NCBI GenBank assembly: GCA_003697085.1 | Contig: RFFU01000032.1 | Span: 34,220 to 98,219 of the forward strand | Length of the DNA: 64,000 nt | Direction: 5' to 3' | Source of the DNA: Candidatus Hydrogenedentota bacterium | Lineage (GTDB): Bacteria > UBA8481 > J006 | Shown here: positions 1 to 64,000 of the stretch, one piece after another | Layout of the letters: every line of letters starts with the position of its first letter | Position numbering within the stretch: the first letter of the stretch is position 1 | The notes under the pieces: model-generated | What the model was told of the DNA's origin: nothing | The model's database searches: none | What the model saw: only the letters and a program-made list of their open reading frames with translations | Made by a program: the position numbers and the translations under genes

Positions 1-287
1 GGAGTCAACGCCGTTCCTCCCCCCGCGATGGAAGGAATCAAAAGAACGGTCTGGCCTTCCGAAACGGTCGTCTTCAGTCCTTCCAAGGCGGCGATGTCCT
101 CTTCCTCGAGAAAGACCTTCACGAAATTTCGGGGGTTTCCCTCGGCATCGAGCACATTCTTTCCGATCTCCGGATAACGCTCCGCCAAATTCTTCAAGAC
201 CTCTCCTACTGTCGAGCCTTCCACTTCGACGACTCCCGCGCCGTTCGTGAAACGCCGCAAGGCCGTCGGTATCTGAACCTTAATCAT
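1..287 (-). CDS. CysO/MoaD/ThiS-like sulfur carrier, partial at window edge
   Basis: The reading frame starts at the ATG at 287 and runs off the left edge without a stop. About 95 residues are visible. They have the small beta-grasp sulfur-carrier pattern: an N-terminal IPTALRRF strand, a VGEVLKNLAERYPE helix, and a final LLIPSIAGGG. The diglycine that becomes a thiocarboxylate in this family is present, but the frame continues past it (TALT). So this is either a precursor that needs C-terminal trimming or a carrier fused to a ThiF/MoeB-like enzyme whose start would resemble 'ALT'. Its start codon overlaps the stop of the JAMM peptidase gene (ATGA), and cysM lies just upstream. This is the mycobacterial cysM-mec-cysO gene set. 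The function is inferred from family and neighbours. Confidence 0.8.
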   Translation of the reverse strand, partial: MIKVQIPTALRRFTNGAGVVEVEGSTVGEVLKNLAERYPEIGKNVLDAEGNPRNFVKVFLEEEDIAALEGLKTTVSEGQTVLLIPSIAGGGTALT

Positions 288-706
288 TCGACAACGATCT
301 CCTCCTCTCTGAAACCTTTACCGTCTTCCCTCAACCTCCAACATCTTCCTTCCTTCGGTTCCCCCTTCACCACCGACTGTATGACATAGGAGTAAAAAGG
401 CCACGCCCATGCCAGATCCGTTTCGCTGGGGCGGGGTGGATGGTCGGGATGGGAATGGTAAAATCCCAATAGCGTTTCCCCGCGGGCATCCGCATCCCGC
501 TCGACCCGCGCCAACTCCAAGGGCTCGATAAGATATCGCCGTCTCCGATTCTCCTCCATTCTATTTCCCGCCCGCACAAGCCTCGAGACGCGCCGCTCCG
601 CCCCCCTTTCCTCTCCGATCAATATCCCGCAGATTTCCTCCGGGTACCCTTCCGCGGAATGCCGGCGGATGTCCTCCCACAGGAGCCTGGAAAAAATGAT
701 CCTCAC
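284..706 (-). CDS. mec: JAMM/MPN zinc peptidase, Mec-like
   Basis: A 140-residue protein with a complete JAMM zinc motif: H84-x-H86-x7-S94-x2-D97, and the upstream glutamate in PEEICGILIGE (E24). Bacterial members of this size remove the C-terminal residue(s) from small sulfur carriers, such as cysteine from CysO or a dipeptide from QbsE. The gene sits between cysM and the carrier gene and overlaps both by 4 bp (ATGA), so the three are probably translationally coupled. The inferred role is releasing cysteine from the carrier adduct, or maturing the extended carrier C-terminus, in the cytoplasm. Confidence 0.88.
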   Translation of the reverse strand: MRIIFSRLLWEDIRRHSAEGYPEEICGILIGEERGAERRVSRLVRAGNRMEENRRRRYLIEPLELARVERDADARGETLLGFYHSHPDHPPRPSETDLAWAWPFYSYVIQSVVKGEPKEGRCWRLREDGKGFREEEIVVE

Positions 707-1746
707 GTTTCGCGTTCCCCGTCCTTCCCTGCGGTATTTCCTCCCTCTCCGGACGAACCCTCACCGGTCCAAAAGGGATCGTGAAGATAGCGCGTACCGC
801 TGTCCGGTAACAAAAGGCCGATAACCAAATGCCGCTTCTCTTCGCGGGCCCGCTCCGCCACGCGCATCGCCGCCACGAGATTCGCACCTCCGCTGGGCCC
901 CGCCAGGACACCCTCGAGCCGCGCCACGAACCGGCACATATCCTGCGCTTCCTCCGTGCTCACCCGAATCAACTCGTCTTTGGCCTCGGGATCGTAAATC
1001 TCCGGAACATCCACCGTCGGGAGATGTTTGATTCCCTCCAAACCGTGAATCGCTGAATCCGGTTGAACCTCCACGATTCGGATTGTGTTCCCCATCGTTC
1101 GAAAGAACCGTGAAGACCCGACCAGCGTTCCCGTGGTGCCGATCACCGAAACAAAGTGGGTGAGGGCCTCGCGGGATTGCGTCCAGAGTTCCGGACCGGT
1201 CGTCCGCATATGAACGCGCCAGTTCGCATTATTGGCGTACTGGTCCGGATAAAACCATCGGTCCGGGTCTTCCGCCTTCATCTGACGAGCCACACGCTGA
1301 GAACCATCCGTCGCCTCGAGTGGATCCGTCTTGATGACCTCGGCTCCGAAAGCCTTCAAAATCGCGAACCGTTCCGGCGAGGCATTGGCCGGCACGCAAA
1401 GAGTGACTCCGATATCCAACGCCGCACCGATCCAGGCATATCCGATTCCCGTATTCCCACTCGTCGCATCCAAAATGCGACGTTCTCTCGTCAGCACCCC
1501 GCGCCGAATCCCGTCCATCACCATCGCCAAGGCCGTCCGGTCCTTCACCGATCCCCCGGGATTGAGCCCCTCCAACTTCGCGATCAATGTGAACCGCCCT
1601 TTGGTCAATTTATCGAGACGAACGGCCGGAGTATGCCCGACGATATCCACAAGACGACCGGCACGCCGAAGAAGCCCCCAATCGATCCGCGGCCGGTCGG
1701 TGTCCTCGGGATGCCAGGAATTGTCCTCTCTTCCTTCTTCCGTCAT
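703..1746 (-). CDS. cysM: PLP-dependent cysteine synthase, CysM type
   Basis: A 347-residue fold-type II PLP enzyme. The PLP lysine is K68 in NPGGSVKDR, and the phosphate-binding loop is SGNTG (residues 96-100). The C-terminal half keeps GPSGGAN. The family makes cysteine from an activated serine. With a CysO-like carrier and a Mec-like peptidase directly downstream, the likely donor is the protein thiocarboxylate rather than free sulfide, as in mycobacterial CysM. There is an N-terminal extension of about 30 residues before the fold. A purine-rich ribosome-binding region precedes the ATG. It could also be an ordinary CysK; context favours CysM. Confidence 0.88.
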   Translation of the reverse strand: MTEEGREDNSWHPEDTDRPRIDWGLLRRAGRLVDIVGHTPAVRLDKLTKGRFTLIAKLEGLNPGGSVKDRTALAMVMDGIRRGVLTRERRILDATSGNTGIGYAWIGAALDIGVTLCVPANASPERFAILKAFGAEVIKTDPLEATDGSQRVARQMKAEDPDRWFYPDQYANNANWRVHMRTTGPELWTQSREALTHFVSVIGTTGTLVGSSRFFRTMGNTIRIVEVQPDSAIHGLEGIKHLPTVDVPEIYDPEAKDELIRVSTEEAQDMCRFVARLEGVLAGPSGGANLVAAMRVAERAREEKRHLVIGLLLPDSGTRYLHDPFWTGEGSSGEGGNTAGKDGERET

Positions 1747-1978
1747 CGCCTGTCCTTCTTCCTCTTTCTCCTATCTCCTCTCTCCAAATGCGGAAGATTT
1801 CTCACCACGTGTTCCGCTGCTTTCCCCTTTCGGAAAACCGCGAAGGGAAATCTTATCCGGATATCGTTCCATGGAAAGCCCGCAAATTCCGCGGGGAGCC
1901 GCAATCAATCCCACGAATATCTTCGATCTCTAAAAAGTCATGCCTCTGATTTATTGTGCCAGAACGGGAGGCTGCCTT

Positions 1979-2338
1979 CTAAACCGCGAACGATTTCCCG
2001 CAACTGCACGTCTTTACCGCGTTGGGGTTCTTGAAGACGAAACCCCGGTTCATCAGGCTTTCCTCGAAATCAACCGTCATCCCGTTGAGGAAAAAATAGG
2101 CCTTCGGGTCCAGAAATATCCGAACACCATCGATATCAAAGACCTGATCCTGCTCCTTCGCCGCATCCTCGAAATCCATCACGTAACTGAACCCGCTGCA
2201 CCCTCCGTCGCGTACCCCCAACCGCAAACCGATCCCGTCCTTCTCGACTCCTCGATCCTCGATGATTCGCCTCAGTTCCTTCAGGGCGCGTTCCGTCACC
2301 TCGATGGGGCATCGTTTCACCACGTTGCTCTCAACCAT
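1979..2338 (-). CDS. A-type Fe-S cluster carrier (IscA/ErpA/HesB)
   Basis: A 119-residue HesB-like protein with the three conserved cysteines of A-type carriers: C47 in GGCSGFSY, and C111 and C113 in TCSCGKSF. These proteins receive or deliver Fe-S clusters to client enzymes. The ATG at 2338 was preferred over a GTG at 2347 because AAGGAG would sit only one base from the GTG. The nearby cysteine desulfurase and several Fe-S enzymes in the window (thiC, rlmN, the radical SAM protein) are plausible partners. IscA, ErpA and SufA cannot be told apart here, so no symbol is given. Confidence 0.93.
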   Translation of the reverse strand: MVESNVVKRCPIEVTERALKELRRIIEDRGVEKDGIGLRLGVRDGGCSGFSYVMDFEDAAKEQDQVFDIDGVRIFLDPKAYFFLNGMTVDFEESLMNRGFVFKNPNAVKTCSCGKSFAV

Positions 2339-2482
2339 AACCCTCACACTCCTTGTCGAAGAAAATTCCTCTCTCTTCCCTCACCCTTCGATCTCATTTT
2401 ATCACTTTTAAAGTCGCCTTTCCACGAAAATCTTCGAACCACCACTCCCGCGATGAAAGAGGTGCTTCGAACTCCCTGTTCT

Positions 2483-4189
2483 CTACGCGCGCGGCAGGCG
2501 AATGATGAAGGTCGCCCCTTTTCCCGGTCTGCTCTTGACTTCCACCGTGCCCCCTTCCCACTCTACACTCTCCTTCACGATCGCCAATCCCAACCCCAAC
2601 CCCCCGTGCTTCTTTGAATAACTCTGATCAACCTGATAAAACCTCCGGAAGATATTCTCCTGTTCTTTCTCCGGTATACCTATTCCATAATCAATCACGG
2701 CAACCTCCACATATTCCCGCTCAACGGATATCTCCACCGTCACCGAAGTCTCTTCCCCGGAAAACTTCACTGCATTCGAGAGAAGATTCAAAAGCGTTCG
2801 TTCGGCGGCAATCCTCCGCATCCTCACCAAGGCCTTCTCCGACGTATCTCCGCCGACACGCCGGACCTCAAACTTCCGATTCGGATGGTCCTCGCAGACT
2901 GTCAAGACGGCTTCCCGGACGAGGACTTCCATATCGAGCACTTCGGGCTTCTCTTCCCGGTCCCCCATCCGCGAGACCGCAAGCATCTCCGAGATCATTT
3001 CGGCCAAGGCATCGCATTTCTTCAAACACTGTCTCATCTTCTCCTTCTGAAGTCCGGTCAACGGTCCCAGGCGTTCTTGCAAAAGCAGTTCGCAATAACC
3101 GCGTATCAGAGCAATCGGCGTCCGCAATTCGTGGGAAATCGTCGCCAGGATCGCATTTTTCCTGAGGTTGAGCGTTTCGAGCCGCTCGTTTATCTTCTCG
3201 AACTCCGCCGCGCGTCGACGCAACTCCTCCTGGCGTTCCGCGATCGCCTCCTGCATCGTTCGAAACGCCTCCCGCATATCCCGAAATTCATCGGTCCCGT
3301 ACACGGGAATCAGACGGGTGTAATCTCCGTGGGTGACCGCCTTGGCGTATTCCTCGATCTCATCGACCGAGCGGGAGAGGATCTCCGCGATCACGAGCGC
3401 CGCGCAAACCGCCAGCACCAGGAGAACGAAAGCGACTTGAGCATTCTTCTTGATCACCGCCTCGATTCTCTGCTTCACCAAGTGCCTTCTTTTTGCAACC
3501 TCCTTCGTGATATCGTCCACATAGACTCCGGTTCCAACCACCCAATTCCACTCCGGCAAGGCCGCCACAAAGGCCAGTTTTCGATATCCTTCCTCCGTGC
3601 TCGTCCCGTCCGGAAGCGGTTTCTTCCAGAAGTACGTAACGAAACCGCTTCCGGAAGTCCGACAGACCCGGTTCATCTCCAAGAGGAAATCCGATCCCGA
3701 GATACCTCGTTTATGAAGTTCCGGATCCCCGACATTGTAAACGCGCCCCTCCACGAACAACCGTTCCAACTTCTCGAAATCATTGAACTCACCGATGCGC
3801 CGTCCCACAACTTCCTCGGCGACCGGATGCATGACAACCACGGCCTCCGAATCCTTTTCCGGATCCGAAAAACACTCGTGAAGCCAAAAGTATCCGTTTC
3901 CCCCATCGTAACGCATGGCTCGAACGATCTCCTTGAACCGATGCCTGGCCTCCTCTTCCGACATTCCTCCGTCGTGAATTTCAGCGAGATATTTTTCATG
4001 AATCGTTTCCACCGTGTTGATCAGCGTCCGCAGGAGGTTCCGCTTGGCCTGGTAGGCTTCCTGCGAAAATCGCTCCGTGGCGATCTTTCCTTCGCGCGAT
4101 ATCAGCTGAATCTGGAGATAGGTCATTGGAAGGAGGGACAACACCACGATCCCGACCAGCGTGATGAGGAGTTTCGTTCGAAATCTCAT
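2483..4189 (-). CDS. Cache-domain sensor histidine kinase
   Basis: A 568-residue membrane sensor. TM1 is at about residues 5-27, followed by a periplasmic Cache-type domain (about 30-240) with GYFWLHE and MHPV landmarks. TM2 (about 251-272) leads into a HAMP linker and coiled coil, then a HisKA helix with the phospho-acceptor H353 in SHELRTP. The HATPase domain has its N box (NLLSNAVKFSG), G1 box (DYGIGIPE) and G2 box (GLGLGLAIV). All catalytic boxes look intact. No response regulator is encoded in the flanking sequence, so it is an orphan and its ligand is unknown. Single Cache domains often bind small organic acids, but nothing here specifies one. Confidence 0.95.
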   Translation of the reverse strand: MRFRTKLLITLVGIVVLSLLPMTYLQIQLISREGKIATERFSQEAYQAKRNLLRTLINTVETIHEKYLAEIHDGGMSEEEARHRFKEIVRAMRYDGGNGYFWLHECFSDPEKDSEAVVVMHPVAEEVVGRRIGEFNDFEKLERLFVEGRVYNVGDPELHKRGISGSDFLLEMNRVCRTSGSGFVTYFWKKPLPDGTSTEEGYRKLAFVAALPEWNWVVGTGVYVDDITKEVAKRRHLVKQRIEAVIKKNAQVAFVLLVLAVCAALVIAEILSRSVDEIEEYAKAVTHGDYTRLIPVYGTDEFRDMREAFRTMQEAIAERQEELRRRAAEFEKINERLETLNLRKNAILATISHELRTPIALIRGYCELLLQERLGPLTGLQKEKMRQCLKKCDALAEMISEMLAVSRMGDREEKPEVLDMEVLVREAVLTVCEDHPNRKFEVRRVGGDTSEKALVRMRRIAAERTLLNLLSNAVKFSGEETSVTVEISVEREYVEVAVIDYGIGIPEKEQENIFRRFYQVDQSYSKKHGGLGLGLAIVKESVEWEGGTVEVKSRPGKGATFIIRLPRA

Positions 4190-4541
4190 TCTTCTCGTCT
4201 CATAACGTCCCGTTCTTCCTCTTTTTTCCTGGAAACATTATAATCTTTTTTTATCACAAATTATTCTTTTTTCCGTTTTTTTCTCCTCGGAATTTGCGCA
4301 ACGCGGTTGTCAAGAACCCGTGGAGCACGGGGAAGCGGCGGAAAGAACACGTACGGGCACGCCGCGCACGGTGGCGCGCGCATACCGCGTGAATTCGAGA
4401 ACCCGCCTCCCTTCCTCTATCGAAGGCGAGCGTGTGTACTCTCGTCCGCGGCGAGTCACTTCGTTCATTCCGTAGGTTGGAGAATCCGCGTTCGACTTCC
4501 TCGGGTTGGAGAAACCGCATACCCCGCTTCTCCGTTTCTTT
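4190..4541. other. Intergenic region with short direct repeat
   Basis: 352 bp between the kinase start and the cysteine desulfurase stop. On the minus strand a TATAAT hexamer (4242-4237) lies upstream of the kinase without a convincing -35. At 4473-4520 the unit GTTGGAGAA(t/a)CCGC occurs twice, about 30 bp apart, and related GTTGGAGAA copies occur near 13,958 and, inverted, near 48,712. Open frames across this stretch have no protein-like character. Confidence 0.5.
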
Positions 4542-5774
4542 CTAATGTTTCGGAGAGTTTCCCCAGGAAGCCGTTTGGGTCTTCCGCGTCGCGTTCCAAC
4601 GCGGAGACACTCTTCGCAATCGCTCGACTTCCGCCGCCAATCTCTCCACGACATAGTCAACCTCTTCTTCGGTCGTCGCCCGGCCCAGACTGAACCGTAC
4701 CGAACCATGAAGAGATTCTTCATCCTTGCCCATCGCCCTCAAGACGTAGGACGGCTCGAGGTGGGCGCTGGAACAGGCGGAACCCGAGGAAAGAGCGATT
4801 TCGGACATATTCACCAATAAAGCCTCCGCGTCCACGCAACGAAAAGAGACATTCAGCGTCCCCGGAAGACGCTCTTCCGGATCTCCATTCCTTTCCACCT
4901 CGGGGATCCTCTCCCGAATCCTCTCCCAAAGCCGCTCCGTCAGGGAAAAAAGCCTCCGCCCCTCCGCCTCCCTCCCCTCACACGCGATTTTCAAGGCCGC
5001 CGCCAGACCAACGATGCCCGCCACATTCAGCGTTCCGGACCGGTTTCCGCGCTCATGCCCCCCTCCGTGCAGCAGCGGCTCGATTCGGCCGAAGAGGTTC
5101 TCCCGAAGAACCGTCAGGCCGACGCCTTTGGGACCGTGGAACTTGTGAGCGCTGGCGCAACAACAGTCCAAAGCCATCTTTGCAAAGTCAAAGGGAATCT
5201 TCCCGATCGTCTGGGTCGTGTCGGAATGGAAGAGCCATCCTCCCTCCCGACACAGACTTGCAATCTCCCGGACGGGATTCAGCGTTCCGACTTCGTTGTT
5301 GCCATGAATAAGGGAAATCACCTTTTCCCCATCGGGGGCCTCCGTTGCGGCGTGGAGCCGCTCCCGCAAGGCCTCCATCTCAACACGCCCCGTGGAATCC
5401 ACCGGCAGGATCTCGAGGTGAATCTCCGGATTCCACCGGGCTAAATACCGAGCCGTATCCAGCACCGCCCGATGCTCAACGGCACTCGTAATCAATCTCC
5501 CTCCCATCCTTCCGCCGGCGAAGATCCCTTTCAAAAAGAAATTGATGCTCTCGGTCGCACCGGAAGTGAAGATGATTTCGTTCGGCTCACACCCGAGACA
5601 TTCCGCACAGGTTTCTCTTGCTTCCTCCACGGCAGCCTGGGCTTCCCACCCGAAGACGTGATGACGAGACGCGGCATTTCCGAAATCGTCCCTCCAAAAC
5701 CGCCGCATAGCCTCCAGGACCCGTTCGTCCACGGGCGTCGTTGCATTATGGTCCAAATAAATGCGCCGGCTCAC
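4542..5774 (-). CDS. Cysteine desulfurase (NifS/IscS family)
   Basis: A 410-residue class V PLP enzyme that takes sulfur from cysteine to give a persulfide for Fe-S cluster, thiamine or tRNA sulfur. The N-terminus YLDHNATTP is canonical, H101 (EHRAVL) is the PLP-stacking histidine, K211 (SAHKFHGPKG) binds PLP, and C334 (SSGSACSS) is the catalytic cysteine. The GTG at 5774 was chosen because it sits just before the conserved N-terminus and downstream of the thiC stop; the open frame upstream overlaps thiC and has no family match. It lies 56 bp after thiC, whose product needs an Fe-S cluster. Confidence 0.93.
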   Translation of the reverse strand: MSRRIYLDHNATTPVDERVLEAMRRFWRDDFGNAASRHHVFGWEAQAAVEEARETCAECLGCEPNEIIFTSGATESINFFLKGIFAGGRMGGRLITSAVEHRAVLDTARYLARWNPEIHLEILPVDSTGRVEMEALRERLHAATEAPDGEKVISLIHGNNEVGTLNPVREIASLCREGGWLFHSDTTQTIGKIPFDFAKMALDCCCASAHKFHGPKGVGLTVLRENLFGRIEPLLHGGGHERGNRSGTLNVAGIVGLAAALKIACEGREAEGRRLFSLTERLWERIRERIPEVERNGDPEERLPGTLNVSFRCVDAEALLVNMSEIALSSGSACSSAHLEPSYVLRAMGKDEESLHGSVRFSLGRATTEEEVDYVVERLAAEVERLRRVSPRWNATRKTQTASWGNSPKH

Positions 5775-5830
5775 CGTTCCCGCAATCCCGCGATCACGAA
5801 ATCCTCTCCTTCTCGCCGACCCGGTACCTT

Positions 5831-8991
<3,161 letters not shown>

Positions 8992-9160
8992 CTTTCCCAA
9001 TCCTTTCCATCAAAGGATTATTCTACAGGATTTTGGGTTCCGCGAACAGACGCTCGACGAAAAGAAGAGAAACGGTACCCCTTCTCCTTTCCCGCTTCGT
9101 TTCTCGCCGTCGGGACGTCGAAGAGAAAACGCAAGACAATGAAAAACGGCTCCGGAAACG

Positions 9161-10186
9161 TCACCTCTCTTGATCCGCGTCACCGGCTGTGACATACCAA
9201 TCCTCCGCATTCCCGATTCCTTCGGGAACCTCCGCCTTCTTGGTCGCATACCACATCATCCTCAATCCCTCCCGGCGAATGAACGGAAAGCGAAACCTCC
9301 ACTCCGGAGGAAAAACTCGCCGCCCGTTGAACTCCAAAAGGTTCGCGCCGCGGGCACGGCATTCGCGAAGACCGGCTCGAATCGTCTTCTCGACCGCCTC
9401 CCGCGACCCCGTATTCGCCAGGTACTCCAGGATACGCCCTCGTCCGCCCCCCCCCCTCTCCGGCTTTACACTCCACACGGACCACGTCCGAAAATCCGCT
9501 CCCGATTTGTCTCTTCCCGAAACCTCGAGAAAAAATCGCGGCCACGGAGCCGGATCAGAATATCGGGCCCGGAGATACTCCGTGTTCCTAACCACCCGAA
9601 TACTCCCCCCTCCGACTTCCCTCACCGCGTGACTCGGAGGAAGAAACGCCTCCGACGTTTCTCCAACATCCTGCCGCTCCGTCCGGAAAAAACCCATTGC
9701 TCTTCGGACCGTTTCTCCCACGAGCCGTTCGAATCCGCGCAAACCCGGCAGAGCCGATACACCAAGAGGAAGTACGAAACGATCCGTTTTCCCCAGGTCT
9801 TTCCATCCCATCCTCCGAATGATTCCCTCGCTTCTTTCCGTCAGACCCGCACAAAGCCCGATCGGAAAACGCTCGAGCGCCTCTTGAAGAAGGCGGATGC
9901 CTCCGGCGCGCCCTCGAAACTCCGGGAACACCACCCAATCGATGAACCAGGCGGTTCGAACCACGGCACCGTTTACGTTCAAAAGAACGGGAAGAATCCC
10001 GAAATGACCCGCGATCCGTCCTTCCGAACACCACACGAGATTTCGCCCCCGCCAAGCGTCCGGCGCGGATTTTCGATACCGCCATCGAAGAACCTCTACC
10101 GTCGTATTGATCTCGTCCTCGGGAAAGACTTCTCGAAAAAAAGAAGACAAGGTTTCTAAATCCTCGGTTTCCTCGATCCGATTCAC
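9161..10186 (-). CDS. GNAT-like acyltransferase, surface-polysaccharide context
   Basis: A 341-residue protein whose N-terminal half has GNAT features: an acceptor strand FIDWVVFPEFRGRAGGIRLLQEAL that matches the acyl-CoA loop region, and flanking strands. The C-terminal half is less clear and ends in AEDWYVTAGDAD, an ending I associate with GNAT proteins of polysaccharide clusters. The GTG at 10186 is chosen because GGAGCGG precedes it and it begins 14 bp after the deacetylase stop; a longer frame would overlap that gene. It is last in a five-gene coupled run with panC. Substrate unknown. Confidence 0.72.
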   Translation of the reverse strand: MNRIEETEDLETLSSFFREVFPEDEINTTVEVLRWRYRKSAPDAWRGRNLVWCSEGRIAGHFGILPVLLNVNGAVVRTAWFIDWVVFPEFRGRAGGIRLLQEALERFPIGLCAGLTERSEGIIRRMGWKDLGKTDRFVLPLGVSALPGLRGFERLVGETVRRAMGFFRTERQDVGETSEAFLPPSHAVREVGGGSIRVVRNTEYLRARYSDPAPWPRFFLEVSGRDKSGADFRTWSVWSVKPERGGGGRGRILEYLANTGSREAVEKTIRAGLRECRARGANLLEFNGRRVFPPEWRFRFPFIRREGLRMMWYATKKAEVPEGIGNAEDWYVTAGDADQER

Positions 10187-10200
10187 GGAACCCGCTCCGA

Positions 10201-11061
10201 TCAATATCGCAGGCGGAGGCGGTCGAGCCGACGCTTCCACACCGCGCGATTCCGCCCTCTCGTCAGCAAGGCCCTCAACGAATCTGCGCTCTGCGATGTC
10301 ACGATGACACGGCGGATACGGTAGGGGAAATCCGTCATCTCCACCGTTCCGAAGATTCCGGTGACGGCGTATTCGAAGCCCGCTTTTCTCAAGACTTTAT
10401 CCGCGCGGGAATCGAAATCGGCCCAGTCCCCGTTCGGAAAAGCCAAGACCGTCGAACACACACCCAGTTCCCGTTTCAATATCTCCCTCGATCGAACGAC
10501 ATCCTGTTCCAATTCGCCGAAACTCAATCCCGAATACAAACCGTGAGAATGGCCGTGGCTCTCGATCGAAGCACCCCTCCGCTGAACCTCTCTCAGTTCG
10601 TCCCAGTTCATCACATCGGAAGGTTGCCGTCCTTCGGGAACGGCTTCCCCCTCTCTCAATCTTCTCTTGATTCCTTCCGCTTCCTCCGGCGAACGTCCCT
10701 CCCAAAAGAAAGACCGACCTGAAGACGGAAAGGCCGTCGGGATAAAAATCGTTACCGGTATCCCCAGATCGACGGCCCGCACCGCCCACTCCCCTTGCTC
10801 GCGGTATCCGTCGTCAAATGTCAACGCCACCTCCCGGCCGCTTGCGGTTCCGGCCGCGACCCGCATAAGAAGGGTGCTCAGCTCGACCGGCTCCCCGCAA
10901 CTCCTGATCACATCGAGATGGTCCGAGAAATTCTCGGCTTCCGTTCTCCCCGTGCTCTCTCCCCCGGCTCCGATCCGATGGTACGCCAATATCCACGGCC
11001 CGGCCGCGGATTCGCTCGAGGAGAAGTCTCCGTCTCCTGCCCCTGGCCACCAGAAACTCAT
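10201..11061 (-). CDS. Polysaccharide deacetylase (NodB/CE4)
   Basis: A 286-residue carbohydrate esterase 4 domain protein. Motif 1 is TFDDGY, with the catalytic aspartate and a metal aspartate. Motif 2 is SHGHSHG, giving the metal histidines. AFPNGD supplies a later motif. The enzymes remove N- or O-acetyl groups from cell-surface glycans. No clear signal peptide is present, so it may act on a cytoplasmic lipid-linked intermediate. The ATG at 11061 overlaps the oxidoreductase stop (ATGA). Neighbours are a Gfo/Idh oxidoreductase and a GNAT-like enzyme, which fits sugar modification. Confidence 0.9.
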   Translation of the reverse strand: MSFWWPGAGDGDFSSSESAAGPWILAYHRIGAGGESTGRTEAENFSDHLDVIRSCGEPVELSTLLMRVAAGTASGREVALTFDDGYREQGEWAVRAVDLGIPVTIFIPTAFPSSGRSFFWEGRSPEEAEGIKRRLREGEAVPEGRQPSDVMNWDELREVQRRGASIESHGHSHGLYSGLSFGELEQDVVRSREILKRELGVCSTVLAFPNGDWADFDSRADKVLRKAGFEYAVTGIFGTVEMTDFPYRIRRVIVTSQSADSLRALLTRGRNRAVWKRRLDRLRLRY

Positions 11062-12179
11062 TCCGCGAAACCGGAACCGATTCTGGCACGACCATAAACC
11101 CCGAGAACACACCGCAGGGCTTCCCGGCCGTCCTCTCCCGAGGAAATACTGGCTCGCCCTTCCTCATACGCCTCCAATATTTCCTCCACGATGAAAGGAA
11201 AGGTGTCGGGAAGAAGCGGGGGAGGCGGCGCGGTCTCCGAAAACTCCACAAACCCCTCGTAACGCGGACTCGGACCCAGCGTCCATGCACGATAGACGGC
11301 GTTTCCGATGACAATTCTCCCGCGCGTTCCCTGAATATCGATCTCGAAGTTGAAATATTCCCTTCTCCCGCCGCACTCGACAAAAGCGCGCGCACCGTTC
11401 TCCAAAACCATCCACGCGCGGCCGGTATCCTCGACACGCGCCTTCGGATCCTTTCGCTCCGTCTCTCCCCGCAAAGAGACAATCTCTCCGCAAAGATAAC
11501 GGATCGCATCGAAGAGATGTGTTCCGTCATGAAGCGTCGGTCCGCCACCGCTCACCGCCGGGTTGGCATGCCAGTCCCTCCGTGGCTCCGACGTCAGAAC
11601 GTTTCCTACAACGGTGCGAATTTCTCCCAGAAGCCCGGATTGAATCGCTTTGCGAACGGCACGGTAGTTCGGATGCCAACGCCGTTCATGGTGGATCACG
11701 AGAAGCGTTCCGGAGCGACGGCAGGTTCGAATCATCTGATCCGCTTCCCTGAGACTTCTCGCCATCGGTTTTTCGCAGAGAATGATCTTTGCGCCGGCGC
11801 GCGCCGCGGCCACGACGATCTCACAATGAGATTCCGTGTATGTTGCCACCGAGACGATCTCGGGCTTCACGACCGAAAGAAGATCTTGGTATTTCTTGAA
11901 GAGCCGAGACGGGGGAACCTTCCATCTCCTTCCGAATTCCTCCAACCGGTCTTGGCGCAGATCGCACCCCGCCACGATCTTCGTCCGCTCGTGAAATCCA
12001 TAATACCCGGCATGAGTACAGGGATGCGGGCGCAAGCGATCCCTCTCCAACAAACTCCCGATTCTCCCGCAACCGATCACGGCCGCTCGGTAAATCCTCT
12101 TTTTCTCCTTTTTCCTTCGCCCCGCAATACCGGCCCTCCGTTTTCCTCTCTTTGCCGCTCGTGAAAACGACACTGTCAT
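11058..12179 (-). CDS. Gfo/Idh/MocA-family oxidoreductase
   Basis: A 373-residue NAD(P)-dependent sugar oxidoreductase. The Rossmann motif VIGCGRIG lies near the N-terminus, CEKP carries the conserved lysine, and GPTLHDGTHLFD supplies the catalytic histidine region. Members oxidise or reduce cyclic sugars. The ATG at 12179 overlaps the stop of the upstream membrane protein gene (ATGA), and the open frame before it has no family similarity. The downstream overlap with the deacetylase argues for a coupled surface-sugar operon. Exact substrate unknown. Confidence 0.92.
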   Translation of the reverse strand: MTVSFSRAAKRGKRRAGIAGRRKKEKKRIYRAAVIGCGRIGSLLERDRLRPHPCTHAGYYGFHERTKIVAGCDLRQDRLEEFGRRWKVPPSRLFKKYQDLLSVVKPEIVSVATYTESHCEIVVAAARAGAKIILCEKPMARSLREADQMIRTCRRSGTLLVIHHERRWHPNYRAVRKAIQSGLLGEIRTVVGNVLTSEPRRDWHANPAVSGGGPTLHDGTHLFDAIRYLCGEIVSLRGETERKDPKARVEDTGRAWMVLENGARAFVECGGRREYFNFEIDIQGTRGRIVIGNAVYRAWTLGPSPRYEGFVEFSETAPPPPLLPDTFPFIVEEILEAYEEGRASISSGEDGREALRCVLGVYGRARIGSGFAE

Positions 12180-12820
12180 TCCAAACCCGTTACGGGAAGC
12201 GGAACTCCCGGAAGAAATCTCCAGGAAACTCTTCCCCCGAAATGGATCAGCCCGCCGACACAAAGCGTTGAAAGAATGACGGAGAAAAGAATAAGTTCCG
12301 CGGCACGGAAGGCCGAAACCTTGAATATCCCTCGAGCCGTCCCACAAAAAGCAAGAAGCATCACGGCAAAAGAAAATCCACCGCCCAGGGCCCGTAGAAA
12401 GAAGAGAGGAGACGGCCCGAGGTCCAAAACATTCAGGAGGCCGACGACAAGGACACTGAAAACCGCCACAGCGCTTCCGGAAAGCAGGAATCCCAAGAGC
12501 ACGGGGATAACGGAAAGGAAACGCCCTTCCCTCGCCATCCCATCCAGGCCCCAAACCACGATCCCCGTTCCCGCGGCCCAAATCAGGAAGATTCCATAAG
12601 CCTTGCCGGCTTCCAAGGCCGGGAAAGCCCCGGGATTCCCTCCCGCAATTAGAGCGTATTCGATCCATCTCACGCCGGCATAAAAAACTCCACAAGCGAT
12701 GACACCTACAAGGATGTCCGCGATCGGGCGGCGGGCCTCGATCGCCTCGAAGACGAGTCTTGGATGACTCCAGAGACGCCCGTAAAGAAAGAGCACACGC
12801 CTCGCGAGATTCGCCTTCAT
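12176..12820 (-). CDS. Multi-pass membrane protein, Yip1-like
   Basis: A 214-residue protein with five apparent transmembrane segments separated by short loops and a cytoplasmic N-terminus (RRVLFLYGRLWSHPRLVFEAI). The 'P..VFE.I......' start and five-helix layout resemble bacterial Yip1-domain proteins, whose role is not established. It overlaps panC (4 bp) and the oxidoreductase (4 bp), so it is co-translated with both. The assignment is tentative. Confidence 0.7.
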   Translation of the reverse strand: MKANLARRVLFLYGRLWSHPRLVFEAIEARRPIADILVGVIACGVFYAGVRWIEYALIAGGNPGAFPALEAGKAYGIFLIWAAGTGIVVWGLDGMAREGRFLSVIPVLLGFLLSGSAVAVFSVLVVGLLNVLDLGPSPLFFLRALGGGFSFAVMLLAFCGTARGIFKVSAFRAAELILFSVILSTLCVGGLIHFGGRVSWRFLPGVPLPVTGLE

Positions 12821-13704
12821 TTCCTTTCTCCTTCGAAGGCCGGAGTTCTACGGATGATCTTGGCGCGAAAACGAAGATTGTCGATCAGCCGGGCCTTTCC
12901 CAGCGGAACAGCCGTTGCCAATAATAATTCCTCCCCGTCGGGAGCCGCTTCGAGAACGGAGTCCGAACGGATCTCTTCCAGGTTCTTCACGGTTCTCAGT
13001 TCGAGATACTGCGGCGAAAGATCGTCTCTTTCCAGAAACTCCCGCACCCGTCGAAGCAGGTCTCCGGCACGGCACGAGCCTCTTTCCGCCAAACCACGTC
13101 CCGCGGACAACGCTCGAAAAATCCCCGCCGCCCGGCGCCGTTGCTCCGCGTCGAGATAGGCGTTTCTCGAGGAGAGAGCCAGGCCGTCGGCTTCCCGCAC
13201 CGTTTCCACGGGGACAATCTCAATCCCCAATGCGAGATCCTCCACCATCTTCTTGACCACGATCAGTTGTTGCGCGTCCTTCCATCCGAAATAGGCCCGC
13301 TTCGGCTTCACAAGCCCGAAGAGACGCGCGACAACGGTCGTCACCCCGTCGAAGTGACCCGGCCGGTATTTTCCGCAGAGCACTCCCGTCAAGCGCCGAT
13401 CGACGCGGACGGTGGTCGCAAAATCCTCGGGGTAAACCTCTTCCTTCCTCGGGAGGAAAACCGCGTCCACTTCTTCCTTCTCCAACAGTCTCAAATCCTG
13501 TTCTTCTCTTCGAGGATAATCCTCGAAATCCTCCCCTGGACCGAACTGCGTCGGGTTCACGAAGATCGAGACGACGGTTATGCCTCTCTCCCTCTTTGCT
13601 CGCCGCACCAAGGCGAGATGTCCTTCGTGCAGCGCCCCCATTGTCGGAACGAATTCGCCACCGAAAAACGGCGTCAATTCTTCCGCGCGCCGACAAATTC
13701 TCAA
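12817..13704 (-). CDS. panC: Pantoate--beta-alanine ligase
   Basis: A 295-residue PanC, which condenses pantoate and beta-alanine with ATP in CoA synthesis. VPTMGALHEGH carries the HxGH nucleotide motif (H26, H29), and IFVNPTQFGPGEDF, GHFDGVTTVV and ADGLALSSRNAYL are canonical blocks. The start is a TTG preceded by GGGAGG at good spacing; no in-frame ATG lies closer. It heads the coupled run down to the GNAT gene. Another CoA gene, coaX, lies at 62.8 kb. Confidence 0.96.
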   Translation of the reverse strand: MRICRRAEELTPFFGGEFVPTMGALHEGHLALVRRAKRERGITVVSIFVNPTQFGPGEDFEDYPRREEQDLRLLEKEEVDAVFLPRKEEVYPEDFATTVRVDRRLTGVLCGKYRPGHFDGVTTVVARLFGLVKPKRAYFGWKDAQQLIVVKKMVEDLALGIEIVPVETVREADGLALSSRNAYLDAEQRRRAAGIFRALSAGRGLAERGSCRAGDLLRRVREFLERDDLSPQYLELRTVKNLEEIRSDSVLEAAPDGEELLLATAVPLGKARLIDNLRFRAKIIRRTPAFEGERK

Positions 13705-14264
13705 GATCGTCCCTCCCGTTCCAGATCAAAACCGATGGGAATCGGTTAATTATATTACCGGGAAGCCGGGAATCTCCTATCAAAAACAGGGGCATAAAGA
13801 AAATCGGGGAAAGGGGGAACGAGAAAGGGGGAAAGGGACGGGGGTGATACTCTGACAGTTCGTCCCCGCGTTTGGCGCCGCGTCGATATGACCAGCCCGA
13901 TCGGCGACCGGCTGGTTGGCCCTAAATCCGTCGACGGGGGCGCTACCGGCCCCGCAGGTTGGAGAACCTACGCTCCAGGCTAGGCCTACGTCCTGCTTTC
14001 ATTCCTGCAGGCAGGATGCCTGCGCTCCCAAAAAGCGCTTCCCATTCCCTTTTTCGTTTCCCTTCCCCGTTCCCTTTTTCTTGCCCATGCCCCAACCCTT
14101 GCCCTTCTCTCGGGATACCCCGTGGAGGGGATTCCTCGCTTGCGCTCGGAATGACAACGGGTGCGCACCGCGGAATGACAAAGAAGGAGGCAGGATACCC
14201 GCGCTCCAACCCAGATTCATTTTTTCAGGAAGCGTGGATTCTCCAAACCGAGCGAACCAAAGTA
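13705..14264. other. 560-bp intergenic region with repeats and a hairpin
   Basis: No convincing gene. It holds ACCAGCC/GGCTGGT arms (13891-13897 and 13910-13916, 12-nt loop), an imperfect palindrome GGTTGGAGAACC at about 13,958, and two copies of a mobile-looking short repeat ending ATGCCTGCGCTCCCA (about 14005-14030) and, degenerate, near 14188-14209. It is also rich in GGAATGACAA motifs (near 14150 and 14172). The sequence separates the rlmB stop from the panC start on the same strand. Confidence 0.55.
14005..14030. repeat. Short intergenic repeat, copy 1
   Basis: Contains GCAGGCAGGATGCCTGC, an imperfect inverted repeat, followed by GCTCCCA. A near-identical copy is at 62007-62030 and a degenerate copy near 14188-14209. 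All lie between genes. Confidence 0.75.
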
Positions 14265-15098
14265 TCACCCGCCGGCCCGGATTCCAGCCGCGATTCTTCG
14301 CCGGAAGATTTCCCAAAGCATTATCCCCGCGGCGACGGACACGTTGAGGCTGCCGACTCTTCCTTCCATCGGAATGGAAAACCGATGATCACATAGGGCT
14401 CGGGTTCCTTCCGATATTCCTCTCTCTTCAGCCCCCAAAACAACGGCGATCGGTTCCTCGACGGCAAGACCTTCTCCGAGGTCGCGGCTCCCCGGACTGA
14501 GATCAGCCGCAATCAATGTTACGCCGGAGTCTTTCATCCGCCGCATCGCCGTCCGGAGATTGCCGACTCGAGCGAGCGGAACCCATTCGACCGCGCCCGC
14601 CGATCTCTTGGCCGTGGACCGATCCAGCGGCGGCGCCCCCTTTTTGGAAAGCACAATTCCGTCACAACCGAAACATTCCGCCGTTCTTATTATCGCCCCG
14701 AGGTTTCCGGGATCGGTGATTCCCTCCAGAACGAGAAAGAGAGGCGGGGAAGACGTCCCTCCCGAAATCAAAAGCAGTTCGGCGAGGTTCTTCTCCTCCC
14801 GAGGTTCCGCCACCGCCACGACTCCTTGATGCGCCCCCCCTTCCGCCAACCGATCCAGCCTCTTACGACTCACCTCGTGACAGGAAACACGGCGCCGTGC
14901 CGCCAGGAAACGAATTTCCTCGAGCAGTTCCCTGGGGATTCCTCCCGCAAGAAAGATTTCCTTGATTCGGCAGGGATCTTTCCTGAGCGCTTCCCGAAGG
15001 ACGCGGCGGCCGTAGAGGATATCCTCCTTCCTTCTCTTCGCCCGTCTTCGGCTCCACTTCGATCCGCTTCCGGCCCGGCCTTCCTCCCGATGCCCCAC
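14265..15098 (-). CDS. rlmB: 23S rRNA 2'-O-methyltransferase (RlmB/TrmH, SpoU family)
   Basis: A 277-residue SPOUT methyltransferase with an N-terminal substrate-binding domain (ILYGRRVLREAL...) and the SpoU catalytic knot: NLGAIIRTAECFGCDGIVL, VLGAEERGIS and IPMEGRVGSLNVSVAAGIMLWE. RlmB methylates G2251 of 23S rRNA in E. coli; other TrmH-group targets are possible. The GTG at 15098 is chosen because AAGGA sits 6 bases upstream and it begins just after the pyrG stop; the longer frame is inside pyrG. It is the last gene of the LPS-sugar/pyrG run. Confidence 0.9.
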   Translation of the reverse strand: MGHREEGRAGSGSKWSRRRAKRRKEDILYGRRVLREALRKDPCRIKEIFLAGGIPRELLEEIRFLAARRRVSCHEVSRKRLDRLAEGGAHQGVVAVAEPREEKNLAELLLISGGTSSPPLFLVLEGITDPGNLGAIIRTAECFGCDGIVLSKKGAPPLDRSTAKRSAGAVEWVPLARVGNLRTAMRRMKDSGVTLIAADLSPGSRDLGEGLAVEEPIAVVLGAEERGISEGTRALCDHRFSIPMEGRVGSLNVSVAAGIMLWEIFRRRIAAGIRAGG

Positions 15099-15106
15099 GG
15101 CGGTCC

Positions 15107-16756
15107 TTATCGTTCGGAGCGTTTTCGAAGTGCGGCGCGAATCAATCCCGCGAAGAGCGGATGCGGCTTGAGCGGCCGCGATTGGAACTCCGGATGAAAT
15201 TGGCAGGCGATATAAAAAGGATGCGCCGGCCACTCCACGATCTCGACCAACAATCCGTCGGGAGAAAGTCCCGAAAAGATCATACCGCATTCGGCCAAGC
15301 GGTCGCGATAGGCATTGTTGACTTCGAAACGATGGCGGTGGCGCTCTTTTACGATCTCTTCCGTTCCCCAGAACTCGCCGTAAAGGGATGCCGCAAGCGT
15401 CTTTCCGCGGAGACGGCAGGGATAGGCCCCCAACCGCATCGTTCCCCCCTTGTCCTTCACGGAACGCTGGGAAGCCATAATGTGAATCACAGGATGCGCC
15501 GTATCGGGACTAAATTCCGTTGAATGAGCATCCTCGATACCACTGCGATTCCTGGCGAATTCGATCACGGCACACTGGAGCCCGAGGCAGATTCCCAAAA
15601 AGGGAATCTCATTTTCGCGAAGATACCGAGCCGCCAGTATCTTTCCCTCCACTCCCCTTTCACCGAATCCCCCCGGAATAATCATCCCATCAATCTCGTC
15701 CATCGCCGCCGTACCCCGCTCCACATCCTCTGAATCGATCCATACGATTTCCGGCCGCGCCTTAAGAAACGCGCCCCCGTGAACGACGGCCTCGAATACC
15801 GATTTGTAGGCATCGTGGAGTTCGATGTACTTTCCTATGATGCCGATCCGGACCGTGCTCTCGGGGGAAAGAACGCGTTGGACGAAGGCGTCCCAGGAAC
15901 TTCGATCGGCGGGTCGTTGTGGGAGCCGAAGCTGACGCAAGACGATCTCGTCGAAACCCGACTCCTGTAACACCCGGGGAACTTCATAGATCGTCTCGAC
16001 ATCGGGAAGACCGATCACGGCATCGACGTCGATGTCCGCAAAAAGTGCGATCTTTTCTCGAACGGGTGTATCCAACGCCGTCTCGGAACGGCAAAGCAAG
16101 ACATGAGGATGAATACCGATCTCCCGGAGAGCGGCTACACTGTGTTGCGTCGGTTTCGTCTTCATCTCCCCGGACGCCTTCTGAAAGGGAACCAGCGTGA
16201 GGTGGACGTAGCATATCTCTCCGCCGCACCGCTCCACATCCCGACGCAATTGCCGGATCGCCTCGAGAAACGGTAGGGATTCGATGTCCCCGACCGTGCC
16301 TCCAATCTCCACGATAAGAAGTTCATACTCCTCCGAAAGGTCCACAATGCGTCTCTTGATCTCATCCGTGATATGCGGAATGACCTGCACCGTCTTTCCG
16401 AGATAGTCTCCCGCCCGCTCCCTTCGAATCACGGTGTCATAGATACGGCCGGTCGTGACATTGTGAGCCTGCGTCAGGTTTTCATCCAGAAACCGCTCGT
16501 AATGTCCGAGATCCAGGTCGGTCTCCGCTCCGTCCAACGTCACATAGACTTCCCCATGCTGAAACGGACTCATCGTTCCCGGGTCGACGTTGATGTAGGG
16601 GTCCAGTTTCATTATTCCGACCGAATAGCCGCGGGACTTGAGCAGGTTTCCCAACGAGGCTGCGGCGATACCCTTCCCCAACGAAGAAATGACTCCTCCC
16701 GTCAGGCAGACGAGGCGAGGAACATGTTCCTTGATGGGAGCGGACTCCTCATTCAT
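15107..16756 (-). CDS. pyrG: CTP synthase
   Basis: A 549-residue PyrG with an N-terminal synthetase domain (TGGVISSLGKGIAAASLG; YINVDPGTMSPFQHGEV) and a C-terminal class I glutamine amidotransferase with the nucleophile in GICLGLQC and HPEFQSRP. It converts UTP to CTP using glutamine. It overlaps the upstream hldE2-kdsB gene by 8 bp. CTP is the co-substrate of KdsB, so the coupling makes metabolic sense. Confidence 0.98.
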   Translation of the reverse strand: MNEESAPIKEHVPRLVCLTGGVISSLGKGIAAASLGNLLKSRGYSVGIMKLDPYINVDPGTMSPFQHGEVYVTLDGAETDLDLGHYERFLDENLTQAHNVTTGRIYDTVIRRERAGDYLGKTVQVIPHITDEIKRRIVDLSEEYELLIVEIGGTVGDIESLPFLEAIRQLRRDVERCGGEICYVHLTLVPFQKASGEMKTKPTQHSVAALREIGIHPHVLLCRSETALDTPVREKIALFADIDVDAVIGLPDVETIYEVPRVLQESGFDEIVLRQLRLPQRPADRSSWDAFVQRVLSPESTVRIGIIGKYIELHDAYKSVFEAVVHGGAFLKARPEIVWIDSEDVERGTAAMDEIDGMIIPGGFGERGVEGKILAARYLRENEIPFLGICLGLQCAVIEFARNRSGIEDAHSTEFSPDTAHPVIHIMASQRSVKDKGGTMRLGAYPCRLRGKTLAASLYGEFWGTEEIVKERHRHRFEVNNAYRDRLAECGMIFSGLSPDGLLVEIVEWPAHPFYIACQFHPEFQSRPLKPHPLFAGLIRAALRKRSER

Positions 16757-18008
16757 TTTCCTTCTTCATCTCCTTTTCCGCCCGAGCCAGATCCTCCGGG
16801 AGATCGATTCCCAAGGCTCCCGTCTCTTCACAAACCACGACCTTGATCCTCTTCCCCTGCTCCAAAAATCGCAGTTGCTCCAACTTCTCCTCTCGTTCGA
16901 GACGACCAACCTTCCAGCGCGAAAATTCTTCCAGAACAGAACGCCGAAAAACATAGAGACCGACGTGCTTGTAATAGACCCGCGGTCTCGGCGCTTCCCG
17001 ATCCCGCCGATACGGAATCGGAACACGCGAAAAGTACAGTGCAAATCCTTTCTCGTCCATGACAACCTTCGTGATGTTCGGATTCCGCGCGAGTTCTTCA
17101 TCCTCCAGGCGTTCCGCCAATGTTCCCATATCGGCGCGGGAATCCTTCCGCAATTCCTCGATCACCTTCTCGACGGCTTCTCTCTTCAAAAACGGTTCGT
17201 CTCCCTGCACATTGACAACGATCGAGGCATCGGTTCCTCTCAGAGCGGAGGCGATGCGATCCGTCCCGGACGGAAGATCGTCCCGCGTCATACAGACCTT
17301 CACTCCCGCCTCCTTTGCGGCCTTCGCGATTTTTTCGTCATCAACGGCGACGATCACGTCGTCGAAAAACCCCATCCGTTTCACATTCTCGGCCACAACC
17401 CGAATCAACGGCTTTCCTCCAAGGGGAGCCAGCATCTTTCCGGGGAACCGCTTCGAGGCGAACCGAGCCGGAATAACCGCCACGACCCGCTCACTTCTCT
17501 TTCCGTTTTCCGACGCCCGATCCGTTCGATTCTCCGAAGCAGCCTGCAACATATCGGTTGTGGAACGTCCCGGAAGCAATTTCCCCCGGACCACTTTCCC
17601 TCCCCAACCTTCCACCTCCCGTGCTCCGACGATCTCTTCCTTCCGATAGTCGGCCCCCTTGACCAGAACATCCGGCCGAATGCGCCGGATAAGATTGAGG
17701 GGGGTCCTTTCCTCGAAGATTTCAACTCGATCGACGAAGCGAAGCGCTTCCAGTATGCATTTTCTATCCTCGGCCGAATTGATCGGCCGCGAAGGTCCCT
17801 TGTTCTTCCTCACCGATTCGTCGGAATTGAGTCCCACGACAAGGACGTCCCCGTGGGAGCGAGCCTGTCGAAGAAGAAATATATGGCCCGCATGCAGAAT
17901 GTCGAAGCATCCGTTCGTAAAGACAATGCGGGCTTGTCTGCTCCGGCAATCCGCCACCCACTCTTCAAGGGAAGGTGAAGAGGTTCCCACGCGTTCGTTT
18001 TCGGGCAC
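16749..18008 (-). CDS. Heptose-1-P adenylyltransferase fused to CMP-Kdo synthetase (HldE2-KdsB)
   Basis: A 419-residue bifunctional protein. Residues about 10-156 are an RfaE2-type nucleotidyltransferase with GCFDILHAGH (HxGH, H39/H42) and LPGRSTTDML. A linker (157-173) joins residues 174-419, a KdsB with IPARFASKRFPGK, MTRDDLPSGTDRIA, VNVQGDEPF and RVPIPYRRDR. The first activity makes ADP-heptose, the second CMP-Kdo, both for LPS inner core. The GTG at 18008 follows GGGAGAG and lies 2 bp after the kinase stop. The kinase half of HldE is the separate upstream gene. Confidence 0.95.
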   Translation of the reverse strand: MPENERVGTSSPSLEEWVADCRSRQARIVFTNGCFDILHAGHIFLLRQARSHGDVLVVGLNSDESVRKNKGPSRPINSAEDRKCILEALRFVDRVEIFEERTPLNLIRRIRPDVLVKGADYRKEEIVGAREVEGWGGKVVRGKLLPGRSTTDMLQAASENRTDRASENGKRSERVVAVIPARFASKRFPGKMLAPLGGKPLIRVVAENVKRMGFFDDVIVAVDDEKIAKAAKEAGVKVCMTRDDLPSGTDRIASALRGTDASIVVNVQGDEPFLKREAVEKVIEELRKDSRADMGTLAERLEDEELARNPNITKVVMDEKGFALYFSRVPIPYRRDREAPRPRVYYKHVGLYVFRRSVLEEFSRWKVGRLEREEKLEQLRFLEQGKRIKVVVCEETGALGIDLPEDLARAEKEMKKENE

Positions 18009-18010
18009 GC

Positions 18011-18979
18011 TTAATCTCTCCCGCCTTTCAACTCGTCCAAACGTTCCCGAAGTTCGCGCGCCGAGACGGCCGCCGTTCCTCTCTTTCCAACGACGATCCC
18101 CGCGGCCACATTCGCCGTGCGCGCGGCTTCGACCAAGTCCCATCCCGAACCCAAGCCTAAGGCCAACGCCGCAACGACCGTGTCTCCGGCTCCCGTGACA
18201 TCATAAACCTCTCTTGCCACCGTCGGAATTTTCAAAACCTCCACCTCACCCGTGAAAAGCGACATTCCTTCCTCACCACGGGTCACCAACAAGGCGGGGC
18301 CGGAAAGCCTCTTCTTGATCGACCTCCCCGCTTCGATCAATTCCTTCTCACCGCGAATCCGCTTTCCCGAAACCCTCTCCAATTGCAAATGATTCGGCGT
18401 GACGACCGTCGCCAGAGAATACTCGAAAAAATGCCTGACATTTGGATCCACCACGATCGGAATGCCCCCCGCTTCCCGCTGAACGACTTCCAGAATCTCT
18501 CTTGAAATCACCCCCTTGTCATAATCTGAAATGACCACCACATCGCTCGCCTTCATCGCTCTCCGAAGCCCCGCCGTCAACCTGTCCCGAACATCCTTTC
18601 CAAGAGGTTCCACACTCTCGTGATCGATTCGGACGATCTGCTGCGTTCGAGCAATGACCCTCTGTTTGAAGGTCGTGGGCCGGTCGGATGAGATCACGAC
18701 ACCGTCTGAATCAATCTCCAACCCCCGGCATAATTTCAGAATCTCCTCCCCGTGATCATCTTCCCCTCGGACTCCGCATAATCGCGCCTGACCTCCCAAG
18801 GCCACCACGTTTCGAGCCACGTTCGCCGCACCGCCCAGGGATCGCGTCCGCTCTTGAACCTCCAACACCGGAACCGGAGCCTCAGGCGACAATCGCTCCA
18901 CCCGACCGACAAGATATTCGTCGAGGATAACGTCGCCCAAGATCGTTACCGTCACATTCCCGAACGGGCCTTCGCTCAA
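18011..18979 (-). CDS. Heptose-7-phosphate kinase (HldE1/RfaE1)
   Basis: A 322-residue PfkB-family kinase with LGDVILDEYLVGRVERLSPEAPVPVLE at the start (typical of RfaE1), SLGGAANVARN for sugar binding, and DVTGAGDT with catalytic D266. It phosphorylates heptose 7-phosphate at C1. The start is a TTG overlapping the gmhA stop (TTGA), with GAAGGAG about 8 bases upstream. Its partner adenylyltransferase is encoded next, fused to KdsB rather than to this kinase as in E. coli HldE. Confidence 0.95.
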   Translation of the reverse strand: MSEGPFGNVTVTILGDVILDEYLVGRVERLSPEAPVPVLEVQERTRSLGGAANVARNVVALGGQARLCGVRGEDDHGEEILKLCRGLEIDSDGVVISSDRPTTFKQRVIARTQQIVRIDHESVEPLGKDVRDRLTAGLRRAMKASDVVVISDYDKGVISREILEVVQREAGGIPIVVDPNVRHFFEYSLATVVTPNHLQLERVSGKRIRGEKELIEAGRSIKKRLSGPALLVTRGEEGMSLFTGEVEVLKIPTVAREVYDVTGAGDTVVAALALGLGSGWDLVEAARTANVAAGIVVGKRGTAAVSARELRERLDELKGGRD

Positions 18980-19611
18980 ATCGCTTCTCCTTCCGTCAGG
19001 CGTTCTTCAAGCAATTCGCATAACGTATGGAGGAGAACTTTATGAACTTCCTGAATTTCGTAAGGATGTCGCGCCGGGACCGCGATTACGACATCCGCCT
19101 CTTCTCCTCTTCCCTCGTTCAAACCCTTCCGCCCTGTAAAGGCGACCGTTTTCACCCCGCATTTTCGCGCCGCTTCAAGGGCCTTCAGGACATTTCTCGA
19201 CCTCCCGGACGTCGTCAACCCGATTGCGATATCACCCGGACGCGCCAGGGCTTTCATTTGTCTTGAAAATATTTCGTCGAATCCAAAATCATTCGCGATG
19301 GCCGTCACAGCCGCCAATTCGACGCCCAGGGAAATCGCCGGAAGCGGCCGCCGATTCTTCAGAAATCTCCCGGTAAATTCACCGGCTATATGCGTCGCGT
19401 CGGCCGCGCTTCCTCCGTTCCCGAAAAGAATGATCTTCCCGCCGGACGCCAACGAATCATAACAAAGTCTGAAAACCTCCCGCCATGCTACGCCCGCCGC
19501 CCCGTTCACCGTCTCATCGAGAAGTTTGGACAACCCGCGGACTCGCTCCTCCAACCGTTCTCCGGCACGAATAATCCAATCTTCTTCACTCACTCTCTTC
19601 TCTCCCGCCAT
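18976..19611 (-). CDS. gmhA: Phosphoheptose isomerase
   Basis: A 211-residue SIS-domain protein with the GmhA pattern FGNGGSAADATHIAGEFTGRF and GLTTSGRSRNVLKALEAA. It isomerises sedoheptulose 7-phosphate to heptose 7-phosphate, the first step toward ADP-heptose. It heads the gmhA-hldE1-hldE2/kdsB-pyrG-rlmB run, whose first genes follow pathway order. Confidence 0.96.
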   Translation of the reverse strand: MAGEKRVSEEDWIIRAGERLEERVRGLSKLLDETVNGAAGVAWREVFRLCYDSLASGGKIILFGNGGSAADATHIAGEFTGRFLKNRRPLPAISLGVELAAVTAIANDFGFDEIFSRQMKALARPGDIAIGLTTSGRSRNVLKALEAARKCGVKTVAFTGRKGLNEGRGEEADVVIAVPARHPYEIQEVHKVLLHTLCELLEERLTEGEAI

Positions 19612-19843
19612 TCCCGGCGCCGGTCTCGTAAAAGCACCCCTTCATTCCAAAATTCGATCTCATACGCCAAACGATATTCTCTTCTCACACGATTGTCCAT
19701 CACCGACCGCCCTTTGAACGACCACGAAAGGTTCCTGCCCGCCCAAAGAACAAGCCGCACCCTTTGTCTAACTGTAAGTGTGTTTTACGCCGGCCCTCAA
19801 AAAGCGCTGCCTGCTGAATTCCCCCCCAGACCGCCAGTTCTTC

Positions 19844-20785
19844 CTATTTGTAGCTTGGGCCGAATTGGTAGGTCAACGCAACGCGGTGATTGTTCCCCAG
19901 ATTGCCAAACGGAATGTACGCGTAATCGACGGCAAGATCGCCTATGTTGAGTCCGAGGCCGGCGGTCCAGCCGTTGTCGCTGTCCACGCGCCCGTCAAAG
20001 CCGCCCCGCAAAGCCAGCATATCGACCACCCGGAACTCCACGCCGCCGTTGAAGGTCACGTTCTGCTTTCGCACCTTCTCCACCTCCGCCGCCACCGTAA
20101 CCCTGTTGAAATCGAACGCAATGCCTCCTCGAACCAATGCGGGCAGATCCTCCGATACCCGTTCAAATTTCAGAGTCGTCCCCAGATTCTGCCCGGAAAT
20201 ACCGAGCCGAAAAGGAAGATTCTCCGGCCGGTAGGAGAGCCCCACATCGGCGGCGAAAGCGGTCGCCGTCACGTTGTCGATCTCAGAGTTGAGTATCTTC
20301 GCCGTCACGCCCAGCGAAAGCGTGCTGTTTACCTGTCTTCCATAGGAGGCACCGAAAACAAGATCCCGCCCGGTAAACGTCACCGACGGATTATTATTGT
20401 TGATGATGTCTTTTAACGTAACTCTCTGCGTCTTTCCGTAATCGATATAATTGAACGAAATCCCCCACGCGGAGACACTGTTGATCGGGTGGGCGAATCC
20501 CAGATCCCCCTGGGCGATATCCAACACCAATCTCTGATACGTCGCGCCCGCTTCCCCGCGAGCCGTAAATCCCAGACCAGCCGGGTTGTAATGCAACGAA
20601 GCGATCCCCGTTGCATCAGCCGTGTAGGCGTCTCCCATCGCAGGACCGTGGGCTCCCGAACCAAGGCGCAGTACCAATCCCGCCGAGCTCCCCGCATCTC
20701 CAGCGGCAAGCACTCCACCCGCAAAGACTCCCAGCACTACACCTGAAACCAGAATTCTCTTTAACACCTTCTTTTCTCTCATCAT
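19844..20785 (-). CDS. PorV/PorQ-like outer-membrane beta-barrel protein
   Basis: A 313-residue exported protein. A signal peptide (about residues 1-28, ending VLAAG) is followed by GSGAHGPAMGDAYTADATGIASLHYNPAGLGF, which matches the start of PorV/PorQ and UPF0164 barrels. The rest is alternating beta segments ending in an aromatic-rich VALTYQFGPSYK. In T9SS bacteria PorV carries cargo proteins at the outer membrane. Its start overlaps the stop of the giant gene upstream (ATGA), so the two are coupled and the barrel may anchor or export that protein. No T9SS core gene is in view. Confidence 0.85.
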   Translation of the reverse strand: MMREKKVLKRILVSGVVLGVFAGGVLAAGDAGSSAGLVLRLGSGAHGPAMGDAYTADATGIASLHYNPAGLGFTARGEAGATYQRLVLDIAQGDLGFAHPINSVSAWGISFNYIDYGKTQRVTLKDIINNNNPSVTFTGRDLVFGASYGRQVNSTLSLGVTAKILNSEIDNVTATAFAADVGLSYRPENLPFRLGISGQNLGTTLKFERVSEDLPALVRGGIAFDFNRVTVAAEVEKVRKQNVTFNGGVEFRVVDMLALRGGFDGRVDSDNGWTAGLGLNIGDLAVDYAYIPFGNLGNNHRVALTYQFGPSYK

Positions 20786-23700
20786 CGGATTATCGCCACC
20801 TTCCCGGTCACTCTCTGCTGCGTGGAGAGATCAGTGACAACGTAGAGGTAGTAGCCGCTCGCAACCGGCTGGTTATCTTCATTTCGCGCATCCCAGACAA
20901 CGTGTCCCGCCGTCGGACTCGCCCCCACACTCGTTGAAGTGAACTCGATCACCTTTTCACCCAGGATCGAGTAGATCTCGATCTTCCACTTCGGCGGCAG
21001 GTTCTTGAAGTAGATGCCCGCCGGGAGTCCTCTCTTCGTGAATTCGGGATCATGCGGCCGATACGGATTCGGACCGACGAGCAAGCGATTCAGGCCCGCA
21101 TTCGTCACTCCGGTATCGTTGCCCAGGACGAAGGGTGTGAAGTGGCGCGCACGCCCGATAATGAGATGGTTGGCCTTATCGACCGTTGTCGGGACGAGTT
21201 CAATCTGCCCTTGCGCGTTCAGAGTAAAGATGCTGATGTTCTCGACATTCAAGCCGGACGAATCGTCGATATCGTCATTGTTCGCGTCGAAGTAATTGAA
21301 TGTGACGAGCGTGGAATCCGACTGCGAGAAGATAAAGTTATCTCCTCCTCGCTCTAGATGCGCGTCGATCCAGTAAGTCGAAGCGATATTTTGGACACCC
21401 GCAGTCTTGAGCGCCGTAATCAACGTATCGGGCATACCGTTGTTCATCGCGGCGATCCGGACGCGATCGGTGTCGAAGGCCAAGGCGTTCTCGCCGATCC
21501 TTACGGACGCACGCACCTCACCCTTCGGCGAAACAATCGGAACTGTCTTAGCTCCGGACCGCGTCGAGATTTCAATAATCACCACCGTCACATCCGTCGC
21601 TTTCGTGGTGTCAGCCCCCACCGCCACGAGCGCCGTTTCAAGAGCCTGCTGCTGCGTATCCGCTCCCGGATCAGCACCAAACAGACTCGTCGCCCCCAAT
21701 CCATCCGAATCCGCCAGCGTGACGTATTGCGCGGCTCCAAAATTGTCTGTCAGTAGCGTCGAAGTACTCTGTGCATACGTGTCCGTTCCGCTGGTAAAGA
21801 TCGCCACCGCGCGGACCTCGTAGGAATCCGCCGTCAATGAATCTCCTGCAACCGTCGCCACAAAGTACACGTCTCCATTCCCGTCAACCACCGTCGTCGT
21901 CGTCAACGGAACGGTTGTACTGTCCCAAACACCGCCCGCAACTAGCGGCCGAATCTCAAAGCGAACACCGGTAATATTGGCCAGATTCCCACTCGTAACC
22001 TTCGCCGCCAAATCGATCTGCGGAGTCCTCATCGTGATCAGCCCGTTCGGCGGCGAGGTGATCTGGACGCTGGCATAATCCGGCGGCAACACGACCGTGG
22101 CACCGCGGAAGACCGCCGAAGCCACAAGCGACGCCGCACTCTGATTGCCCACACTGTCCTGAGCCACCACCGAGAATCGATACTCCACCCCGTCCTGAAG
22201 CGTCGTCAGGTCCACACTGTAAAACTTCTGGCCGCTCAGGTGCGGCACCGCCACCACGGTTGTTCCCGGGAAGGTCCCCAGTCCGGAATCCGTCAGCAGA
22301 TTGTACTGGCCACCAGCCATTTGAGTATCACCACTGGGCGAAGCATCCCACGTAATCGTCATCTTTCCGGCCGTTACCGTAATCGTCAGCGTTGTCGGCG
22401 CGATCGGGAGGGTGGTGTCCACGCTTCCGATCCCATAGCTATCATACAGCAGCGTGCTCGCCGGGCCGGCCTTCGACCACGTCGAGAAACTCCGGCTGTC
22501 CGGCAGGCTCGCTTGCACGACCGAGTCAATCCAAGCCTGCGCTGTGTCGGCGAAACGCACGACGACGAGGAACGGCGCCGAATCCACTGAGAGATTCACG
22601 CTGTCGGCTTTCCCGGCCGCCGCATAGGCCGTCGTATCCCTCGAGAAGACCCATTCCGTATCCAAGGCTCCCGATTTCACAAAGTACCCGACCACCGTAT
22701 CCGGCATCCAGGCCGTGTCGTACTTCTCGTTCACCAACTGCTCGCGCACAAGCAGCATCGTGTCGATCGCCTTGTTCAACGTCGCACCCGACGGCGTCGC
22801 CACATTCACCACGAGGTATTCGAGCGAATCACCGGGAATGGAACTCTGCGCCCTGAAAGCCATGATCTCGTGCAAGAAGCCCAACTGAATATTACCCGGA
22901 TACGCCGGATCCCTCGGCTCGATCGTAAAGATCAACCCCGGCTTATCGAAGGTGAGCGTCCGGTTGCTTACGAAGACACCGTTTGCCTCGTTCGCGTAGA
23001 AGGTCTGGACCGAGTCCGGAACGAAACGCAGACTCAACGTCGTCGGCACTGCTATCGTTTCCGCCACTCGGATGTTCACACTCAGGAAGACCGAGTCTCC
23101 CGTCGCCAACGACGAATCCAGATTCGCGAACCATCCCGTCGCCGAGTCGCGGGTCAACGCCACCGATTCTCCGCCGGCAAACCCCAACCACGCGGCCTCG
23201 ATCGAATCGCCCGTCGATCCAACCGCGCTCCCGAAGAAGTCCACGCCGAACCGGATCATCGTATCCCGCAATGTCGCAATGCTTGTCTGGCCCATCACAT
23301 AGCCGCGCCACGCGACCACGGGGTTGTTGGTGTCGATTCCCGTGCCGTTGAGCACCGTCGGCGATAGAGACGGATGAACCGTCGAATCACCCAACGCTGT
23401 ATCGTTAATAATCGCGACCGTATCCGTGTACCAAACCTCCACAGTCCGATTCGAGTCCGTATCCGTGTAGCCTCCGCGCTTCGTCAGGGCAGTCAGGATC
23501 GAATCCGCACGGATGATTCCCTTCACCGTGTCACCGGCCAAAACCTCGCTGTCCGGCAGGAAGCCGAAGACCCTGAATCTCTGCCCGTTGACGTTCAGCG
23601 GAAGGATGTTCAATGCCGTATCCGGCAGCCTCCAGAAAGACGCCGCATCGCGCACCATGTCCGTTTCGCCCAGGCCGTCGAAGATCACCGTCATTCGCTC

Positions 23701-26700
23701 GAAGGAATCCGCGTTGATCCCATCCGTCCCGTCGATATCCACGCCGAACATTGCCAAGGTGTCGTACGGCATCGTCGAAGTCCACGTAATGATTCCTGAA
23801 TCCAGAAGGACGGAGTCACTCTTGGTGAAATTGTTCGTCCTTTGATCACGGAATGGCGAAACCCGGATGTTCCCGAGATCCTCCATCGTCACCATTATCT
23901 GCGGCTTATCGAACGTAACCGTGCGGGTCCCTTCCACTTTCACGCCCGAATCCCCTTCGAAGGCGAAGACGACGGAGTCGCTCGGGATGAACGCCTCCAA
24001 GGTCTCGCCCAGCACGACCGTATCGTACACCTGAGCCCAGACGCTGACTGCACTGTCACCGGCGCCCGGTTTCGCCGTCGTCGAATCGAGATTCACGACC
24101 CAGAAGGTTTCACTCGAGCGTGCCAACATCACGGAATCTCCGCTGGCAAACCGAATGAAGACACTTACAACGCTGTCGCGATCAGGCCGACCCGCCGCGC
24201 CGCTCAAAAGGGAGCCCTCGAAGCCGATTCCAAACCGCAAGAGCGTATCCGAAAGCACCCCAGCCTGTTGCTGCGGCCGCAACGTTCCCGACCAAATCAT
24301 AAACGGCTGCTGCAAGAATTGCGGATCGGGATGCAACGTACTGTCTCCAAGCGCAACGTTACCAATCACAACCGTGTCTTGATACCAAATCGTTACTTCT
24401 CGATTCGAAGTCTCGTTGCCGACGCTGCCCACGGCAAACTTTGTCTGTACGGAGTCCTTTCCGAACTCGGCGAAGATCGTGTCTCCGAGAATCACGGGCT
24501 GATTGAGTGTATTCTTCGCCAAGGTGTCGTAGAGCGCAACATAGACCCGGAAGACCTGCCCCGAATCGATCGTTGTATCCGCCGCCAACCGATAAACGGT
24601 CGTTCCTGGCGCCGCTTGCACCAACGTGCTCGTGAAACCAGGTGTCACCGCCCCCGGATCGAACACAACCTTCACCCACCGCACCAGGGTATCAGTCAAT
24701 TCGGGACTCGTGCGTAAGACGACACCGAAGTTCGTCAGCGAATCGCTGGGTTCCTGCGCCGACGCGAACTGTCCCTTGAGCACCAACACCGAATCCTGTT
24801 TTTCATCGAAGGGCGAAATCGAGATGTCGCCGAGGTCGGTCATCGCCACAACGAGTTGGTTTTTCAGGAAGGTTATTGTTCGCAACTGGAAGAGATTTCC
24901 CGCCCCTGAGGTGGAATCCGCCAGATAGAAGGTCGAGACGGAATCCCACTGAATAAATCCACTGAGGCGGGAATCCTGCCCTATCGTGTCCGCAACGGTT
25001 ACCCAAACCTGATACGTTTCGACGTTGTTGTTTCCCGCACCGAAGACCGTATCGGACCCTGCCGGCATCGTCCAATGCGTTTGAACGATCGAGAAGGTCG
25101 GGTCGATATTTCGGTTCGACCGAACCAGGTAAATCGTCGTCTCCTGGTTCGCCCCCAATTTCAGAGCGACCGTCTCGACATAATCGGCTTCCCTTCCGCC
25201 CGTAAACCGACTATGAAGAACGACACCGAACGCCGTCAAGCTGTCATGAGCGAGGGGATTTATTTGGAACTGCTGGCCGCGTATCGTCCCTGAGGCCATC
25301 AGGAACGGATTCTCTCCAAGACGGGAATCCGGATTTACCACGGTATCCGGGAGAAAATCAACCGTAAAGGTCACAGTATCGGGATAATAGAAGGTGACGA
25401 TCCGGCTCGAGTGTGTATCCGCCGAAGGCGCAGCACCACTTGTCAGAAGCGTCGTCACAGAATCCGCCGGGATTTTCACGAAGATCGTGTCTGGAATGAC
25501 TGTTCTCTTCGAGGCGACCTCGAGCCAAACCTGGAACGGCTGGGTATCGAGTATCACGGTGTCCGCGGCAAGCGACCAGACATAGGATTCCGCCTTTGAC
25601 TGAACAAGATCGATTGTATCCGAGGTGATAAAGCCGAATTGAGCGGAGCGTCCGAGAAGAACGAGTTGGACGGCGACCACCGAATCCGCCGGTAGTCCCG
25701 TTGCCGCATTGTTCGCCGTATCGATCCTGACACCGAATTGAGTCAGCGTATCATTGAGCGTCGGCGACGGTAGGCCGATGATATAGCCGGAATCGACGAG
25801 CACGGGGTTCGAGTCGAGAGCACGCCACGGTGGAACCGTCGTGTCCCCCAGCGTTGTCATAAGGACACGCACTCCGTTCCTCAGAAAGATTACTGTATCG
25901 TTCTTCGCACCTCCGTTCGTCCAAGTGTCGCTCGCCGGTCCGGAATCGGAGAACGCGCTTCCCAGCGAATCCGCTCCGAGGATCATCATCAACGTCTCTC
26001 CGTTCCCCCACGCATCCACATTCGTCGTGTCCCCAATCGTGATCGCGACATAGATCGTATCCAGTGGAACTTTAACCATCAGACTTAGACCGCTCCCGGC
26101 CCAGATGGAATCCACTCCGGCGCCGCTCAAAGCCGCCGATTCCGCGAAATTGGACGTAAAGACGGCAACGGAATCGATGTAGGCCGCCTGCGTATCTGTC
26201 CGCGTTCGGAAGCGCACCGTGATCCTTTGAATCCTGTCATAGTTCAATTGTTGCGCGAAATTCCTCGTACCCGTTGTATCGAACGTGACCCGCGCCGCAA
26301 AGACGTACCAGGAGTCGCTTCCGTGAATCCTCGAATCGGGGTGGAGCACTGTCTCGCCAAGCTCGAACGGGATTACCACCAATACCGGGCGCGTCAGCGT
26401 AATCGTATCGGCCGCACCCGCGTTCCCGGCGCCAGTATCGCTGAAGACGGTCGTAATGGAGTCGTCAAAGACCCGCGCCCAGATCGTGTCTCCCGTGGGA
26501 ATGCTCGTATTCGTATCCGCAAAAGCAATCTTAATCCAGATTTCGGAATCGGTCCGGGTAAAGCCGGCGGCCGCGGGGGAAATCCACCAAGTGTCGCCCC
26601 CCGTCGCCGCGACCTTGGCCAGCGCGACCATCGTTCCAGACGTGCTCACCTGGAGAAACGCCGTCTCGATCTGATCGGCCGCGTTTCCGGAAAACTGCAC

Positions 26701-29700
26701 CGCAAAGAGGTTCACAGTGTCGTATGTCACGCTAACGTCCCGGATTCCAGTCGTATCCAGATCTAACGCCCCGTGGAACACCAAGATCAGTGTGTCCCCG
26801 TTTCGAACGCGACTATCCGGATGGAAGAAGGAATCCGGAAGATTGTAGGCTTTTATCACGACTTGCGGCCGCGTAAACGTAAGAGTGTCGACTCCGAATT
26901 CATCGGCTGCCGGACCGGAATCACTGAACTCCGTTACAACCGAATCGAACTGAATCGATGCCCAGATCGTTTCCCCGGTCCGTACGAGGAAGTTTGAATC
27001 CGCCAGGGACGCTTTCACTGTGATTACCGAATCGGCCTGCGGGAAGCTCGCCCCGATTCCAAAGGCAACCCAGGTGTCCGTGTTTCCGAGTTGCGACAAC
27101 GCTACCATCGTGCCTGAAGAGGACACTTGCACGAAGGCACTCTCGATTTGGTCCGCCGCCGCCCCGTCAAAACGGACCCACAAAATTTGCAGCGTGTCGC
27201 TCGGAATTGCGACTTTTCTCAACCCCGAATTATCGAAGACCAACGCGCCTCTGAACGCTACAAAGAGCGTCTCCCCTCGAACGCGAGTATCCGGGTGCAA
27301 GAGCGTATCCGCATTGATCGTATAGGCCGTGACACCGACGCGCGGGCGTTCGAAGATAATCACCGAATCCGCCGCCTCCACGTTACCAACTGACGTCGTA
27401 TCAGAAAAGACCGTTCCGACGGATTCTGATGCCACCTGGGCCGACAAGGTTTCCCCCGTCAAAATGGCGCTCCCGAAGTTGGTATCGGGCACAACCGCGT
27501 AAACCCAGAATTCGGAATCCGCTGCGTTGATCGTCACGCCCAGCGCCGCCGCATAGGCCGAGTCCGCCGCTCCCCTTGTCATGACCGTTGTATTTCCGGA
27601 ATTTCCAACGGCAAGGTAGATTGTGTCAACTTGATCTTTCGCATTCCCTTTTAACGTCACACCAAAGACGTTGAGCGTATCCCAGAGTACTCCGGACAAA
27701 CCGCGTCGGCCTGTTGGGCTCGTATCGAGGGCGACTGCTCCATGAAGCAACAAAAGGACGGAGTCTCCGCGAATACGGAAATCCGGATGGAAGATCGTCT
27801 CTCCCAAATCATAAGTCAACACCTGCAACCTGGGCCGGGCAAAATTAACGGCTCGATGAATTGTGTCTCCATCTCCAAGATTCGCTGGTGCAGCCGTGTC
27901 CGAAAACGCGGAACCGACCGAGTCACTATAAAGGATGACCGCCAATGTATCCATTGTCACGATGCCTGAACCGGTATTCGTGTCCGCCAGGGCCACGAGC
28001 AACTGGAACACAGAGTCTTGGGGTACGTTCGTAATGGGTATCCCCAGATTCGTTCCCGAATAGGAATCGCTCGCTGCCGAGACCTTAAACAGCCTCACCA
28101 TAGTTCCGTTCGCCAATTTCACAAAAACGGAATCCACCTCGTCCTTCGCATTACCTTTGAGCGAAATCGTAATCGTTTGAATCGTATCAGAACGAACATC
28201 CACCATCCTCCGTGGGTCGGACGTCGTATCCAGCCCGATCGCAATCCTTCCAACGACAATGAGCGTATCCCCCGCACGGAATCGAGAATCCGGATGGACG
28301 AGGGTGTCCGTTTGCAAATCATAGAACCCGACCTTCAACAGCGGCCTCGTAAAGGTCACCGTATCCGGAGGCGTCGTCGTGAAGTCTGGACCAACGTTGG
28401 TGAAGATGGTCGTGATAGAATCCGCAAGAATAAAAGCCGTCACGGTCGTCAGCGACGCCTGCGTCTCGGCTTGCAGACTCGCACTGACTTCGAAGAAGGA
28501 ATCCTTCCCGGCGGATCCGAAGAACAAATTCGTGCCATAAACGCCCCAGATCGAGTCCCCTGTCAAGCCACCTCCGGTATCCAAGCGTGTGAGATAGGTA
28601 TAACCGCCCTTCCCTACCCGCAAGGCGACGGAATCAATGTTGCTAGCGACTGAACCTTGCAGAACGACGCCGAAATTGATGAGCGTGTCGTTGCCGAGCG
28701 TACCGCTGTCGTAACGGAAATAGCCCCTCAGCACAATGAAGGTGTCGGAACCGCTTATCCTCGAATCCGGGTGAATCAGCGTGTCCTGCAACGGATAGGT
28801 CTCGACCGCGATTGTGGGCCGCAGCAGAGTGATAATCCTTCCTGTAACACGAAAATCGGTTGAATCGGCGGCATAAAAGGTCGACGTCGTGTCGCCGACC
28901 ATGGCAACCATCAGCGTTTCCCCTTTGCCGGGAACTGTATCGTAGACCTCGACGTAGACCTCGAGATGCATCGAGTCTCCCGCCGCGATCGTTGTCTCAA
29001 TTCCCGTCACGCTCCAAACCGAATCGCCGCTTGACGCGGCGAGTATAAATGTCTCCGCCCGCGCGGTCCCGCTGTCTCGGATCACCCACACTCTCCGTAT
29101 CATTGAATCCGGACCGGGCAGACCGGCGATGGAATCAAAACCTACGGACAGCTGCAGTAAAGAATCATTCAACAACGGGTTCGTTGTCTGACCGAAAAGG
29201 TAGCCCTCCCACGCCAGAACGGGATTGCTCCCAGCGCGCGAATCGGGATGAATCGTGATATCGGGCAATCCGACGCTTTCAATCTGAACCGTGTCGCTCC
29301 ACCAGAATTGAACTTCTCGGTTCGATTCCACGGCGCCGGCCGCGCCTTGAGAGAATACCGTCGTTACCGAGTCCGTTGGAATTCGGAAAGCCACTGTCTC
29401 ACCAGCCAAAACATCCGTATCGACGAACCGAACATAAACCCGCAGAATCGCTCCCGAATCTACGTTGACCGGCGCCGCCAAATGCCACGTGGAATCCTTC
29501 GGAGCCCCCGAGCGGTAGAGCTGGGTCTCACCATTCGTCGTGCCGAGGTTCAGGAAGACTTGAACGACCGAGTCGTGATTGAACGCGCCCGCCGGACCAC
29601 CTGAGGAATCACGAATGTCTATGCCGAATTTGTTCAGCGTATCTTGTGCCGCACCAGCGTACAACCTCCCCTCGAAGACCAAGATGGAATCATAGATTAA

Positions 29701-30843
29701 CTGCCAAGGCGAGACACTGATATTCCCCAGGTTCGTCGGTGTCAATATTATGGTATCCTTGTCGATGAGAACCGTCTGAATCGCCGACGATTCGTTCCCG
29801 TTGGAGAATCGTAGATAGGTTTGAATCGAATCGAAGGGAATCCAGGCCTGAAGCGTTTCGCCCAAGGGGGTCGTATCGTAAATTCTGGCATAAACAATGA
29901 AGGTGTCCGTTACTCCGGCGCCGAGCAGCGGCGAATCGAGGCTGCTAGCGGCCCAGAGGTAGGTATCGGCGGTTTGAATCAGCGGGACGTTCCGACTGTC
30001 CGCGCCAAGAACCATTCGGGCGGAAATGATCTGATCCGATGCCGGTCCGTCGAAATGGACTGCGAAGAGCGTAAGCGTGTCGTTGTCTCCGTTGAGTGTG
30101 CGAGTTTCTCCTTGGACCGTGCCTTGCCAAACCACGAATTCATTCTCTCGCGTACGCGAATCCGGGTTCCGTGTTGTCAAAGGCGGCGGTAGCGGAGAGA
30201 TAACCGGCAGCGGGGTCGTATCCACCCGGATATTGAAAACGGGAAACGTATCGAAGGTCACCGTAGGATACGGAAACCACGGAAAATCATTCCCGCCGCG
30301 GACTTGAACCCCTCCGCTGGGAATGGATATAACTAACGTTTGTCCGTTAAGCGCTTTTTGATTCTTCAGTTCGACGTTAATAAAAAACGTTTCGGCTTTA
30401 ATTCCTAATTCCAATGTGGTCGACATCGTAAAATTCGCGGTATCCGACGTTGAACCGATATCAGGAACAAAGGCTTGGGTAACCAAGGTGTCTCCTGCTG
30501 AAAAGCGGCCGTCGTCGTCGGCATCTCCGTAAACCGCTATTCGCTGGACCGAGTCTCCCGGCTTATTGCCAATGGATTTGACTGTCACCCTTACGAAATT
30601 CACAGCAAGCGTATCGGCCGGAGCATCGGGATTGCTGATGACGAATGCTCCCAGCGTGATTCCAGCGAGCGTGCTGTCTCCTCCTGGGACTAAGGCCGTG
30701 TCCGCACCTGTCGATGTGATATCATTATTGACGAAGTCACTTACCGAAACGCCAGCATTCGCTCCAGCAGCGCGGGCTTCCTGGAACCAACCAGCAACCA
30801 CGACAAGTGAAAAAATTGCGGCCAGAAACAACGATAACTTCAC
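20782..30843 (-). CDS. Giant exported repeat protein with FlgD-like C-terminal domain
   Basis: About 3,353 residues. The GTG at 30843 follows GAGGGGGAAG and gives a clean signal peptide (KLSLFLAAIFSLVVVAGWFQEARA). An ATG at 30993 with AGGGA upstream is an alternative that would add 50 N-terminal residues. The body has about 16 beta-rich repeats of about 160 residues, Asp/Ser/Thr-rich, each opening with HPDSR- or SPW/SPF-type signatures and containing FGV..xG and VWVxFxDT-like strands. A fibronectin-III-like domain (TTLTITVTAGKMTITWDAS...) and an IxSPPNG domain follow. The end (VGPNPYRP ... IYSILGEKV ... WDARNEDNQPVASGYYLYVV) is the FlgD-Ig-like domain found at the C-termini of many secreted proteins. 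Likely a surface filament or adhesin. Confidence 0.9.
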   Translation of the reverse strand: MKLSLFLAAIFSLVVVAGWFQEARAAGANAGVSVSDFVNNDITSTGADTALVPGGDSTLAGITLGAFVISNPDAPADTLAVNFVRVTVKSIGNKPGDSVQRIAVYGDADDDGRFSAGDTLVTQAFVPDIGSTSDTANFTMSTTLELGIKAETFFINVELKNQKALNGQTLVISIPSGGVQVRGGNDFPWFPYPTVTFDTFPVFNIRVDTTPLPVISPLPPPLTTRNPDSRTRENEFVVWQGTVQGETRTLNGDNDTLTLFAVHFDGPASDQIISARMVLGADSRNVPLIQTADTYLWAASSLDSPLLGAGVTDTFIVYARIYDTTPLGETLQAWIPFDSIQTYLRFSNGNESSAIQTVLIDKDTIILTPTNLGNISVSPWQLIYDSILVFEGRLYAGAAQDTLNKFGIDIRDSSGGPAGAFNHDSVVQVFLNLGTTNGETQLYRSGAPKDSTWHLAAPVNVDSGAILRVYVRFVDTDVLAGETVAFRIPTDSVTTVFSQGAAGAVESNREVQFWWSDTVQIESVGLPDITIHPDSRAGSNPVLAWEGYLFGQTTNPLLNDSLLQLSVGFDSIAGLPGPDSMIRRVWVIRDSGTARAETFILAASSGDSVWSVTGIETTIAAGDSMHLEVYVEVYDTVPGKGETLMVAMVGDTTSTFYAADSTDFRVTGRIITLLRPTIAVETYPLQDTLIHPDSRISGSDTFIVLRGYFRYDSGTLGNDTLINFGVVLQGSVASNIDSVALRVGKGGYTYLTRLDTGGGLTGDSIWGVYGTNLFFGSAGKDSFFEVSASLQAETQASLTTVTAFILADSITTIFTNVGPDFTTTPPDTVTFTRPLLKVGFYDLQTDTLVHPDSRFRAGDTLIVVGRIAIGLDTTSDPRRMVDVRSDTIQTITISLKGNAKDEVDSVFVKLANGTMVRLFKVSAASDSYSGTNLGIPITNVPQDSVFQLLVALADTNTGSGIVTMDTLAVILYSDSVGSAFSDTAAPANLGDGDTIHRAVNFARPRLQVLTYDLGETIFHPDFRIRGDSVLLLLHGAVALDTSPTGRRGLSGVLWDTLNVFGVTLKGNAKDQVDTIYLAVGNSGNTTVMTRGAADSAYAAALGVTINAADSEFWVYAVVPDTNFGSAILTGETLSAQVASESVGTVFSDTTSVGNVEAADSVIIFERPRVGVTAYTINADTLLHPDTRVRGETLFVAFRGALVFDNSGLRKVAIPSDTLQILWVRFDGAAADQIESAFVQVSSSGTMVALSQLGNTDTWVAFGIGASFPQADSVITVKASLADSNFLVRTGETIWASIQFDSVVTEFSDSGPAADEFGVDTLTFTRPQVVIKAYNLPDSFFHPDSRVRNGDTLILVFHGALDLDTTGIRDVSVTYDTVNLFAVQFSGNAADQIETAFLQVSTSGTMVALAKVAATGGDTWWISPAAAGFTRTDSEIWIKIAFADTNTSIPTGDTIWARVFDDSITTVFSDTGAGNAGAADTITLTRPVLVVIPFELGETVLHPDSRIHGSDSWYVFAARVTFDTTGTRNFAQQLNYDRIQRITVRFRTRTDTQAAYIDSVAVFTSNFAESAALSGAGVDSIWAGSGLSLMVKVPLDTIYVAITIGDTTNVDAWGNGETLMMILGADSLGSAFSDSGPASDTWTNGGAKNDTVIFLRNGVRVLMTTLGDTTVPPWRALDSNPVLVDSGYIIGLPSPTLNDTLTQFGVRIDTANNAATGLPADSVVAVQLVLLGRSAQFGFITSDTIDLVQSKAESYVWSLAADTVILDTQPFQVWLEVASKRTVIPDTIFVKIPADSVTTLLTSGAAPSADTHSSRIVTFYYPDTVTFTVDFLPDTVVNPDSRLGENPFLMASGTIRGQQFQINPLAHDSLTAFGVVLHSRFTGGREADYVETVALKLGANQETTIYLVRSNRNIDPTFSIVQTHWTMPAGSDTVFGAGNNNVETYQVWVTVADTIGQDSRLSGFIQWDSVSTFYLADSTSGAGNLFQLRTITFLKNQLVVAMTDLGDISISPFDEKQDSVLVLKGQFASAQEPSDSLTNFGVVLRTSPELTDTLVRWVKVVFDPGAVTPGFTSTLVQAAPGTTVYRLAADTTIDSGQVFRVYVALYDTLAKNTLNQPVILGDTIFAEFGKDSVQTKFAVGSVGNETSNREVTIWYQDTVVIGNVALGDSTLHPDPQFLQQPFMIWSGTLRPQQQAGVLSDTLLRFGIGFEGSLLSGAAGRPDRDSVVSVFIRFASGDSVMLARSSETFWVVNLDSTTAKPGAGDSAVSVWAQVYDTVVLGETLEAFIPSDSVVFAFEGDSGVKVEGTRTVTFDKPQIMVTMEDLGNIRVSPFRDQRTNNFTKSDSVLLDSGIITWTSTMPYDTLAMFGVDIDGTDGINADSFERMTVIFDGLGETDMVRDAASFWRLPDTALNILPLNVNGQRFRVFGFLPDSEVLAGDTVKGIIRADSILTALTKRGGYTDTDSNRTVEVWYTDTVAIINDTALGDSTVHPSLSPTVLNGTGIDTNNPVVAWRGYVMGQTSIATLRDTMIRFGVDFFGSAVGSTGDSIEAAWLGFAGGESVALTRDSATGWFANLDSSLATGDSVFLSVNIRVAETIAVPTTLSLRFVPDSVQTFYANEANGVFVSNRTLTFDKPGLIFTIEPRDPAYPGNIQLGFLHEIMAFRAQSSIPGDSLEYLVVNVATPSGATLNKAIDTMLLVREQLVNEKYDTAWMPDTVVGYFVKSGALDTEWVFSRDTTAYAAAGKADSVNLSVDSAPFLVVVRFADTAQAWIDSVVQASLPDSRSFSTWSKAGPASTLLYDSYGIGSVDTTLPIAPTTLTITVTAGKMTITWDASPSGDTQMAGGQYNLLTDSGLGTFPGTTVVAVPHLSGQKFYSVDLTTLQDGVEYRFSVVAQDSVGNQSAASLVASAVFRGATVVLPPDYASVQITSPPNGLITMRTPQIDLAAKVTSGNLANITGVRFEIRPLVAGGVWDSTTVPLTTTTVVDGNGDVYFVATVAGDSLTADSYEVRAVAIFTSGTDTYAQSTSTLLTDNFGAAQYVTLADSDGLGATSLFGADPGADTQQQALETALVAVGADTTKATDVTVVIIEISTRSGAKTVPIVSPKGEVRASVRIGENALAFDTDRVRIAAMNNGMPDTLITALKTAGVQNIASTYWIDAHLERGGDNFIFSQSDSTLVTFNYFDANNDDIDDSSGLNVENISIFTLNAQGQIELVPTTVDKANHLIIGRARHFTPFVLGNDTGVTNAGLNRLLVGPNPYRPHDPEFTKRGLPAGIYFKNLPPKWKIEIYSILGEKVIEFTSTSVGASPTAGHVVWDARNEDNQPVASGYYLYVVTDLSTQQRVTGKVAIIR
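22400..30300 (-). repeat. About 16 tandem ~485-bp coding repeats in the giant gene
   Basis: Repeat openings (codons for HPDSR or SPW/SPF followed by a short link) recur near 30165, 29705, 29240, 28765, 28285, 27785, 27295, 26815, 26330, 25835, 25325, 24810, 24330, 23860, 23380 and 22885, a mean spacing of about 485 bp. The copies are diverged at DNA level, so the array is old. Two subtypes are visible: HPDSR-type (most) and SPW/SPF-type (units 2, 10, 12, 14). Confidence 0.85.
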
Positions 30844-31048
30844 CTTCCCCCTCGCCTCGAGAGGGTATCGCCCTATCTCCCATTTCCGATTTTTTGCGCT
30901 TGAAGAACTCTTTTTTTGCGATTCTTCTTCTTGGCCGCTACACACTTCTCTTTTTTTCACTCTCACGCGGTTCTCTCCCCAATCATAAAACATATTTTTG
31001 TCCCTGGAATCCGCTTGGACGGATTCCCCCGAAATGCCATCGCTTTTC

Positions 31049-31077
31049 AGTAAATGAAATTTTTTGCCCGCTGTCAA
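31049..31077 (-). promoter_or_regulatory. Sigma70-like promoter for the giant protein/PorV operon
   Basis: TTGACA at 31077-31072, a 17-bp spacer, and TTTACT at 31054-31049 on the minus strand. The -35 is a perfect match and the -10 matches 4 of 6. Start of transcription would be near 31,042, leaving an untranslated leader of about 50 or 200 nt depending on which start codon is used. Confidence 0.6.
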
Positions 31078-31172
31078 GCGGGTAAGCGAAAAAAATACTG
31101 ATTTTTTTGAGGGCCGGAAAAGACCAAATTTCCCGATTTTCTCCGCGTTCGGGCCGGTTTATCCTTCCCAGG

Positions 31173-32012
31173 ATGGTTTCTCCAGGAAAATATTTTTTCA
31201 GCGCCCCTTTTCCTGCTCCTCCCCGGCCCTCTCATCTCGTCCTTATGGCGGGCTGGGACCCCTCCGGTAAAGCGGGGCTTATCGTGGACATCTTTTCCGC
31301 CGCCGCCTTCCCCATTCCTTTCGTCCCCCTGCCCACCGCATTTACCATTCAGACGAAATCTCGTTTCCAAGTCACTCCTCGCGCCGTCGGCACACTTCGA
31401 CTCGAATTGCAGTCCGCTTTTCAAGAATACCGAATCGGAGGGATCAAGATCGGTCTCGTTCCCTCGCCAAATCTTTACGAAGTCATTGTGCAGTCACTTT
31501 CTGAACTCGCCCCAGCCGGAAAAATCCCCGTCGTCGTCGATCCGGTACTGCGCTCCTCCCTTCCCGTCCACGACAATCGCCTCGTCGAACCGACACTCCC
31601 CAAGTCTCTTCCGGAAATCCTAACCCCCCTCCGCCCGGTCCTGACGCCCAACATCCCCGAACTCGAGGAACTCACCGGCCGAACCATCCGAAGTCTTGGG
31701 GATATCCGCGAATCCGCCAAACAACTAATCGCGAAAACCGACGGCCCCGTTCTTGTTAAAGGGGGGCATCTTTCCGGAAAAACCGTCTCGGATCATCTTT
31801 TTCTTCCGGACGGGCTCGAAAAACATTGGCGCTCTCCGCGGCTCGCCTTCCCCCGGGAAAATCCGCCTCGGGGTACCGGGTGCCGTTTTTCGACGGCGCT
31901 GGCGGCCCACTTGGCCTCGGGTTATCCGCTCGAAACGGCGGTCTCGAAGGCTCGTTCTTATGTCCGGCGATACCTGTGTGACTATTGGCGTAGATCCAAC
32001 TCCAAAAAATAA
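31173..32012 (+). CDS. ThiD-like hydroxymethylpyrimidine (phosphate) kinase, divergent
   Basis: A 279-residue ribokinase-fold protein. The start AGWDPSGKAGL corresponds to AGSDSGGGAG of ThiD; VVVDPVLRSS, LTPNIPELEELTG and the anion-hole motif RGTGCRFSTALAAHLASG are ThiD hallmarks. ThiD phosphorylates HMP and HMP-P in thiamine synthesis. The GGGAG segment that contacts the pyrimidine is altered (WDPSGKAG), so the substrate may differ. The ATG at 31173 leaves about 25 residues before the fold; a second ATG inside the motif would truncate it. Divergent from the giant gene and convergent with rex. Confidence 0.83.
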   Translation: MVSPGKYFFSAPFPAPPRPSHLVLMAGWDPSGKAGLIVDIFSAAAFPIPFVPLPTAFTIQTKSRFQVTPRAVGTLRLELQSAFQEYRIGGIKIGLVPSPNLYEVIVQSLSELAPAGKIPVVVDPVLRSSLPVHDNRLVEPTLPKSLPEILTPLRPVLTPNIPELEELTGRTIRSLGDIRESAKQLIAKTDGPVLVKGGHLSGKTVSDHLFLPDGLEKHWRSPRLAFPRENPPRGTGCRFSTALAAHLASGYPLETAVSKARSYVRRYLCDYWRRSNSKK

Positions 32013-32063
32013 ACGGCGCGCGTGAAAAGACACGAAAGAAGGGAAAACGGGCGCAGAATAGCG

Positions 32064-32702
32064 TCAGTTTTCCGTCGAGAGTTCAAAGGTCACATGCTCG
32101 AAGGCCATGCTCAGATCGACCGAATAGAGCGCGACGACGGGAGGAACACGAAGCCTGACCGGTGCGAAATTGATGATGCCGTCATACCCGGCACGAATGG
32201 CCATATCGGCCACGTCCTGCGCCGCCGACGCGGGGACGGCCAGCACGACGATCTTCCCCCCTTTCTCCTTTGGATAATCCCAGATTCGTTCCAGAGGCTC
32301 GATCGTCAGCCCGGCCAGCGTCGTTCCGATCTTGGCCGGATCCGAATCCAGAACCCCGACGAAACGAATGTTGTGAAGGGCAAACCCCTTGTAGCCCGCC
32401 AAAGCGTGCCCGAGCGATCCCGCGCCGACCAGAACCGTCGGCCATTCCTTGTTTACACCCAGAATTCTTCGGATGTTATCCGCCAAGTCTTCCGCGTCAT
32501 ATCCGCGTCCTCGAACGCCGAAGGAGCCGAAGAAACTCAGATCCTTTCGCAGTTGCGTGGCCTTCACGCCGGCCGCGGCGGCCAGTTCCCGTGAGGAAAC
32601 CGTCTTTTGTCCCTCTTCGAGCAACCCTTCCAATTCGCGCAGATAGAGGGTCAGACGCCGTACCGTTGAATAGGAAATTTTGTTCCTCCGCTTTCTGACC
32701 AT
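32064..32702 (-). CDS. rex: Redox-sensing transcriptional repressor Rex
   Basis: A 212-residue Rex protein. The N-terminal winged helix has SSRELAAAAGVKATQLRKDLSFFGSFGVRGRGY, and the Rossmann domain has LVGAGSLGHALAGY and INFAPVRLRVP. Rex senses NADH/NAD+ and represses fermentation and respiration genes. The ATG at 32702 matches the usual Rex N-terminus; a TTG at 32738 has a good ribosome-binding site but its codon overlaps a TTGACA promoter hexamer. No Rex operator was identified by eye in the window. Confidence 0.96.
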   Translation of the reverse strand: MVRKRRNKISYSTVRRLTLYLRELEGLLEEGQKTVSSRELAAAAGVKATQLRKDLSFFGSFGVRGRGYDAEDLADNIRRILGVNKEWPTVLVGAGSLGHALAGYKGFALHNIRFVGVLDSDPAKIGTTLAGLTIEPLERIWDYPKEKGGKIVVLAVPASAAQDVADMAIRAGYDGIINFAPVRLRVPPVVALYSVDLSMAFEHVTFELSTEN

Positions 32703-32708
32703 GGAACG

Positions 32709-32738
32709 ATAGTAAAAGCAAAAGATACCGATTGTCAA
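32709..32738 (-). promoter_or_regulatory. Candidate rex promoter, possibly leaderless
   Basis: TTGACA (32738-32733), 18-bp spacer, TACTAT (32714-32709). Initiation about 7 bases downstream would fall on the rex ATG at 32702, and no ribosome-binding site precedes that ATG. This suggests a leaderless transcript. Confidence 0.42.
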
Positions 32739-32838
32739 AAAACTCCTTTCTCTCGGAGCGCTCTTCGTCGCGCGGAACCTTCGGTCCTTCGCGATTTTTC
32801 TTCCGTGATTCCGCCCGCGATTCGGTTAGAATCCTTCC

Positions 32839-33279
32839 ATGAGACTCCGGATCCATCTCCAGACCATCCTTTTGCTCTTGCGAACGTTTTCGTTGCTTCG
32901 TCGCAATCCCGTCGAGGCCTTCCAGGCCGTTTTGTGTCCCGTCACAAATGTTCCTTCTGAACAACGGCTTCCTCTTTCGGAGATTGTTGAAGCCGTCGAT
33001 ACCATCCTTTTGTTCCGCATCGCCGGAAAGTTGCTTTTTCGCACCCGCTGTCTGAAACGTTCCCTCATTCTTTATTGGATCCTTCGCAATGAGGGTTACT
33101 CTGCCGAGGTCCAACTCGGGTTCTTACGCGACACGTCTGTGGAAGATTCCCTCCGCGGCCACGCCTGGATCACGGTCGATGGAAATCCGATTCCCGATCC
33201 TTGGCCTGAAGTGCAACAACTTCCCTTTGTTCCCTTTTACAAGATCAACGAATCGATCCTTCCCTTGACGGATGTTTGA
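32839..33279 (+). CDS. Lasso-peptide B2-type leader peptidase (transglutaminase-like)
   Basis: A 146-residue protein with the McjB C-terminal/Transglut_core3 pattern: C71 in RTRCLKRSLILYWILRNEGYSAEVQLGF, H108 in GHAWITVDG and D120 a short way on, giving the Cys-His-Asp triad. In lasso peptide pathways this cysteine protease removes the leader from the precursor. The stop overlaps the start of the HPr-kinase-like gene by 8 bp. There is no attached RRE domain; a separate PqqD-like RRE is encoded at 36.5 kb. No lasso cyclase (asparagine synthetase homologue) is in the window. Confidence 0.85.
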   Translation: MRLRIHLQTILLLLRTFSLLRRNPVEAFQAVLCPVTNVPSEQRLPLSEIVEAVDTILLFRIAGKLLFRTRCLKRSLILYWILRNEGYSAEVQLGFLRDTSVEDSLRGHAWITVDGNPIPDPWPEVQQLPFVPFYKINESILPLTDV

Positions 33280-34237
33280 AACTCTCTTTTCCATCGCCGG
33301 AAAAACCGTTCGGATCGCCTCGGACCGCAAGGATTCCCCTTACCTCCAATTCATCGAGGAATTGGGAGCCCATCGAAATCTTGACCGAGAGGGCTCGACC
33401 CCCGATGCGGAAATCCTTCTTCATCCCCGAGATTATTCGGAACGGTCCCCCTTGCGCCTTCCCAAGGACGCACGGCTCATACGCAAGGGAAATCGGAGGG
33501 TTTATCAGCGTGGCAAGGAGTTCTTCATCGATTTCCACCAGAACGCGTTTTTTCGACTCAAGGACTTTCACGCGGAGGGGGTTTGCTATTTCGACGAAAC
33601 ACTTGATCCCGTCTTCTGGTCCGAGATCTGCATCAATCATGTTCTTTTCCTTCTCCTGCGTCGGTTGAATCGTTTCCCGTTGCATGCCGGCGGAGTGCAA
33701 CCGGCGGGCGGGCCGGCGGTCTTTTTTGTCGGAAAAAACGGAGCCGGAAAGACGACGGCAACGGTGTATCTGGCGAACCAAGGATGTTCTTATTTTGGAG
33801 ATGATATAGTATTATTTGATTCGCAGGGGTATATTTATCCCTATCTCAAACGGCCGGCGCTCACCGAATGGACGCTGGACGTTCTTCACCTTCGGGAACG
33901 GGTCGTGGCAAGACGCCGGACGGGGAAATTTCTCCTTCCTCCCTTCCCCGCCGCTTTGCCCACGAAGAACTTCCGGATCTTCCTGCTTTTCGAACGCGGT
34001 CACGACGCGGCGGGCGAAAGGCCCGGATGTTCGATCGGTTCTTCCGCGCCGCTTGAACCCGCCGTTATCGAAGACATGATTCGCTCTCAGACGGAAGCCT
34101 GCCACACCGATAACCTCCTCGGCGCCCCCTGCCCTCCCTTGGATTTCCTGGTGGATCGCGCTCGTCCCCTCCCCGAATTCCGACTCGAGGACTTCTCGAA
34201 AATCCTCGATCAATTTCTTCCGGCCGCTGTTCAATAA
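33272..34237 (+). CDS. HPr-kinase-like P-loop protein of RiPP loci
   Basis: A 321-residue protein with a P-loop FFVGKNGAGKTT (residues about 152-162) and a Walker-B-like YFGDDIV (about 174-180) preceded by FPLHAGGV, the arrangement of HprK-related kinases found next to lasso and PqqD-type gene clusters. Some lasso-associated members phosphorylate the C-terminal serine of the precursor. The N-terminal 130 residues are unassigned. It is coupled to the B2-type peptidase (8-bp overlap) and ends 33 bp from the convergent methyltransferase gene. The substrate here is unknown; the candidate precursor ends in proline, not serine. Confidence 0.82.
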   Translation: MFETLFSIAGKTVRIASDRKDSPYLQFIEELGAHRNLDREGSTPDAEILLHPRDYSERSPLRLPKDARLIRKGNRRVYQRGKEFFIDFHQNAFFRLKDFHAEGVCYFDETLDPVFWSEICINHVLFLLLRRLNRFPLHAGGVQPAGGPAVFFVGKNGAGKTTATVYLANQGCSYFGDDIVLFDSQGYIYPYLKRPALTEWTLDVLHLRERVVARRRTGKFLLPPFPAALPTKNFRIFLLFERGHDAAGERPGCSIGSSAPLEPAVIEDMIRSQTEACHTDNLLGAPCPPLDFLVDRARPLPEFRLEDFSKILDQFLPAAVQ

Positions 34238-34270
34238 CCCCCGAACTACAATTCGTCGTTCTCACCGGAA

Positions 34271-35212
34271 TCAAGGGGGGGATGGTTCAACGCCGAAGAT
34301 TCGTCGGCGCCGCTCCGCGGTTAAGGGAGCGCTGAAGACGGCGCTGCGGGTTTCGCCGGCAACGCTCCAAGAGACATTTCCAGATCCAAGACGTTCATCG
34401 TAACAGTAATAAAAGGGGATCGTCTTACCTGCTTCGACCGATAAGGGACCGCAAGGGAGGAGGACGCGATACCAACTCTGATTCGGCCAAGTCTTCTCGG
34501 GAGCAAGATCGAGGATCACTCCGGGAACGAGTTCCACTTCCCACCAGAGAAGCACGGCATTCGCCGTGCCGTCCCTCTCCACCAGAAATTCCCCTCCGTT
34601 TTCACGCCGCCCCGGCTCCGCGGAATACAGATCAACTTCGACGATAAAAAACGGCCGACTGAGGACGTCGGCATCCTGTCGGGAATCCCAAAAGTAACTG
34701 TTGGTCATAAACTCCTTCAGGATGGAGAAATCGATGCCGTAACGGCGATCCTCCCAGAAGGAAAGCGCCTTCTCGACAACGGAGGAAAACGCTAGCGCGG
34801 CGTAAGCCTTAAGTCGAAATGGGATCAACTTTCCTCCAGGTTTCAACATTTCCCGCGCCCGACTCATAATCCGAACGATCTCCTCGTCCAACATCATATT
34901 CCCGATAGTTTCACTTACGATGACGTCGTATGCTTCGAATTCCGTCCGGTCGATTTTCAGGAAATCTCCCTTCAAAAAACGAACATCCCATCCATTGGAC
35001 TCCGCAACAACCCGTGCGAAATCGAGGATTTCTCCGATTTCGACGGCGGTGACCCGCGCTCCAAGTCGCGCCGCATAAAACGCCAGGATCCCACTTCCCG
35101 TTCCGATATCGAGAACCTGCATTCCAGGAGAGATCGTCTTCTCCAACGCTTTCAGGAAAGCCCGTGTCCGAACTTCGTCGGCCAACAGGGTCGCGTGATA
35201 GTTCAGCGGCAT
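34271..35212 (-). CDS. PRMT-like protein methyltransferase in RiPP operon
   Basis: A 313-residue class I SAM methyltransferase with VLDIGTGSGIL (residues 33-43). Residues 100-110 are S-E-T-I-G-N-M-M-L-D-E, which has the exact spacing of the double-glutamate loop (SE-x8-E) that binds the substrate guanidinium in protein arginine methyltransferases. Further on, TWPNQSWYRVLLP ... VEAGKTI aligns by eye with the THW loop and beta-barrel of PRMTs. It starts 25 bp after the 75-residue candidate precursor gene, so the precursor, which is rich in arginine, is the obvious candidate substrate. The target and chemistry are inference. Confidence 0.8.
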   Translation of the reverse strand: MPLNYHATLLADEVRTRAFLKALEKTISPGMQVLDIGTGSGILAFYAARLGARVTAVEIGEILDFARVVAESNGWDVRFLKGDFLKIDRTEFEAYDVIVSETIGNMMLDEEIVRIMSRAREMLKPGGKLIPFRLKAYAALAFSSVVEKALSFWEDRRYGIDFSILKEFMTNSYFWDSRQDADVLSRPFFIVEVDLYSAEPGRRENGGEFLVERDGTANAVLLWWEVELVPGVILDLAPEKTWPNQSWYRVLLPCGPLSVEAGKTIPFYYCYDERLGSGNVSWSVAGETRSAVFSAPLTAERRRRIFGVEPSPP

Positions 35213-35237
35213 TCGAGGTCTTTTTTCGGCCTTTTTC

Positions 35238-35465
35238 TCACGGTATCAACCATTCCGGCATCGCCGGCATTCCGAAACCTCTTCCCGCGTTGCAATTATC
35301 CGGATTTTTACAGAGTTTTGAATTCACGGGCCCCGTGGCCCCCTGATATTCCTTGATATGATCGCGCGCAAGACGGTAACGCCGAACAAGAGGTTTGTTG
35401 TAGGAGCGCCTCGAGTGTTTTCCTTCCGTATTTTTTTCCGGCTCGGACGGACTCTCTCTCCTCAT
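35238..35465 (-). CDS. Candidate RiPP precursor peptide, 75 residues
   Basis: A small ORF whose ATG overlaps the radical SAM stop (ATGA), with AGAGG about 7 bases upstream; it ends 25 bp before the methyltransferase. The N-terminal half is charged and arginine-rich, then Y22-N-K-P25-L26 matches the YxxP(x)L leader signature that lasso-type RRE proteins bind. The C-terminal part (residues about 44-75) is different in character: Gly/Pro/Asn-rich with C52 and C58 in CKNPDNC, then GRGFGMP, and it ends EWLIP. This looks like leader plus core. I know no homologue, and the leader/core border is a guess. Confidence 0.62.
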   Translation of the reverse strand: MRRESPSEPEKNTEGKHSRRSYNKPLVRRYRLARDHIKEYQGATGPVNSKLCKNPDNCNAGRGFGMPAMPEWLIP

Positions 35466-36550
35466 CCAACCGCCTCTTTCCGCTCCCCGTCCTTCTTCCC
35501 CAAGGGAACCAGTTCCGTTGGAATCTCATCATACCCCGCCCAAGCGGCCGTGATGCGGCAGTGTTCCGGCGCCGGTTCGTCAAACTTCCCCGTCACCAGT
35601 TGAAAATGGCCCATACAGCGATACTTGCACTTTTTGACGAGTTCACAGGAGCGGCAGGTTTCCAGAGGCTTTCCGGCCGACGCCCGAATTTCGTTCAGCC
35701 GAAAAGAGTATCTCCACGCCTGCCGAAACGGCTTGTACCGAATGTTATCGACCGGTTCGGCGACCTGGGAACACGGATAGAGGTCTCCCCGGGGACCGAC
35801 CGCGAAGCGTGCCCAGCCCATATTACAAGTCGCCGGAGCGGGTTCGTCCTCACATCGAGAGAGTTCGGGACGCCCCGTCCATTCAGGATACCGCTTTTCA
35901 AATGTCCGAATCTGATCCGCGGTCAGCGTCTCGCTCAGAAATCCGTCGTTCCCCGGAACGAAACGCGGAATCATATTGTAGGATGGAGCGAAGACCGCTC
36001 CGATCTCGCGGCACCGGCGGGCCAGTTCCTCGATCGACGGCCACGTCGGCCGCATCACGGACATTTTAATGACGGTCTTGAGCCCTACGGAGCGGCTGTA
36101 TTCGACCATCGGCCAGGCCCTTCGAAACGCTCCCGGTCGGGCAACGAAACGGTCGTGTATCTCGTCGATACCGTGAATCGAGAAGGAGAGCTCCCGGATG
36201 CGGCAGTCCTTGAGGAAACGGATGTCGTCCTTCTTTATCACCGTTCCATTTTGAAAGAGATCGATCTGGAAGCCCAATCGCGCGGCGGCTCCGATAATCT
36301 CGCGCCATCCCGGATGCAACAGCGGTTCCCCTCCACTGAAGGTCAAATCCATCGTTCCCTCGTCGCGGAATTCATGCAGCAATCGAATCCATTCCTTTGT
36401 TCCCATCCCTCCGCTCCAGGGAAGGCCGATCCGATAGCAGTGAAAGCATTTCAGATTGCAACGCTCGGTAAGATGCAGATGACCTTGAAAGGGAACCGCT
36501 TTTCGTTCCAGGGATCGGAAGATCACTTCCTGCGGAAGGTCAACGATCAC
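35462..36550 (-). CDS. SPASM-domain radical SAM enzyme (PqqE/AlbA-like)
   Basis: A 362-residue radical SAM protein with the CxxxCxxC cluster C31/C35/C38 (TERCNLKCFHC), FSGGEPLLHP for SAM binding, and a C-terminal SPASM region with seven cysteines: C242, C260, C299, C302, C308, C312 and C331. SPASM enzymes carry auxiliary Fe-S clusters and mostly modify ribosomal peptides (PqqE cross-link, AlbA thioethers). It is coupled by 4-bp overlaps to the PqqD-like gene before it and the candidate precursor after it. Peptide modification is therefore very likely; the reaction cannot be told from sequence. Confidence 0.93.
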   Translation of the reverse strand: MIVDLPQEVIFRSLERKAVPFQGHLHLTERCNLKCFHCYRIGLPWSGGMGTKEWIRLLHEFRDEGTMDLTFSGGEPLLHPGWREIIGAAARLGFQIDLFQNGTVIKKDDIRFLKDCRIRELSFSIHGIDEIHDRFVARPGAFRRAWPMVEYSRSVGLKTVIKMSVMRPTWPSIEELARRCREIGAVFAPSYNMIPRFVPGNDGFLSETLTADQIRTFEKRYPEWTGRPELSRCEDEPAPATCNMGWARFAVGPRGDLYPCSQVAEPVDNIRYKPFRQAWRYSFRLNEIRASAGKPLETCRSCELVKKCKYRCMGHFQLVTGKFDEPAPEHCRITAAWAGYDEIPTELVPLGKKDGERKEAVG

Positions 36551-36837
36551 GCCTTCACCTCGATGACCAATTCCTCCTTGAGTAGGTCCTGAAGAAGTTC
36601 CTCGAGATCGTTGCGCGCCGTATCGACATCCACATCAAATTCCCCGAGAACCGTTTCGAGAAGTTCTTCTCTTGTTCGAGGCTCGGAGCCCATCGCACGG
36701 AAGATCACTGTCCCGACCGGATTGAGCGAATAATAGGTTGTCGTTTTTATCTTGAGGATCACCGCTTCATCCTCGATCAAACGCCAGGCCAATTCCGGAT
36801 TCACCTGATATCTCGGTTCCGCCGCCGAGGTTTTCAT
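36547..36837 (-). CDS. PqqD-like RiPP recognition element protein
   Basis: A 96-residue PqqD-family protein: AWRLIEDEAVILKIKTTTYYSLNPVGTVIFRAM followed by a helical segment with TREELLETVLGEFDVD and a terminal amphipathic helix. The fold binds leader peptides and presents precursors to the modifying enzyme. The gene overlaps the radical SAM gene by 4 bp (ATGA). The ATG at 36837 gives a typical PqqD length and starts 6 bp after the sulfatase stop; an ATG at 36879 would overlap the sulfatase by 37 bp. Confidence 0.88.
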   Translation of the reverse strand: MKTSAAEPRYQVNPELAWRLIEDEAVILKIKTTTYYSLNPVGTVIFRAMGSEPRTREELLETVLGEFDVDVDTARNDLEELLQDLLKEELVIEVKA

Positions 36838-36842
36838 CGGAG

Positions 36843-39002
36843 TCACTTTTCGTTCCCTCTCGACAATCTTATCCACCATCGCCTCGATTCTATCAAGAGT
36901 TTCGATTTTTCAACGGGATTTTTTCGCGCACGAGACGAAACCAGATTTTGTCGCGGCGATAGACCCGTTTGGCCGTGGAACAATGATATCGCTAAACGGT
37001 CCATGATTTCGCGCACCTTCTCCATCAACAGACCGTTTCCGTTTTCCGTGTAGGAAGCAGCGTGCGAAGTTTTTCCGGCATTTCCCCCGGGGAAAAGTGC
37101 GTCCGTGTAATAGAGATGGTCCGCCAGTTGAAAGAGCGCCGCGGTGGTTCGAACGAGATCGCTGTCAGGATGCGGCAATGGATCGAGAATATACGTTTGT
37201 GTATCGTAGCGGAACGTCCGGTATCGCTTCCGTGCTGAGACCATGCCGACGTGATTATCGGCTCTCAAGAGAATCAAATCGTGATTATGTTGCATCGGCG
37301 CGAATCCCGAGTCCTGGGAAATCGAGAGCATGTCATTGCCGAAGAATGTGGAGCGGTATGTTCCGCCGAGCACTCCCATGATCGTCGGGGCAATATCCAT
37401 ATGAGAACCAATGACGCTCCGCACGGTTCCCGCTCCCTCCTTCCCGGGGAGAAGCATCAGGAAGGGAACGCGGTAAGATCGAAGGGGAAACGCCTGCGAT
37501 CCATAAACACGTGCCCCATGGTCGCCAAAAAAGACGAAGAGCGTGCGCGAATAATAATCTCTCTTTTTCATTTTCGCGAAGAACATCCCCAAGGCCCAGT
37601 CGGCGTATTTGACGGCATGGTTTTGAAGACGGTCCGCGGAAGGTTCCGGGATTCGTCCGTCCGGGTAGGTGAAGGGCTTATGATTCGAAACCGTCAATAT
37701 AGTCGTGAAGAACGGCCTGCCCGATTCTGCGATGGAATCGCAAACTTCAACGGCCTTTCGAAAAATGTCTTCATCCGCCACTCCCCAGGCCGTTACGAAA
37801 CTGGGGTTTGCAAAATCTTTTTGTTCTATGAAACGATCGTAACCGTTTTTCAAGGCAAAAGAACGCATTCCGTCGAAGATTCCCCTGCCGCCATACACGA
37901 ACGTATTGATATACCCTCGCTTCTTCAGCAGGCGCGCCAGTGTATAAACCCTGTTGGAGTGATCCCGCTTCAATATTGCTTCCGTCGGGATGGGGGGAAT
38001 CGAGGCCAGAGCCGCTTCCAGAGCCCGGGCCGTTCGATTCCCCGTGGGATGCCAGTGGTCGAAGAGAATCCCGTCTTTCGTCAAGGCCTGGAAATGGGGT
38101 GTCAAATTCCCCGTTCCGCCCAACCGTCCGATGAACGTGGAACCGAAGCTCTCATCGACAATCATAACGACATTGTAGTCGTGCCTTGGGCGTCCTGTTT
38201 TCACCCATCGATCGATCGGATTTCCAGAGTTGGAGACGTAGGCAGTGTCCGGAGCAGCGATAAGGCTTCGGACACGACGAACCGCTTCTTCCTTCGGAAT
38301 CGTGAGATAGAAACTCGGATAATCGAATCGCGCTGTCGCGGCGTAAGAGAAAAAACTATAGATTCCATTGGAGGCCGTCTCATTCGCCACTCGATTCGGC
38401 GTTTTCTCAATGTCCTCGAGTTGAAGTGTCTTACCAAAGAGAGCGGTGAGAAGAATCATCGCGGTCAAAACGCCGAGACGCGAAGCGAGGGAAAGCGGAA
38501 CGCGGCAGGAAGCAAGAAACGATCTTCTGAAGAACCAGAAAACCAGGACCGTCATGATCAGAACCGCAAGGCACACGGGAACAACAGGATAGGATTGCCA
38601 GATATTCGTGAAAACCTCGGTCGGGTAGATCAGGTATTCAAACGCGATGTAATTGAGTCGGGACTCGAACTCCTCGAAAAAGAAATACTCCAGCGGGCAA
38701 AGAAAAATCAGGAAATAGATTGCGGGGAAGAGCGTCCCATAGACACTCCAACGGAGAATCCAAGGAGGTTTTCTTCTTCCGGAGCAGAGTGTGGCGACGA
38801 AAAAATAGGGTATGCTCAGGCAGAGGCTGATAAAAAGGTCGAAACGAAGACCGGTAAAAAGGACGACAACGGCGTAGTAAGGAGTAAGTCCTTTCCATGA
38901 AACGAATTTCGCCATGAGAACCACTCGAAGAATGCTCGATAAGAAGAGGTAAAAACCCCCGAAGAGAATGGGAAGTCGAAAATGATTCCAAATTGGTTTC
39001 AT
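36843..39002 (-). CDS. LtaS-like membrane sulfatase/phosphoglycerol transferase
   Basis: A 719-residue protein with five transmembrane segments in the first 190 residues and a large outer domain of the alkaline phosphatase/sulfatase fold. E284 in VDESFG, a catalytic threonine (probably T324 in TGNRTARALEA) and FFGDHGA match LtaS/OpgB-type enzymes, which transfer phosphoglycerol or phosphoethanolamine to surface glycans or lipids. The C-terminal 100 residues are basic and non-catalytic. It is the first gene of the RiPP-like operon, 5 bp before the PqqD-like gene, but its link to peptide modification is unproven. Confidence 0.88.
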   Translation of the reverse strand: MKPIWNHFRLPILFGGFYLFLSSILRVVLMAKFVSWKGLTPYYAVVVLFTGLRFDLFISLCLSIPYFFVATLCSGRRKPPWILRWSVYGTLFPAIYFLIFLCPLEYFFFEEFESRLNYIAFEYLIYPTEVFTNIWQSYPVVPVCLAVLIMTVLVFWFFRRSFLASCRVPLSLASRLGVLTAMILLTALFGKTLQLEDIEKTPNRVANETASNGIYSFFSYAATARFDYPSFYLTIPKEEAVRRVRSLIAAPDTAYVSNSGNPIDRWVKTGRPRHDYNVVMIVDESFGSTFIGRLGGTGNLTPHFQALTKDGILFDHWHPTGNRTARALEAALASIPPIPTEAILKRDHSNRVYTLARLLKKRGYINTFVYGGRGIFDGMRSFALKNGYDRFIEQKDFANPSFVTAWGVADEDIFRKAVEVCDSIAESGRPFFTTILTVSNHKPFTYPDGRIPEPSADRLQNHAVKYADWALGMFFAKMKKRDYYSRTLFVFFGDHGARVYGSQAFPLRSYRVPFLMLLPGKEGAGTVRSVIGSHMDIAPTIMGVLGGTYRSTFFGNDMLSISQDSGFAPMQHNHDLILLRADNHVGMVSARKRYRTFRYDTQTYILDPLPHPDSDLVRTTAALFQLADHLYYTDALFPGGNAGKTSHAASYTENGNGLLMEKVREIMDRLAISLFHGQTGLSPRQNLVSSRARKNPVEKSKLLIESRRWWIRLSRGNEK

Positions 39003-39342
39003 AGGTATTTCCGTTGCCGTTGAAAAAATCGCACTGTGCTTATCTTATATTCTTTCGGTTCCTCGAGCAAGGAAAAGCCCCCTCACCAAAACGAAAAAAC
39101 AACTCGATCCAAAGCAGGACGTTTCGGGATTTCGAATCACGGATCATCGATCTTCCGCGCATGACCGCCGTAGGTTCCCCGAAGACATGGCGAAAAAATC
39201 ACCGGCGAGGTCCCACCTAAAATTTCCCGCTCATCTTTGAACATCGAGTTTTGAACTGGCGATTTGTTTTGGTTAAGACTTTTTCTGACAAGTTGCGCGG
39301 TATTCGGTACGATTATCCTGCAGGTTTTGATCCGGAATCCTA
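39003..39342. other. Divergent promoter region
   Basis: 340 bp between the sulfatase (minus) and FAD-protein (plus) genes. It is AT-richer than the flanks. It contains the plus-strand promoter listed separately. Short frames here (for example at 39014-39220) are not protein-like. I saw no tRNA or clear small RNA. Confidence 0.5.
39285..39313 (+). promoter_or_regulatory. Candidate promoter for the FAD-protein gene
   Basis: CTGACA (39285-39290), 17-bp spacer, TACGAT (39308-39313), with transcription starting about 20 bases before the ATG at 39343. Confidence 0.5.
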
Positions 39343-40674
39343 ATGAAGAAGGGTGGAATGACGAGGAAAACCGTGGGCCAGAAGATGAAAATTCCGGTAC
39401 TGATCGCCGGAGCGGGGCTCAGTGGGCTTTGCGTTGCGCGAACTCTTCCCCGAGGTTCGTATCGAATCTTCGAGAAAGAAGAGACGCCCGGTGGGCTCTG
39501 CCGATCCTTTTGGAAAGACGGATACCGCTTTGACTACACCGGTCATCTTCTTCACCTCAAGGGAGAAACGCTCACATTTGTTGAAACGCTAATGGGGGAA
39601 AGACTCCGGGAATACAAGCGGCGAGCGGCGATTCACATCCTCGGCAGAAAGGTTCCCTATCCCTTTCAGGCGCACGTCGGATTTCTCCCGGCTTCCCTGC
39701 GGGAAGAATGTCTCGAAGGTTTTCAGCGCGTCTGTGGAAGAGAGGTCGAACGCGGAAACTTCGAGAGATGGAGCCGCAGTACGTTCGGCGACGGCATCCA
39801 TCGGCTTTTTATGAAACCGTACAATGAAAAACTCTATCGAACGCCGCTGTCCGAAATGACCGCGGACTGGTTGGGTTGGGTCCCGCGGCCGACGCGTCAG
39901 GAGATCGAGGCCGGAGGTCGCGGGGAGGAGGTTCCTTCCCTCGGCTACAATGCCGTCTTTCGATATCCCCTTGGCGGAATCGGAGTATTACCCGAAAAAC
40001 TCTCCGAAGGAATCGAGATCGAGACACGTTCCGTTCTCTTCCGGTTGGATCCGTCGTCCCGGACGGCCTGGATTCGAAAGGAAGAAACGAAAGAAGAAAT
40101 TGAAATTCGATACACTGTTCTCGTCTCCACGATTCCACTGCCGGATCTTTTGGCGATCAGCAGGAACATTCCGGATACCATCAGAGCGGATACGGAAAAA
40201 CTTCGTTCCGTCGGCGTCTATTGCTTGAACGTTGGAATAAGAGGGAGAACGGAGCCGTATCACTGGCTCTATTTTCCGGAGCAGGAATATCCTTTTTATC
40301 GTGTCGGGTTCTATCACAATTTCGCCGAGGACGGCGTCCCCGCGGGTTGCTCGGCGCTGTACATCGAAATTTCCTATCGCGACCGCGGCGAAATCAGGGG
40401 GGAATGTCACGAAGAGATCTTTGCCGGCCTCTTACGAGCGGGCATCATCGAAAAACGGGAGGCCGTCGAGGTGGTCGCCCCCTTGTATTTGGATTTTGCT
40501 TATGCCGTTCCCACCGCTTCCTCGACCCTGGCGGTCAAAAGAATCCGAGAGTACCTTTTGCAACGCGGCATCCGCACGATCGGTCGCTACGGCCGGTGGG
40601 CATACACGTCGATGGGCGAGGCCATCGGCGAGGGACTCCGCGAAGGCCAACGAATAAGGGAGGAGATTTTGTGA
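39343..40674 (+). CDS. FAD-dependent oxidoreductase, UGM/protoporphyrinogen-oxidase-like
   Basis: A 443-residue flavoprotein with a dinucleotide fold VLIAGAGLSGLCVARTL, FEKEETPGGLCRS and DYTGHLLHL, plus a C-terminal GRYGRWAYTSMGEAIGEG FAD-contact motif. The layout matches NAD(P)-binding/amine-oxidase-like proteins and UDP-galactopyranose mutase relatives found in polysaccharide clusters. It could act on a nucleotide sugar. Starts at 39343 or at 39358 (AAGGG upstream) are both possible. It overlaps the next gene by 4 bp (GTGA). Confidence 0.8.
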   Translation: MKKGGMTRKTVGQKMKIPVLIAGAGLSGLCVARTLPRGSYRIFEKEETPGGLCRSFWKDGYRFDYTGHLLHLKGETLTFVETLMGERLREYKRRAAIHILGRKVPYPFQAHVGFLPASLREECLEGFQRVCGREVERGNFERWSRSTFGDGIHRLFMKPYNEKLYRTPLSEMTADWLGWVPRPTRQEIEAGGRGEEVPSLGYNAVFRYPLGGIGVLPEKLSEGIEIETRSVLFRLDPSSRTAWIRKEETKEEIEIRYTVLVSTIPLPDLLAISRNIPDTIRADTEKLRSVGVYCLNVGIRGRTEPYHWLYFPEQEYPFYRVGFYHNFAEDGVPAGCSALYIEISYRDRGEIRGECHEEIFAGLLRAGIIEKREAVEVVAPLYLDFAYAVPTASSTLAVKRIREYLLQRGIRTIGRYGRWAYTSMGEAIGEGLREGQRIREEIL

Positions 40675-41789
40675 AGGCCTATTGTGGTTTGGCTCTTTCC
40701 GACAGTGCGGCGATACAGATGATTCATCCCCGTGACGGCTCGATATGGTACCAGGTACACGAATTGCCGCGCGGCGCCGCGGGGGAACCGGAAGCGGTGA
40801 TGCGCGCGGTCGAGACGCTGTGGAAAAGTATTCCGGAGGCTTTACCGGAAGTGGCGGCGGTGGGGCTGGCCCTGGCTCCTCAATATCTTCCTTCGCCGGC
40901 AACGGACGGAACGGGAGACGATCCCGAAGAGAAGAAATGGGATTGGCTCGATCCGGGAAGATGGAGGCCTCTTTTCTCCCCGCGTCTGGCGGATCGTGAG
41001 GCGATTCGTCTCCTCCCCGAACTAACGGCGCTCTTTGCTCATTATCCGGCGGGACCGGACAAGGCTTTCGTCATCCTGGACGAATCCCCGCGATTTTATC
41101 TCGAAGTAGCCGGTCCGGCGGAATCGGAGGAAGAAGAGATACCCGAAAATTTCGAGCTCGCGGAGGCGATGAAGGAACCGGACCAAACGGCGGAAGAAGA
41201 GGAAGTTTCCCATTCGGAAACGGCATTCACGGAGGAAAGGGTGACCGTGCCTGACGCGCGATCCTCCCGGCCTCGAACGTATCTCTGGCGGGAGATTCCG
41301 CGGATCAATATCCCCGTCGAGATTCTTCTCCATCACTTTGGGATGTTCGAGGATCAACGAGATCTGGAAAGAAACGCCGCGTTGGTTCGGGATTCCCGCG
41401 GCGTCGGCTTCGTGATCGGGAAAGACGAGGTATCCGTTGTGGGAATTACTGAAGGCGTGCGGCGTCCGGAACTGGCCCGCGCCGCTTTGGAGGGAGTGGG
41501 TGCGTTACTGCGATCAGCCTTGGCGGACGTTGCGGGTGAGTTCGTCGTGAAGGAGATCTTCGCGGCGGGCCGGAGGCGGTGGGGGGAAGTAGGACTTCAG
41601 ATCGTGGCCGATCTCAATGGAATCGCCGTCGAAGCCTCGACGGTGCCCGGAGAGATTTCCCATGGCGCGGCCCTCTTGGCGGCGGAGAGTTTCGGAAAGG
41701 GATGGGAACGCCCGCGGCGACGACGTTTCGCTCCGGAAATGCCGTCCGCCCAACGCGAAGCCCTCTATGTGCGACACACGCAATCTTGA
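40671..41789 (+). CDS. Hypothetical protein, C-terminus like FGGY sugar kinases
   Basis: A 372-residue protein starting at a GTG that overlaps the FAD-protein stop, with GGGAGGAG upstream. Residues about 292-317 (VVKEIFAAGRRRWGEVGLQIVADLNG) and about 332-342 (GAALLAAESFG) resemble the C-terminal ATP-binding half of FGGY/ASKHA sugar kinases (the AxGG...Q..AD..G...GAA.LA pattern), but the adenosine-loop glycines are missing. The N-terminus (YCGLALSDSAAIQMI) could be a degenerate phosphate-1 loop. The middle is Glu-rich and low-complexity. It may be a non-catalytic kinase homologue; function unknown. Confidence 0.75.
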   Translation: MKAYCGLALSDSAAIQMIHPRDGSIWYQVHELPRGAAGEPEAVMRAVETLWKSIPEALPEVAAVGLALAPQYLPSPATDGTGDDPEEKKWDWLDPGRWRPLFSPRLADREAIRLLPELTALFAHYPAGPDKAFVILDESPRFYLEVAGPAESEEEEIPENFELAEAMKEPDQTAEEEEVSHSETAFTEERVTVPDARSSRPRTYLWREIPRINIPVEILLHHFGMFEDQRDLERNAALVRDSRGVGFVIGKDEVSVVGITEGVRRPELARAALEGVGALLRSALADVAGEFVVKEIFAAGRRRWGEVGLQIVADLNGIAVEASTVPGEISHGAALLAAESFGKGWERPRRRRFAPEMPSAQREALYVRHTQS

Positions 41790-42051
41790 AACCGAAATCA
41801 TCCTGGAAAACTCCCCCCGATAAAAATCTCACTCCATCTCCCTCCCCCAAGCATTGAATTTGGAATTTCGGTTCTCTGGTATTATTTGTGGGTTGTGGAT
41901 TCGCAAAAGTCGAAATTCAAATATCGAAAAAGAAATTTGAAGCACGAGTGTCGAAATCCAAAAGAAGTTCGCCAGGGAGGTACGCGCTCCTTTTCCTCTC
42001 GACCTTGTCATTCAGTCGTGGTATGAGAGGGAACGAAAGGGGCGGAAACGT
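41790..42051. other. AT-rich intergenic region with TTTCGAATTT-type repeats
   Basis: 262 bp before murQ. Between 41859 and 41960 the variants GAATTT, AATTTCG, CGAAATTC, ATATCG and GAAATTTG recur in both orientations, giving several weak inverted repeats and a base composition unlike the neighbouring genes. No ORF of interest. Confidence 0.5.
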
Positions 42052-43041
42052 ATGGAAAAGATGACTTTGGCCTCCAAGGAAGCAAAAAAAGAAAAACATC
42101 ACCGGCTTCGCGTTCACAAGTGCCGTCGCGGAGATCGATGGCGCGATCTCCTGACCGAACAACCGCTCGAGGCCAGCGCGCGGCTCGATCTCCTTCCCCC
42201 TCACGCCGTTTCCGCCTTGATCCTTCGAGAGGATTGCAAAGCGTTACGGGAAGTGCGGCATCGGATTCCCGAGATCGTTCAGGCCGCGCAGCTCTTCAGC
42301 GCATCCATCGTCAACGGCGGTAGGGTCTTTTACGTGGGAGCCGGAACATCGGGACGGATGGGTGTGATCGATGCGGCGGAGTTACCGCCGACGTTTGGAT
42401 TGCCTCCCACGGGAAAGGGGAGTGCAGTCGGTGTCATCGCTGGAGGAGCGCGGGCGTTACGAAGGAGCCAAGAAGGAGCGGAGGACGACGCGGAGGCCGG
42501 ACGGCGCGCGATTCGTTCGGCGAAACGGGGAGATCTCGTGATCGGTATCTCGGCTTCCTCGATGGCGACCTTCGTCCGCGCCGCCTTGGAAGAAGCGAAG
42601 GCCGGCGGCGCGGCGACAGCCCTGGTGACGATGAACCGCATTCGAAAGCCGCGCTTCGTGGATGTTCTGATCGCGGTCGAGGTCGGGCCGGAGGTAATAG
42701 CAGGATCGACTCGGATGAAATCCGGGTTGGTGACGAAAGCCATTCTCCACAATATCTCGACGACCGCGATGGTCTTGGCGAAGAAAATTTACGGGAATCG
42801 AATGGTGGACCTGCAGCCCTGGTGTGCGAAATTGAAAGCCCGAAGCGAACGGATTTTATGTGAAATCGGTGGGGTCGAGATCCGCCGGGCGCGGAGGCTC
42901 TTGAAGGAATCGGGGGGCAACGTAAAGGCGGCGCTCGTAATGGCGCGTCTCGGATGTGATAGGACCCGCGCTGAAGAAATCCTCGAAGAAGTCGGCGGCG
43001 ACCTGCGGTCCGCTTTGATGCGCCGCGAAAATCAAAGATGA
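42052..43041 (+). CDS. murQ: N-acetylmuramic acid 6-phosphate etherase
   Basis: A 329-residue SIS-fold MurQ that cleaves the lactyl ether of MurNAc-6-P to give GlcNAc-6-P. It has YVGAGTSGRMGVIDAAELPPTF, VIAGGARAL, IGISASSMATFVRAAL and EVIAGSTRMKSGLVTKAILHNIST. A 40-residue lysine-rich N-terminus precedes TEQPLEASARLDLL. It overlaps anmK by 4 bp (ATGA) and opens a muropeptide recycling operon. Confidence 0.97.
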   Translation: MEKMTLASKEAKKEKHHRLRVHKCRRGDRWRDLLTEQPLEASARLDLLPPHAVSALILREDCKALREVRHRIPEIVQAAQLFSASIVNGGRVFYVGAGTSGRMGVIDAAELPPTFGLPPTGKGSAVGVIAGGARALRRSQEGAEDDAEAGRRAIRSAKRGDLVIGISASSMATFVRAALEEAKAGGAATALVTMNRIRKPRFVDVLIAVEVGPEVIAGSTRMKSGLVTKAILHNISTTAMVLAKKIYGNRMVDLQPWCAKLKARSERILCEIGGVEIRRARRLLKESGGNVKAALVMARLGCDRTRAEEILEEVGGDLRSALMRRENQR

Positions 43042-44135
43042 CTCTGGCCTTGGGAGTGCTTTCCGGAACGAGCCGAGACGGAATCGATGTCGGATTGGTT
43101 CGGATGACCTCGCGGGGGCCTCGCCTTCTCAAAGGAGCGACCGCTCGTTATTCCCGAAAGGTCCGAGACATGTTGCGTCGAATTCCCGATCTCTCGCTGG
43201 AAGAGACGGCCATTCTGGATCGAATGTTGGGATCCGATTTCTCCCGGGCCGTCGAACGCTTCCTTGTCCAAAATAAAATCCTCCGTTCGAAGATCGCCGT
43301 CATCGGCTATCACGGTCAGACGCTCTATCACCGCTCGCGCGTTACGACGGTTCAAGCCGGAGACCCCGCGCGCTTGGCGGCCGAAACGGGGATTCCGGTC
43401 GCGGCCGATTTTCGCCGAAGTGATATGGCCGTCGGCGGAGCCGGGGCGCCGCTTGCCCCCGTACTCGACCGCTGTCTCGTGCGTCTTAAGCCGTCTCTCT
43501 CCCGCGGAAGGACCTGCTTTCTCAACATCGGAGGAATAGCGAATGGAACGATATTGGAGGGTCAAACGATTCTCGCGGCCTATGATTTCGGTCCCGGGAA
43601 TGCACCTCTGGACGTCCTGGCAAACAATTTGTTGCGCCGGCCTTTCGATCACCGCGGTCGAAGGGCCCGGCGGGGGCGCATTCGAAAGAAGCATATCGAG
43701 CGTGCGATGGACCATCCCTATTTCCGCCGCCGCCCTCCGAAGAGTACGGGATTGGAGGAGTTCGGTTCTCTGTTCGTGAAGGTTCTCTTCGGAAAAGGCG
43801 ATCTCAAGAAACGGCTTCCGCCGGAAGACCTCCTGGCGACGATGACGGAGATCGTGGCTGCTTCGATCGCTCGGGAGTTGAAGCGCTTTCGAGTGAAAAC
43901 CACTTGGGTTTCGGGGGGCGGCGCGCACAACCAATTCTTGCTGGAACGCCTTCGCCTGCTGGCGAAAGAAGCGGAGATTCGAACTCTCGAGGAAGCCGGG
44001 ATGAGTGTCGATTTCAAGGAAGCGGTCCTCTTCGCCTATCTGGGTTATCTGCGATGGAAACGGCGCCGGGTGGATCTGCGTGGGATCACGGGCGCGCGCC
44101 GGCCGGCGCTTCTGGGAGGATTGTGGCTGCCGTGA
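43038..44135 (+). CDS. anmK: Anhydro-N-acetylmuramic acid kinase
   Basis: A 365-residue AnmK, which hydrates and phosphorylates anhydroMurNAc to MurNAc-6-P, the substrate of MurQ. Characteristic blocks: LGVLSGTSRDGIDVGLVRM, YHGQTLYHR, FLNIGGIANGTIL, DFGPGNAPLDVLA and VSGGGAHNQFLLERL. The segment is coupled on both sides (ATGA with murQ, GTGA with nagZ). Confidence 0.96.
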   Translation: MTLALGVLSGTSRDGIDVGLVRMTSRGPRLLKGATARYSRKVRDMLRRIPDLSLEETAILDRMLGSDFSRAVERFLVQNKILRSKIAVIGYHGQTLYHRSRVTTVQAGDPARLAAETGIPVAADFRRSDMAVGGAGAPLAPVLDRCLVRLKPSLSRGRTCFLNIGGIANGTILEGQTILAAYDFGPGNAPLDVLANNLLRRPFDHRGRRARRGRIRKKHIERAMDHPYFRRRPPKSTGLEEFGSLFVKVLFGKGDLKKRLPPEDLLATMTEIVAASIARELKRFRVKTTWVSGGGAHNQFLLERLRLLAKEAEIRTLEEAGMSVDFKEAVLFAYLGYLRWKRRRVDLRGITGARRPALLGGLWLP

Positions 44136-45607
44136 AGTATCCGGGACGATCCGATTTTCGTTGGGGAAGTTTTCCTTCCGAACCCGGGTATCGGATCATG
44201 CCGGCGGTTCGCCTGGAGAGGGAAGGGGCGGAGAAGGCGTTGGAGAGAGCGACGAACCTTTTGGAAACGGTTCATCCCTGCGGGTTCCTCGTTTTCGGAG
44301 GGACCTCCGTGATGGTGCGGCGCTTTACGGAAGCGGTTCAGAGAGAGGCCGCGTATCCGCTGATTTTCGCCGCGGATGTAGAGCGCGGAGCCGGGGAACA
44401 GTTTCGTCCCCTGACCGTTCTTCCGCCGCCGATGGCATTGGCTTCGGTTCAAGAGCCGGAGGCGGCGGCGGCCGAGGCGGGACGACTGACGGGAAGCGAA
44501 GCCTTGTCCGCCGGCATCAATCTTCTTTTTGCGCCGGTCTGTGACGTCAACTCGAACCCGAGAAATCCGATCATCAATGTAAGATCTTTTTCGGACGAGG
44601 GTAAGACAGTATCCTGTCTGGTGCGCCGGTGGATCGAATCGGCCCGCGCCACCGGAGCGGCGGTCTGCGCCAAACACTTTCCGGGTCATGGATCGACGGG
44701 AGGGGATTCTCATCTCGAGGTGGTACGCGCCACGGGGGGAAAACGCGCGGCCGCAGCGGCGCTCGGTCCGTTCCGCGCCGCGCTCGAGGCGGGAGCGGAT
44801 TGCGTGATGACCGCGCACATCATCGTCGATGCGTTCGATCCGGACTCTCCGGCGACCTTGTCTCGCCGAATCGTCACGGGGATTTTACGGGAAAAGATGG
44901 GATTCGACGGTGTCGTCGTGACGGACGCCCTGGGAATGGCGGGAACGGGGATGGACGAATATGCGGCGGCGTTGCGAGCCGCGGAGGCGGGATGCGATAT
45001 TCTTCTTTATCCTCGCGATCCAAAACGGCTTTCGCGGATGTTGGAGGAAAACACCGTCGGAGGGAACGAAAGCCTCCGGCGGATCGAGACATTGGCGCGG
45101 CATATTGCGGAAGCCACAGGTTACGGTTTCGTTCGGACCCTTTCCCTGGAGATGGTCATTCGCGTTTCCGGTGAAGTCTTTCGACCGGAAGAGGTTCGGA
45201 TTCTCAACGACGACGAGCGGGTAAACCTGAAACCTCTTCTCGAAGCGTTGGCGGAAAAAGGAATTTCGACAAGCGTCTTCAGGAAGGAGAACGCGGGTGT
45301 CGGCGAGGCAACCAGAGAAGGCGGCGGCGAGAAAACGGTCTCCGTGCTTACAGGATTTCCGGGGGCGTGGCGGGGACGGTTGGGCCCGGCGGAGGAACTT
45401 TTGAAGGAGGTCGCGCCGGAAGGCGGTCTCGTTGCCTTTGGTGATCCCTGGATTCTCGAACGGTTTCCGAAAGCCGCGTTTCGCCTTTCGGTGCCCACGT
45501 TGGCGCCGCCCGTGCAGCGCGCCGTGGCCGCGGTCTTGGTGGGAGATGCGGAACCGAAGGGTCGGCTTCCCGTGAAATTAAAAAGAAACGGGGAGGGAGA
45601 AGATTGA
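44132..45607 (+). CDS. nagZ: Beta-N-acetylhexosaminidase NagZ (GH3)
   Basis: A 491-residue GH3 enzyme. K181-H182-F-P-G-H186-G with D192/H194 is the NagZ-type catalytic loop carrying the general acid histidine, and D265 in VVVTDALGMA is the nucleophile. It releases GlcNAc from GlcNAc-anhydroMurNAc. It is longer than the minimal NagZ (about 340), with an extra C-terminal domain (about 350-491). No signal peptide is seen, so it is cytoplasmic, consistent with recycling. The GTG at 44132 overlaps the anmK stop; GTG at 44123 is also in frame but very close to GGGAGGA. Confidence 0.92.
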   Translation: MKYPGRSDFRWGSFPSEPGYRIMPAVRLEREGAEKALERATNLLETVHPCGFLVFGGTSVMVRRFTEAVQREAAYPLIFAADVERGAGEQFRPLTVLPPPMALASVQEPEAAAAEAGRLTGSEALSAGINLLFAPVCDVNSNPRNPIINVRSFSDEGKTVSCLVRRWIESARATGAAVCAKHFPGHGSTGGDSHLEVVRATGGKRAAAAALGPFRAALEAGADCVMTAHIIVDAFDPDSPATLSRRIVTGILREKMGFDGVVVTDALGMAGTGMDEYAAALRAAEAGCDILLYPRDPKRLSRMLEENTVGGNESLRRIETLARHIAEATGYGFVRTLSLEMVIRVSGEVFRPEEVRILNDDERVNLKPLLEALAEKGISTSVFRKENAGVGEATREGGGEKTVSVLTGFPGAWRGRLGPAEELLKEVAPEGGLVAFGDPWILERFPKAAFRLSVPTLAPPVQRAVAAVLVGDAEPKGRLPVKLKRNGEGED

Positions 45608-47214
45608 GGATTCTCGATTGGGTCATCGTGGTTGGATACGCCCTGTTGGTGATCGGAATGGGGGTCGTGAGTTCGCGCCGAGACACAGCGGACGAGTATT
45701 TCCGCGGAGCGAAGAAACTTCCGTGGTGGGCTCTGGGGCTCTCGATTATTGCCACGGCCTTCTCGGCGGGAACTCTTCTCGGCGCGCCCGGTGAAGGTTT
45801 CCGACACGGCTTCCTTTGGCTCCAACTGCAACTCGGCGATCTTCTCGGCTACGGTCTCGTTTGTCTTCTCTTTCTGCCGGTCTTTCTCAGATTGGACATC
45901 ACGACGGCCTACGATTATCTCGAACTTCGTTTCGATAAAAAGGTGCGGCTCCTGGGGGCAACGGCTTTTCTGCTCTTCGTTCTCGTGAGACTCGGCGGTT
46001 TGCTGTACGGAGCCGCGATTGTCTTCGCGAAGGTGACCGGCTTCTCGGTGGAAACGGCGATCGTTCTGGTGGGGATCCTTTCGATCTTTTACACGGCCGC
46101 CGGAGGATTGGCTGCCGTCGTATGGACGGATGTGCTCCAATTCGCGATGGTTCTCTTCGGGGTCGGCCTTGCCGCGATACTGGCGGTCCACGGCGTCCCC
46201 GGGGGATGGTCTGAGGTGCTTGCGGCGGCGCGACGCGGAGGAAGACTCACCTTGATCGATCCCGTCTGGAATCCGTCGAATCTCCGAAGTCTTCCGACGG
46301 CGATCTTCGGATACGGCATCCTGGCCTTCGCCGTGGCGGGAACGAACCAACAGTCCGTCCAGCGTTACGTATCCTGCCGGGACGTGCGGTCGAGCATCAA
46401 GGCGGCGCTTCTGGGGTGGGGGGCCGGCGCCGCGGCCGTGGCGGCCACGCTGGGACTCGGTGTCGTTCTCTACGCCTACAGTCTCCATCATCCCGAGGTG
46501 ATTCCTCCGGGAACGAAACGGGACGAGATCTTTCCTCGCTTCATCGGCTCCGTTCTCCCGCCCGGAGCCGCCGGGATTCTGGTGGCCGCCGTCTTTGCCG
46601 CGGCGATGTCCTCGATCGATTCCGCACTCCATTCCCTGGCGACATCCTTCGTGGTCGATTTTCAGCGAACCTTCAAAGGCCGGGCCGGCAATTCCGACGG
46701 CGCCCGGAAAGAAACAGGAACGGCCCGCATCACAATACTCGTCGCGGGGGTCTTCGGAATCGGAGCCGCACTCTTTGCGGCCCGAAGCGGAGAAGCGCTT
46801 CTGCCGTACCTCGTGAAGTTTTCGGGTTATACTCTGGGGCCTCTTTTGGGATTGTTCCTTCTGGCCGCGCTCTGCGAGAGAACGAACGGCAACGGGGCCT
46901 TCTGGGGAACTCTTGTTGCCTTGGGAATCGTGATGCTTTGGGAATGGAAACGTGTCGCGATCCTGGGGGTCTTGGCCCGGGGGGCGCCGTCTCTTTCTCA
47001 AAGCCTTTCGGTTTCTTCCGGTAAGATTCCGGGATTCTGGTATCCGGCGATCACGGCGCCGCTGGCTCTCGTCTTCGGTTATCTTCTTTCCCTTCCCTTC
47101 CCCGCTCCGGACCGAGAAAGAATTCGGCGTTATTTGAGATTCGACCGGAGTTCCGCGGATTCCCGCAAAAAGGGATCGGCCACAGAGACAAAGAGATCAC
47201 AGAGGATGAAATGA
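45604..47214 (+). CDS. SSS-family sodium/solute symporter in recycling operon
   Basis: A 536-residue membrane protein of about 13 helices with SSS signatures: DEYFRGAKKLPWWALGLSIIATAFSAGTLLGAPG near the N-terminus, and FAAAMSSIDSALHSLATSFVVDF. It starts at a TTG overlapping the nagZ stop, with GGGAGGGAG upstream. As the fourth coupled gene it probably imports GlcNAc-anhydroMurNAc or MurNAc-type sugars, a job done by AmpG or PTS proteins elsewhere; this is inference. The last 10 residues (TETKRSQRMK) are encoded by the start of a 240-bp repeat element. Confidence 0.94.
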   Translation: MRILDWVIVVGYALLVIGMGVVSSRRDTADEYFRGAKKLPWWALGLSIIATAFSAGTLLGAPGEGFRHGFLWLQLQLGDLLGYGLVCLLFLPVFLRLDITTAYDYLELRFDKKVRLLGATAFLLFVLVRLGGLLYGAAIVFAKVTGFSVETAIVLVGILSIFYTAAGGLAAVVWTDVLQFAMVLFGVGLAAILAVHGVPGGWSEVLAAARRGGRLTLIDPVWNPSNLRSLPTAIFGYGILAFAVAGTNQQSVQRYVSCRDVRSSIKAALLGWGAGAAAVAATLGLGVVLYAYSLHHPEVIPPGTKRDEIFPRFIGSVLPPGAAGILVAAVFAAAMSSIDSALHSLATSFVVDFQRTFKGRAGNSDGARKETGTARITILVAGVFGIGAALFAARSGEALLPYLVKFSGYTLGPLLGLFLLAALCERTNGNGAFWGTLVALGIVMLWEWKRVAILGVLARGAPSLSQSLSVSSGKIPGFWYPAITAPLALVFGYLLSLPFPAPDRERIRRYLRFDRSSADSRKKGSATETKRSQRMK

Positions 47215-47417
47215 AGAAATAATGAGCCCCGGAAAAACCGGAGGAGTTTACGCACACGCTTTTTTCTTTTCCTTTCTTCCGTACACGGAAAGACCTCTTT
47301 TCACGTTTTACGCTTTCAGAAAACGACGTTCGCCGGTTCCTCCTTTTTCTTTCCTTCTCTGTGACTTCTCCATGTCCTCCGTGTTCTCCGTGGCTTCCTC
47401 GTATGCGACTTGCAGGA
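47180..47417. repeat. ~240-bp inverted-repeat element, copy A
   Basis: Begins CCACAGAGACAAAGAG... and ends ...CTCCGTGGCTTCCTCGTATG; the two ends are imperfect inverted repeats built on CACAGAG/CTCTGTG. A second copy lies at 49944-50183. The core ACGACGTTCGCCGG is shared exactly. The element overlaps the last codons of the symporter gene. No ORF inside. Confidence 0.85.
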
Positions 47418-48016
47418 ATCCGGTCTTAGATCATATCAAAATAATCTTGTAACCGTTCACGGCTTTCGATCCGACAAGAGGGGGCAAAGAACAGGGATCA
47501 GGAAACGTGAATCAGGAATGGTGCGTCGGAACCGGAACGGTACGCGATGACGGCGTCACGAGGATACGGTAAAATGACGCGTCCTTGCAGCCGTATCGTC
47601 TGAGTATCCGGCGAGATGCGTTCCGCGAATCGGCATCCAACGGATCACGAACCGCTCGTTCTTCCGTTATCTGTCGATCCTGGTCCGCGTTGCGTCGCCG
47701 GAACCGTCACAAAACCGGTGAACGGTTACGAAAATTCTTTGCCTTTAAGCAAAAATGATATATAATAATTTTGCTCTTAAGCAAATCTGCTATGACACTG
47801 TTTCTTCGTAACGCAAGGATGTCAGATAAAAAGGAATTGGCGTTCGTCTTTTCTGAGTTCCAGATTTGCGATTTGGGGACTCTCGGGCGACCGACGCCAA
47901 AGGCATAAGAGTTCCAATCATTCGGCCTCGGGCTTCGTGATAACGGCCTTCGGAGACGGGCCGAGGTTGTCGCAAACTTCCTCAAGAAATCTCCGAATCC
48001 TGCCGATTTAAAACCT
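47215..48016. other. 800-bp intergenic region: repeat, inverted repeat, dual-operator promoter
   Basis: It contains the rest of repeat copy A, 12-bp perfect inverted arms GTAACCGTTCAC (47449-47460) and GTGAACGGTTAC (47718-47729), and a promoter between two 16-bp near-palindromes (listed separately). From the ATG at 47792 a 38-codon frame ends in TAA at about 47906; the same frame then continues open into the gene at 48017. I see no RNA gene. Confidence 0.55.
47738..47785 (+). promoter_or_regulatory. Promoter flanked by two near-palindromic operators
   Basis: TTTGCCTTTAAGCAAA (47738-47753) and TTTGCTCTTAAGCAAA (47770-47785) are near-palindromes with centres 32 bp apart, about three helical turns. 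Between them lies TATAAT (47761-47766) with TTGCCT 16 bp upstream. The arrangement suggests repression by a dimeric regulator bound at both sites. Confidence 0.6.
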
Positions 48017-48604
48017 ATGCAAACCTTGACAGGATTGGTCAGCCCGGCGGATATCCTCGGCGCCGTCAAGAAGGCGCAACGCAGCGAAAACCTCTCCGCG
48101 GAAGCGGAGCGGATCCGCAAGGGTTTTGGAGGGGCTGCCGACGAGAAGAGCCCGTTCGAGGAAATTCTGCTCGAAATGGACCCGGACCTCTTCCGTCCCG
48201 AAAAAGCGCTCTTTTCCGTAATGGACGCTGATCGCGAAGAGCAGGAGCGGCGGCGGCGGGACGAGGTTCCGGCCTTGACGAAGGCCTTCGATGCCGTGAT
48301 CGGATCGAGTGTCGCTGGAGCCCTGGGAGGCGTTCTTGGGCGGGATCCGCGGTACCCGCTCTTCCGAAACAAGGATCCCTTCCAGCCGGCGAACCTCTTC
48401 TCCTATCTCAACACAAGCCGCACCAAGACGTTGCTCGACTCGGTTCAAAAAGCCGTGGAAGAGAACGATTCGGATGAGGAAAAGAGGGAGATGGAAGCGG
48501 CCTTGAAGAAGGCGGAGGAGGCCGTTCCCAAGCGGCTCGATGCCTCCCCGGTTGAAGCGCTCTTCGATATTCTTCTTCCCGCGGAGAGCCTCTTCGACTT
48601 TTAA
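48017..48604 (+). CDS. Hypothetical acidic helical protein
   Basis: 195 residues, Glu/Lys-rich and largely helical, with an LGG-type glycine stretch in the middle (SSVAGALGGVLGRDP). No family recognised. The opposite strand has an equally long frame, but this one has more protein-like composition. No clear ribosome-binding site precedes the ATG at 48017; the frame is open upstream to a TAA near 47906, so an earlier alternative start or a broken 5' end is possible. Confidence 0.5.
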   Translation: MQTLTGLVSPADILGAVKKAQRSENLSAEAERIRKGFGGAADEKSPFEEILLEMDPDLFRPEKALFSVMDADREEQERRRRDEVPALTKAFDAVIGSSVAGALGGVLGRDPRYPLFRNKDPFQPANLFSYLNTSRTKTLLDSVQKAVEENDSDEEKREMEAALKKAEEAVPKRLDASPVEALFDILLPAESLFDF

Positions 48605-48988
48605 TCCTAAATCCGCTCGCATCGCGCAAGCGAGATTTGTCCTGAGTCACCGCTTGCTTGTCCGCGAGGATGAGCATCCGGACTCCAAGTTGGGAAAAAT
48701 GGAAGCGAAGGTTCTCCAACCTGCGAACAACGGCTCATCGACCCGCAACAAAGGAACGTCCGTGTTCCATCCTTTCCCGGCCTCTTGCCGGTCCTTGCGG
48801 GAGCACCCAACCGATCGCGCCGCCGGAACTTTACAAAAAGCAAACGCCGTTTTCTTATGGACGGACTCTGGTCTTGTCTTGCACAAAGTACCAACTAAAA
48901 GGCACCGACAGCGTCGACATGTGAAAAGCGAAAACTCTCTTTCTTCCAGCGTGCGTCCGGCGGAAACTCCCGGTAACATAATCTTATT
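48605..48988. other. Intergenic region before ispE
   Basis: 384 bp without a convincing gene. Near 48,710 it holds GGTTCTCCAACCTGC, the reverse complement of the GCAGGTTGGAGAACC repeat at about 13,954. Otherwise nothing recognisable. Confidence 0.45.
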
Positions 48989-49906
48989 ATGTTGGAAACC
49001 GCCGCCTATGCGAAATTGAATCTCTATCTCCAGGTCTCCGGACGCCGTTCCGACGGCTATCACGAGCTCGAAATGTTCAATCTCCGCCTGAACCTTTGTG
49101 ATGTCGTACGTTTGGAACCCGCGGAGGAGATCGGCTTGACCATTATTGATCAACGGCGAAGATCCGAAGCCGCCTTCTCCGATTCCGCCGCGATTCCCGA
49201 CGGAAAGATGAACCTCGCTTGGAAGGCCCAAACACTCTTCCGGAACACCTTTGATATCGCGGATTCCTACCAATGTACGATCACAAAACGGATTCCGATC
49301 GGAGCCGGTTTGGGCGGCGGATCGGCGGATGCCGCCGCGGTTCTGGAACTTCTGGGAAAACGTCACGGGATTGAAAGACGACACCTTCTTCAGCCGGCGC
49401 TTCGCCTGGGAGCGGATGTTCCTTATTGCCTCTTCTCTTCGCCCGCCGTCGTTTCGGGAATCGGCGAAATGATCGAACCGGTCTCCAGCACCAATTCCTT
49501 TTGGTTCGTCGTCTGCCATCCGGGTGCGTTCCTCTCGACCCCCGATGTTTTTTCGCGTTTCGATGCGACGAGAGGCCGGTGGGACCAAGACAGAATATCA
49601 TCCGCGAGCCTGGCCGAAGTGCGAACAGCGTTCGAGGAAGGAGACCCGCGACGCCTTGGGAAAAGCCTCTTCAACGCGTTGGAGCCGATCGCCGCCGAGA
49701 TTTGCCCGGAAATCGCTGTCTTACGACAAAAATTGAGGGACTGCGGCGCGCTCGGGGCCCAAATGACCGGCTCCGGCTCGGCGGTCTTCGGAATTTTCGA
49801 GGACAGGAGAACCGCTTTCCAGGCCGAAAAGGAGTTGGCCGGCGACACCGCCTCGGTCTTTGTCGCTCATTCCCTCGCGGGAACCTCAAAAGGAACGATC
49901 AAATGA
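48989..49906 (+). CDS. ispE: 4-diphosphocytidyl-2-C-methyl-D-erythritol kinase
   Basis: A 305-residue GHMP kinase of the MEP isoprenoid pathway. It has AYAKLNLYLQVSGRRSDGYHELEMFN at the N-terminus, the GHMP motif IPIGAGLGGGSADAAAVL and the C-terminal QMTGSGSAVFGIF. The gene starts at the ATG at 48989 and is followed by repeat copy B, so it is probably monocistronic. Confidence 0.96.
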   Translation: MLETAAYAKLNLYLQVSGRRSDGYHELEMFNLRLNLCDVVRLEPAEEIGLTIIDQRRRSEAAFSDSAAIPDGKMNLAWKAQTLFRNTFDIADSYQCTITKRIPIGAGLGGGSADAAAVLELLGKRHGIERRHLLQPALRLGADVPYCLFSSPAVVSGIGEMIEPVSSTNSFWFVVCHPGAFLSTPDVFSRFDATRGRWDQDRISSASLAEVRTAFEEGDPRRLGKSLFNALEPIAAEICPEIAVLRQKLRDCGALGAQMTGSGSAVFGIFEDRRTAFQAEKELAGDTASVFVAHSLAGTSKGTIK

Positions 49907-49943
49907 TAACCGGAGTTCTGCAGGTTTTCGAAAAAAGGGTTAC

Positions 49944-50183
49944 ACCACAGAGACACAGAGAGCACAGAGGATGAAATGAAAAAAGGAAGAAACCCGAAAA
50001 AGCCCGTGAATTTTACACATTCTCTTTTTTCTTTTCGTTGCTTTCGCACAAGGAACGCCCTTTCATCACGTTTTACACCTTCGGAAAACGACGTTCGCCG
50101 GTCTTTTCTTTCCTTCCTTCTCTGTGACTTCTCCGTATCCTCTGTGCCCTCTGTGGTTTCCTCGTATGCAACGTTCAGGAGAC
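49944..50183. repeat. ~240-bp inverted-repeat element, copy B
   Basis: Same structure as copy A: left end CCACAGAGACACAGAGAGCA..., core with ACGACGTTCGCCGG, right end ...CCTCTGTGGTTTCCTCGTATG. Left and right ends are imperfect inverted repeats. It sits 37 bp after ispE. Confidence 0.85.
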
Positions 50184-50340
50184 CAGCGATAAAAGAGAGA
50201 AAACAGGACTTCCTCCGGCCTTCCCGGGGAATATCGGGGCGTCCCGAGAAAATCACGGGACAAAAAAGGGAAGATCATCAGGCAAAGGATCGCATCGGCG
50301 CCCACCTTCCGAATTCCCACAGTCGAGGTTCCAAGATACT

Positions 50341-51102
50341 TTGACGAGACACTTGAATCGGAAAACGGAAGCGAATCTCACAAAGGAAGAATACGAGCAT
50401 ATTCGGGATTATTATCTCGAACCAAAGAACGAGTGGGCACGCCAACGGATCGAGCGGGTAACACATGTCTTGAAGGCCGGAAAAGGGGAACACATCCTCG
50501 ATCTCGGCTGTGGTAACGGAACCTTCTCGTTTCATCTCCGAAGGGCGGGAGCCGTCACGGTCGGAGTGGACCGCGACGAGAACGTCCTTCTTAAGGGACG
50601 TGCGGCCTCGAACAAATACGCCGGCTTCGCCGCTCCGCGGGTCGCCGCCGATGCAACACGTCTGCCCTTCCGAGAAGCGGTCTTCGATGCTGTTGTCAAT
50701 GCCGATTTCATCGAGCACACGCCGGGAGAGGCGAAGCCGGCGATCTTTCAAGAAATGTACCGCGTCCTGAAACCCGGCGGTCGAGGAATCGTTTACACAC
50801 CCAATCTCAACCGCGTACGGTGGGAACTGATGGGAGAGAAGGTGAAACGTATCGCCGGTTTGCGCAAGGAACCCGTGCCGAAATGGTGGGACTATGTCGA
50901 TCCTGATCACTTCGGGCTCACCACTCCGGCCCGTACCCGCCGTGCGATGGAACGCGCCGGTTTTCGAACGAAGGTTTATTTCTTCGAATTTCATTTTCCG
51001 GGCCTTTCGCGCTTGCCCTTCCTCGACCGCCTGCTCGAACCCCTCTTCCGGGAAGAATTGGCGAACCGGTTTCTGATTCTGGGGGGCAAGCCGGCGGAAT
51101 GA
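50341..51102 (+). CDS. Class I SAM-dependent methyltransferase
   Basis: A 253-residue methyltransferase with ILDLGCGNGTF (SAM site), NADFIEHTPGEAKPAIFQEMYRVLKPGG and VYTPN, the pattern of Methyltransf_11/UbiE-like enzymes that act on small molecules or sugars. The start is a TTG at 50341. It overlaps the next gene, a GT-39-like membrane protein, by 4 bp (ATGA), so its product may modify the same glycan or lipid. Substrate unknown. Confidence 0.88.
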   Translation: MTRHLNRKTEANLTKEEYEHIRDYYLEPKNEWARQRIERVTHVLKAGKGEHILDLGCGNGTFSFHLRRAGAVTVGVDRDENVLLKGRAASNKYAGFAAPRVAADATRLPFREAVFDAVVNADFIEHTPGEAKPAIFQEMYRVLKPGGRGIVYTPNLNRVRWELMGEKVKRIAGLRKEPVPKWWDYVDPDHFGLTTPARTRRAMERAGFRTKVYFFEFHFPGLSRLPFLDRLLEPLFREELANRFLILGGKPAE

Positions 51103-52559
51103 TCACGGAGAAAAACTCTCCGAGGTCCCCCGCGCGCCCGCTCCTCTTTCTTGCCATCGTGATGGTCTATGCCTTCCTCGCTGGAAACCCGTACCTCGTC
51201 AGCGGTGACGACGGAACATACATCGCACTGGCGCGCTCGATTCGCGCGGGAGAATACCGCGCCATCAATCTTCCCACCGCGCCGGTGCAAACACAATATC
51301 CGCCGCTCTTTCCTCTTCTTCTCTCTCCCCTCGTCGGAAAGACTCCGGCGGACTTGGGACGTTTGCGTCTTTGGGTGGTCTTCCTCTCTTTGCTGGCCGT
51401 GGCGGTTGTCGCTCAAGCAGCCCGTCGGCGGGACCCGGAATTGGGGAATCTGGCCGTGATTCCGTTTCTCCTCTCACCACTCTTCGGCTATTACTCAACC
51501 AGTATTCTGACGGAGCCGGTCTTCCTCGTCCTCGTTTACGCCGCGATCGTCTGGGCCGATCGCGCGCTGGAGAATCTGGAAGGCGCACCGATCCCGTGGC
51601 GCCTCGTTCTCACTCTCTCGGCCGCGCTCTGGATGCGATCCTACGCGTGGGGCATCGTCTTGGGTGTTGTTGCATCCTTTTTCTGGCGACGGCGATTCCG
51701 CCAAGGCGGCCTCCTTCTGCTCCTCGTCCTGGCATCGATCACACCATGGCTCTTTTGGCAAAACGCCCACGGATCCTCGTACCTCAAGAACCATATTCTG
51801 TTGCGTGACATCTATGATCCCCATTCGCCGCGCATCACTCTCGGAGAATTGTTGGCGGAACGCGTTCCCGGCAATGCGCTCCGTTACGCGGGGCGCATCG
51901 TCGTGGATCTTCTTCTTCCACCGTTTTGGACCGCAGTTGCTCCCTGGACAAAGTTCTTCCCCCTGAAGATCGTGGCCAGCCTGACGTTGACCGCGGGAGT
52001 CGTCGTGGGTTTCCTGCGGCGGTGGCGACGACATGGACCGACAACCGAGGAGTGGGTCGTCCTCGGGGCCACGTCGATGCTTCTGCTCCACCCCGTTTTC
52101 GCGGATCGTTATCTCTATCCGATCCTGCCTTCTCTTATCGGATACGGGCTCCTGTCCTTCCCTTCGAGAAGACTCCGGCGAAACGTCGTCCTGATTCTTT
52201 CCGGAACAATGATCCTCGGATCCACCCTTTTTCTTTCCACGGGAACCACAGCGGCCGACGCCGCCTATTTCGAATGTGTCTCCTGGTTAGGCGAAACGGC
52301 TCCGGATACGGCAAGCATCCTTGCCCGCAAGCCGACCGCGGTCTGGTATTACACGGGCCACGCCGCCCAATCGTATCCTTATTCGGCGGATCCCGCCCTC
52401 TGGCCGCGAGCCGATTACGTCATTCGCGATACGTATGTCATCGGCCGAGACGGCCCACGCCTCTTCGTCGATCCGGTCGTCTCCGATACGACACGATGGC
52501 GTGAGGTGTATCGTTCGAAAATTCTTCCGGAAGTTCGCGTCTACCGGAGCCTGCAGTGA
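51099..52559 (+). CDS. GT39-like polytopic glycosyltransferase
   Basis: A 486-residue integral membrane protein with about 10-11 helices. After TM1 comes SGDDGTYIALARSI, the acidic first-loop motif of ArnT/PMT-type (GT-C) transferases that use polyprenyl-phosphate sugars, and YPPLFPLLLSPL. The C-terminal 90 residues form a soluble domain. Probably transfers a sugar to a lipid or protein on the periplasmic side. Paired with the methyltransferase upstream. Confidence 0.82.
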   Translation: MITEKNSPRSPARPLLFLAIVMVYAFLAGNPYLVSGDDGTYIALARSIRAGEYRAINLPTAPVQTQYPPLFPLLLSPLVGKTPADLGRLRLWVVFLSLLAVAVVAQAARRRDPELGNLAVIPFLLSPLFGYYSTSILTEPVFLVLVYAAIVWADRALENLEGAPIPWRLVLTLSAALWMRSYAWGIVLGVVASFFWRRRFRQGGLLLLLVLASITPWLFWQNAHGSSYLKNHILLRDIYDPHSPRITLGELLAERVPGNALRYAGRIVVDLLLPPFWTAVAPWTKFFPLKIVASLTLTAGVVVGFLRRWRRHGPTTEEWVVLGATSMLLLHPVFADRYLYPILPSLIGYGLLSFPSRRLRRNVVLILSGTMILGSTLFLSTGTTAADAAYFECVSWLGETAPDTASILARKPTAVWYYTGHAAQSYPYSADPALWPRADYVIRDTYVIGRDGPRLFVDPVVSDTTRWREVYRSKILPEVRVYRSLQ

Positions 52560-52675
52560 ATTTACGATTCCGGAAACCTCCTACCAGATTCTAACGATCG
52601 CAGGAACAAAATGGGACACACGAGGAAGGAACCGAAACCACGGTTGAGGTGGAATTCAGAATTTCGGATTGGTTC

Positions 52676-53806
52676 TTACTTCCTTTCCGACAAGAGTTTC
52701 CGATAAACCTTTCGCATCCGTTCGGCGACGAATTCCCTGCGGAAGAGACGAAGCGCGCGTTCGCGTCCCTTCCGTCCCAATCTCTCCCGCTCCGCCCGAT
52801 CATTGGCCAGTCGAGCAATCTCCGCTCTCAGTGTTTCCGGATCGTTCGGCGGAACCAGGACCGCGGCATCATCCACCACCTCCGGTATCCCCCCGACCCG
52901 GGAGGCGACGATGGGAAGTCCCGAAGCCATGGCCTCGATCAACACGAACCCGAACTGTTCCGTCAAGCCGGGATATTCGATGCTTGGGAGGACGAAGAGA
53001 TCGATCGTTTTGTAGAAGAGATGGTTTTCTCGATAAGGCCGAGGCGGGAGGAACTGCGCTTGCGGAGCCGCACGCTTCAAATCCTGCTCCAAGGGGCCCG
53101 CTCCTTGAAAAACCAATTTCACCGGGAGAGACCGCGCGGCCTCGATGAGAACGGGCAAACCCTTTTCCGGTGTAAAACGGCCGCAGTATCCCACGCGCAG
53201 GAGCCCCGAGGTGGCCTTTCTTCCCGAGAGACTGAACCGCTCGCAATCGATCCCGTGCCCCAAAAGCGAAACGGCCGACTCATCGAAGCCGGCCTCCACA
53301 AGGCGGTCCGCTGCAAGGCGGGAGATGCAAAAGGCATGATCGACCTTCGAAAGAGTAAAGAGAATACGATCCCTTTCGCGCGGCGACCGACTCTCAAGAA
53401 GAGGAAGATTTTCCGAGGCGCTCAGGAGCAAGCGAAATCCGTAACGTTCCTTGAGGCGCGCCGCCTGATAAGAATGTTCGCTCGCCGCTTCACCGCCCTG
53501 GACGATTTCGGCTTTGCGCAACAACGGTTCCAGTCCCGGAATATGATAGCGCCGTTTGAGGACCCGGGAATAAAAGGCATTGAGAAGAGACCGTTCCCGG
53601 CCGCCGAGAGTCACCGTATCCGGCCATACACATTTTCGCACGGGATAGGAGATCCCTCCGAGTGCCGGCTCTCCGACGGTTATGACATCGAGGTCGAATT
53701 CCTCACCGAGAAGCATCACATATCCCATCTCGTAATCCGAAAGGGTTTGCCAGGGCCTCAGATACGCGACACGAGGGCGGACGTCGCGCTCCTCCCCCCC
53801 CCTCAC
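52676..53806 (-). CDS. GT4-family glycosyltransferase
   Basis: A 376-residue GT-B enzyme. The C-terminal half has VGYCGRFTPEKGLPVLIEA, LPSIEYPGLTEQFGFVLIEAMASGLPIVAS (the EX7E motif) and VPPNDPETLRAEI. It probably extends an LPS or exopolysaccharide chain. The GTG at 53806 overlaps the SRAP stop (GTGA) with GGAGAG upstream. It is the last gene of the secDF-side minus-strand block. Confidence 0.92.
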   Translation of the reverse strand: MRGGEERDVRPRVAYLRPWQTLSDYEMGYVMLLGEEFDLDVITVGEPALGGISYPVRKCVWPDTVTLGGRERSLLNAFYSRVLKRRYHIPGLEPLLRKAEIVQGGEAASEHSYQAARLKERYGFRLLLSASENLPLLESRSPRERDRILFTLSKVDHAFCISRLAADRLVEAGFDESAVSLLGHGIDCERFSLSGRKATSGLLRVGYCGRFTPEKGLPVLIEAARSLPVKLVFQGAGPLEQDLKRAAPQAQFLPPRPYRENHLFYKTIDLFVLPSIEYPGLTEQFGFVLIEAMASGLPIVASRVGGIPEVVDDAAVLVPPNDPETLRAEIARLANDRAERERLGRKGRERALRLFRREFVAERMRKVYRKLLSERK

Positions 53807-54483
53807 CGTCCGCTCTCCACGGGAAGGATGCATTCCGGAATATCCTTCGAGGAGTTGTTGACGGCTCCGGAGACCGGAAAGGCCTCAAGAATTCCCTTCC
53901 GTAACGGATGGCAGAGGTCTTCCGCAATCGGCGGAGGAGTTTCCGGATCAAGCCATCTCTGATAGTACTTCGGCTCGATGATGACAGGCATACGAGGATG
54001 GATCGGCCTCACATCATCGTTCGCCGTGGTTGTGAGGATGACGAAGCGTGCTTCGGAATCGGTATCCGTTATGCCTTCCGCATTCTCTTTCCGAGCCACC
54101 GGTGCGAAAAGGCCCGCGAAGGAAAAGATATCCCGCGATCGGAGGCGAAAATACCAGGGTTGCTTCGGCCCTCGGGCTCCCGCCTTCCACTCAAAGAAAC
54201 CATCCGCGGGTATGAGACACCGGTGGTGAAAGAAGAGATCACGAAATGTGTTTTTTCGCGCCGCGGTTTCGGAACGGGCATTGATCAGCGGCTTCCCGGA
54301 CGGATTCCACGGCGGAGGAAGCCCCCAGACCGCCCTCACGATTCGCATTTCATAACCGGGAATGAAGAGAAGGCAGGTTCTTCCCGGAGCGATGTTGTAG
54401 GACGGCGACGGAAGCGGTTCGAGCGGGAATCCGAAATGCTCGGCAAGGCGTTGTGGCTGCGAGAGACTGAACCGCCCGCACAT
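53803..54483 (-). CDS. SRAP/HMCES abasic-site DNA-protein crosslink protein (YedK)
   Basis: A 226-residue SRAP protein. It begins MCGRFSL, so processing exposes catalytic Cys2. NARSE, ADGFFEW and HPRMPVII supply the conserved asparagine, glutamate and histidine. The family covalently caps abasic sites in single-stranded DNA. The start at 54483 overlaps the rlmN stop by one base. Confidence 0.95.
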   Translation of the reverse strand: MCGRFSLSQPQRLAEHFGFPLEPLPSPSYNIAPGRTCLLFIPGYEMRIVRAVWGLPPPWNPSGKPLINARSETAARKNTFRDLFFHHRCLIPADGFFEWKAGARGPKQPWYFRLRSRDIFSFAGLFAPVARKENAEGITDTDSEARFVILTTTANDDVRPIHPRMPVIIEPKYYQRWLDPETPPPIAEDLCHPLRKGILEAFPVSGAVNNSSKDIPECILPVESGR

Positions 54484-55508
54484 CAGACGCTTCCTCGCGC
54501 CGCCAGTTGCCCGCAAGCGGCTTGAATGTCCCGCCCCCGCGAGCGACGCACCGTCACCCCGAAAGCCTTTTCCGCAAGGATCGCCACGAACGACTCGAGG
54601 CGCCTCGACGGCGTGAACGGCAACTCGGGAATGGGATTGAATTCGATCACGTTGATCGGCATTCGATATCGTCTGGAGAGACGGGCCAATTCCCGAGCTT
54701 CGGCCGGAGAATCATTGACCTCATCGAGAAGGACATATTCGAGCGTGACACGGGCACGGGCCTTCTCTCCGTAGTCCCGTGCTTCCTCGAGCAGCTCGCG
54801 AATAGGAAAACGCCGATTGGCGGGAACCAAACGCGAGCGCAGGGAATCGTTCGGAGCATGAAGCGAAACAGCAAGATTCGTGCGGACGCCGGCCGCGGAA
54901 AGTTCACCGATCTTATCCGGCAAACCCACGGTGGAGACCGTGATCCGTTTTCTCGAGAAGCCCCAACCGTTCTTCCACCGGAGAAAGCGAAGAGCGGGAA
55001 TAAGTTCCGGGAGGTTGTCGAGCGGCTCACCCATTCCCATAACGACAATCCGGGCGATCGCGTCGTCTCCGGAAGCGGTCAGAACCTGCTCGAGAATTTG
55101 ACCGAAGGTCAAAGACCTCTTCAAACCGAGGGTTCCCGTGGCGCAAAAGGCACAGCGAAACCGACAGCCCGCCTGAACGGAGAGGCACAACGTGCGGCCG
55201 TTTACGGCGGGAATCAAAACCGCTTCCGCAAAGGCTTCCTCCCAATTGAAAAGATACTTCACCGTCCCATCTCGTCCCAGCGTCGTTTGTACGGAGGCCG
55301 GATGGAGAACGAACTCGTTCTCCAACTCTCGTCTCAGATTTTTTGGAAGCGTCGTGATCTCCCCGAAAGAGGACACGCCATGGCGATAAAGAAAAGCAAC
55401 GGCCGAATCCCTCTGATGAACTGCCGCCTTCCGCTCGCGAAAGAATCGATCGAATTCCGAATACGCAAGCGCCGATACGGGAATCCGACTGGTGACGGAC
55501 AGGCTCAT
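54483..55508 (-). CDS. rlmN: Dual-specificity RNA methyltransferase RlmN
   Basis: A 341-residue radical SAM methyltransferase with CRFRCAFC (cluster), GMGEPLDN and the C-terminal AACGQL with the methyl-carrying cysteine. It makes m2A in 23S rRNA A2503 and in some tRNAs. It overlaps relA (ATGA) and is joined to SRAP. Alternative: the related Cfr, less likely for an isolated housekeeping copy. Confidence 0.95.
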   Translation of the reverse strand: MSLSVTSRIPVSALAYSEFDRFFRERKAAVHQRDSAVAFLYRHGVSSFGEITTLPKNLRRELENEFVLHPASVQTTLGRDGTVKYLFNWEEAFAEAVLIPAVNGRTLCLSVQAGCRFRCAFCATGTLGLKRSLTFGQILEQVLTASGDDAIARIVVMGMGEPLDNLPELIPALRFLRWKNGWGFSRKRITVSTVGLPDKIGELSAAGVRTNLAVSLHAPNDSLRSRLVPANRRFPIRELLEEARDYGEKARARVTLEYVLLDEVNDSPAEARELARLSRRYRMPINVIEFNPIPELPFTPSRRLESFVAILAEKAFGVTVRRSRGRDIQAACGQLAARGSV

Positions 55509-57730
55509 CTCCCTTGCCTCCGGGCGTCGCGGACTCCCGGAACCCGACGTAACGCTTCCAGGATGCGGTCCAGATGTTCCGGGGAATCTATGGCGACCGT
55601 AAAGAGGTCGTGTCCGATCTCGGCCGTTTTAACGGATGCCGAAAGAACGCTGGCATTCTGAGACGCGAAGACACGGGTCAGTTCCGCCAGAATACCGATC
55701 CGATCGTCACATTCCACCCGGATGTCAGCGGCGTACCGCCCCCGCCCGCGCCCCCAGCTGGCTTCAACAAACCGCCCTTTCTCCGTTTCTCGTTCCGCCA
55801 TCAACCGAATGTTGGAGCACGAAGCGTGGTGGACGGTCACCCCCCGTCCCCGGGAGATGTAGCCGAGAATAGGATCGCCGGGAACGGGATGACAGCAGCC
55901 GGCGATCCGAACGATCAAACCCTCGGTCCCCTCGATAATGATATTCTCCGTCGCCCCTTCCCGTCTTCTCAAGGAGGTTTTCTTCTCCGCGGACGATCTT
56001 CTTCCGACTTCACGAGGAGTTTCGAGCCGGTTGATTACGCCGGCGACCGATTCCCTTCCGAATCCCACCGCTTCCAGAAGCGCCTCGCTGTTTGAATAAT
56101 TCATCCTTTCGGCAAGAGTCGCGAGGCTTTCGGAGCCGGGACCAAGGGTCATCTTGATATGGCGGCGGTTCAGTTCGGCCTGGAGGAGGTGCAAACCGTG
56201 ACGGCGAAGGTCGTCCGCCCCCTTTTCCTTGAGATAATGGCGGATTTTCTGCCGCGCCTTCGGCGTCGCGACGACGTCGAGCCAGTCGCGCGAGGGATGG
56301 GCGTTCTTCGATGTCAGAACCTCGATGACCGTGCCCGAGGTGAGGCGGGACGTGATCGGAATGATCCGTCCGTCCGCCTTCGCTCCACTGATGTGATCTC
56401 CAATCTCCGTATGAATCTGATAGGCAAGGTCGATCGGGGTGGCCCCCGCCGGAAGTTCAATAATATCCCCCTTCGGGGTTAAAACGAAGACCTGGTCGGG
56501 ATAGAGGTCGATCTTGAGGCTGTCCATGAATTCCTGGGGTGTCACGGCGTCGCGTTGCCATTCGAGTATCTGGCGCAACCAGCCCAGCCGTTCATCCACC
56601 GGTCCATCCGCTTTGTATTGCCAGTGGGCGGCGATCCCTTCCTCGGCCGTCAAATGCATCTGATGCGTTTTGATCTGAATCTCCAACGGTCCCTCTCCCG
56701 GCCCCAACACCGTGGTATGGATCGCCTGATACATATTCGGTTTCGGCAGCGCGATGTAATCCTTGAACCGGCGGGACATCGGATGCCAAAGACTGTGAAC
56801 GATTCCGAGAGCCGCGTAACACTCCTTGACGGTACGGACCAGCACGCGCATTCCCAGAAGATCGAAGATTTCCCCGATCGGACGGTTCCGCCGCTGCATC
56901 TTGCGATAGACGCTGTAGATCTCCTTCGTCCGCGCCGTGACCTCCGCCTCGATCCCCGCGCGCTTCAACTCGCGCCGAAGAATCTCGACGGCTTCCCGAA
57001 GCGACTCTCGCCGCTGCCCCACCAGCCCCTCGACCTGCCGCGCCACTTGACCGTAAAGTTCCGGATCGGCGTGCTTGAATCCCAGGTCCTCCAGTTCCGC
57101 TTGAATCGCGCTCATCCCCATTCGATTCGCCAGCGGAGCATAGATTTCCAGCGTCTCGCGGCTGATCCGTTCTCTCTTCTCCCGCGGAAGAAACGTGATT
57201 GTGCGCATATTGTGGAGTCGATCGGCCAATTTGATCAGCAGGACGCGGACATCCTTCGCCACCGCGACGAGCAGACGCCGAAGATTCTCCGCGCGCGCCT
57301 CCCCACGGGTTTGCGGGGCCAGCGTCGAAATCTTCGTGACACCTTCGACAATCAACCGAATCTCCGCCCCGAACTCCTTTTCGAGCCGATCGGGCGTCAC
57401 ACCGCAATCCTCGACGACATCGTGAAGAAGAGCCGCGGCCAAGGTGACGGCGTCGAACCGGTGCTCCGCGAGAATAATCGCCACCTCGACCGGATGGGTG
57501 AAGTAGGGATCGCCCGAGGCTCGGTATTGCCCCTGATGGGCTTCTCGTGCGAAATGGTACGCGCGGTCGATCAGGTGCGTATCCGCCCCCGGATTGTAGG
57601 AAAGCAGGAGATTCTTGATGACTTCCGGAGTGAGATCGAACGGGGACGTCGTTTCAACCTTCGCCCCGTTCCTCGATAATTTCTCCGGCCGCTCCCCGTC
57701 GGAGACCTCTTCTCTCTCAGGATCGTTTCT
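55505..57730 (-). CDS. (p)ppGpp synthetase/hydrolase (RelA/SpoT, Rel)
   Basis: A 741-residue long RSH. The HD hydrolase domain is intact (LAAALLHDVVEDCGVT, KLADRLHNMRT). The synthetase has GMRVLVRTVKECYAALG and YIALPKPNMYQAIHTTV. TGS and helical domains follow, then a C-terminal ACT domain (RIGILAELTRVFASQNA). Both activities are likely, as in Rel/SpoT. The ATG at 57730 is chosen because TAGGA lies 6 bases upstream; a TTG 21 bp earlier is unlikely. Confidence 0.95.
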   Translation of the reverse strand, partial: RNDPEREEVSDGERPEKLSRNGAKVETTSPFDLTPEVIKNLLLSYNPGADTHLIDRAYHFAREAHQGQYRASGDPYFTHPVEVAIILAEHRFDAVTLAAALLHDVVEDCGVTPDRLEKEFGAEIRLIVEGVTKISTLAPQTRGEARAENLRRLLVAVAKDVRVLLIKLADRLHNMRTITFLPREKRERISRETLEIYAPLANRMGMSAIQAELEDLGFKHADPELYGQVARQVEGLVGQRRESLREAVEILRRELKRAGIEAEVTARTKEIYSVYRKMQRRNRPIGEIFDLLGMRVLVRTVKECYAALGIVHSLWHPMSRRFKDYIALPKPNMYQAIHTTVLGPGEGPLEIQIKTHQMHLTAEEGIAAHWQYKADGPVDERLGWLRQILEWQRDAVTPQEFMDSLKIDLYPDQVFVLTPKGDIIELPAGATPIDLAYQIHTEIGDHISGAKADGRIIPITSRLTSGTVIEVLTSKNAHPSRDWLDVVATPKARQKIRHYLKEKGADDLRRHGLHLLQAELNRRHIKMTLGPGSESLATLAERMNYSNSEALLEAVGFGRESVAGVINRLETPREVGRRSSAEKKTSLRRREGATENIIIEGTEGLIVRIAGCCHPVPGDPILGYISRGRGVTVHHASCSNIRLMAERETEKGRFVEASWGRGRGRYAADIRVECDDRIGILAELTRVFASQNASVLSASVKTAEIGHDLFTVAIDSPEHLDRILEALRRVPGVRDARRQGR

Positions 57731-58106
57731 CATTGAAATCCTATCGTACAACGCTTCCGCTACAAACGGTAGCCGCGGAATCCGGAAAGAGTCATTTTGA
57801 CAGGATCAACTGCCCTAGGCAGGAAGGAAAGTCGCAATTCTGGAAATGAGAACAAGGAGAGACACGAGATCTCTCCCTGGGAGCAAGTGCATCCTTCCCG
57901 CATGAAACTCGCCCGTAGTGTAGGGCTTCAGCCTGCAGGAAGAAGGACGAAAACAACGCTCTCGTTTCCCGGGCGGATTAATCAAAAACTGTACTTCACA
58001 TTCGTCCCGCAGGTTGAAGAATCTTCACTTCCTTTTCGCTTCCACAATGCGACGCAGGAACCTTTTTTTGTGAAGAAGCAACGAAGAGGAAAAAGGGAAA
58101 CGGCCT
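57731..58106. other. Intergenic region between relA/spoT and secF
   Basis: 376 bp on the minus-strand path. It has a short palindromic TAGGGCTTCAGCCTGCA (57921-57937), a type seen in intergenic repeats of many environmental genomes. No ORF with coding character. Confidence 0.45.
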
Positions 58107-59927
58107 TCAGTATCCCCGGCGTTTTTTCTTCGACGATTTCGGGCGTTTTCGTCGTCTTCGGCCGGACGGCCTTTCCCTCGTTTCAGGAACCGAACTTGGT
58201 CCGGCGGCCTTTGGACCGCCGGGAAGCGCGTCGCTCGCGGTTACGGCCGCCGGTGCCGGAGCCACCGCTCCGCGGCGTTTCACGATCGACTTCATTCCGG
58301 CCGGCCCCGGAGCCGTTCGAAGTCCGTCGGTTTTACGCTCCTTCCACCAGCGCCGCGCCGCGCTCCATTCGACCAATAACGGTGCTGCGACGAAGATCGA
58401 AGAATAGGTTCCGATACCGATCCCGAACGCCAGTGTCAGCGAGAGATCTCGGATCACAACCGGACCGAAGAAGAGAAAGGCCAATACGGCCGCCAGCGTC
58501 GTCAGCGACGTCGCCAACGTTCGCGAAAGCGTCTCCGTAATCGCCAGATCGATGATCTCCGGTCGCGGATCCTCGCGGACTTTTCCAAGTTTCTCGCGGA
58601 TCCGATCGTAAACGACGATCGTATCGTTGATCGAATAACCGATAACGGTCAGGATCGCCGCAACAATCGGGATAGAGAATTCCAGTCCGAGTATTCCAAT
58701 AAAGAGGGTTGAGAGAATGGCATCGTGGGCCAAAGCGACGATCGCTCCTACGCCGTAGCGGAGTTGAAACCGAAAAGAGACGTAGAGAACGATCAGCAGA
58801 AGCGAGATCAAGCCGGCCTTGAAGGCGGATTTCTTCAGATGGGCTCCGATCTTCGGTCCGACCGTCTCCGCCGAAGCCACGATGAACGTGCCGACGTGAG
58901 CATGCTCGAGCAGAAGCCGTTTCATCAACCCTCCATCTTCCTCCGTCGAGACATACTCCGCCGCCTTCTCCACGGAAGGAAACAGACCTCCAAAGTCGTG
59001 ATTTCTGTGGTCGAGCAGGATCTCGGCGCGCGTGAGAAAGTCCTTCGTGAAGAACGGAAGGAACGCGCGCGCCAGATCCTCCGGAGGCGAAACAAGGATG
59101 CTGGCAACCGTTCCGTGGGTTTCCGTATCGGCCGTAAAGGCCCGCTGAAGTTCGGGGTTGTCGTAACGCTGAAGAGAGAAATCCTGAAGAAATTCCGATA
59201 TCGTCTTCCACGACCGCTCCCCTTTCTCCTCGATCCGCTCCGAAATCTTCCTCGCCAGATTCTCCACGCGGTACGTCGCCAGGCGCTCCGCCAGCGCCTG
59301 CGGTGTCGGGACCTTGTTCAGATCGAAATCCTTCGGTGTTCCGCTGGGAGGGAAGGCCCGCGAGAGTTTGGCGTCAAGGAGTGCCGAAACATTCTCGTTG
59401 AAAAGACGCTGGAAGACTTCCTCCAGTTCCTCGCGTTTGACGGTTCGGAAATCATAGAGCGGAGGCTTGCCGTTCTGTTCGAGAAACGGAGCCAGAAGTT
59501 GGGAAAGGCTTTCTTTTTCGAGAAGACCCGCGAAAGCCCCTCGAATATCCTCCACAGAGAACTTTTCGCCTTTCGCGTCTCGAACCCGCAGAAAGGTTCG
59601 AACCATCGAATCGATCCAGACCGTTCCGCGAACATCGACCGAGATCTCCCGGGCTTCCTCCTTCGAACCACCGAGTTTTCCGATCGTACGGATGTTGCTC
59701 CCCAGTCCCGCCGGAAGCAGGGCTTCTCGGATTTCAGCCAGCCGCTCCGTGGTGACCGGCTCGGCGAACTTGACGATCACGGAAGTCCCGCCGACGAAAT
59801 CGATCCCGTAGTTGAGTCCTCCTCGAACCAGCGTCCCGATTCCGAAGATCACGAAGAGAGCCGCGGAGAAGGCGTAGGCCTTTCGCCGCCACGAGATGAA
59901 GGGAAAGGTCTTCTTCTGCACCGTCAT
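58107..59927 (-). CDS. secF: SecF with a ~235-residue periplasmic insertion
   Basis: A 606-residue SecF; typical SecF is about 300. TM1 (17-36) and GLNYGIDFVGGTSV are normal, and the conserved VGPKIG (356-361) leads into five helices with SINDTIVVYDRIRE. Residues about 105-340, between TM1 and TM2, are an extra, mostly helical, charged domain with no family I recognise. The C-terminus (about 60 residues, ending SGRRRRKRPKSSKKKRRGY) is strongly basic, perhaps ribosome- or membrane-facing. SecD overlaps upstream by 4 bp. Confidence 0.95.
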   Translation of the reverse strand: MTVQKKTFPFISWRRKAYAFSAALFVIFGIGTLVRGGLNYGIDFVGGTSVIVKFAEPVTTERLAEIREALLPAGLGSNIRTIGKLGGSKEEAREISVDVRGTVWIDSMVRTFLRVRDAKGEKFSVEDIRGAFAGLLEKESLSQLLAPFLEQNGKPPLYDFRTVKREELEEVFQRLFNENVSALLDAKLSRAFPPSGTPKDFDLNKVPTPQALAERLATYRVENLARKISERIEEKGERSWKTISEFLQDFSLQRYDNPELQRAFTADTETHGTVASILVSPPEDLARAFLPFFTKDFLTRAEILLDHRNHDFGGLFPSVEKAAEYVSTEEDGGLMKRLLLEHAHVGTFIVASAETVGPKIGAHLKKSAFKAGLISLLLIVLYVSFRFQLRYGVGAIVALAHDAILSTLFIGILGLEFSIPIVAAILTVIGYSINDTIVVYDRIREKLGKVREDPRPEIIDLAITETLSRTLATSLTTLAAVLAFLFFGPVVIRDLSLTLAFGIGIGTYSSIFVAAPLLVEWSAARRWWKERKTDGLRTAPGPAGMKSIVKRRGAVAPAPAAVTASDALPGGPKAAGPSSVPETRERPSGRRRRKRPKSSKKKRRGY

Positions 59928-61699
59928 ATCGATAACCTCGGTTCCTGAGAACCAAGCACGAGTTTCTCGAAGATGGTACGGCTGACGTAAACGGCGGTGT
60001 ACATCGAGCAGAGGATGCCGATCGAAAGTGTGACGGCGAAGCCGCGGATCGGGCCCGTCCCGAATTCATAAAGAACCATCGCGGTGATCAGGGTCGTCAG
60101 ATTCGCGTCGAAGATCGTTCCGAAGGCTCGTTCGAAGCCGGCATTGACCGCGCTGAACGGTCCTTTTCCGTCGGCCAGTTCCTCCCGAATCCTCTCGAAG
60201 ATCAGAATGTTGGCGTCTACCGCCATACCGATCGTGAGAACGATCCCGGCGATTCCCGGTAGAGTCAACGTGGCGTGGAACATCGCCAAGCAGGCCATCA
60301 CGAAGACGAGATTGAGCAAAAGGCCAAAGTTGGCGATGACCCCGGAACCTCGGTAACGCGCCAACATCATCAAGACGACAACGAGGAACCCGATCGCCGC
60401 GGCGATCATTCCTTTCCGGATCGAATCGCGTCCCAACGAAGGCCCGACGGTGCGATCCTCGAGAATCTCGACCGGAGCCGGAAGCGCACCGCTTCTGAGG
60501 ACGACGGCGAGATCCCGGGCCTCCTCGTGTGTGAACTGTCCCTCGATCTGCCCGCGCCGCGTGATTCGCGATTTCACGCTCGGAGCCGATTGAACGACAC
60601 CATCGAGAACGATGGCCAACGGCTTGTTTCCGTGCATCAGTTCCGCCGTCAACCGCCCGAATTCCTCCGCCCCCTCGTCGCCAAATTCAAATGTGACCAG
60701 AGGCCGATTGCGCTCGTCATAAAAGACACGCGCCATCTCCAGATCTTCACCACTCATCGCCGGATCCGCTTCCAACAGATAAAGCGGAATGATCTTCTCG
60801 CCGTCCCGAACTTCCTCGATGCCGAACGCCAGCGTGCTGCCTTCGGGAATCTTGTCCTGTGCCGCCGGGGTTTTCAGGATTTTGTTGAAGGCCTCCTTGT
60901 CTTCCGCCTTGATGTAGAAGAGCGTTCTGTCTCTGCCGACGGGACGGGACCCGAGCAGTTTCTTCAGTTCTCCGTCAACGGCGGCGTCGATGGCGTCGAG
61001 CGTTTTTTTCAACTCCGCATCCTCACGGACACGGTGGAACCTCAATTGCGCCGTCCGCCCGATCAGGCGCCGGGCTCGCCCCGGATCGGCCGCCCCCGGC
61101 AACTCAACGACAATTTTATCTTCCTCGATCAAATGAATCGACGGTTCCGCTACGCCGAAGGCATCGATCCGGTTCCGGATGATCTCCAAGGCCCGGTTCG
61201 ATGCCGCCTTAATCTCCCGGGCAAAGGCTTCCTTGTCCAACCGAGCTTTCACAAGCGCCACGCCCGGACGCTGGGGATCCGTCGAGAACTCCGGTGGCAC
61301 AAGATATCCGATCGTTTTTATCGCTTCCTCTATGTCTTCCTTGCGGTTCTTCACCGCCTCGGGATTCACTTCGATCAGAATGGCGTCCTTCTCGGTCAAA
61401 ATGCGATGCCCCATTACGGCGATCGATTTGTCCCGGAAAATCTTGGCCGCCCTCTTGTTGCACGTCAGAAGGATGTTGTGTTTCAACGCATCCGTCTTGA
61501 TCCCCAGCACCATGTGGATTCCCCCCTGGAGATCGAGGCCGAGGTTGATGGCTCGTTCCCGGATCGTCGCGGCTCGATCCGGATTCGCCGCCGCTTCCTC
61601 AGGGGTCATCCGACTCCACACCAGTGTCGGATAGAGAAAGTACCCGGCCAAGGCCACCGAGGCCACGATTACCAGGATTCTGAATCGCATCTTGTTCAC
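59924..61699 (-). CDS. secD: Protein translocase subunit SecD
   Basis: A 591-residue SecD: TM1 near the N-terminus, GLDLQGGIHMVLGI, periplasmic P1 domain with RNRIDAFGVAEPSI, and the C-terminal six-helix block with GIVLTIGMAVDANILIFERIREE. With SecF it uses proton motive force to assist protein export. A GTG at 61699 or ATG at 61690 could be the start (AGGAG is close to the former). No yajC is visible upstream. Confidence 0.96.
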   Translation of the reverse strand: MNKMRFRILVIVASVALAGYFLYPTLVWSRMTPEEAAANPDRAATIRERAINLGLDLQGGIHMVLGIKTDALKHNILLTCNKRAAKIFRDKSIAVMGHRILTEKDAILIEVNPEAVKNRKEDIEEAIKTIGYLVPPEFSTDPQRPGVALVKARLDKEAFAREIKAASNRALEIIRNRIDAFGVAEPSIHLIEEDKIVVELPGAADPGRARRLIGRTAQLRFHRVREDAELKKTLDAIDAAVDGELKKLLGSRPVGRDRTLFYIKAEDKEAFNKILKTPAAQDKIPEGSTLAFGIEEVRDGEKIIPLYLLEADPAMSGEDLEMARVFYDERNRPLVTFEFGDEGAEEFGRLTAELMHGNKPLAIVLDGVVQSAPSVKSRITRRGQIEGQFTHEEARDLAVVLRSGALPAPVEILEDRTVGPSLGRDSIRKGMIAAAIGFLVVVLMMLARYRGSGVIANFGLLLNLVFVMACLAMFHATLTLPGIAGIVLTIGMAVDANILIFERIREELADGKGPFSAVNAGFERAFGTIFDANLTTLITAMVLYEFGTGPIRGFAVTLSIGILCSMYTAVYVSRTIFEKLVLGSQEPRLSI

Positions 61700-62325
61700 G
61701 TCTCCTGTTTCCTCTCCTTCTATCTCCCGCTCCCGCGTCTCCTCCCGCGGTTCCCTCCCGACCAGTTCTCCCTTTTCCTCGAAGACTTCTCCGATCCGGA
61801 AGAGTCAATCTCGAGAAAAGCAGCGTCTCCGCCGGGATGAAGGAGCACTTCTAACCCACATCGAGAGAAAAAGCAACCCAATCGAAACGGAGGGGGTGCC
61901 TGGCGAAAAATGGGCACCTTTTGCCGGATCGTGTCAGTCTACTCCTGGGCAAGCCTCCGCATAGGATCAGGGTGGCCGAAAGGTGAACCTCTACGAAGCC
62001 GTTTTTGCAGGCAAGATGCCTGCGCTCCCAAGAAGGCCTGTCTGCCGAAAAATTGACTCTGCGCACAATTTGCCATGCACCTGAAACGGAGGGTTGCGGA
62101 ATTCAATAAGCCCCGCCCGGCGAGACCGCCGCCCCGAAGGAGCCTCGTTCGCAACGTGATCCACGCGCAGCGCAAACTTTCCACCGGCTCCGCCTCTTCC
62201 CCTTTTCCGTCTCCTTCTTTCTCCCTCCCGTTTTCGTATTCCCCCCTCGCGTCCGACCCCGCCTCTCCTCTGCGCCTCCGGAAGGGTTTCGATATACGCT
62301 TCATCCAAGCGATTGCCCGCAGGTA
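61700..62325. other. Intergenic region with short repeat, copy 2
   Basis: 626 bp between divergent secD and the PilZ-like gene. At 62007-62030 is the second copy of the GCAGGCA.GATGCCTGC repeat ending GCTCCCA, here followed by AGAAGG. The right part is C/T-rich. Frames on both strands have no coding character. Confidence 0.5.
62007..62030. repeat. Short intergenic repeat, copy 2
   Basis: GCAGGCAAGATGCCTGC followed by GCTCCCA, one base different from the 14,005 copy. Confidence 0.75.
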
Positions 62326-62808
62326 TTGACTTTTGCCCCTTGCCTGGAGAAAAATATCTCTGTGGGCGAATTGGAAAATGGGAAGGGAATTGGTCGGCGG
62401 CGGGATCCGCGGTATGTTGAGGAAAGTACCGACCTTTCGGATTGGATTCAGGTCAAAGTCGCCCGGCAGTTCGGTGATCAGGTCAGCATCAACGGCCTCT
62501 TATGGGATCTGACTCCGCGAGCCGTGCGGATCGCGGTGCCATCTGATACCGTGAATCCGGACGATTTTCCGCTGAGCGTCGGAGCACGAACTCTGTTGGT
62601 TTTCCGATTTCGAAATCTGGCGACCGCCGCGGCTCAAGCCACCGTAATGCGCGTTGACGAGGTGAAGGACAAAGCCAAGGGCGTTGTACTCTACTTCGAT
62701 CATATCCGAGACAAAGACCGCGCGGCGATCGAGCAAATCTGTCGCGCGTATAACAAGAACGAGGAATTACGCGGGGACGCCGCCGAATCGGCTCCTGCCT
62801 CCTCCTGA
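62326..62808 (+). CDS. PilZ-like domain protein
   Basis: A 160-residue protein. GRRRDPRY gives an R-x3-R type c-di-GMP contact, and a beta-barrel follows (IQVKVARQF ... INGLLWDLTPRAVRIAV ... TLLVFRFRN ... GVVLYFDHI). The DxSxxG half of the PilZ motif is replaced by DLTPRAV, so c-di-GMP binding is doubtful. The listed start is a TTG; a GTG at 62362 just before the arginine motif is equally possible. It lies 16 bp before coaX. Confidence 0.6.
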   Translation: MTFAPCLEKNISVGELENGKGIGRRRDPRYVEESTDLSDWIQVKVARQFGDQVSINGLLWDLTPRAVRIAVPSDTVNPDDFPLSVGARTLLVFRFRNLATAAAQATVMRVDEVKDKAKGVVLYFDHIRDKDRAAIEQICRAYNKNEELRGDAAESAPASS

Positions 62809-62824
62809 ATTCTCGAACTCTCTT

Positions 62825-63607
62825 ATGCCCTCTGAATATCGCCTTCTCGCCGTCGATATTGGAAACACCGAAACCGGTATCGGCTTCTACGAAATTTCTC
62901 ACGGACAGGACCTCCGCCTCCTTCGATCATTGCGCTTCCCGACGAGACGAGGGACGACCTCCGACCTGCTCTTCTCCTTCCTCGCCCCCCATTTTCCGCT
63001 CCCGAACCGCTTCGCCCTCTGTTCCGTCGTCCCTCCGCTCATCTCCCCGTGGAAGGCGCTTGCCGCATCCCAGACGGAAGGCCGATGCCTCGTCCTGGAA
63101 CCGGAGATCGTTCCCGATATCGCGATCGAAATCGACCGGCCGGCTGAAGCCGGGATCGACAGAATCGTCAACGCCTGGATGGGGTTTCGCCGTTACGGTG
63201 GACCGCTTGTCGTCGTCGATATGGGAACCGCGACAACCTTCGACATCGTCAGCAAGGAAGGTTCTTATCGCGGAGGAATCATCGCGCCGGGGATGAAGAT
63301 TTCGACCGAGGCATTGGCCTCGCGCACCGCGAAACTTCCTCCCATTGATTTCCTTCCCCCCGAAAGGATCATCGGAACGAACACCGTCGCGGCTCTCCGC
63401 TCGGGAATCGTTCTCGGTCACGAAATTCTCGTCGCGGGTTTCCTCGATCGTCTCGCGAAAGAAGAAGGACTTTCCCGCGCCGTGGCGACAGGGGGTTTTT
63501 CTTCCACAATGAGCACTGATCTGAAAAAACGCTTCCTAGCGGTCGACCCCTTCCTGACCTTGGACGGCATCGCGGCCATCGCTCGACACATCTTCTATCA
63601 GTCCTGA
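62825..63607 (+). CDS. coaX: Type III pantothenate kinase
   Basis: A 260-residue CoaX: AVDIGNTETGIG (phosphate loop), RIVNAWMGFRRYGGPLVVVDMGTATTFD and YRGGIIAPGMKIS are the family motifs. It phosphorylates pantothenate with ATP in CoA synthesis. The ATG at 62825 gives a normal length; the open frame upstream belongs to the PilZ-like gene in another phase. No strong ribosome-binding site precedes it. Confidence 0.95.
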   Translation: MPSEYRLLAVDIGNTETGIGFYEISHGQDLRLLRSLRFPTRRGTTSDLLFSFLAPHFPLPNRFALCSVVPPLISPWKALAASQTEGRCLVLEPEIVPDIAIEIDRPAEAGIDRIVNAWMGFRRYGGPLVVVDMGTATTFDIVSKEGSYRGGIIAPGMKISTEALASRTAKLPPIDFLPPERIIGTNTVAALRSGIVLGHEILVAGFLDRLAKEEGLSRAVATGGFSSTMSTDLKKRFLAVDPFLTLDGIAAIARHIFYQS

Positions 63608-63703
63608 TTCACCCATTTTTCGATCTCCGATCGATCCGCAGGCGGAAAGAGACGCTCGTTCTCCCCGTTTCGCCTTCTTCCGCCGCTTCCCGTTCCTGGT
63701 CGA

Positions 63704-64000
63704 TTACGGTCGTTCCGCGGCGACGACGCCGTTCTCGGAAGCAAGTTTCAGCAGTTTCCGTTTCAAGCGCGGGATATCAATATCGGGACGCGGCGGCATC
63801 TTCTTCGCCGCCGCCAGCGCCTTCTCGTAAAAGACCCGCGCTTCCTTCAATCGACCGAGCCGCTCGTACGCATCCCCGAGATGCTCCAGTATCACCGGCT
63901 CGTTCGTGTCTCGGCGGGCTGCACGCTCCAGATACGCGCGCGCCAGTTCATACGCCCCCTTCTGAAAATAAACCCATCCGAGGGAATCGAGATACTCGGG
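63704..64000 (-). CDS. TPR-repeat protein, C-terminal part, cut by window edge
   Basis: The frame enters from the right edge and ends at a TAA at 63704; 98 residues are visible. At least two TPR units are clear: YLDSLGWVYFQKGAYELARAYLERA and HLGDAYERLGRLKEARVFYEKAL. A basic tail of about 35 residues follows. Such proteins act as scaffolds, often in outer-membrane biogenesis. The size and N-terminus are unknown. Confidence 0.85.
   Translation of the reverse strand, partial: PEYLDSLGWVYFQKGAYELARAYLERAARRDTNEPVILEHLGDAYERLGRLKEARVFYEKALAAAKKMPPRPDIDIPRLKRKLLKLASENGVVAAERP

Follow-up and report, generated by a model that had tools for sequence, protein, structure and literature searches.

A candidate RiPP locus joining lasso-type leader-processing genes to SPASM radical SAM and PRMT-like enzymes in Candidatus Hydrogenedentota

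Among the closest described relatives of the locus reported here are the lasso peptide systems with segregated B1 and B2 proteins and an HprK-type kinase, exemplified by paeninodin and by the bsf system of Bradymonas sediminis. Lasso-tailoring kinases of this type are marked by a His-Lys-Asp-Asp residue motif (PMC9266682). The bsf precursor BsfA, which carries Ile at leader position -2, has been tested experimentally: it is cut by BsfB1/B2 and phosphorylated by the kinase BsfK, which modifies Ser3 and not a C-terminal Ser (PMC10368454). Links between lasso-type leader recognition and radical SAM (rSAM) chemistry have also been noted, with RRE-Finder recovering about 300 lasso-type RREs adjoining rSAM genes (PMC7470986). 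Our literature search, which had limited reach into subscription journals, found no paper describing the pairing of a B2 peptidase with an rSAM enzyme itself, and none that mentions PRMTs together with lasso peptides.

Here we describe a locus in a 64,000-nucleotide stretch of Candidatus Hydrogenedentota DNA (hereafter the window; GenBank assembly GCA_003697085.1, contig RFFU01000032.1, positions 34,220 to 98,219). We consider it likely that this locus encodes a RiPP pathway in which the leader is handled by lasso-type RRE and B2 proteins, and the peptide is modified by a SPASM rSAM enzyme and tailored by a PRMT-like methyltransferase, with no lasso being formed. The source assembly comprises 3.2 Mb in 145 contigs, and its phylum is represented by two species genomes in our comparison set.

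Gene content and conservation of the locus

Six genes lie within positions 32839-36879 of the window. A B2-type leader peptidase and an HprK-like kinase are encoded on the plus strand, while a PqqD-like RRE, a SPASM rSAM enzyme, a 75-residue ORF and a PRMT-like methyltransferase form a tight operon on the minus strand. The B2 gene ends at 33279 and the kinase gene begins at 33272, the PqqD/rSAM junction is a GTGA overlap, and the rSAM stop codon overlaps the start of the 75-residue ORF as ATGA. The two units run towards each other, and their stop codons are 33 bp apart (34238-34270). Family searches confirm every assignment save those of the precursor, which has no family match, and of the kinase, which lies below every curated cut-off. 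All six genes, the catalytic residues that the initial annotation named and the convergent gap are present as it had described them.

The B2 protein (32839-33279, plus strand), a transglutaminase-like Cys protease, scores 49.2 bits against PF13471 (cut-off 26) and 47.7 bits against the lasso_biosyn_B2 model NF033537 (cut-off 33). Its C71, H108 and D120 are invariant in the four B2 proteins aligned, one of which comes from a true lasso locus. For the kinase (33272-34237, plus strand) the best curated model is TIGR04352, at a sub-cut-off 20.6 bits; its H138, K160, D177 and D178, the catalytic residues of the lasso-tailoring kinase type, are invariant across 10 homologues. The PqqD-like discrete RRE (36547-36837, minus strand) scores 58.6 bits against PF05402 (cut-off 23.4) and has lasso PqqD models as its nearest NCBIfam matches. 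Its start at 36837, the coordinate first annotated, is preferred over a possible start at 36879 because it better fits the homologue. The rSAM protein (35462-36550, minus strand; PF04055 and PF13186), a predicted peptide-modifying enzyme, contains the CxxxCxxC motif, and the spacing C242...C260...CX2CX5CX3C...C fits the seven-Cys SPASM pattern. None of the curated maturase models reached its cut-off for this protein. Membership of the SynChlorMet, GeoRSP or HPr-rel-A families was rejected on scores far below the cut-offs (ScmE 92.6 against 400, ScmF 63.1 against 400 and ScmD 22.0 against 100), and the ScmC model was not among the kinase matches.

The second genome of the phylum, Ca. Hydrogenedentes bacterium CG07_land_8_20_14_0_80_42_17 (G001; contig GenBank PEWQ01000139.1), belongs to the same order and a different family. 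It encodes PqqD, rSAM, peptide and methyltransferase in the same order and on the same strand, with identities of 59, 46, 45 and 39% respectively. Its B2-kinase pair (39% identity for B2, 41% for the kinase) lies on a separate contig, C57, which stops 116 bp beyond the kinase stop codon; the methyltransferase contig, C150, stops 163 bp beyond the methyltransferase stop codon. Both contigs thus end where a break in a common convergent gap would put them, making adjacency in G001 likely, although no exact overlap was found between the ends of the two contigs. The gene set is present in both species genomes of the phylum that were compared and, in this exact form, in these two only. Since the flanking genes differ between the two genomes, the set appears to travel as a unit.

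A conserved precursor family and its PRMT-like methyltransferase

Sequence comparison identifies the 75-residue ORF (35238-35465, minus strand) as a real precursor gene. It matches the orthologous G001 locus by tblastn with an E value of 4e-14, and alignment of the two peptides over 67 codons gives a score of 139, the highest score among 2000 shuffles being 55, with 34, 27 and 45 substitutions at codon positions 1, 2 and 3; together these results rule out a chance ORF. The initial annotation had proposed this small ORF as a peptide gene with a YxxP leader and suggested a search for synteny, and the ORF is indeed retained in G001 between the rSAM and methyltransferase genes.

The leader recognition segment YNKPLVRRYRLARDHIK (35352-35402, minus strand) has Tyr at -17, Pro at -14, Val at -12 and Ile at -2. 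Taken together, the window and G001 leaders have Tyr/Trp, Pro, Val/Leu and Ile/Val at these positions and share a KPxLxRYR motif and the same predicted B2 cut site; identical residues reappear from the predicted +1 position (EYQ), leading into related cores. On this register, B2 cleavage is predicted at K38|E39, and would yield the 37-residue core EYQGATGPVNSKLCKNPDNCNAGRGFGMPAMPEWLIP (35241-35351, minus strand). The features of this core are common to the precursor set: YQ at +2/+3, an Asn, two Cys (the second of which does not occupy one alignment column across the set), a Gly-rich stretch and a C-terminal P-x-W.

A profile search recovered one further precursor per genome, on contig C156 of G001 and C119 of the source genome (first-pass E values 1e-8 and 3e-6). 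Both of these orphans have a KPxLxRYR-like leader, Ile at -2, YQ at +2/+3, two Cys, an RG-rich core and an identical RGRSLFAPPPWG end; the G001 orphan is one residue shorter between the leader motif and the cut. Each gene lies near a gene for an M23 peptidase, and the two peptidases share 62% identity over 116 aa. None of the modifying genes of the locus was recognised near either orphan, so the locus enzymes probably act on the orphan precursors in trans. Plasmids, viral contigs and 386 genomes yielded no convincing copy outside the two genomes; a match in G275 (E 5e-4, with an internal stop) and similar weak matches were discounted.

The Pro is kept in all four precursors, as is the Tyr in three (Trp in the fourth), with Leu or Val at -12 and Ile or Val at -2. 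The -2 residue of lasso peptides is usually Thr, and Thr(-2) in the same register is found both at true lasso loci (L074, L148, L150, L151 and L158) and at loci pairing B2 with rSAM genes (L030, L160 and L167).

The PRMT-like methyltransferase (34271-35212, minus strand) scores 42.7 bits against PRMT_C (cut-off 27) and matches PRMT structures in sequence with an E value of about 1e-21. Its AlphaFold model (pLDDT 89, from an 18-sequence alignment) returns PRMT3, CARM1 and PRMT6 as top Foldseek matches, with TM(query) values of 0.76-0.86. The protein keeps the double-E pair (E101/E110) and the DxVRT motif, and has SW in place of the PRMT THW motif. Related methyltransferases occur at loci with lasso-type genes (L074, L081, L152 and L176). 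In the two of these that were aligned (L074 and L081), Gln replaces the second Glu of the pair, and both Glu residues are retained in the window, G001 and Desantisbacteria methyltransferases, which adjoin rSAM genes. A PqqD-like tail on the Desantisbacteria protein, which had seemed likely by eye, was dropped as Pfam reports none.

Three of the four precursor cores contain RG motifs (GRG in the window peptide, RGRG in both orphans). Combined with the PRMT-like sequence, fold and double-E loop, this makes arginine methylation a natural and reasonable prediction, albeit one weakened by the SW substitution and by the first G001 precursor, whose core contains no Arg. Arginine methylation cannot therefore be universal in this family.

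B2 and radical SAM genes elsewhere, and alternative readings

Across 386 surveyed genomes we read 34 B2 neighbourhoods. They are not a representative sample, and contig ends cut some of the stretches short, making the counts lower bounds. Nine neighbourhoods contained an Asn-synthase gene without an rSAM gene, nine an rSAM gene without an Asn-synthase gene, one contained both and 15 neither, L148 being counted among the last even though it has a lasso-like peptide and matches the Asn-synthase profile weakly over a short stretch. B2 with rSAM and no cyclase was additionally found in the window, G001 and G133. Eight of the nine rSAM proteins from the B2 and rSAM neighbourhoods fall into one clade of the tree, in two scanned members of which Pfam reports no SPASM domain. 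The domain is present in the window, G001, L030 and L160 enzymes, and the tree leaves these ungrouped save for the window-G001 pair, suggesting that the pairing of B2 with rSAM probably arose more than once.

The premise of the initial annotation that PqqD/rSAM loci do not normally use a B2 peptidase is therefore wrong, although its reading of the locus as one of RiPP type, combining lasso-type processing of the leader with a SPASM rSAM enzyme and a PRMT-like enzyme, stands. The pairing is a recurrent, little-described architecture. Particular to this locus is the combination of SPASM enzyme, B2, kinase and PRMT-like methyltransferase with this precursor family.

The convergent layout could also be read as two separate systems, with the B2-kinase pair serving some other peptide and the PqqD-rSAM-peptide-methyltransferase operon forming a SPASM RiPP system of its own, with the leader removed by another protease or kept. 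Consistent with this, the units do not form one operon, their adjacency in G001 spans a contig break, and loci with rSAM, PqqD and kinase genes and a YxKP peptide occur with no B2 nearby (L034 and L029/L064). We nonetheless regard such a division as unlikely. Each genome has a single B2 above the cut-off (G001 has a further 25-bit match below it), and no other close kinase copy was found. Furthermore, the lasso register, with Ile/Val(-2) as in B2-cleaved precursors, was not seen in peptides beside rSAM genes without B2 (L034, L029, L015 and L037).

Slightly less probable again is a peptide-derived cofactor or internal signal, following the logic of PQQ or mycofactocin, in place of a secreted product; the modified and leader-free peptide would then be a small factor acting within the cell. 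The genes directly beside the locus include no recognised transporter or immunity gene, which counts against the favoured pathway, and the want of a transporter would fit an internal factor. In addition, both compared genomes of the phylum retain the gene set, and the rSAM protein gives scores against the PqqE and mycofactocin maturase models, far below their cut-offs. Against this, the cores are about 35 residues long with divergent middles, each genome has two precursors, and no partner redox enzymes were recognised near the locus.

No Asn-synthase match lies on the window's contig. The source genome encodes nine full-size Asn-synthase proteins, every one of which passes the AsnB threshold (TIGR01536) and has a lower score for the lasso cyclase model (NF033535), the reverse of the order given by the control lasso cyclases from L074, L150 and L152; no lasso cyclase was recognised among them or elsewhere in the genome. 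Core positions 7-9 hold no Asp or Glu in any of the four precursors (G7 P8 V9 in the window, G7 V8 T9 in G001, S7 T8 P9 and G7 T8 R9 in the orphans). With neither a recognised cyclase in the genome nor an acceptor in the predicted cores, lasso formation appears unlikely, and the earlier claim that no lasso cyclase serves this peptide withstood the genome-wide check. On the same evidence we reject as highly improbable a true lasso cyclised in trans by an Asn-synthetase-like protein and then tailored by the rSAM enzyme and methyltransferase, even though B2, RRE and kinase are lasso proteins and L176 holds rSAM, PqqD, kinase, methyltransferase and Asn-synthase genes in one region.

A proposed pathway and its relation to known systems

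We are able to propose a sequence of steps for the favoured pathway of RRE/B2 leader handling, rSAM modification and PRMT-like tailoring. By homology, the PqqD-like RRE would bind the leader at Y/W-x-K/R-P-x-L/V-x-R-Y-R and present the precursor to the enzymes. Radical chemistry by the SPASM enzyme may then alter the core; the most probable outcome is a cross-link, either Cys-derived or C-C, within the conserved CX4-6C or Trp-bearing region. This is the weakest step of the scheme. The PRMT-like enzyme would methylate the core, most probably at Arg of the RG-rich stretch, and the HprK-like kinase would phosphorylate a hydroxyl residue of the precursor. Finally, the leader register suggests that B2, with the RRE, would cut two residues past the Ile/Val(-2) and release a peptide of 35-37 residues starting EYQ. 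The same enzymes probably process the orphan precursor too. In the fullest version of this scheme, one lasso-type RRE/B2 system would feed both a SPASM enzyme and a bacterial PRMT whose targets are the Arg residues of the RG repeats, and a distant second precursor would be matured in trans; we judge this version possible but less likely than not.

These observations suggest that the lasso-type leader proteins form a general module, able to serve radical SAM chemistry in place of a lasso cyclase; genome mining that demands a cyclase would discard such loci. The locus also presents a possible case of an RG-repeat natural-product precursor serving as substrate for a bacterial arginine-methyltransferase-like enzyme, while the unlinked second precursor provides an internal test of in-trans maturation.

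Several known systems share parts of this arrangement. The methyltransferase resembles PRMT1/3/4/6 in its fold, double-E residues, DxVRT motif and PRMT_C domain, but is only 21-26% identical to them, is bacterial, lies within a RiPP operon and has lost THW for SW. SynChlorMet (Scm), on which our literature search returned no paper and which was compared via NCBIfam models only, likewise combines PqqD (ScmD), an HprK-like protein (ScmC) and SPASM rSAM enzymes (ScmE/F), whereas our locus has one rSAM enzyme instead of two, has a B2 and a methyltransferase, and falls far below the model cut-offs. SPASM rSAM RiPPs with a discrete RRE (sactipeptides and ranthipeptides such as StsB/StsC, and PqqE/PqqD) have the rSAM enzyme, PqqD RRE and short Cys-containing precursor in common with it; here B2, the HprK-like kinase and the PRMT-like methyltransferase are added, and the rSAM enzyme lies below the curated maturase cut-offs. 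Finally, paeninodin and bsf share with this locus the discrete PqqD RRE, the B2 peptidase and a kinase with the His-Lys-Asp-Asp residues, as well as a YxxPxL leader cut 17 residues after the Tyr, with Ile/Val(-2) as in BsfA. The C-terminal Ser of paeninodin-type kinase substrates is absent here, the four precursors ending in IP, VP or WG, as are a core Asp/Glu acceptor and a cyclase, whose place is taken by the SPASM rSAM enzyme and the PRMT-like methyltransferase.

PRMT-like methyltransferases in other loci

Four loci (L074, L081, L152 and L176) each combine a PRMT-like methyltransferase with Asn-synthase/lasso-type and HprK-like genes, and in the L074 and L081 enzymes Gln replaces the second catalytic Glu of the PRMT double-E pair. 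In Candidatus Desantisbacteria CG1_02_38_46 (L064:5354-10131), PqqD, two radical SAM enzymes, a 54-aa YxKP peptide, a kinase and a PRMT-like methyltransferase are encoded consecutively, with no B2 leader peptidase near this row.

B2 peptidases beside radical SAM enzymes

L161, L162 and L170 each comprise a PqqD-kinase-radical SAM-B2 locus in which no precursor ORF was recognisable; the radical SAM enzymes of L161 and L170 carry no Pfam SPASM domain. Downstream of a B2-SPASM radical SAM pair in L160 lie two tiny precursors (L160:9312-9629), whose lasso-type leaders are identical (YTKPTLTKHKPLRDITA) and whose cores are very short (GDISGARG and ANPSIT).

Additional features of the window and the phylum

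A second radical SAM family is present in both genomes of the phylum, namely the source genome of the window (contig C58, L015:980-2313) and G001 (contig C53, L037:7970-9221). No B2, kinase or PqqD gene adjoins it in these two loci; it is accompanied by Cys-rich precursors that share YxKPxLTxY and a GYxSPSN-like stretch. The window itself encodes a repetitive surface-type protein of 3431 aa (20782-31077, minus strand) with a FlgD-like/T9SS-type C-terminal end. At L187:514-3124, on contig C88 of G000, genes for an ATP-grasp protein and a LysA/FslC-like PLP decarboxylase come after a second PqqD-like frame; the N-terminal sequence of the decarboxylase, MSEKGEKKIYEKPMILPQKIGMVNKY, forms an enzyme-fused tail resembling a RiPP leader.
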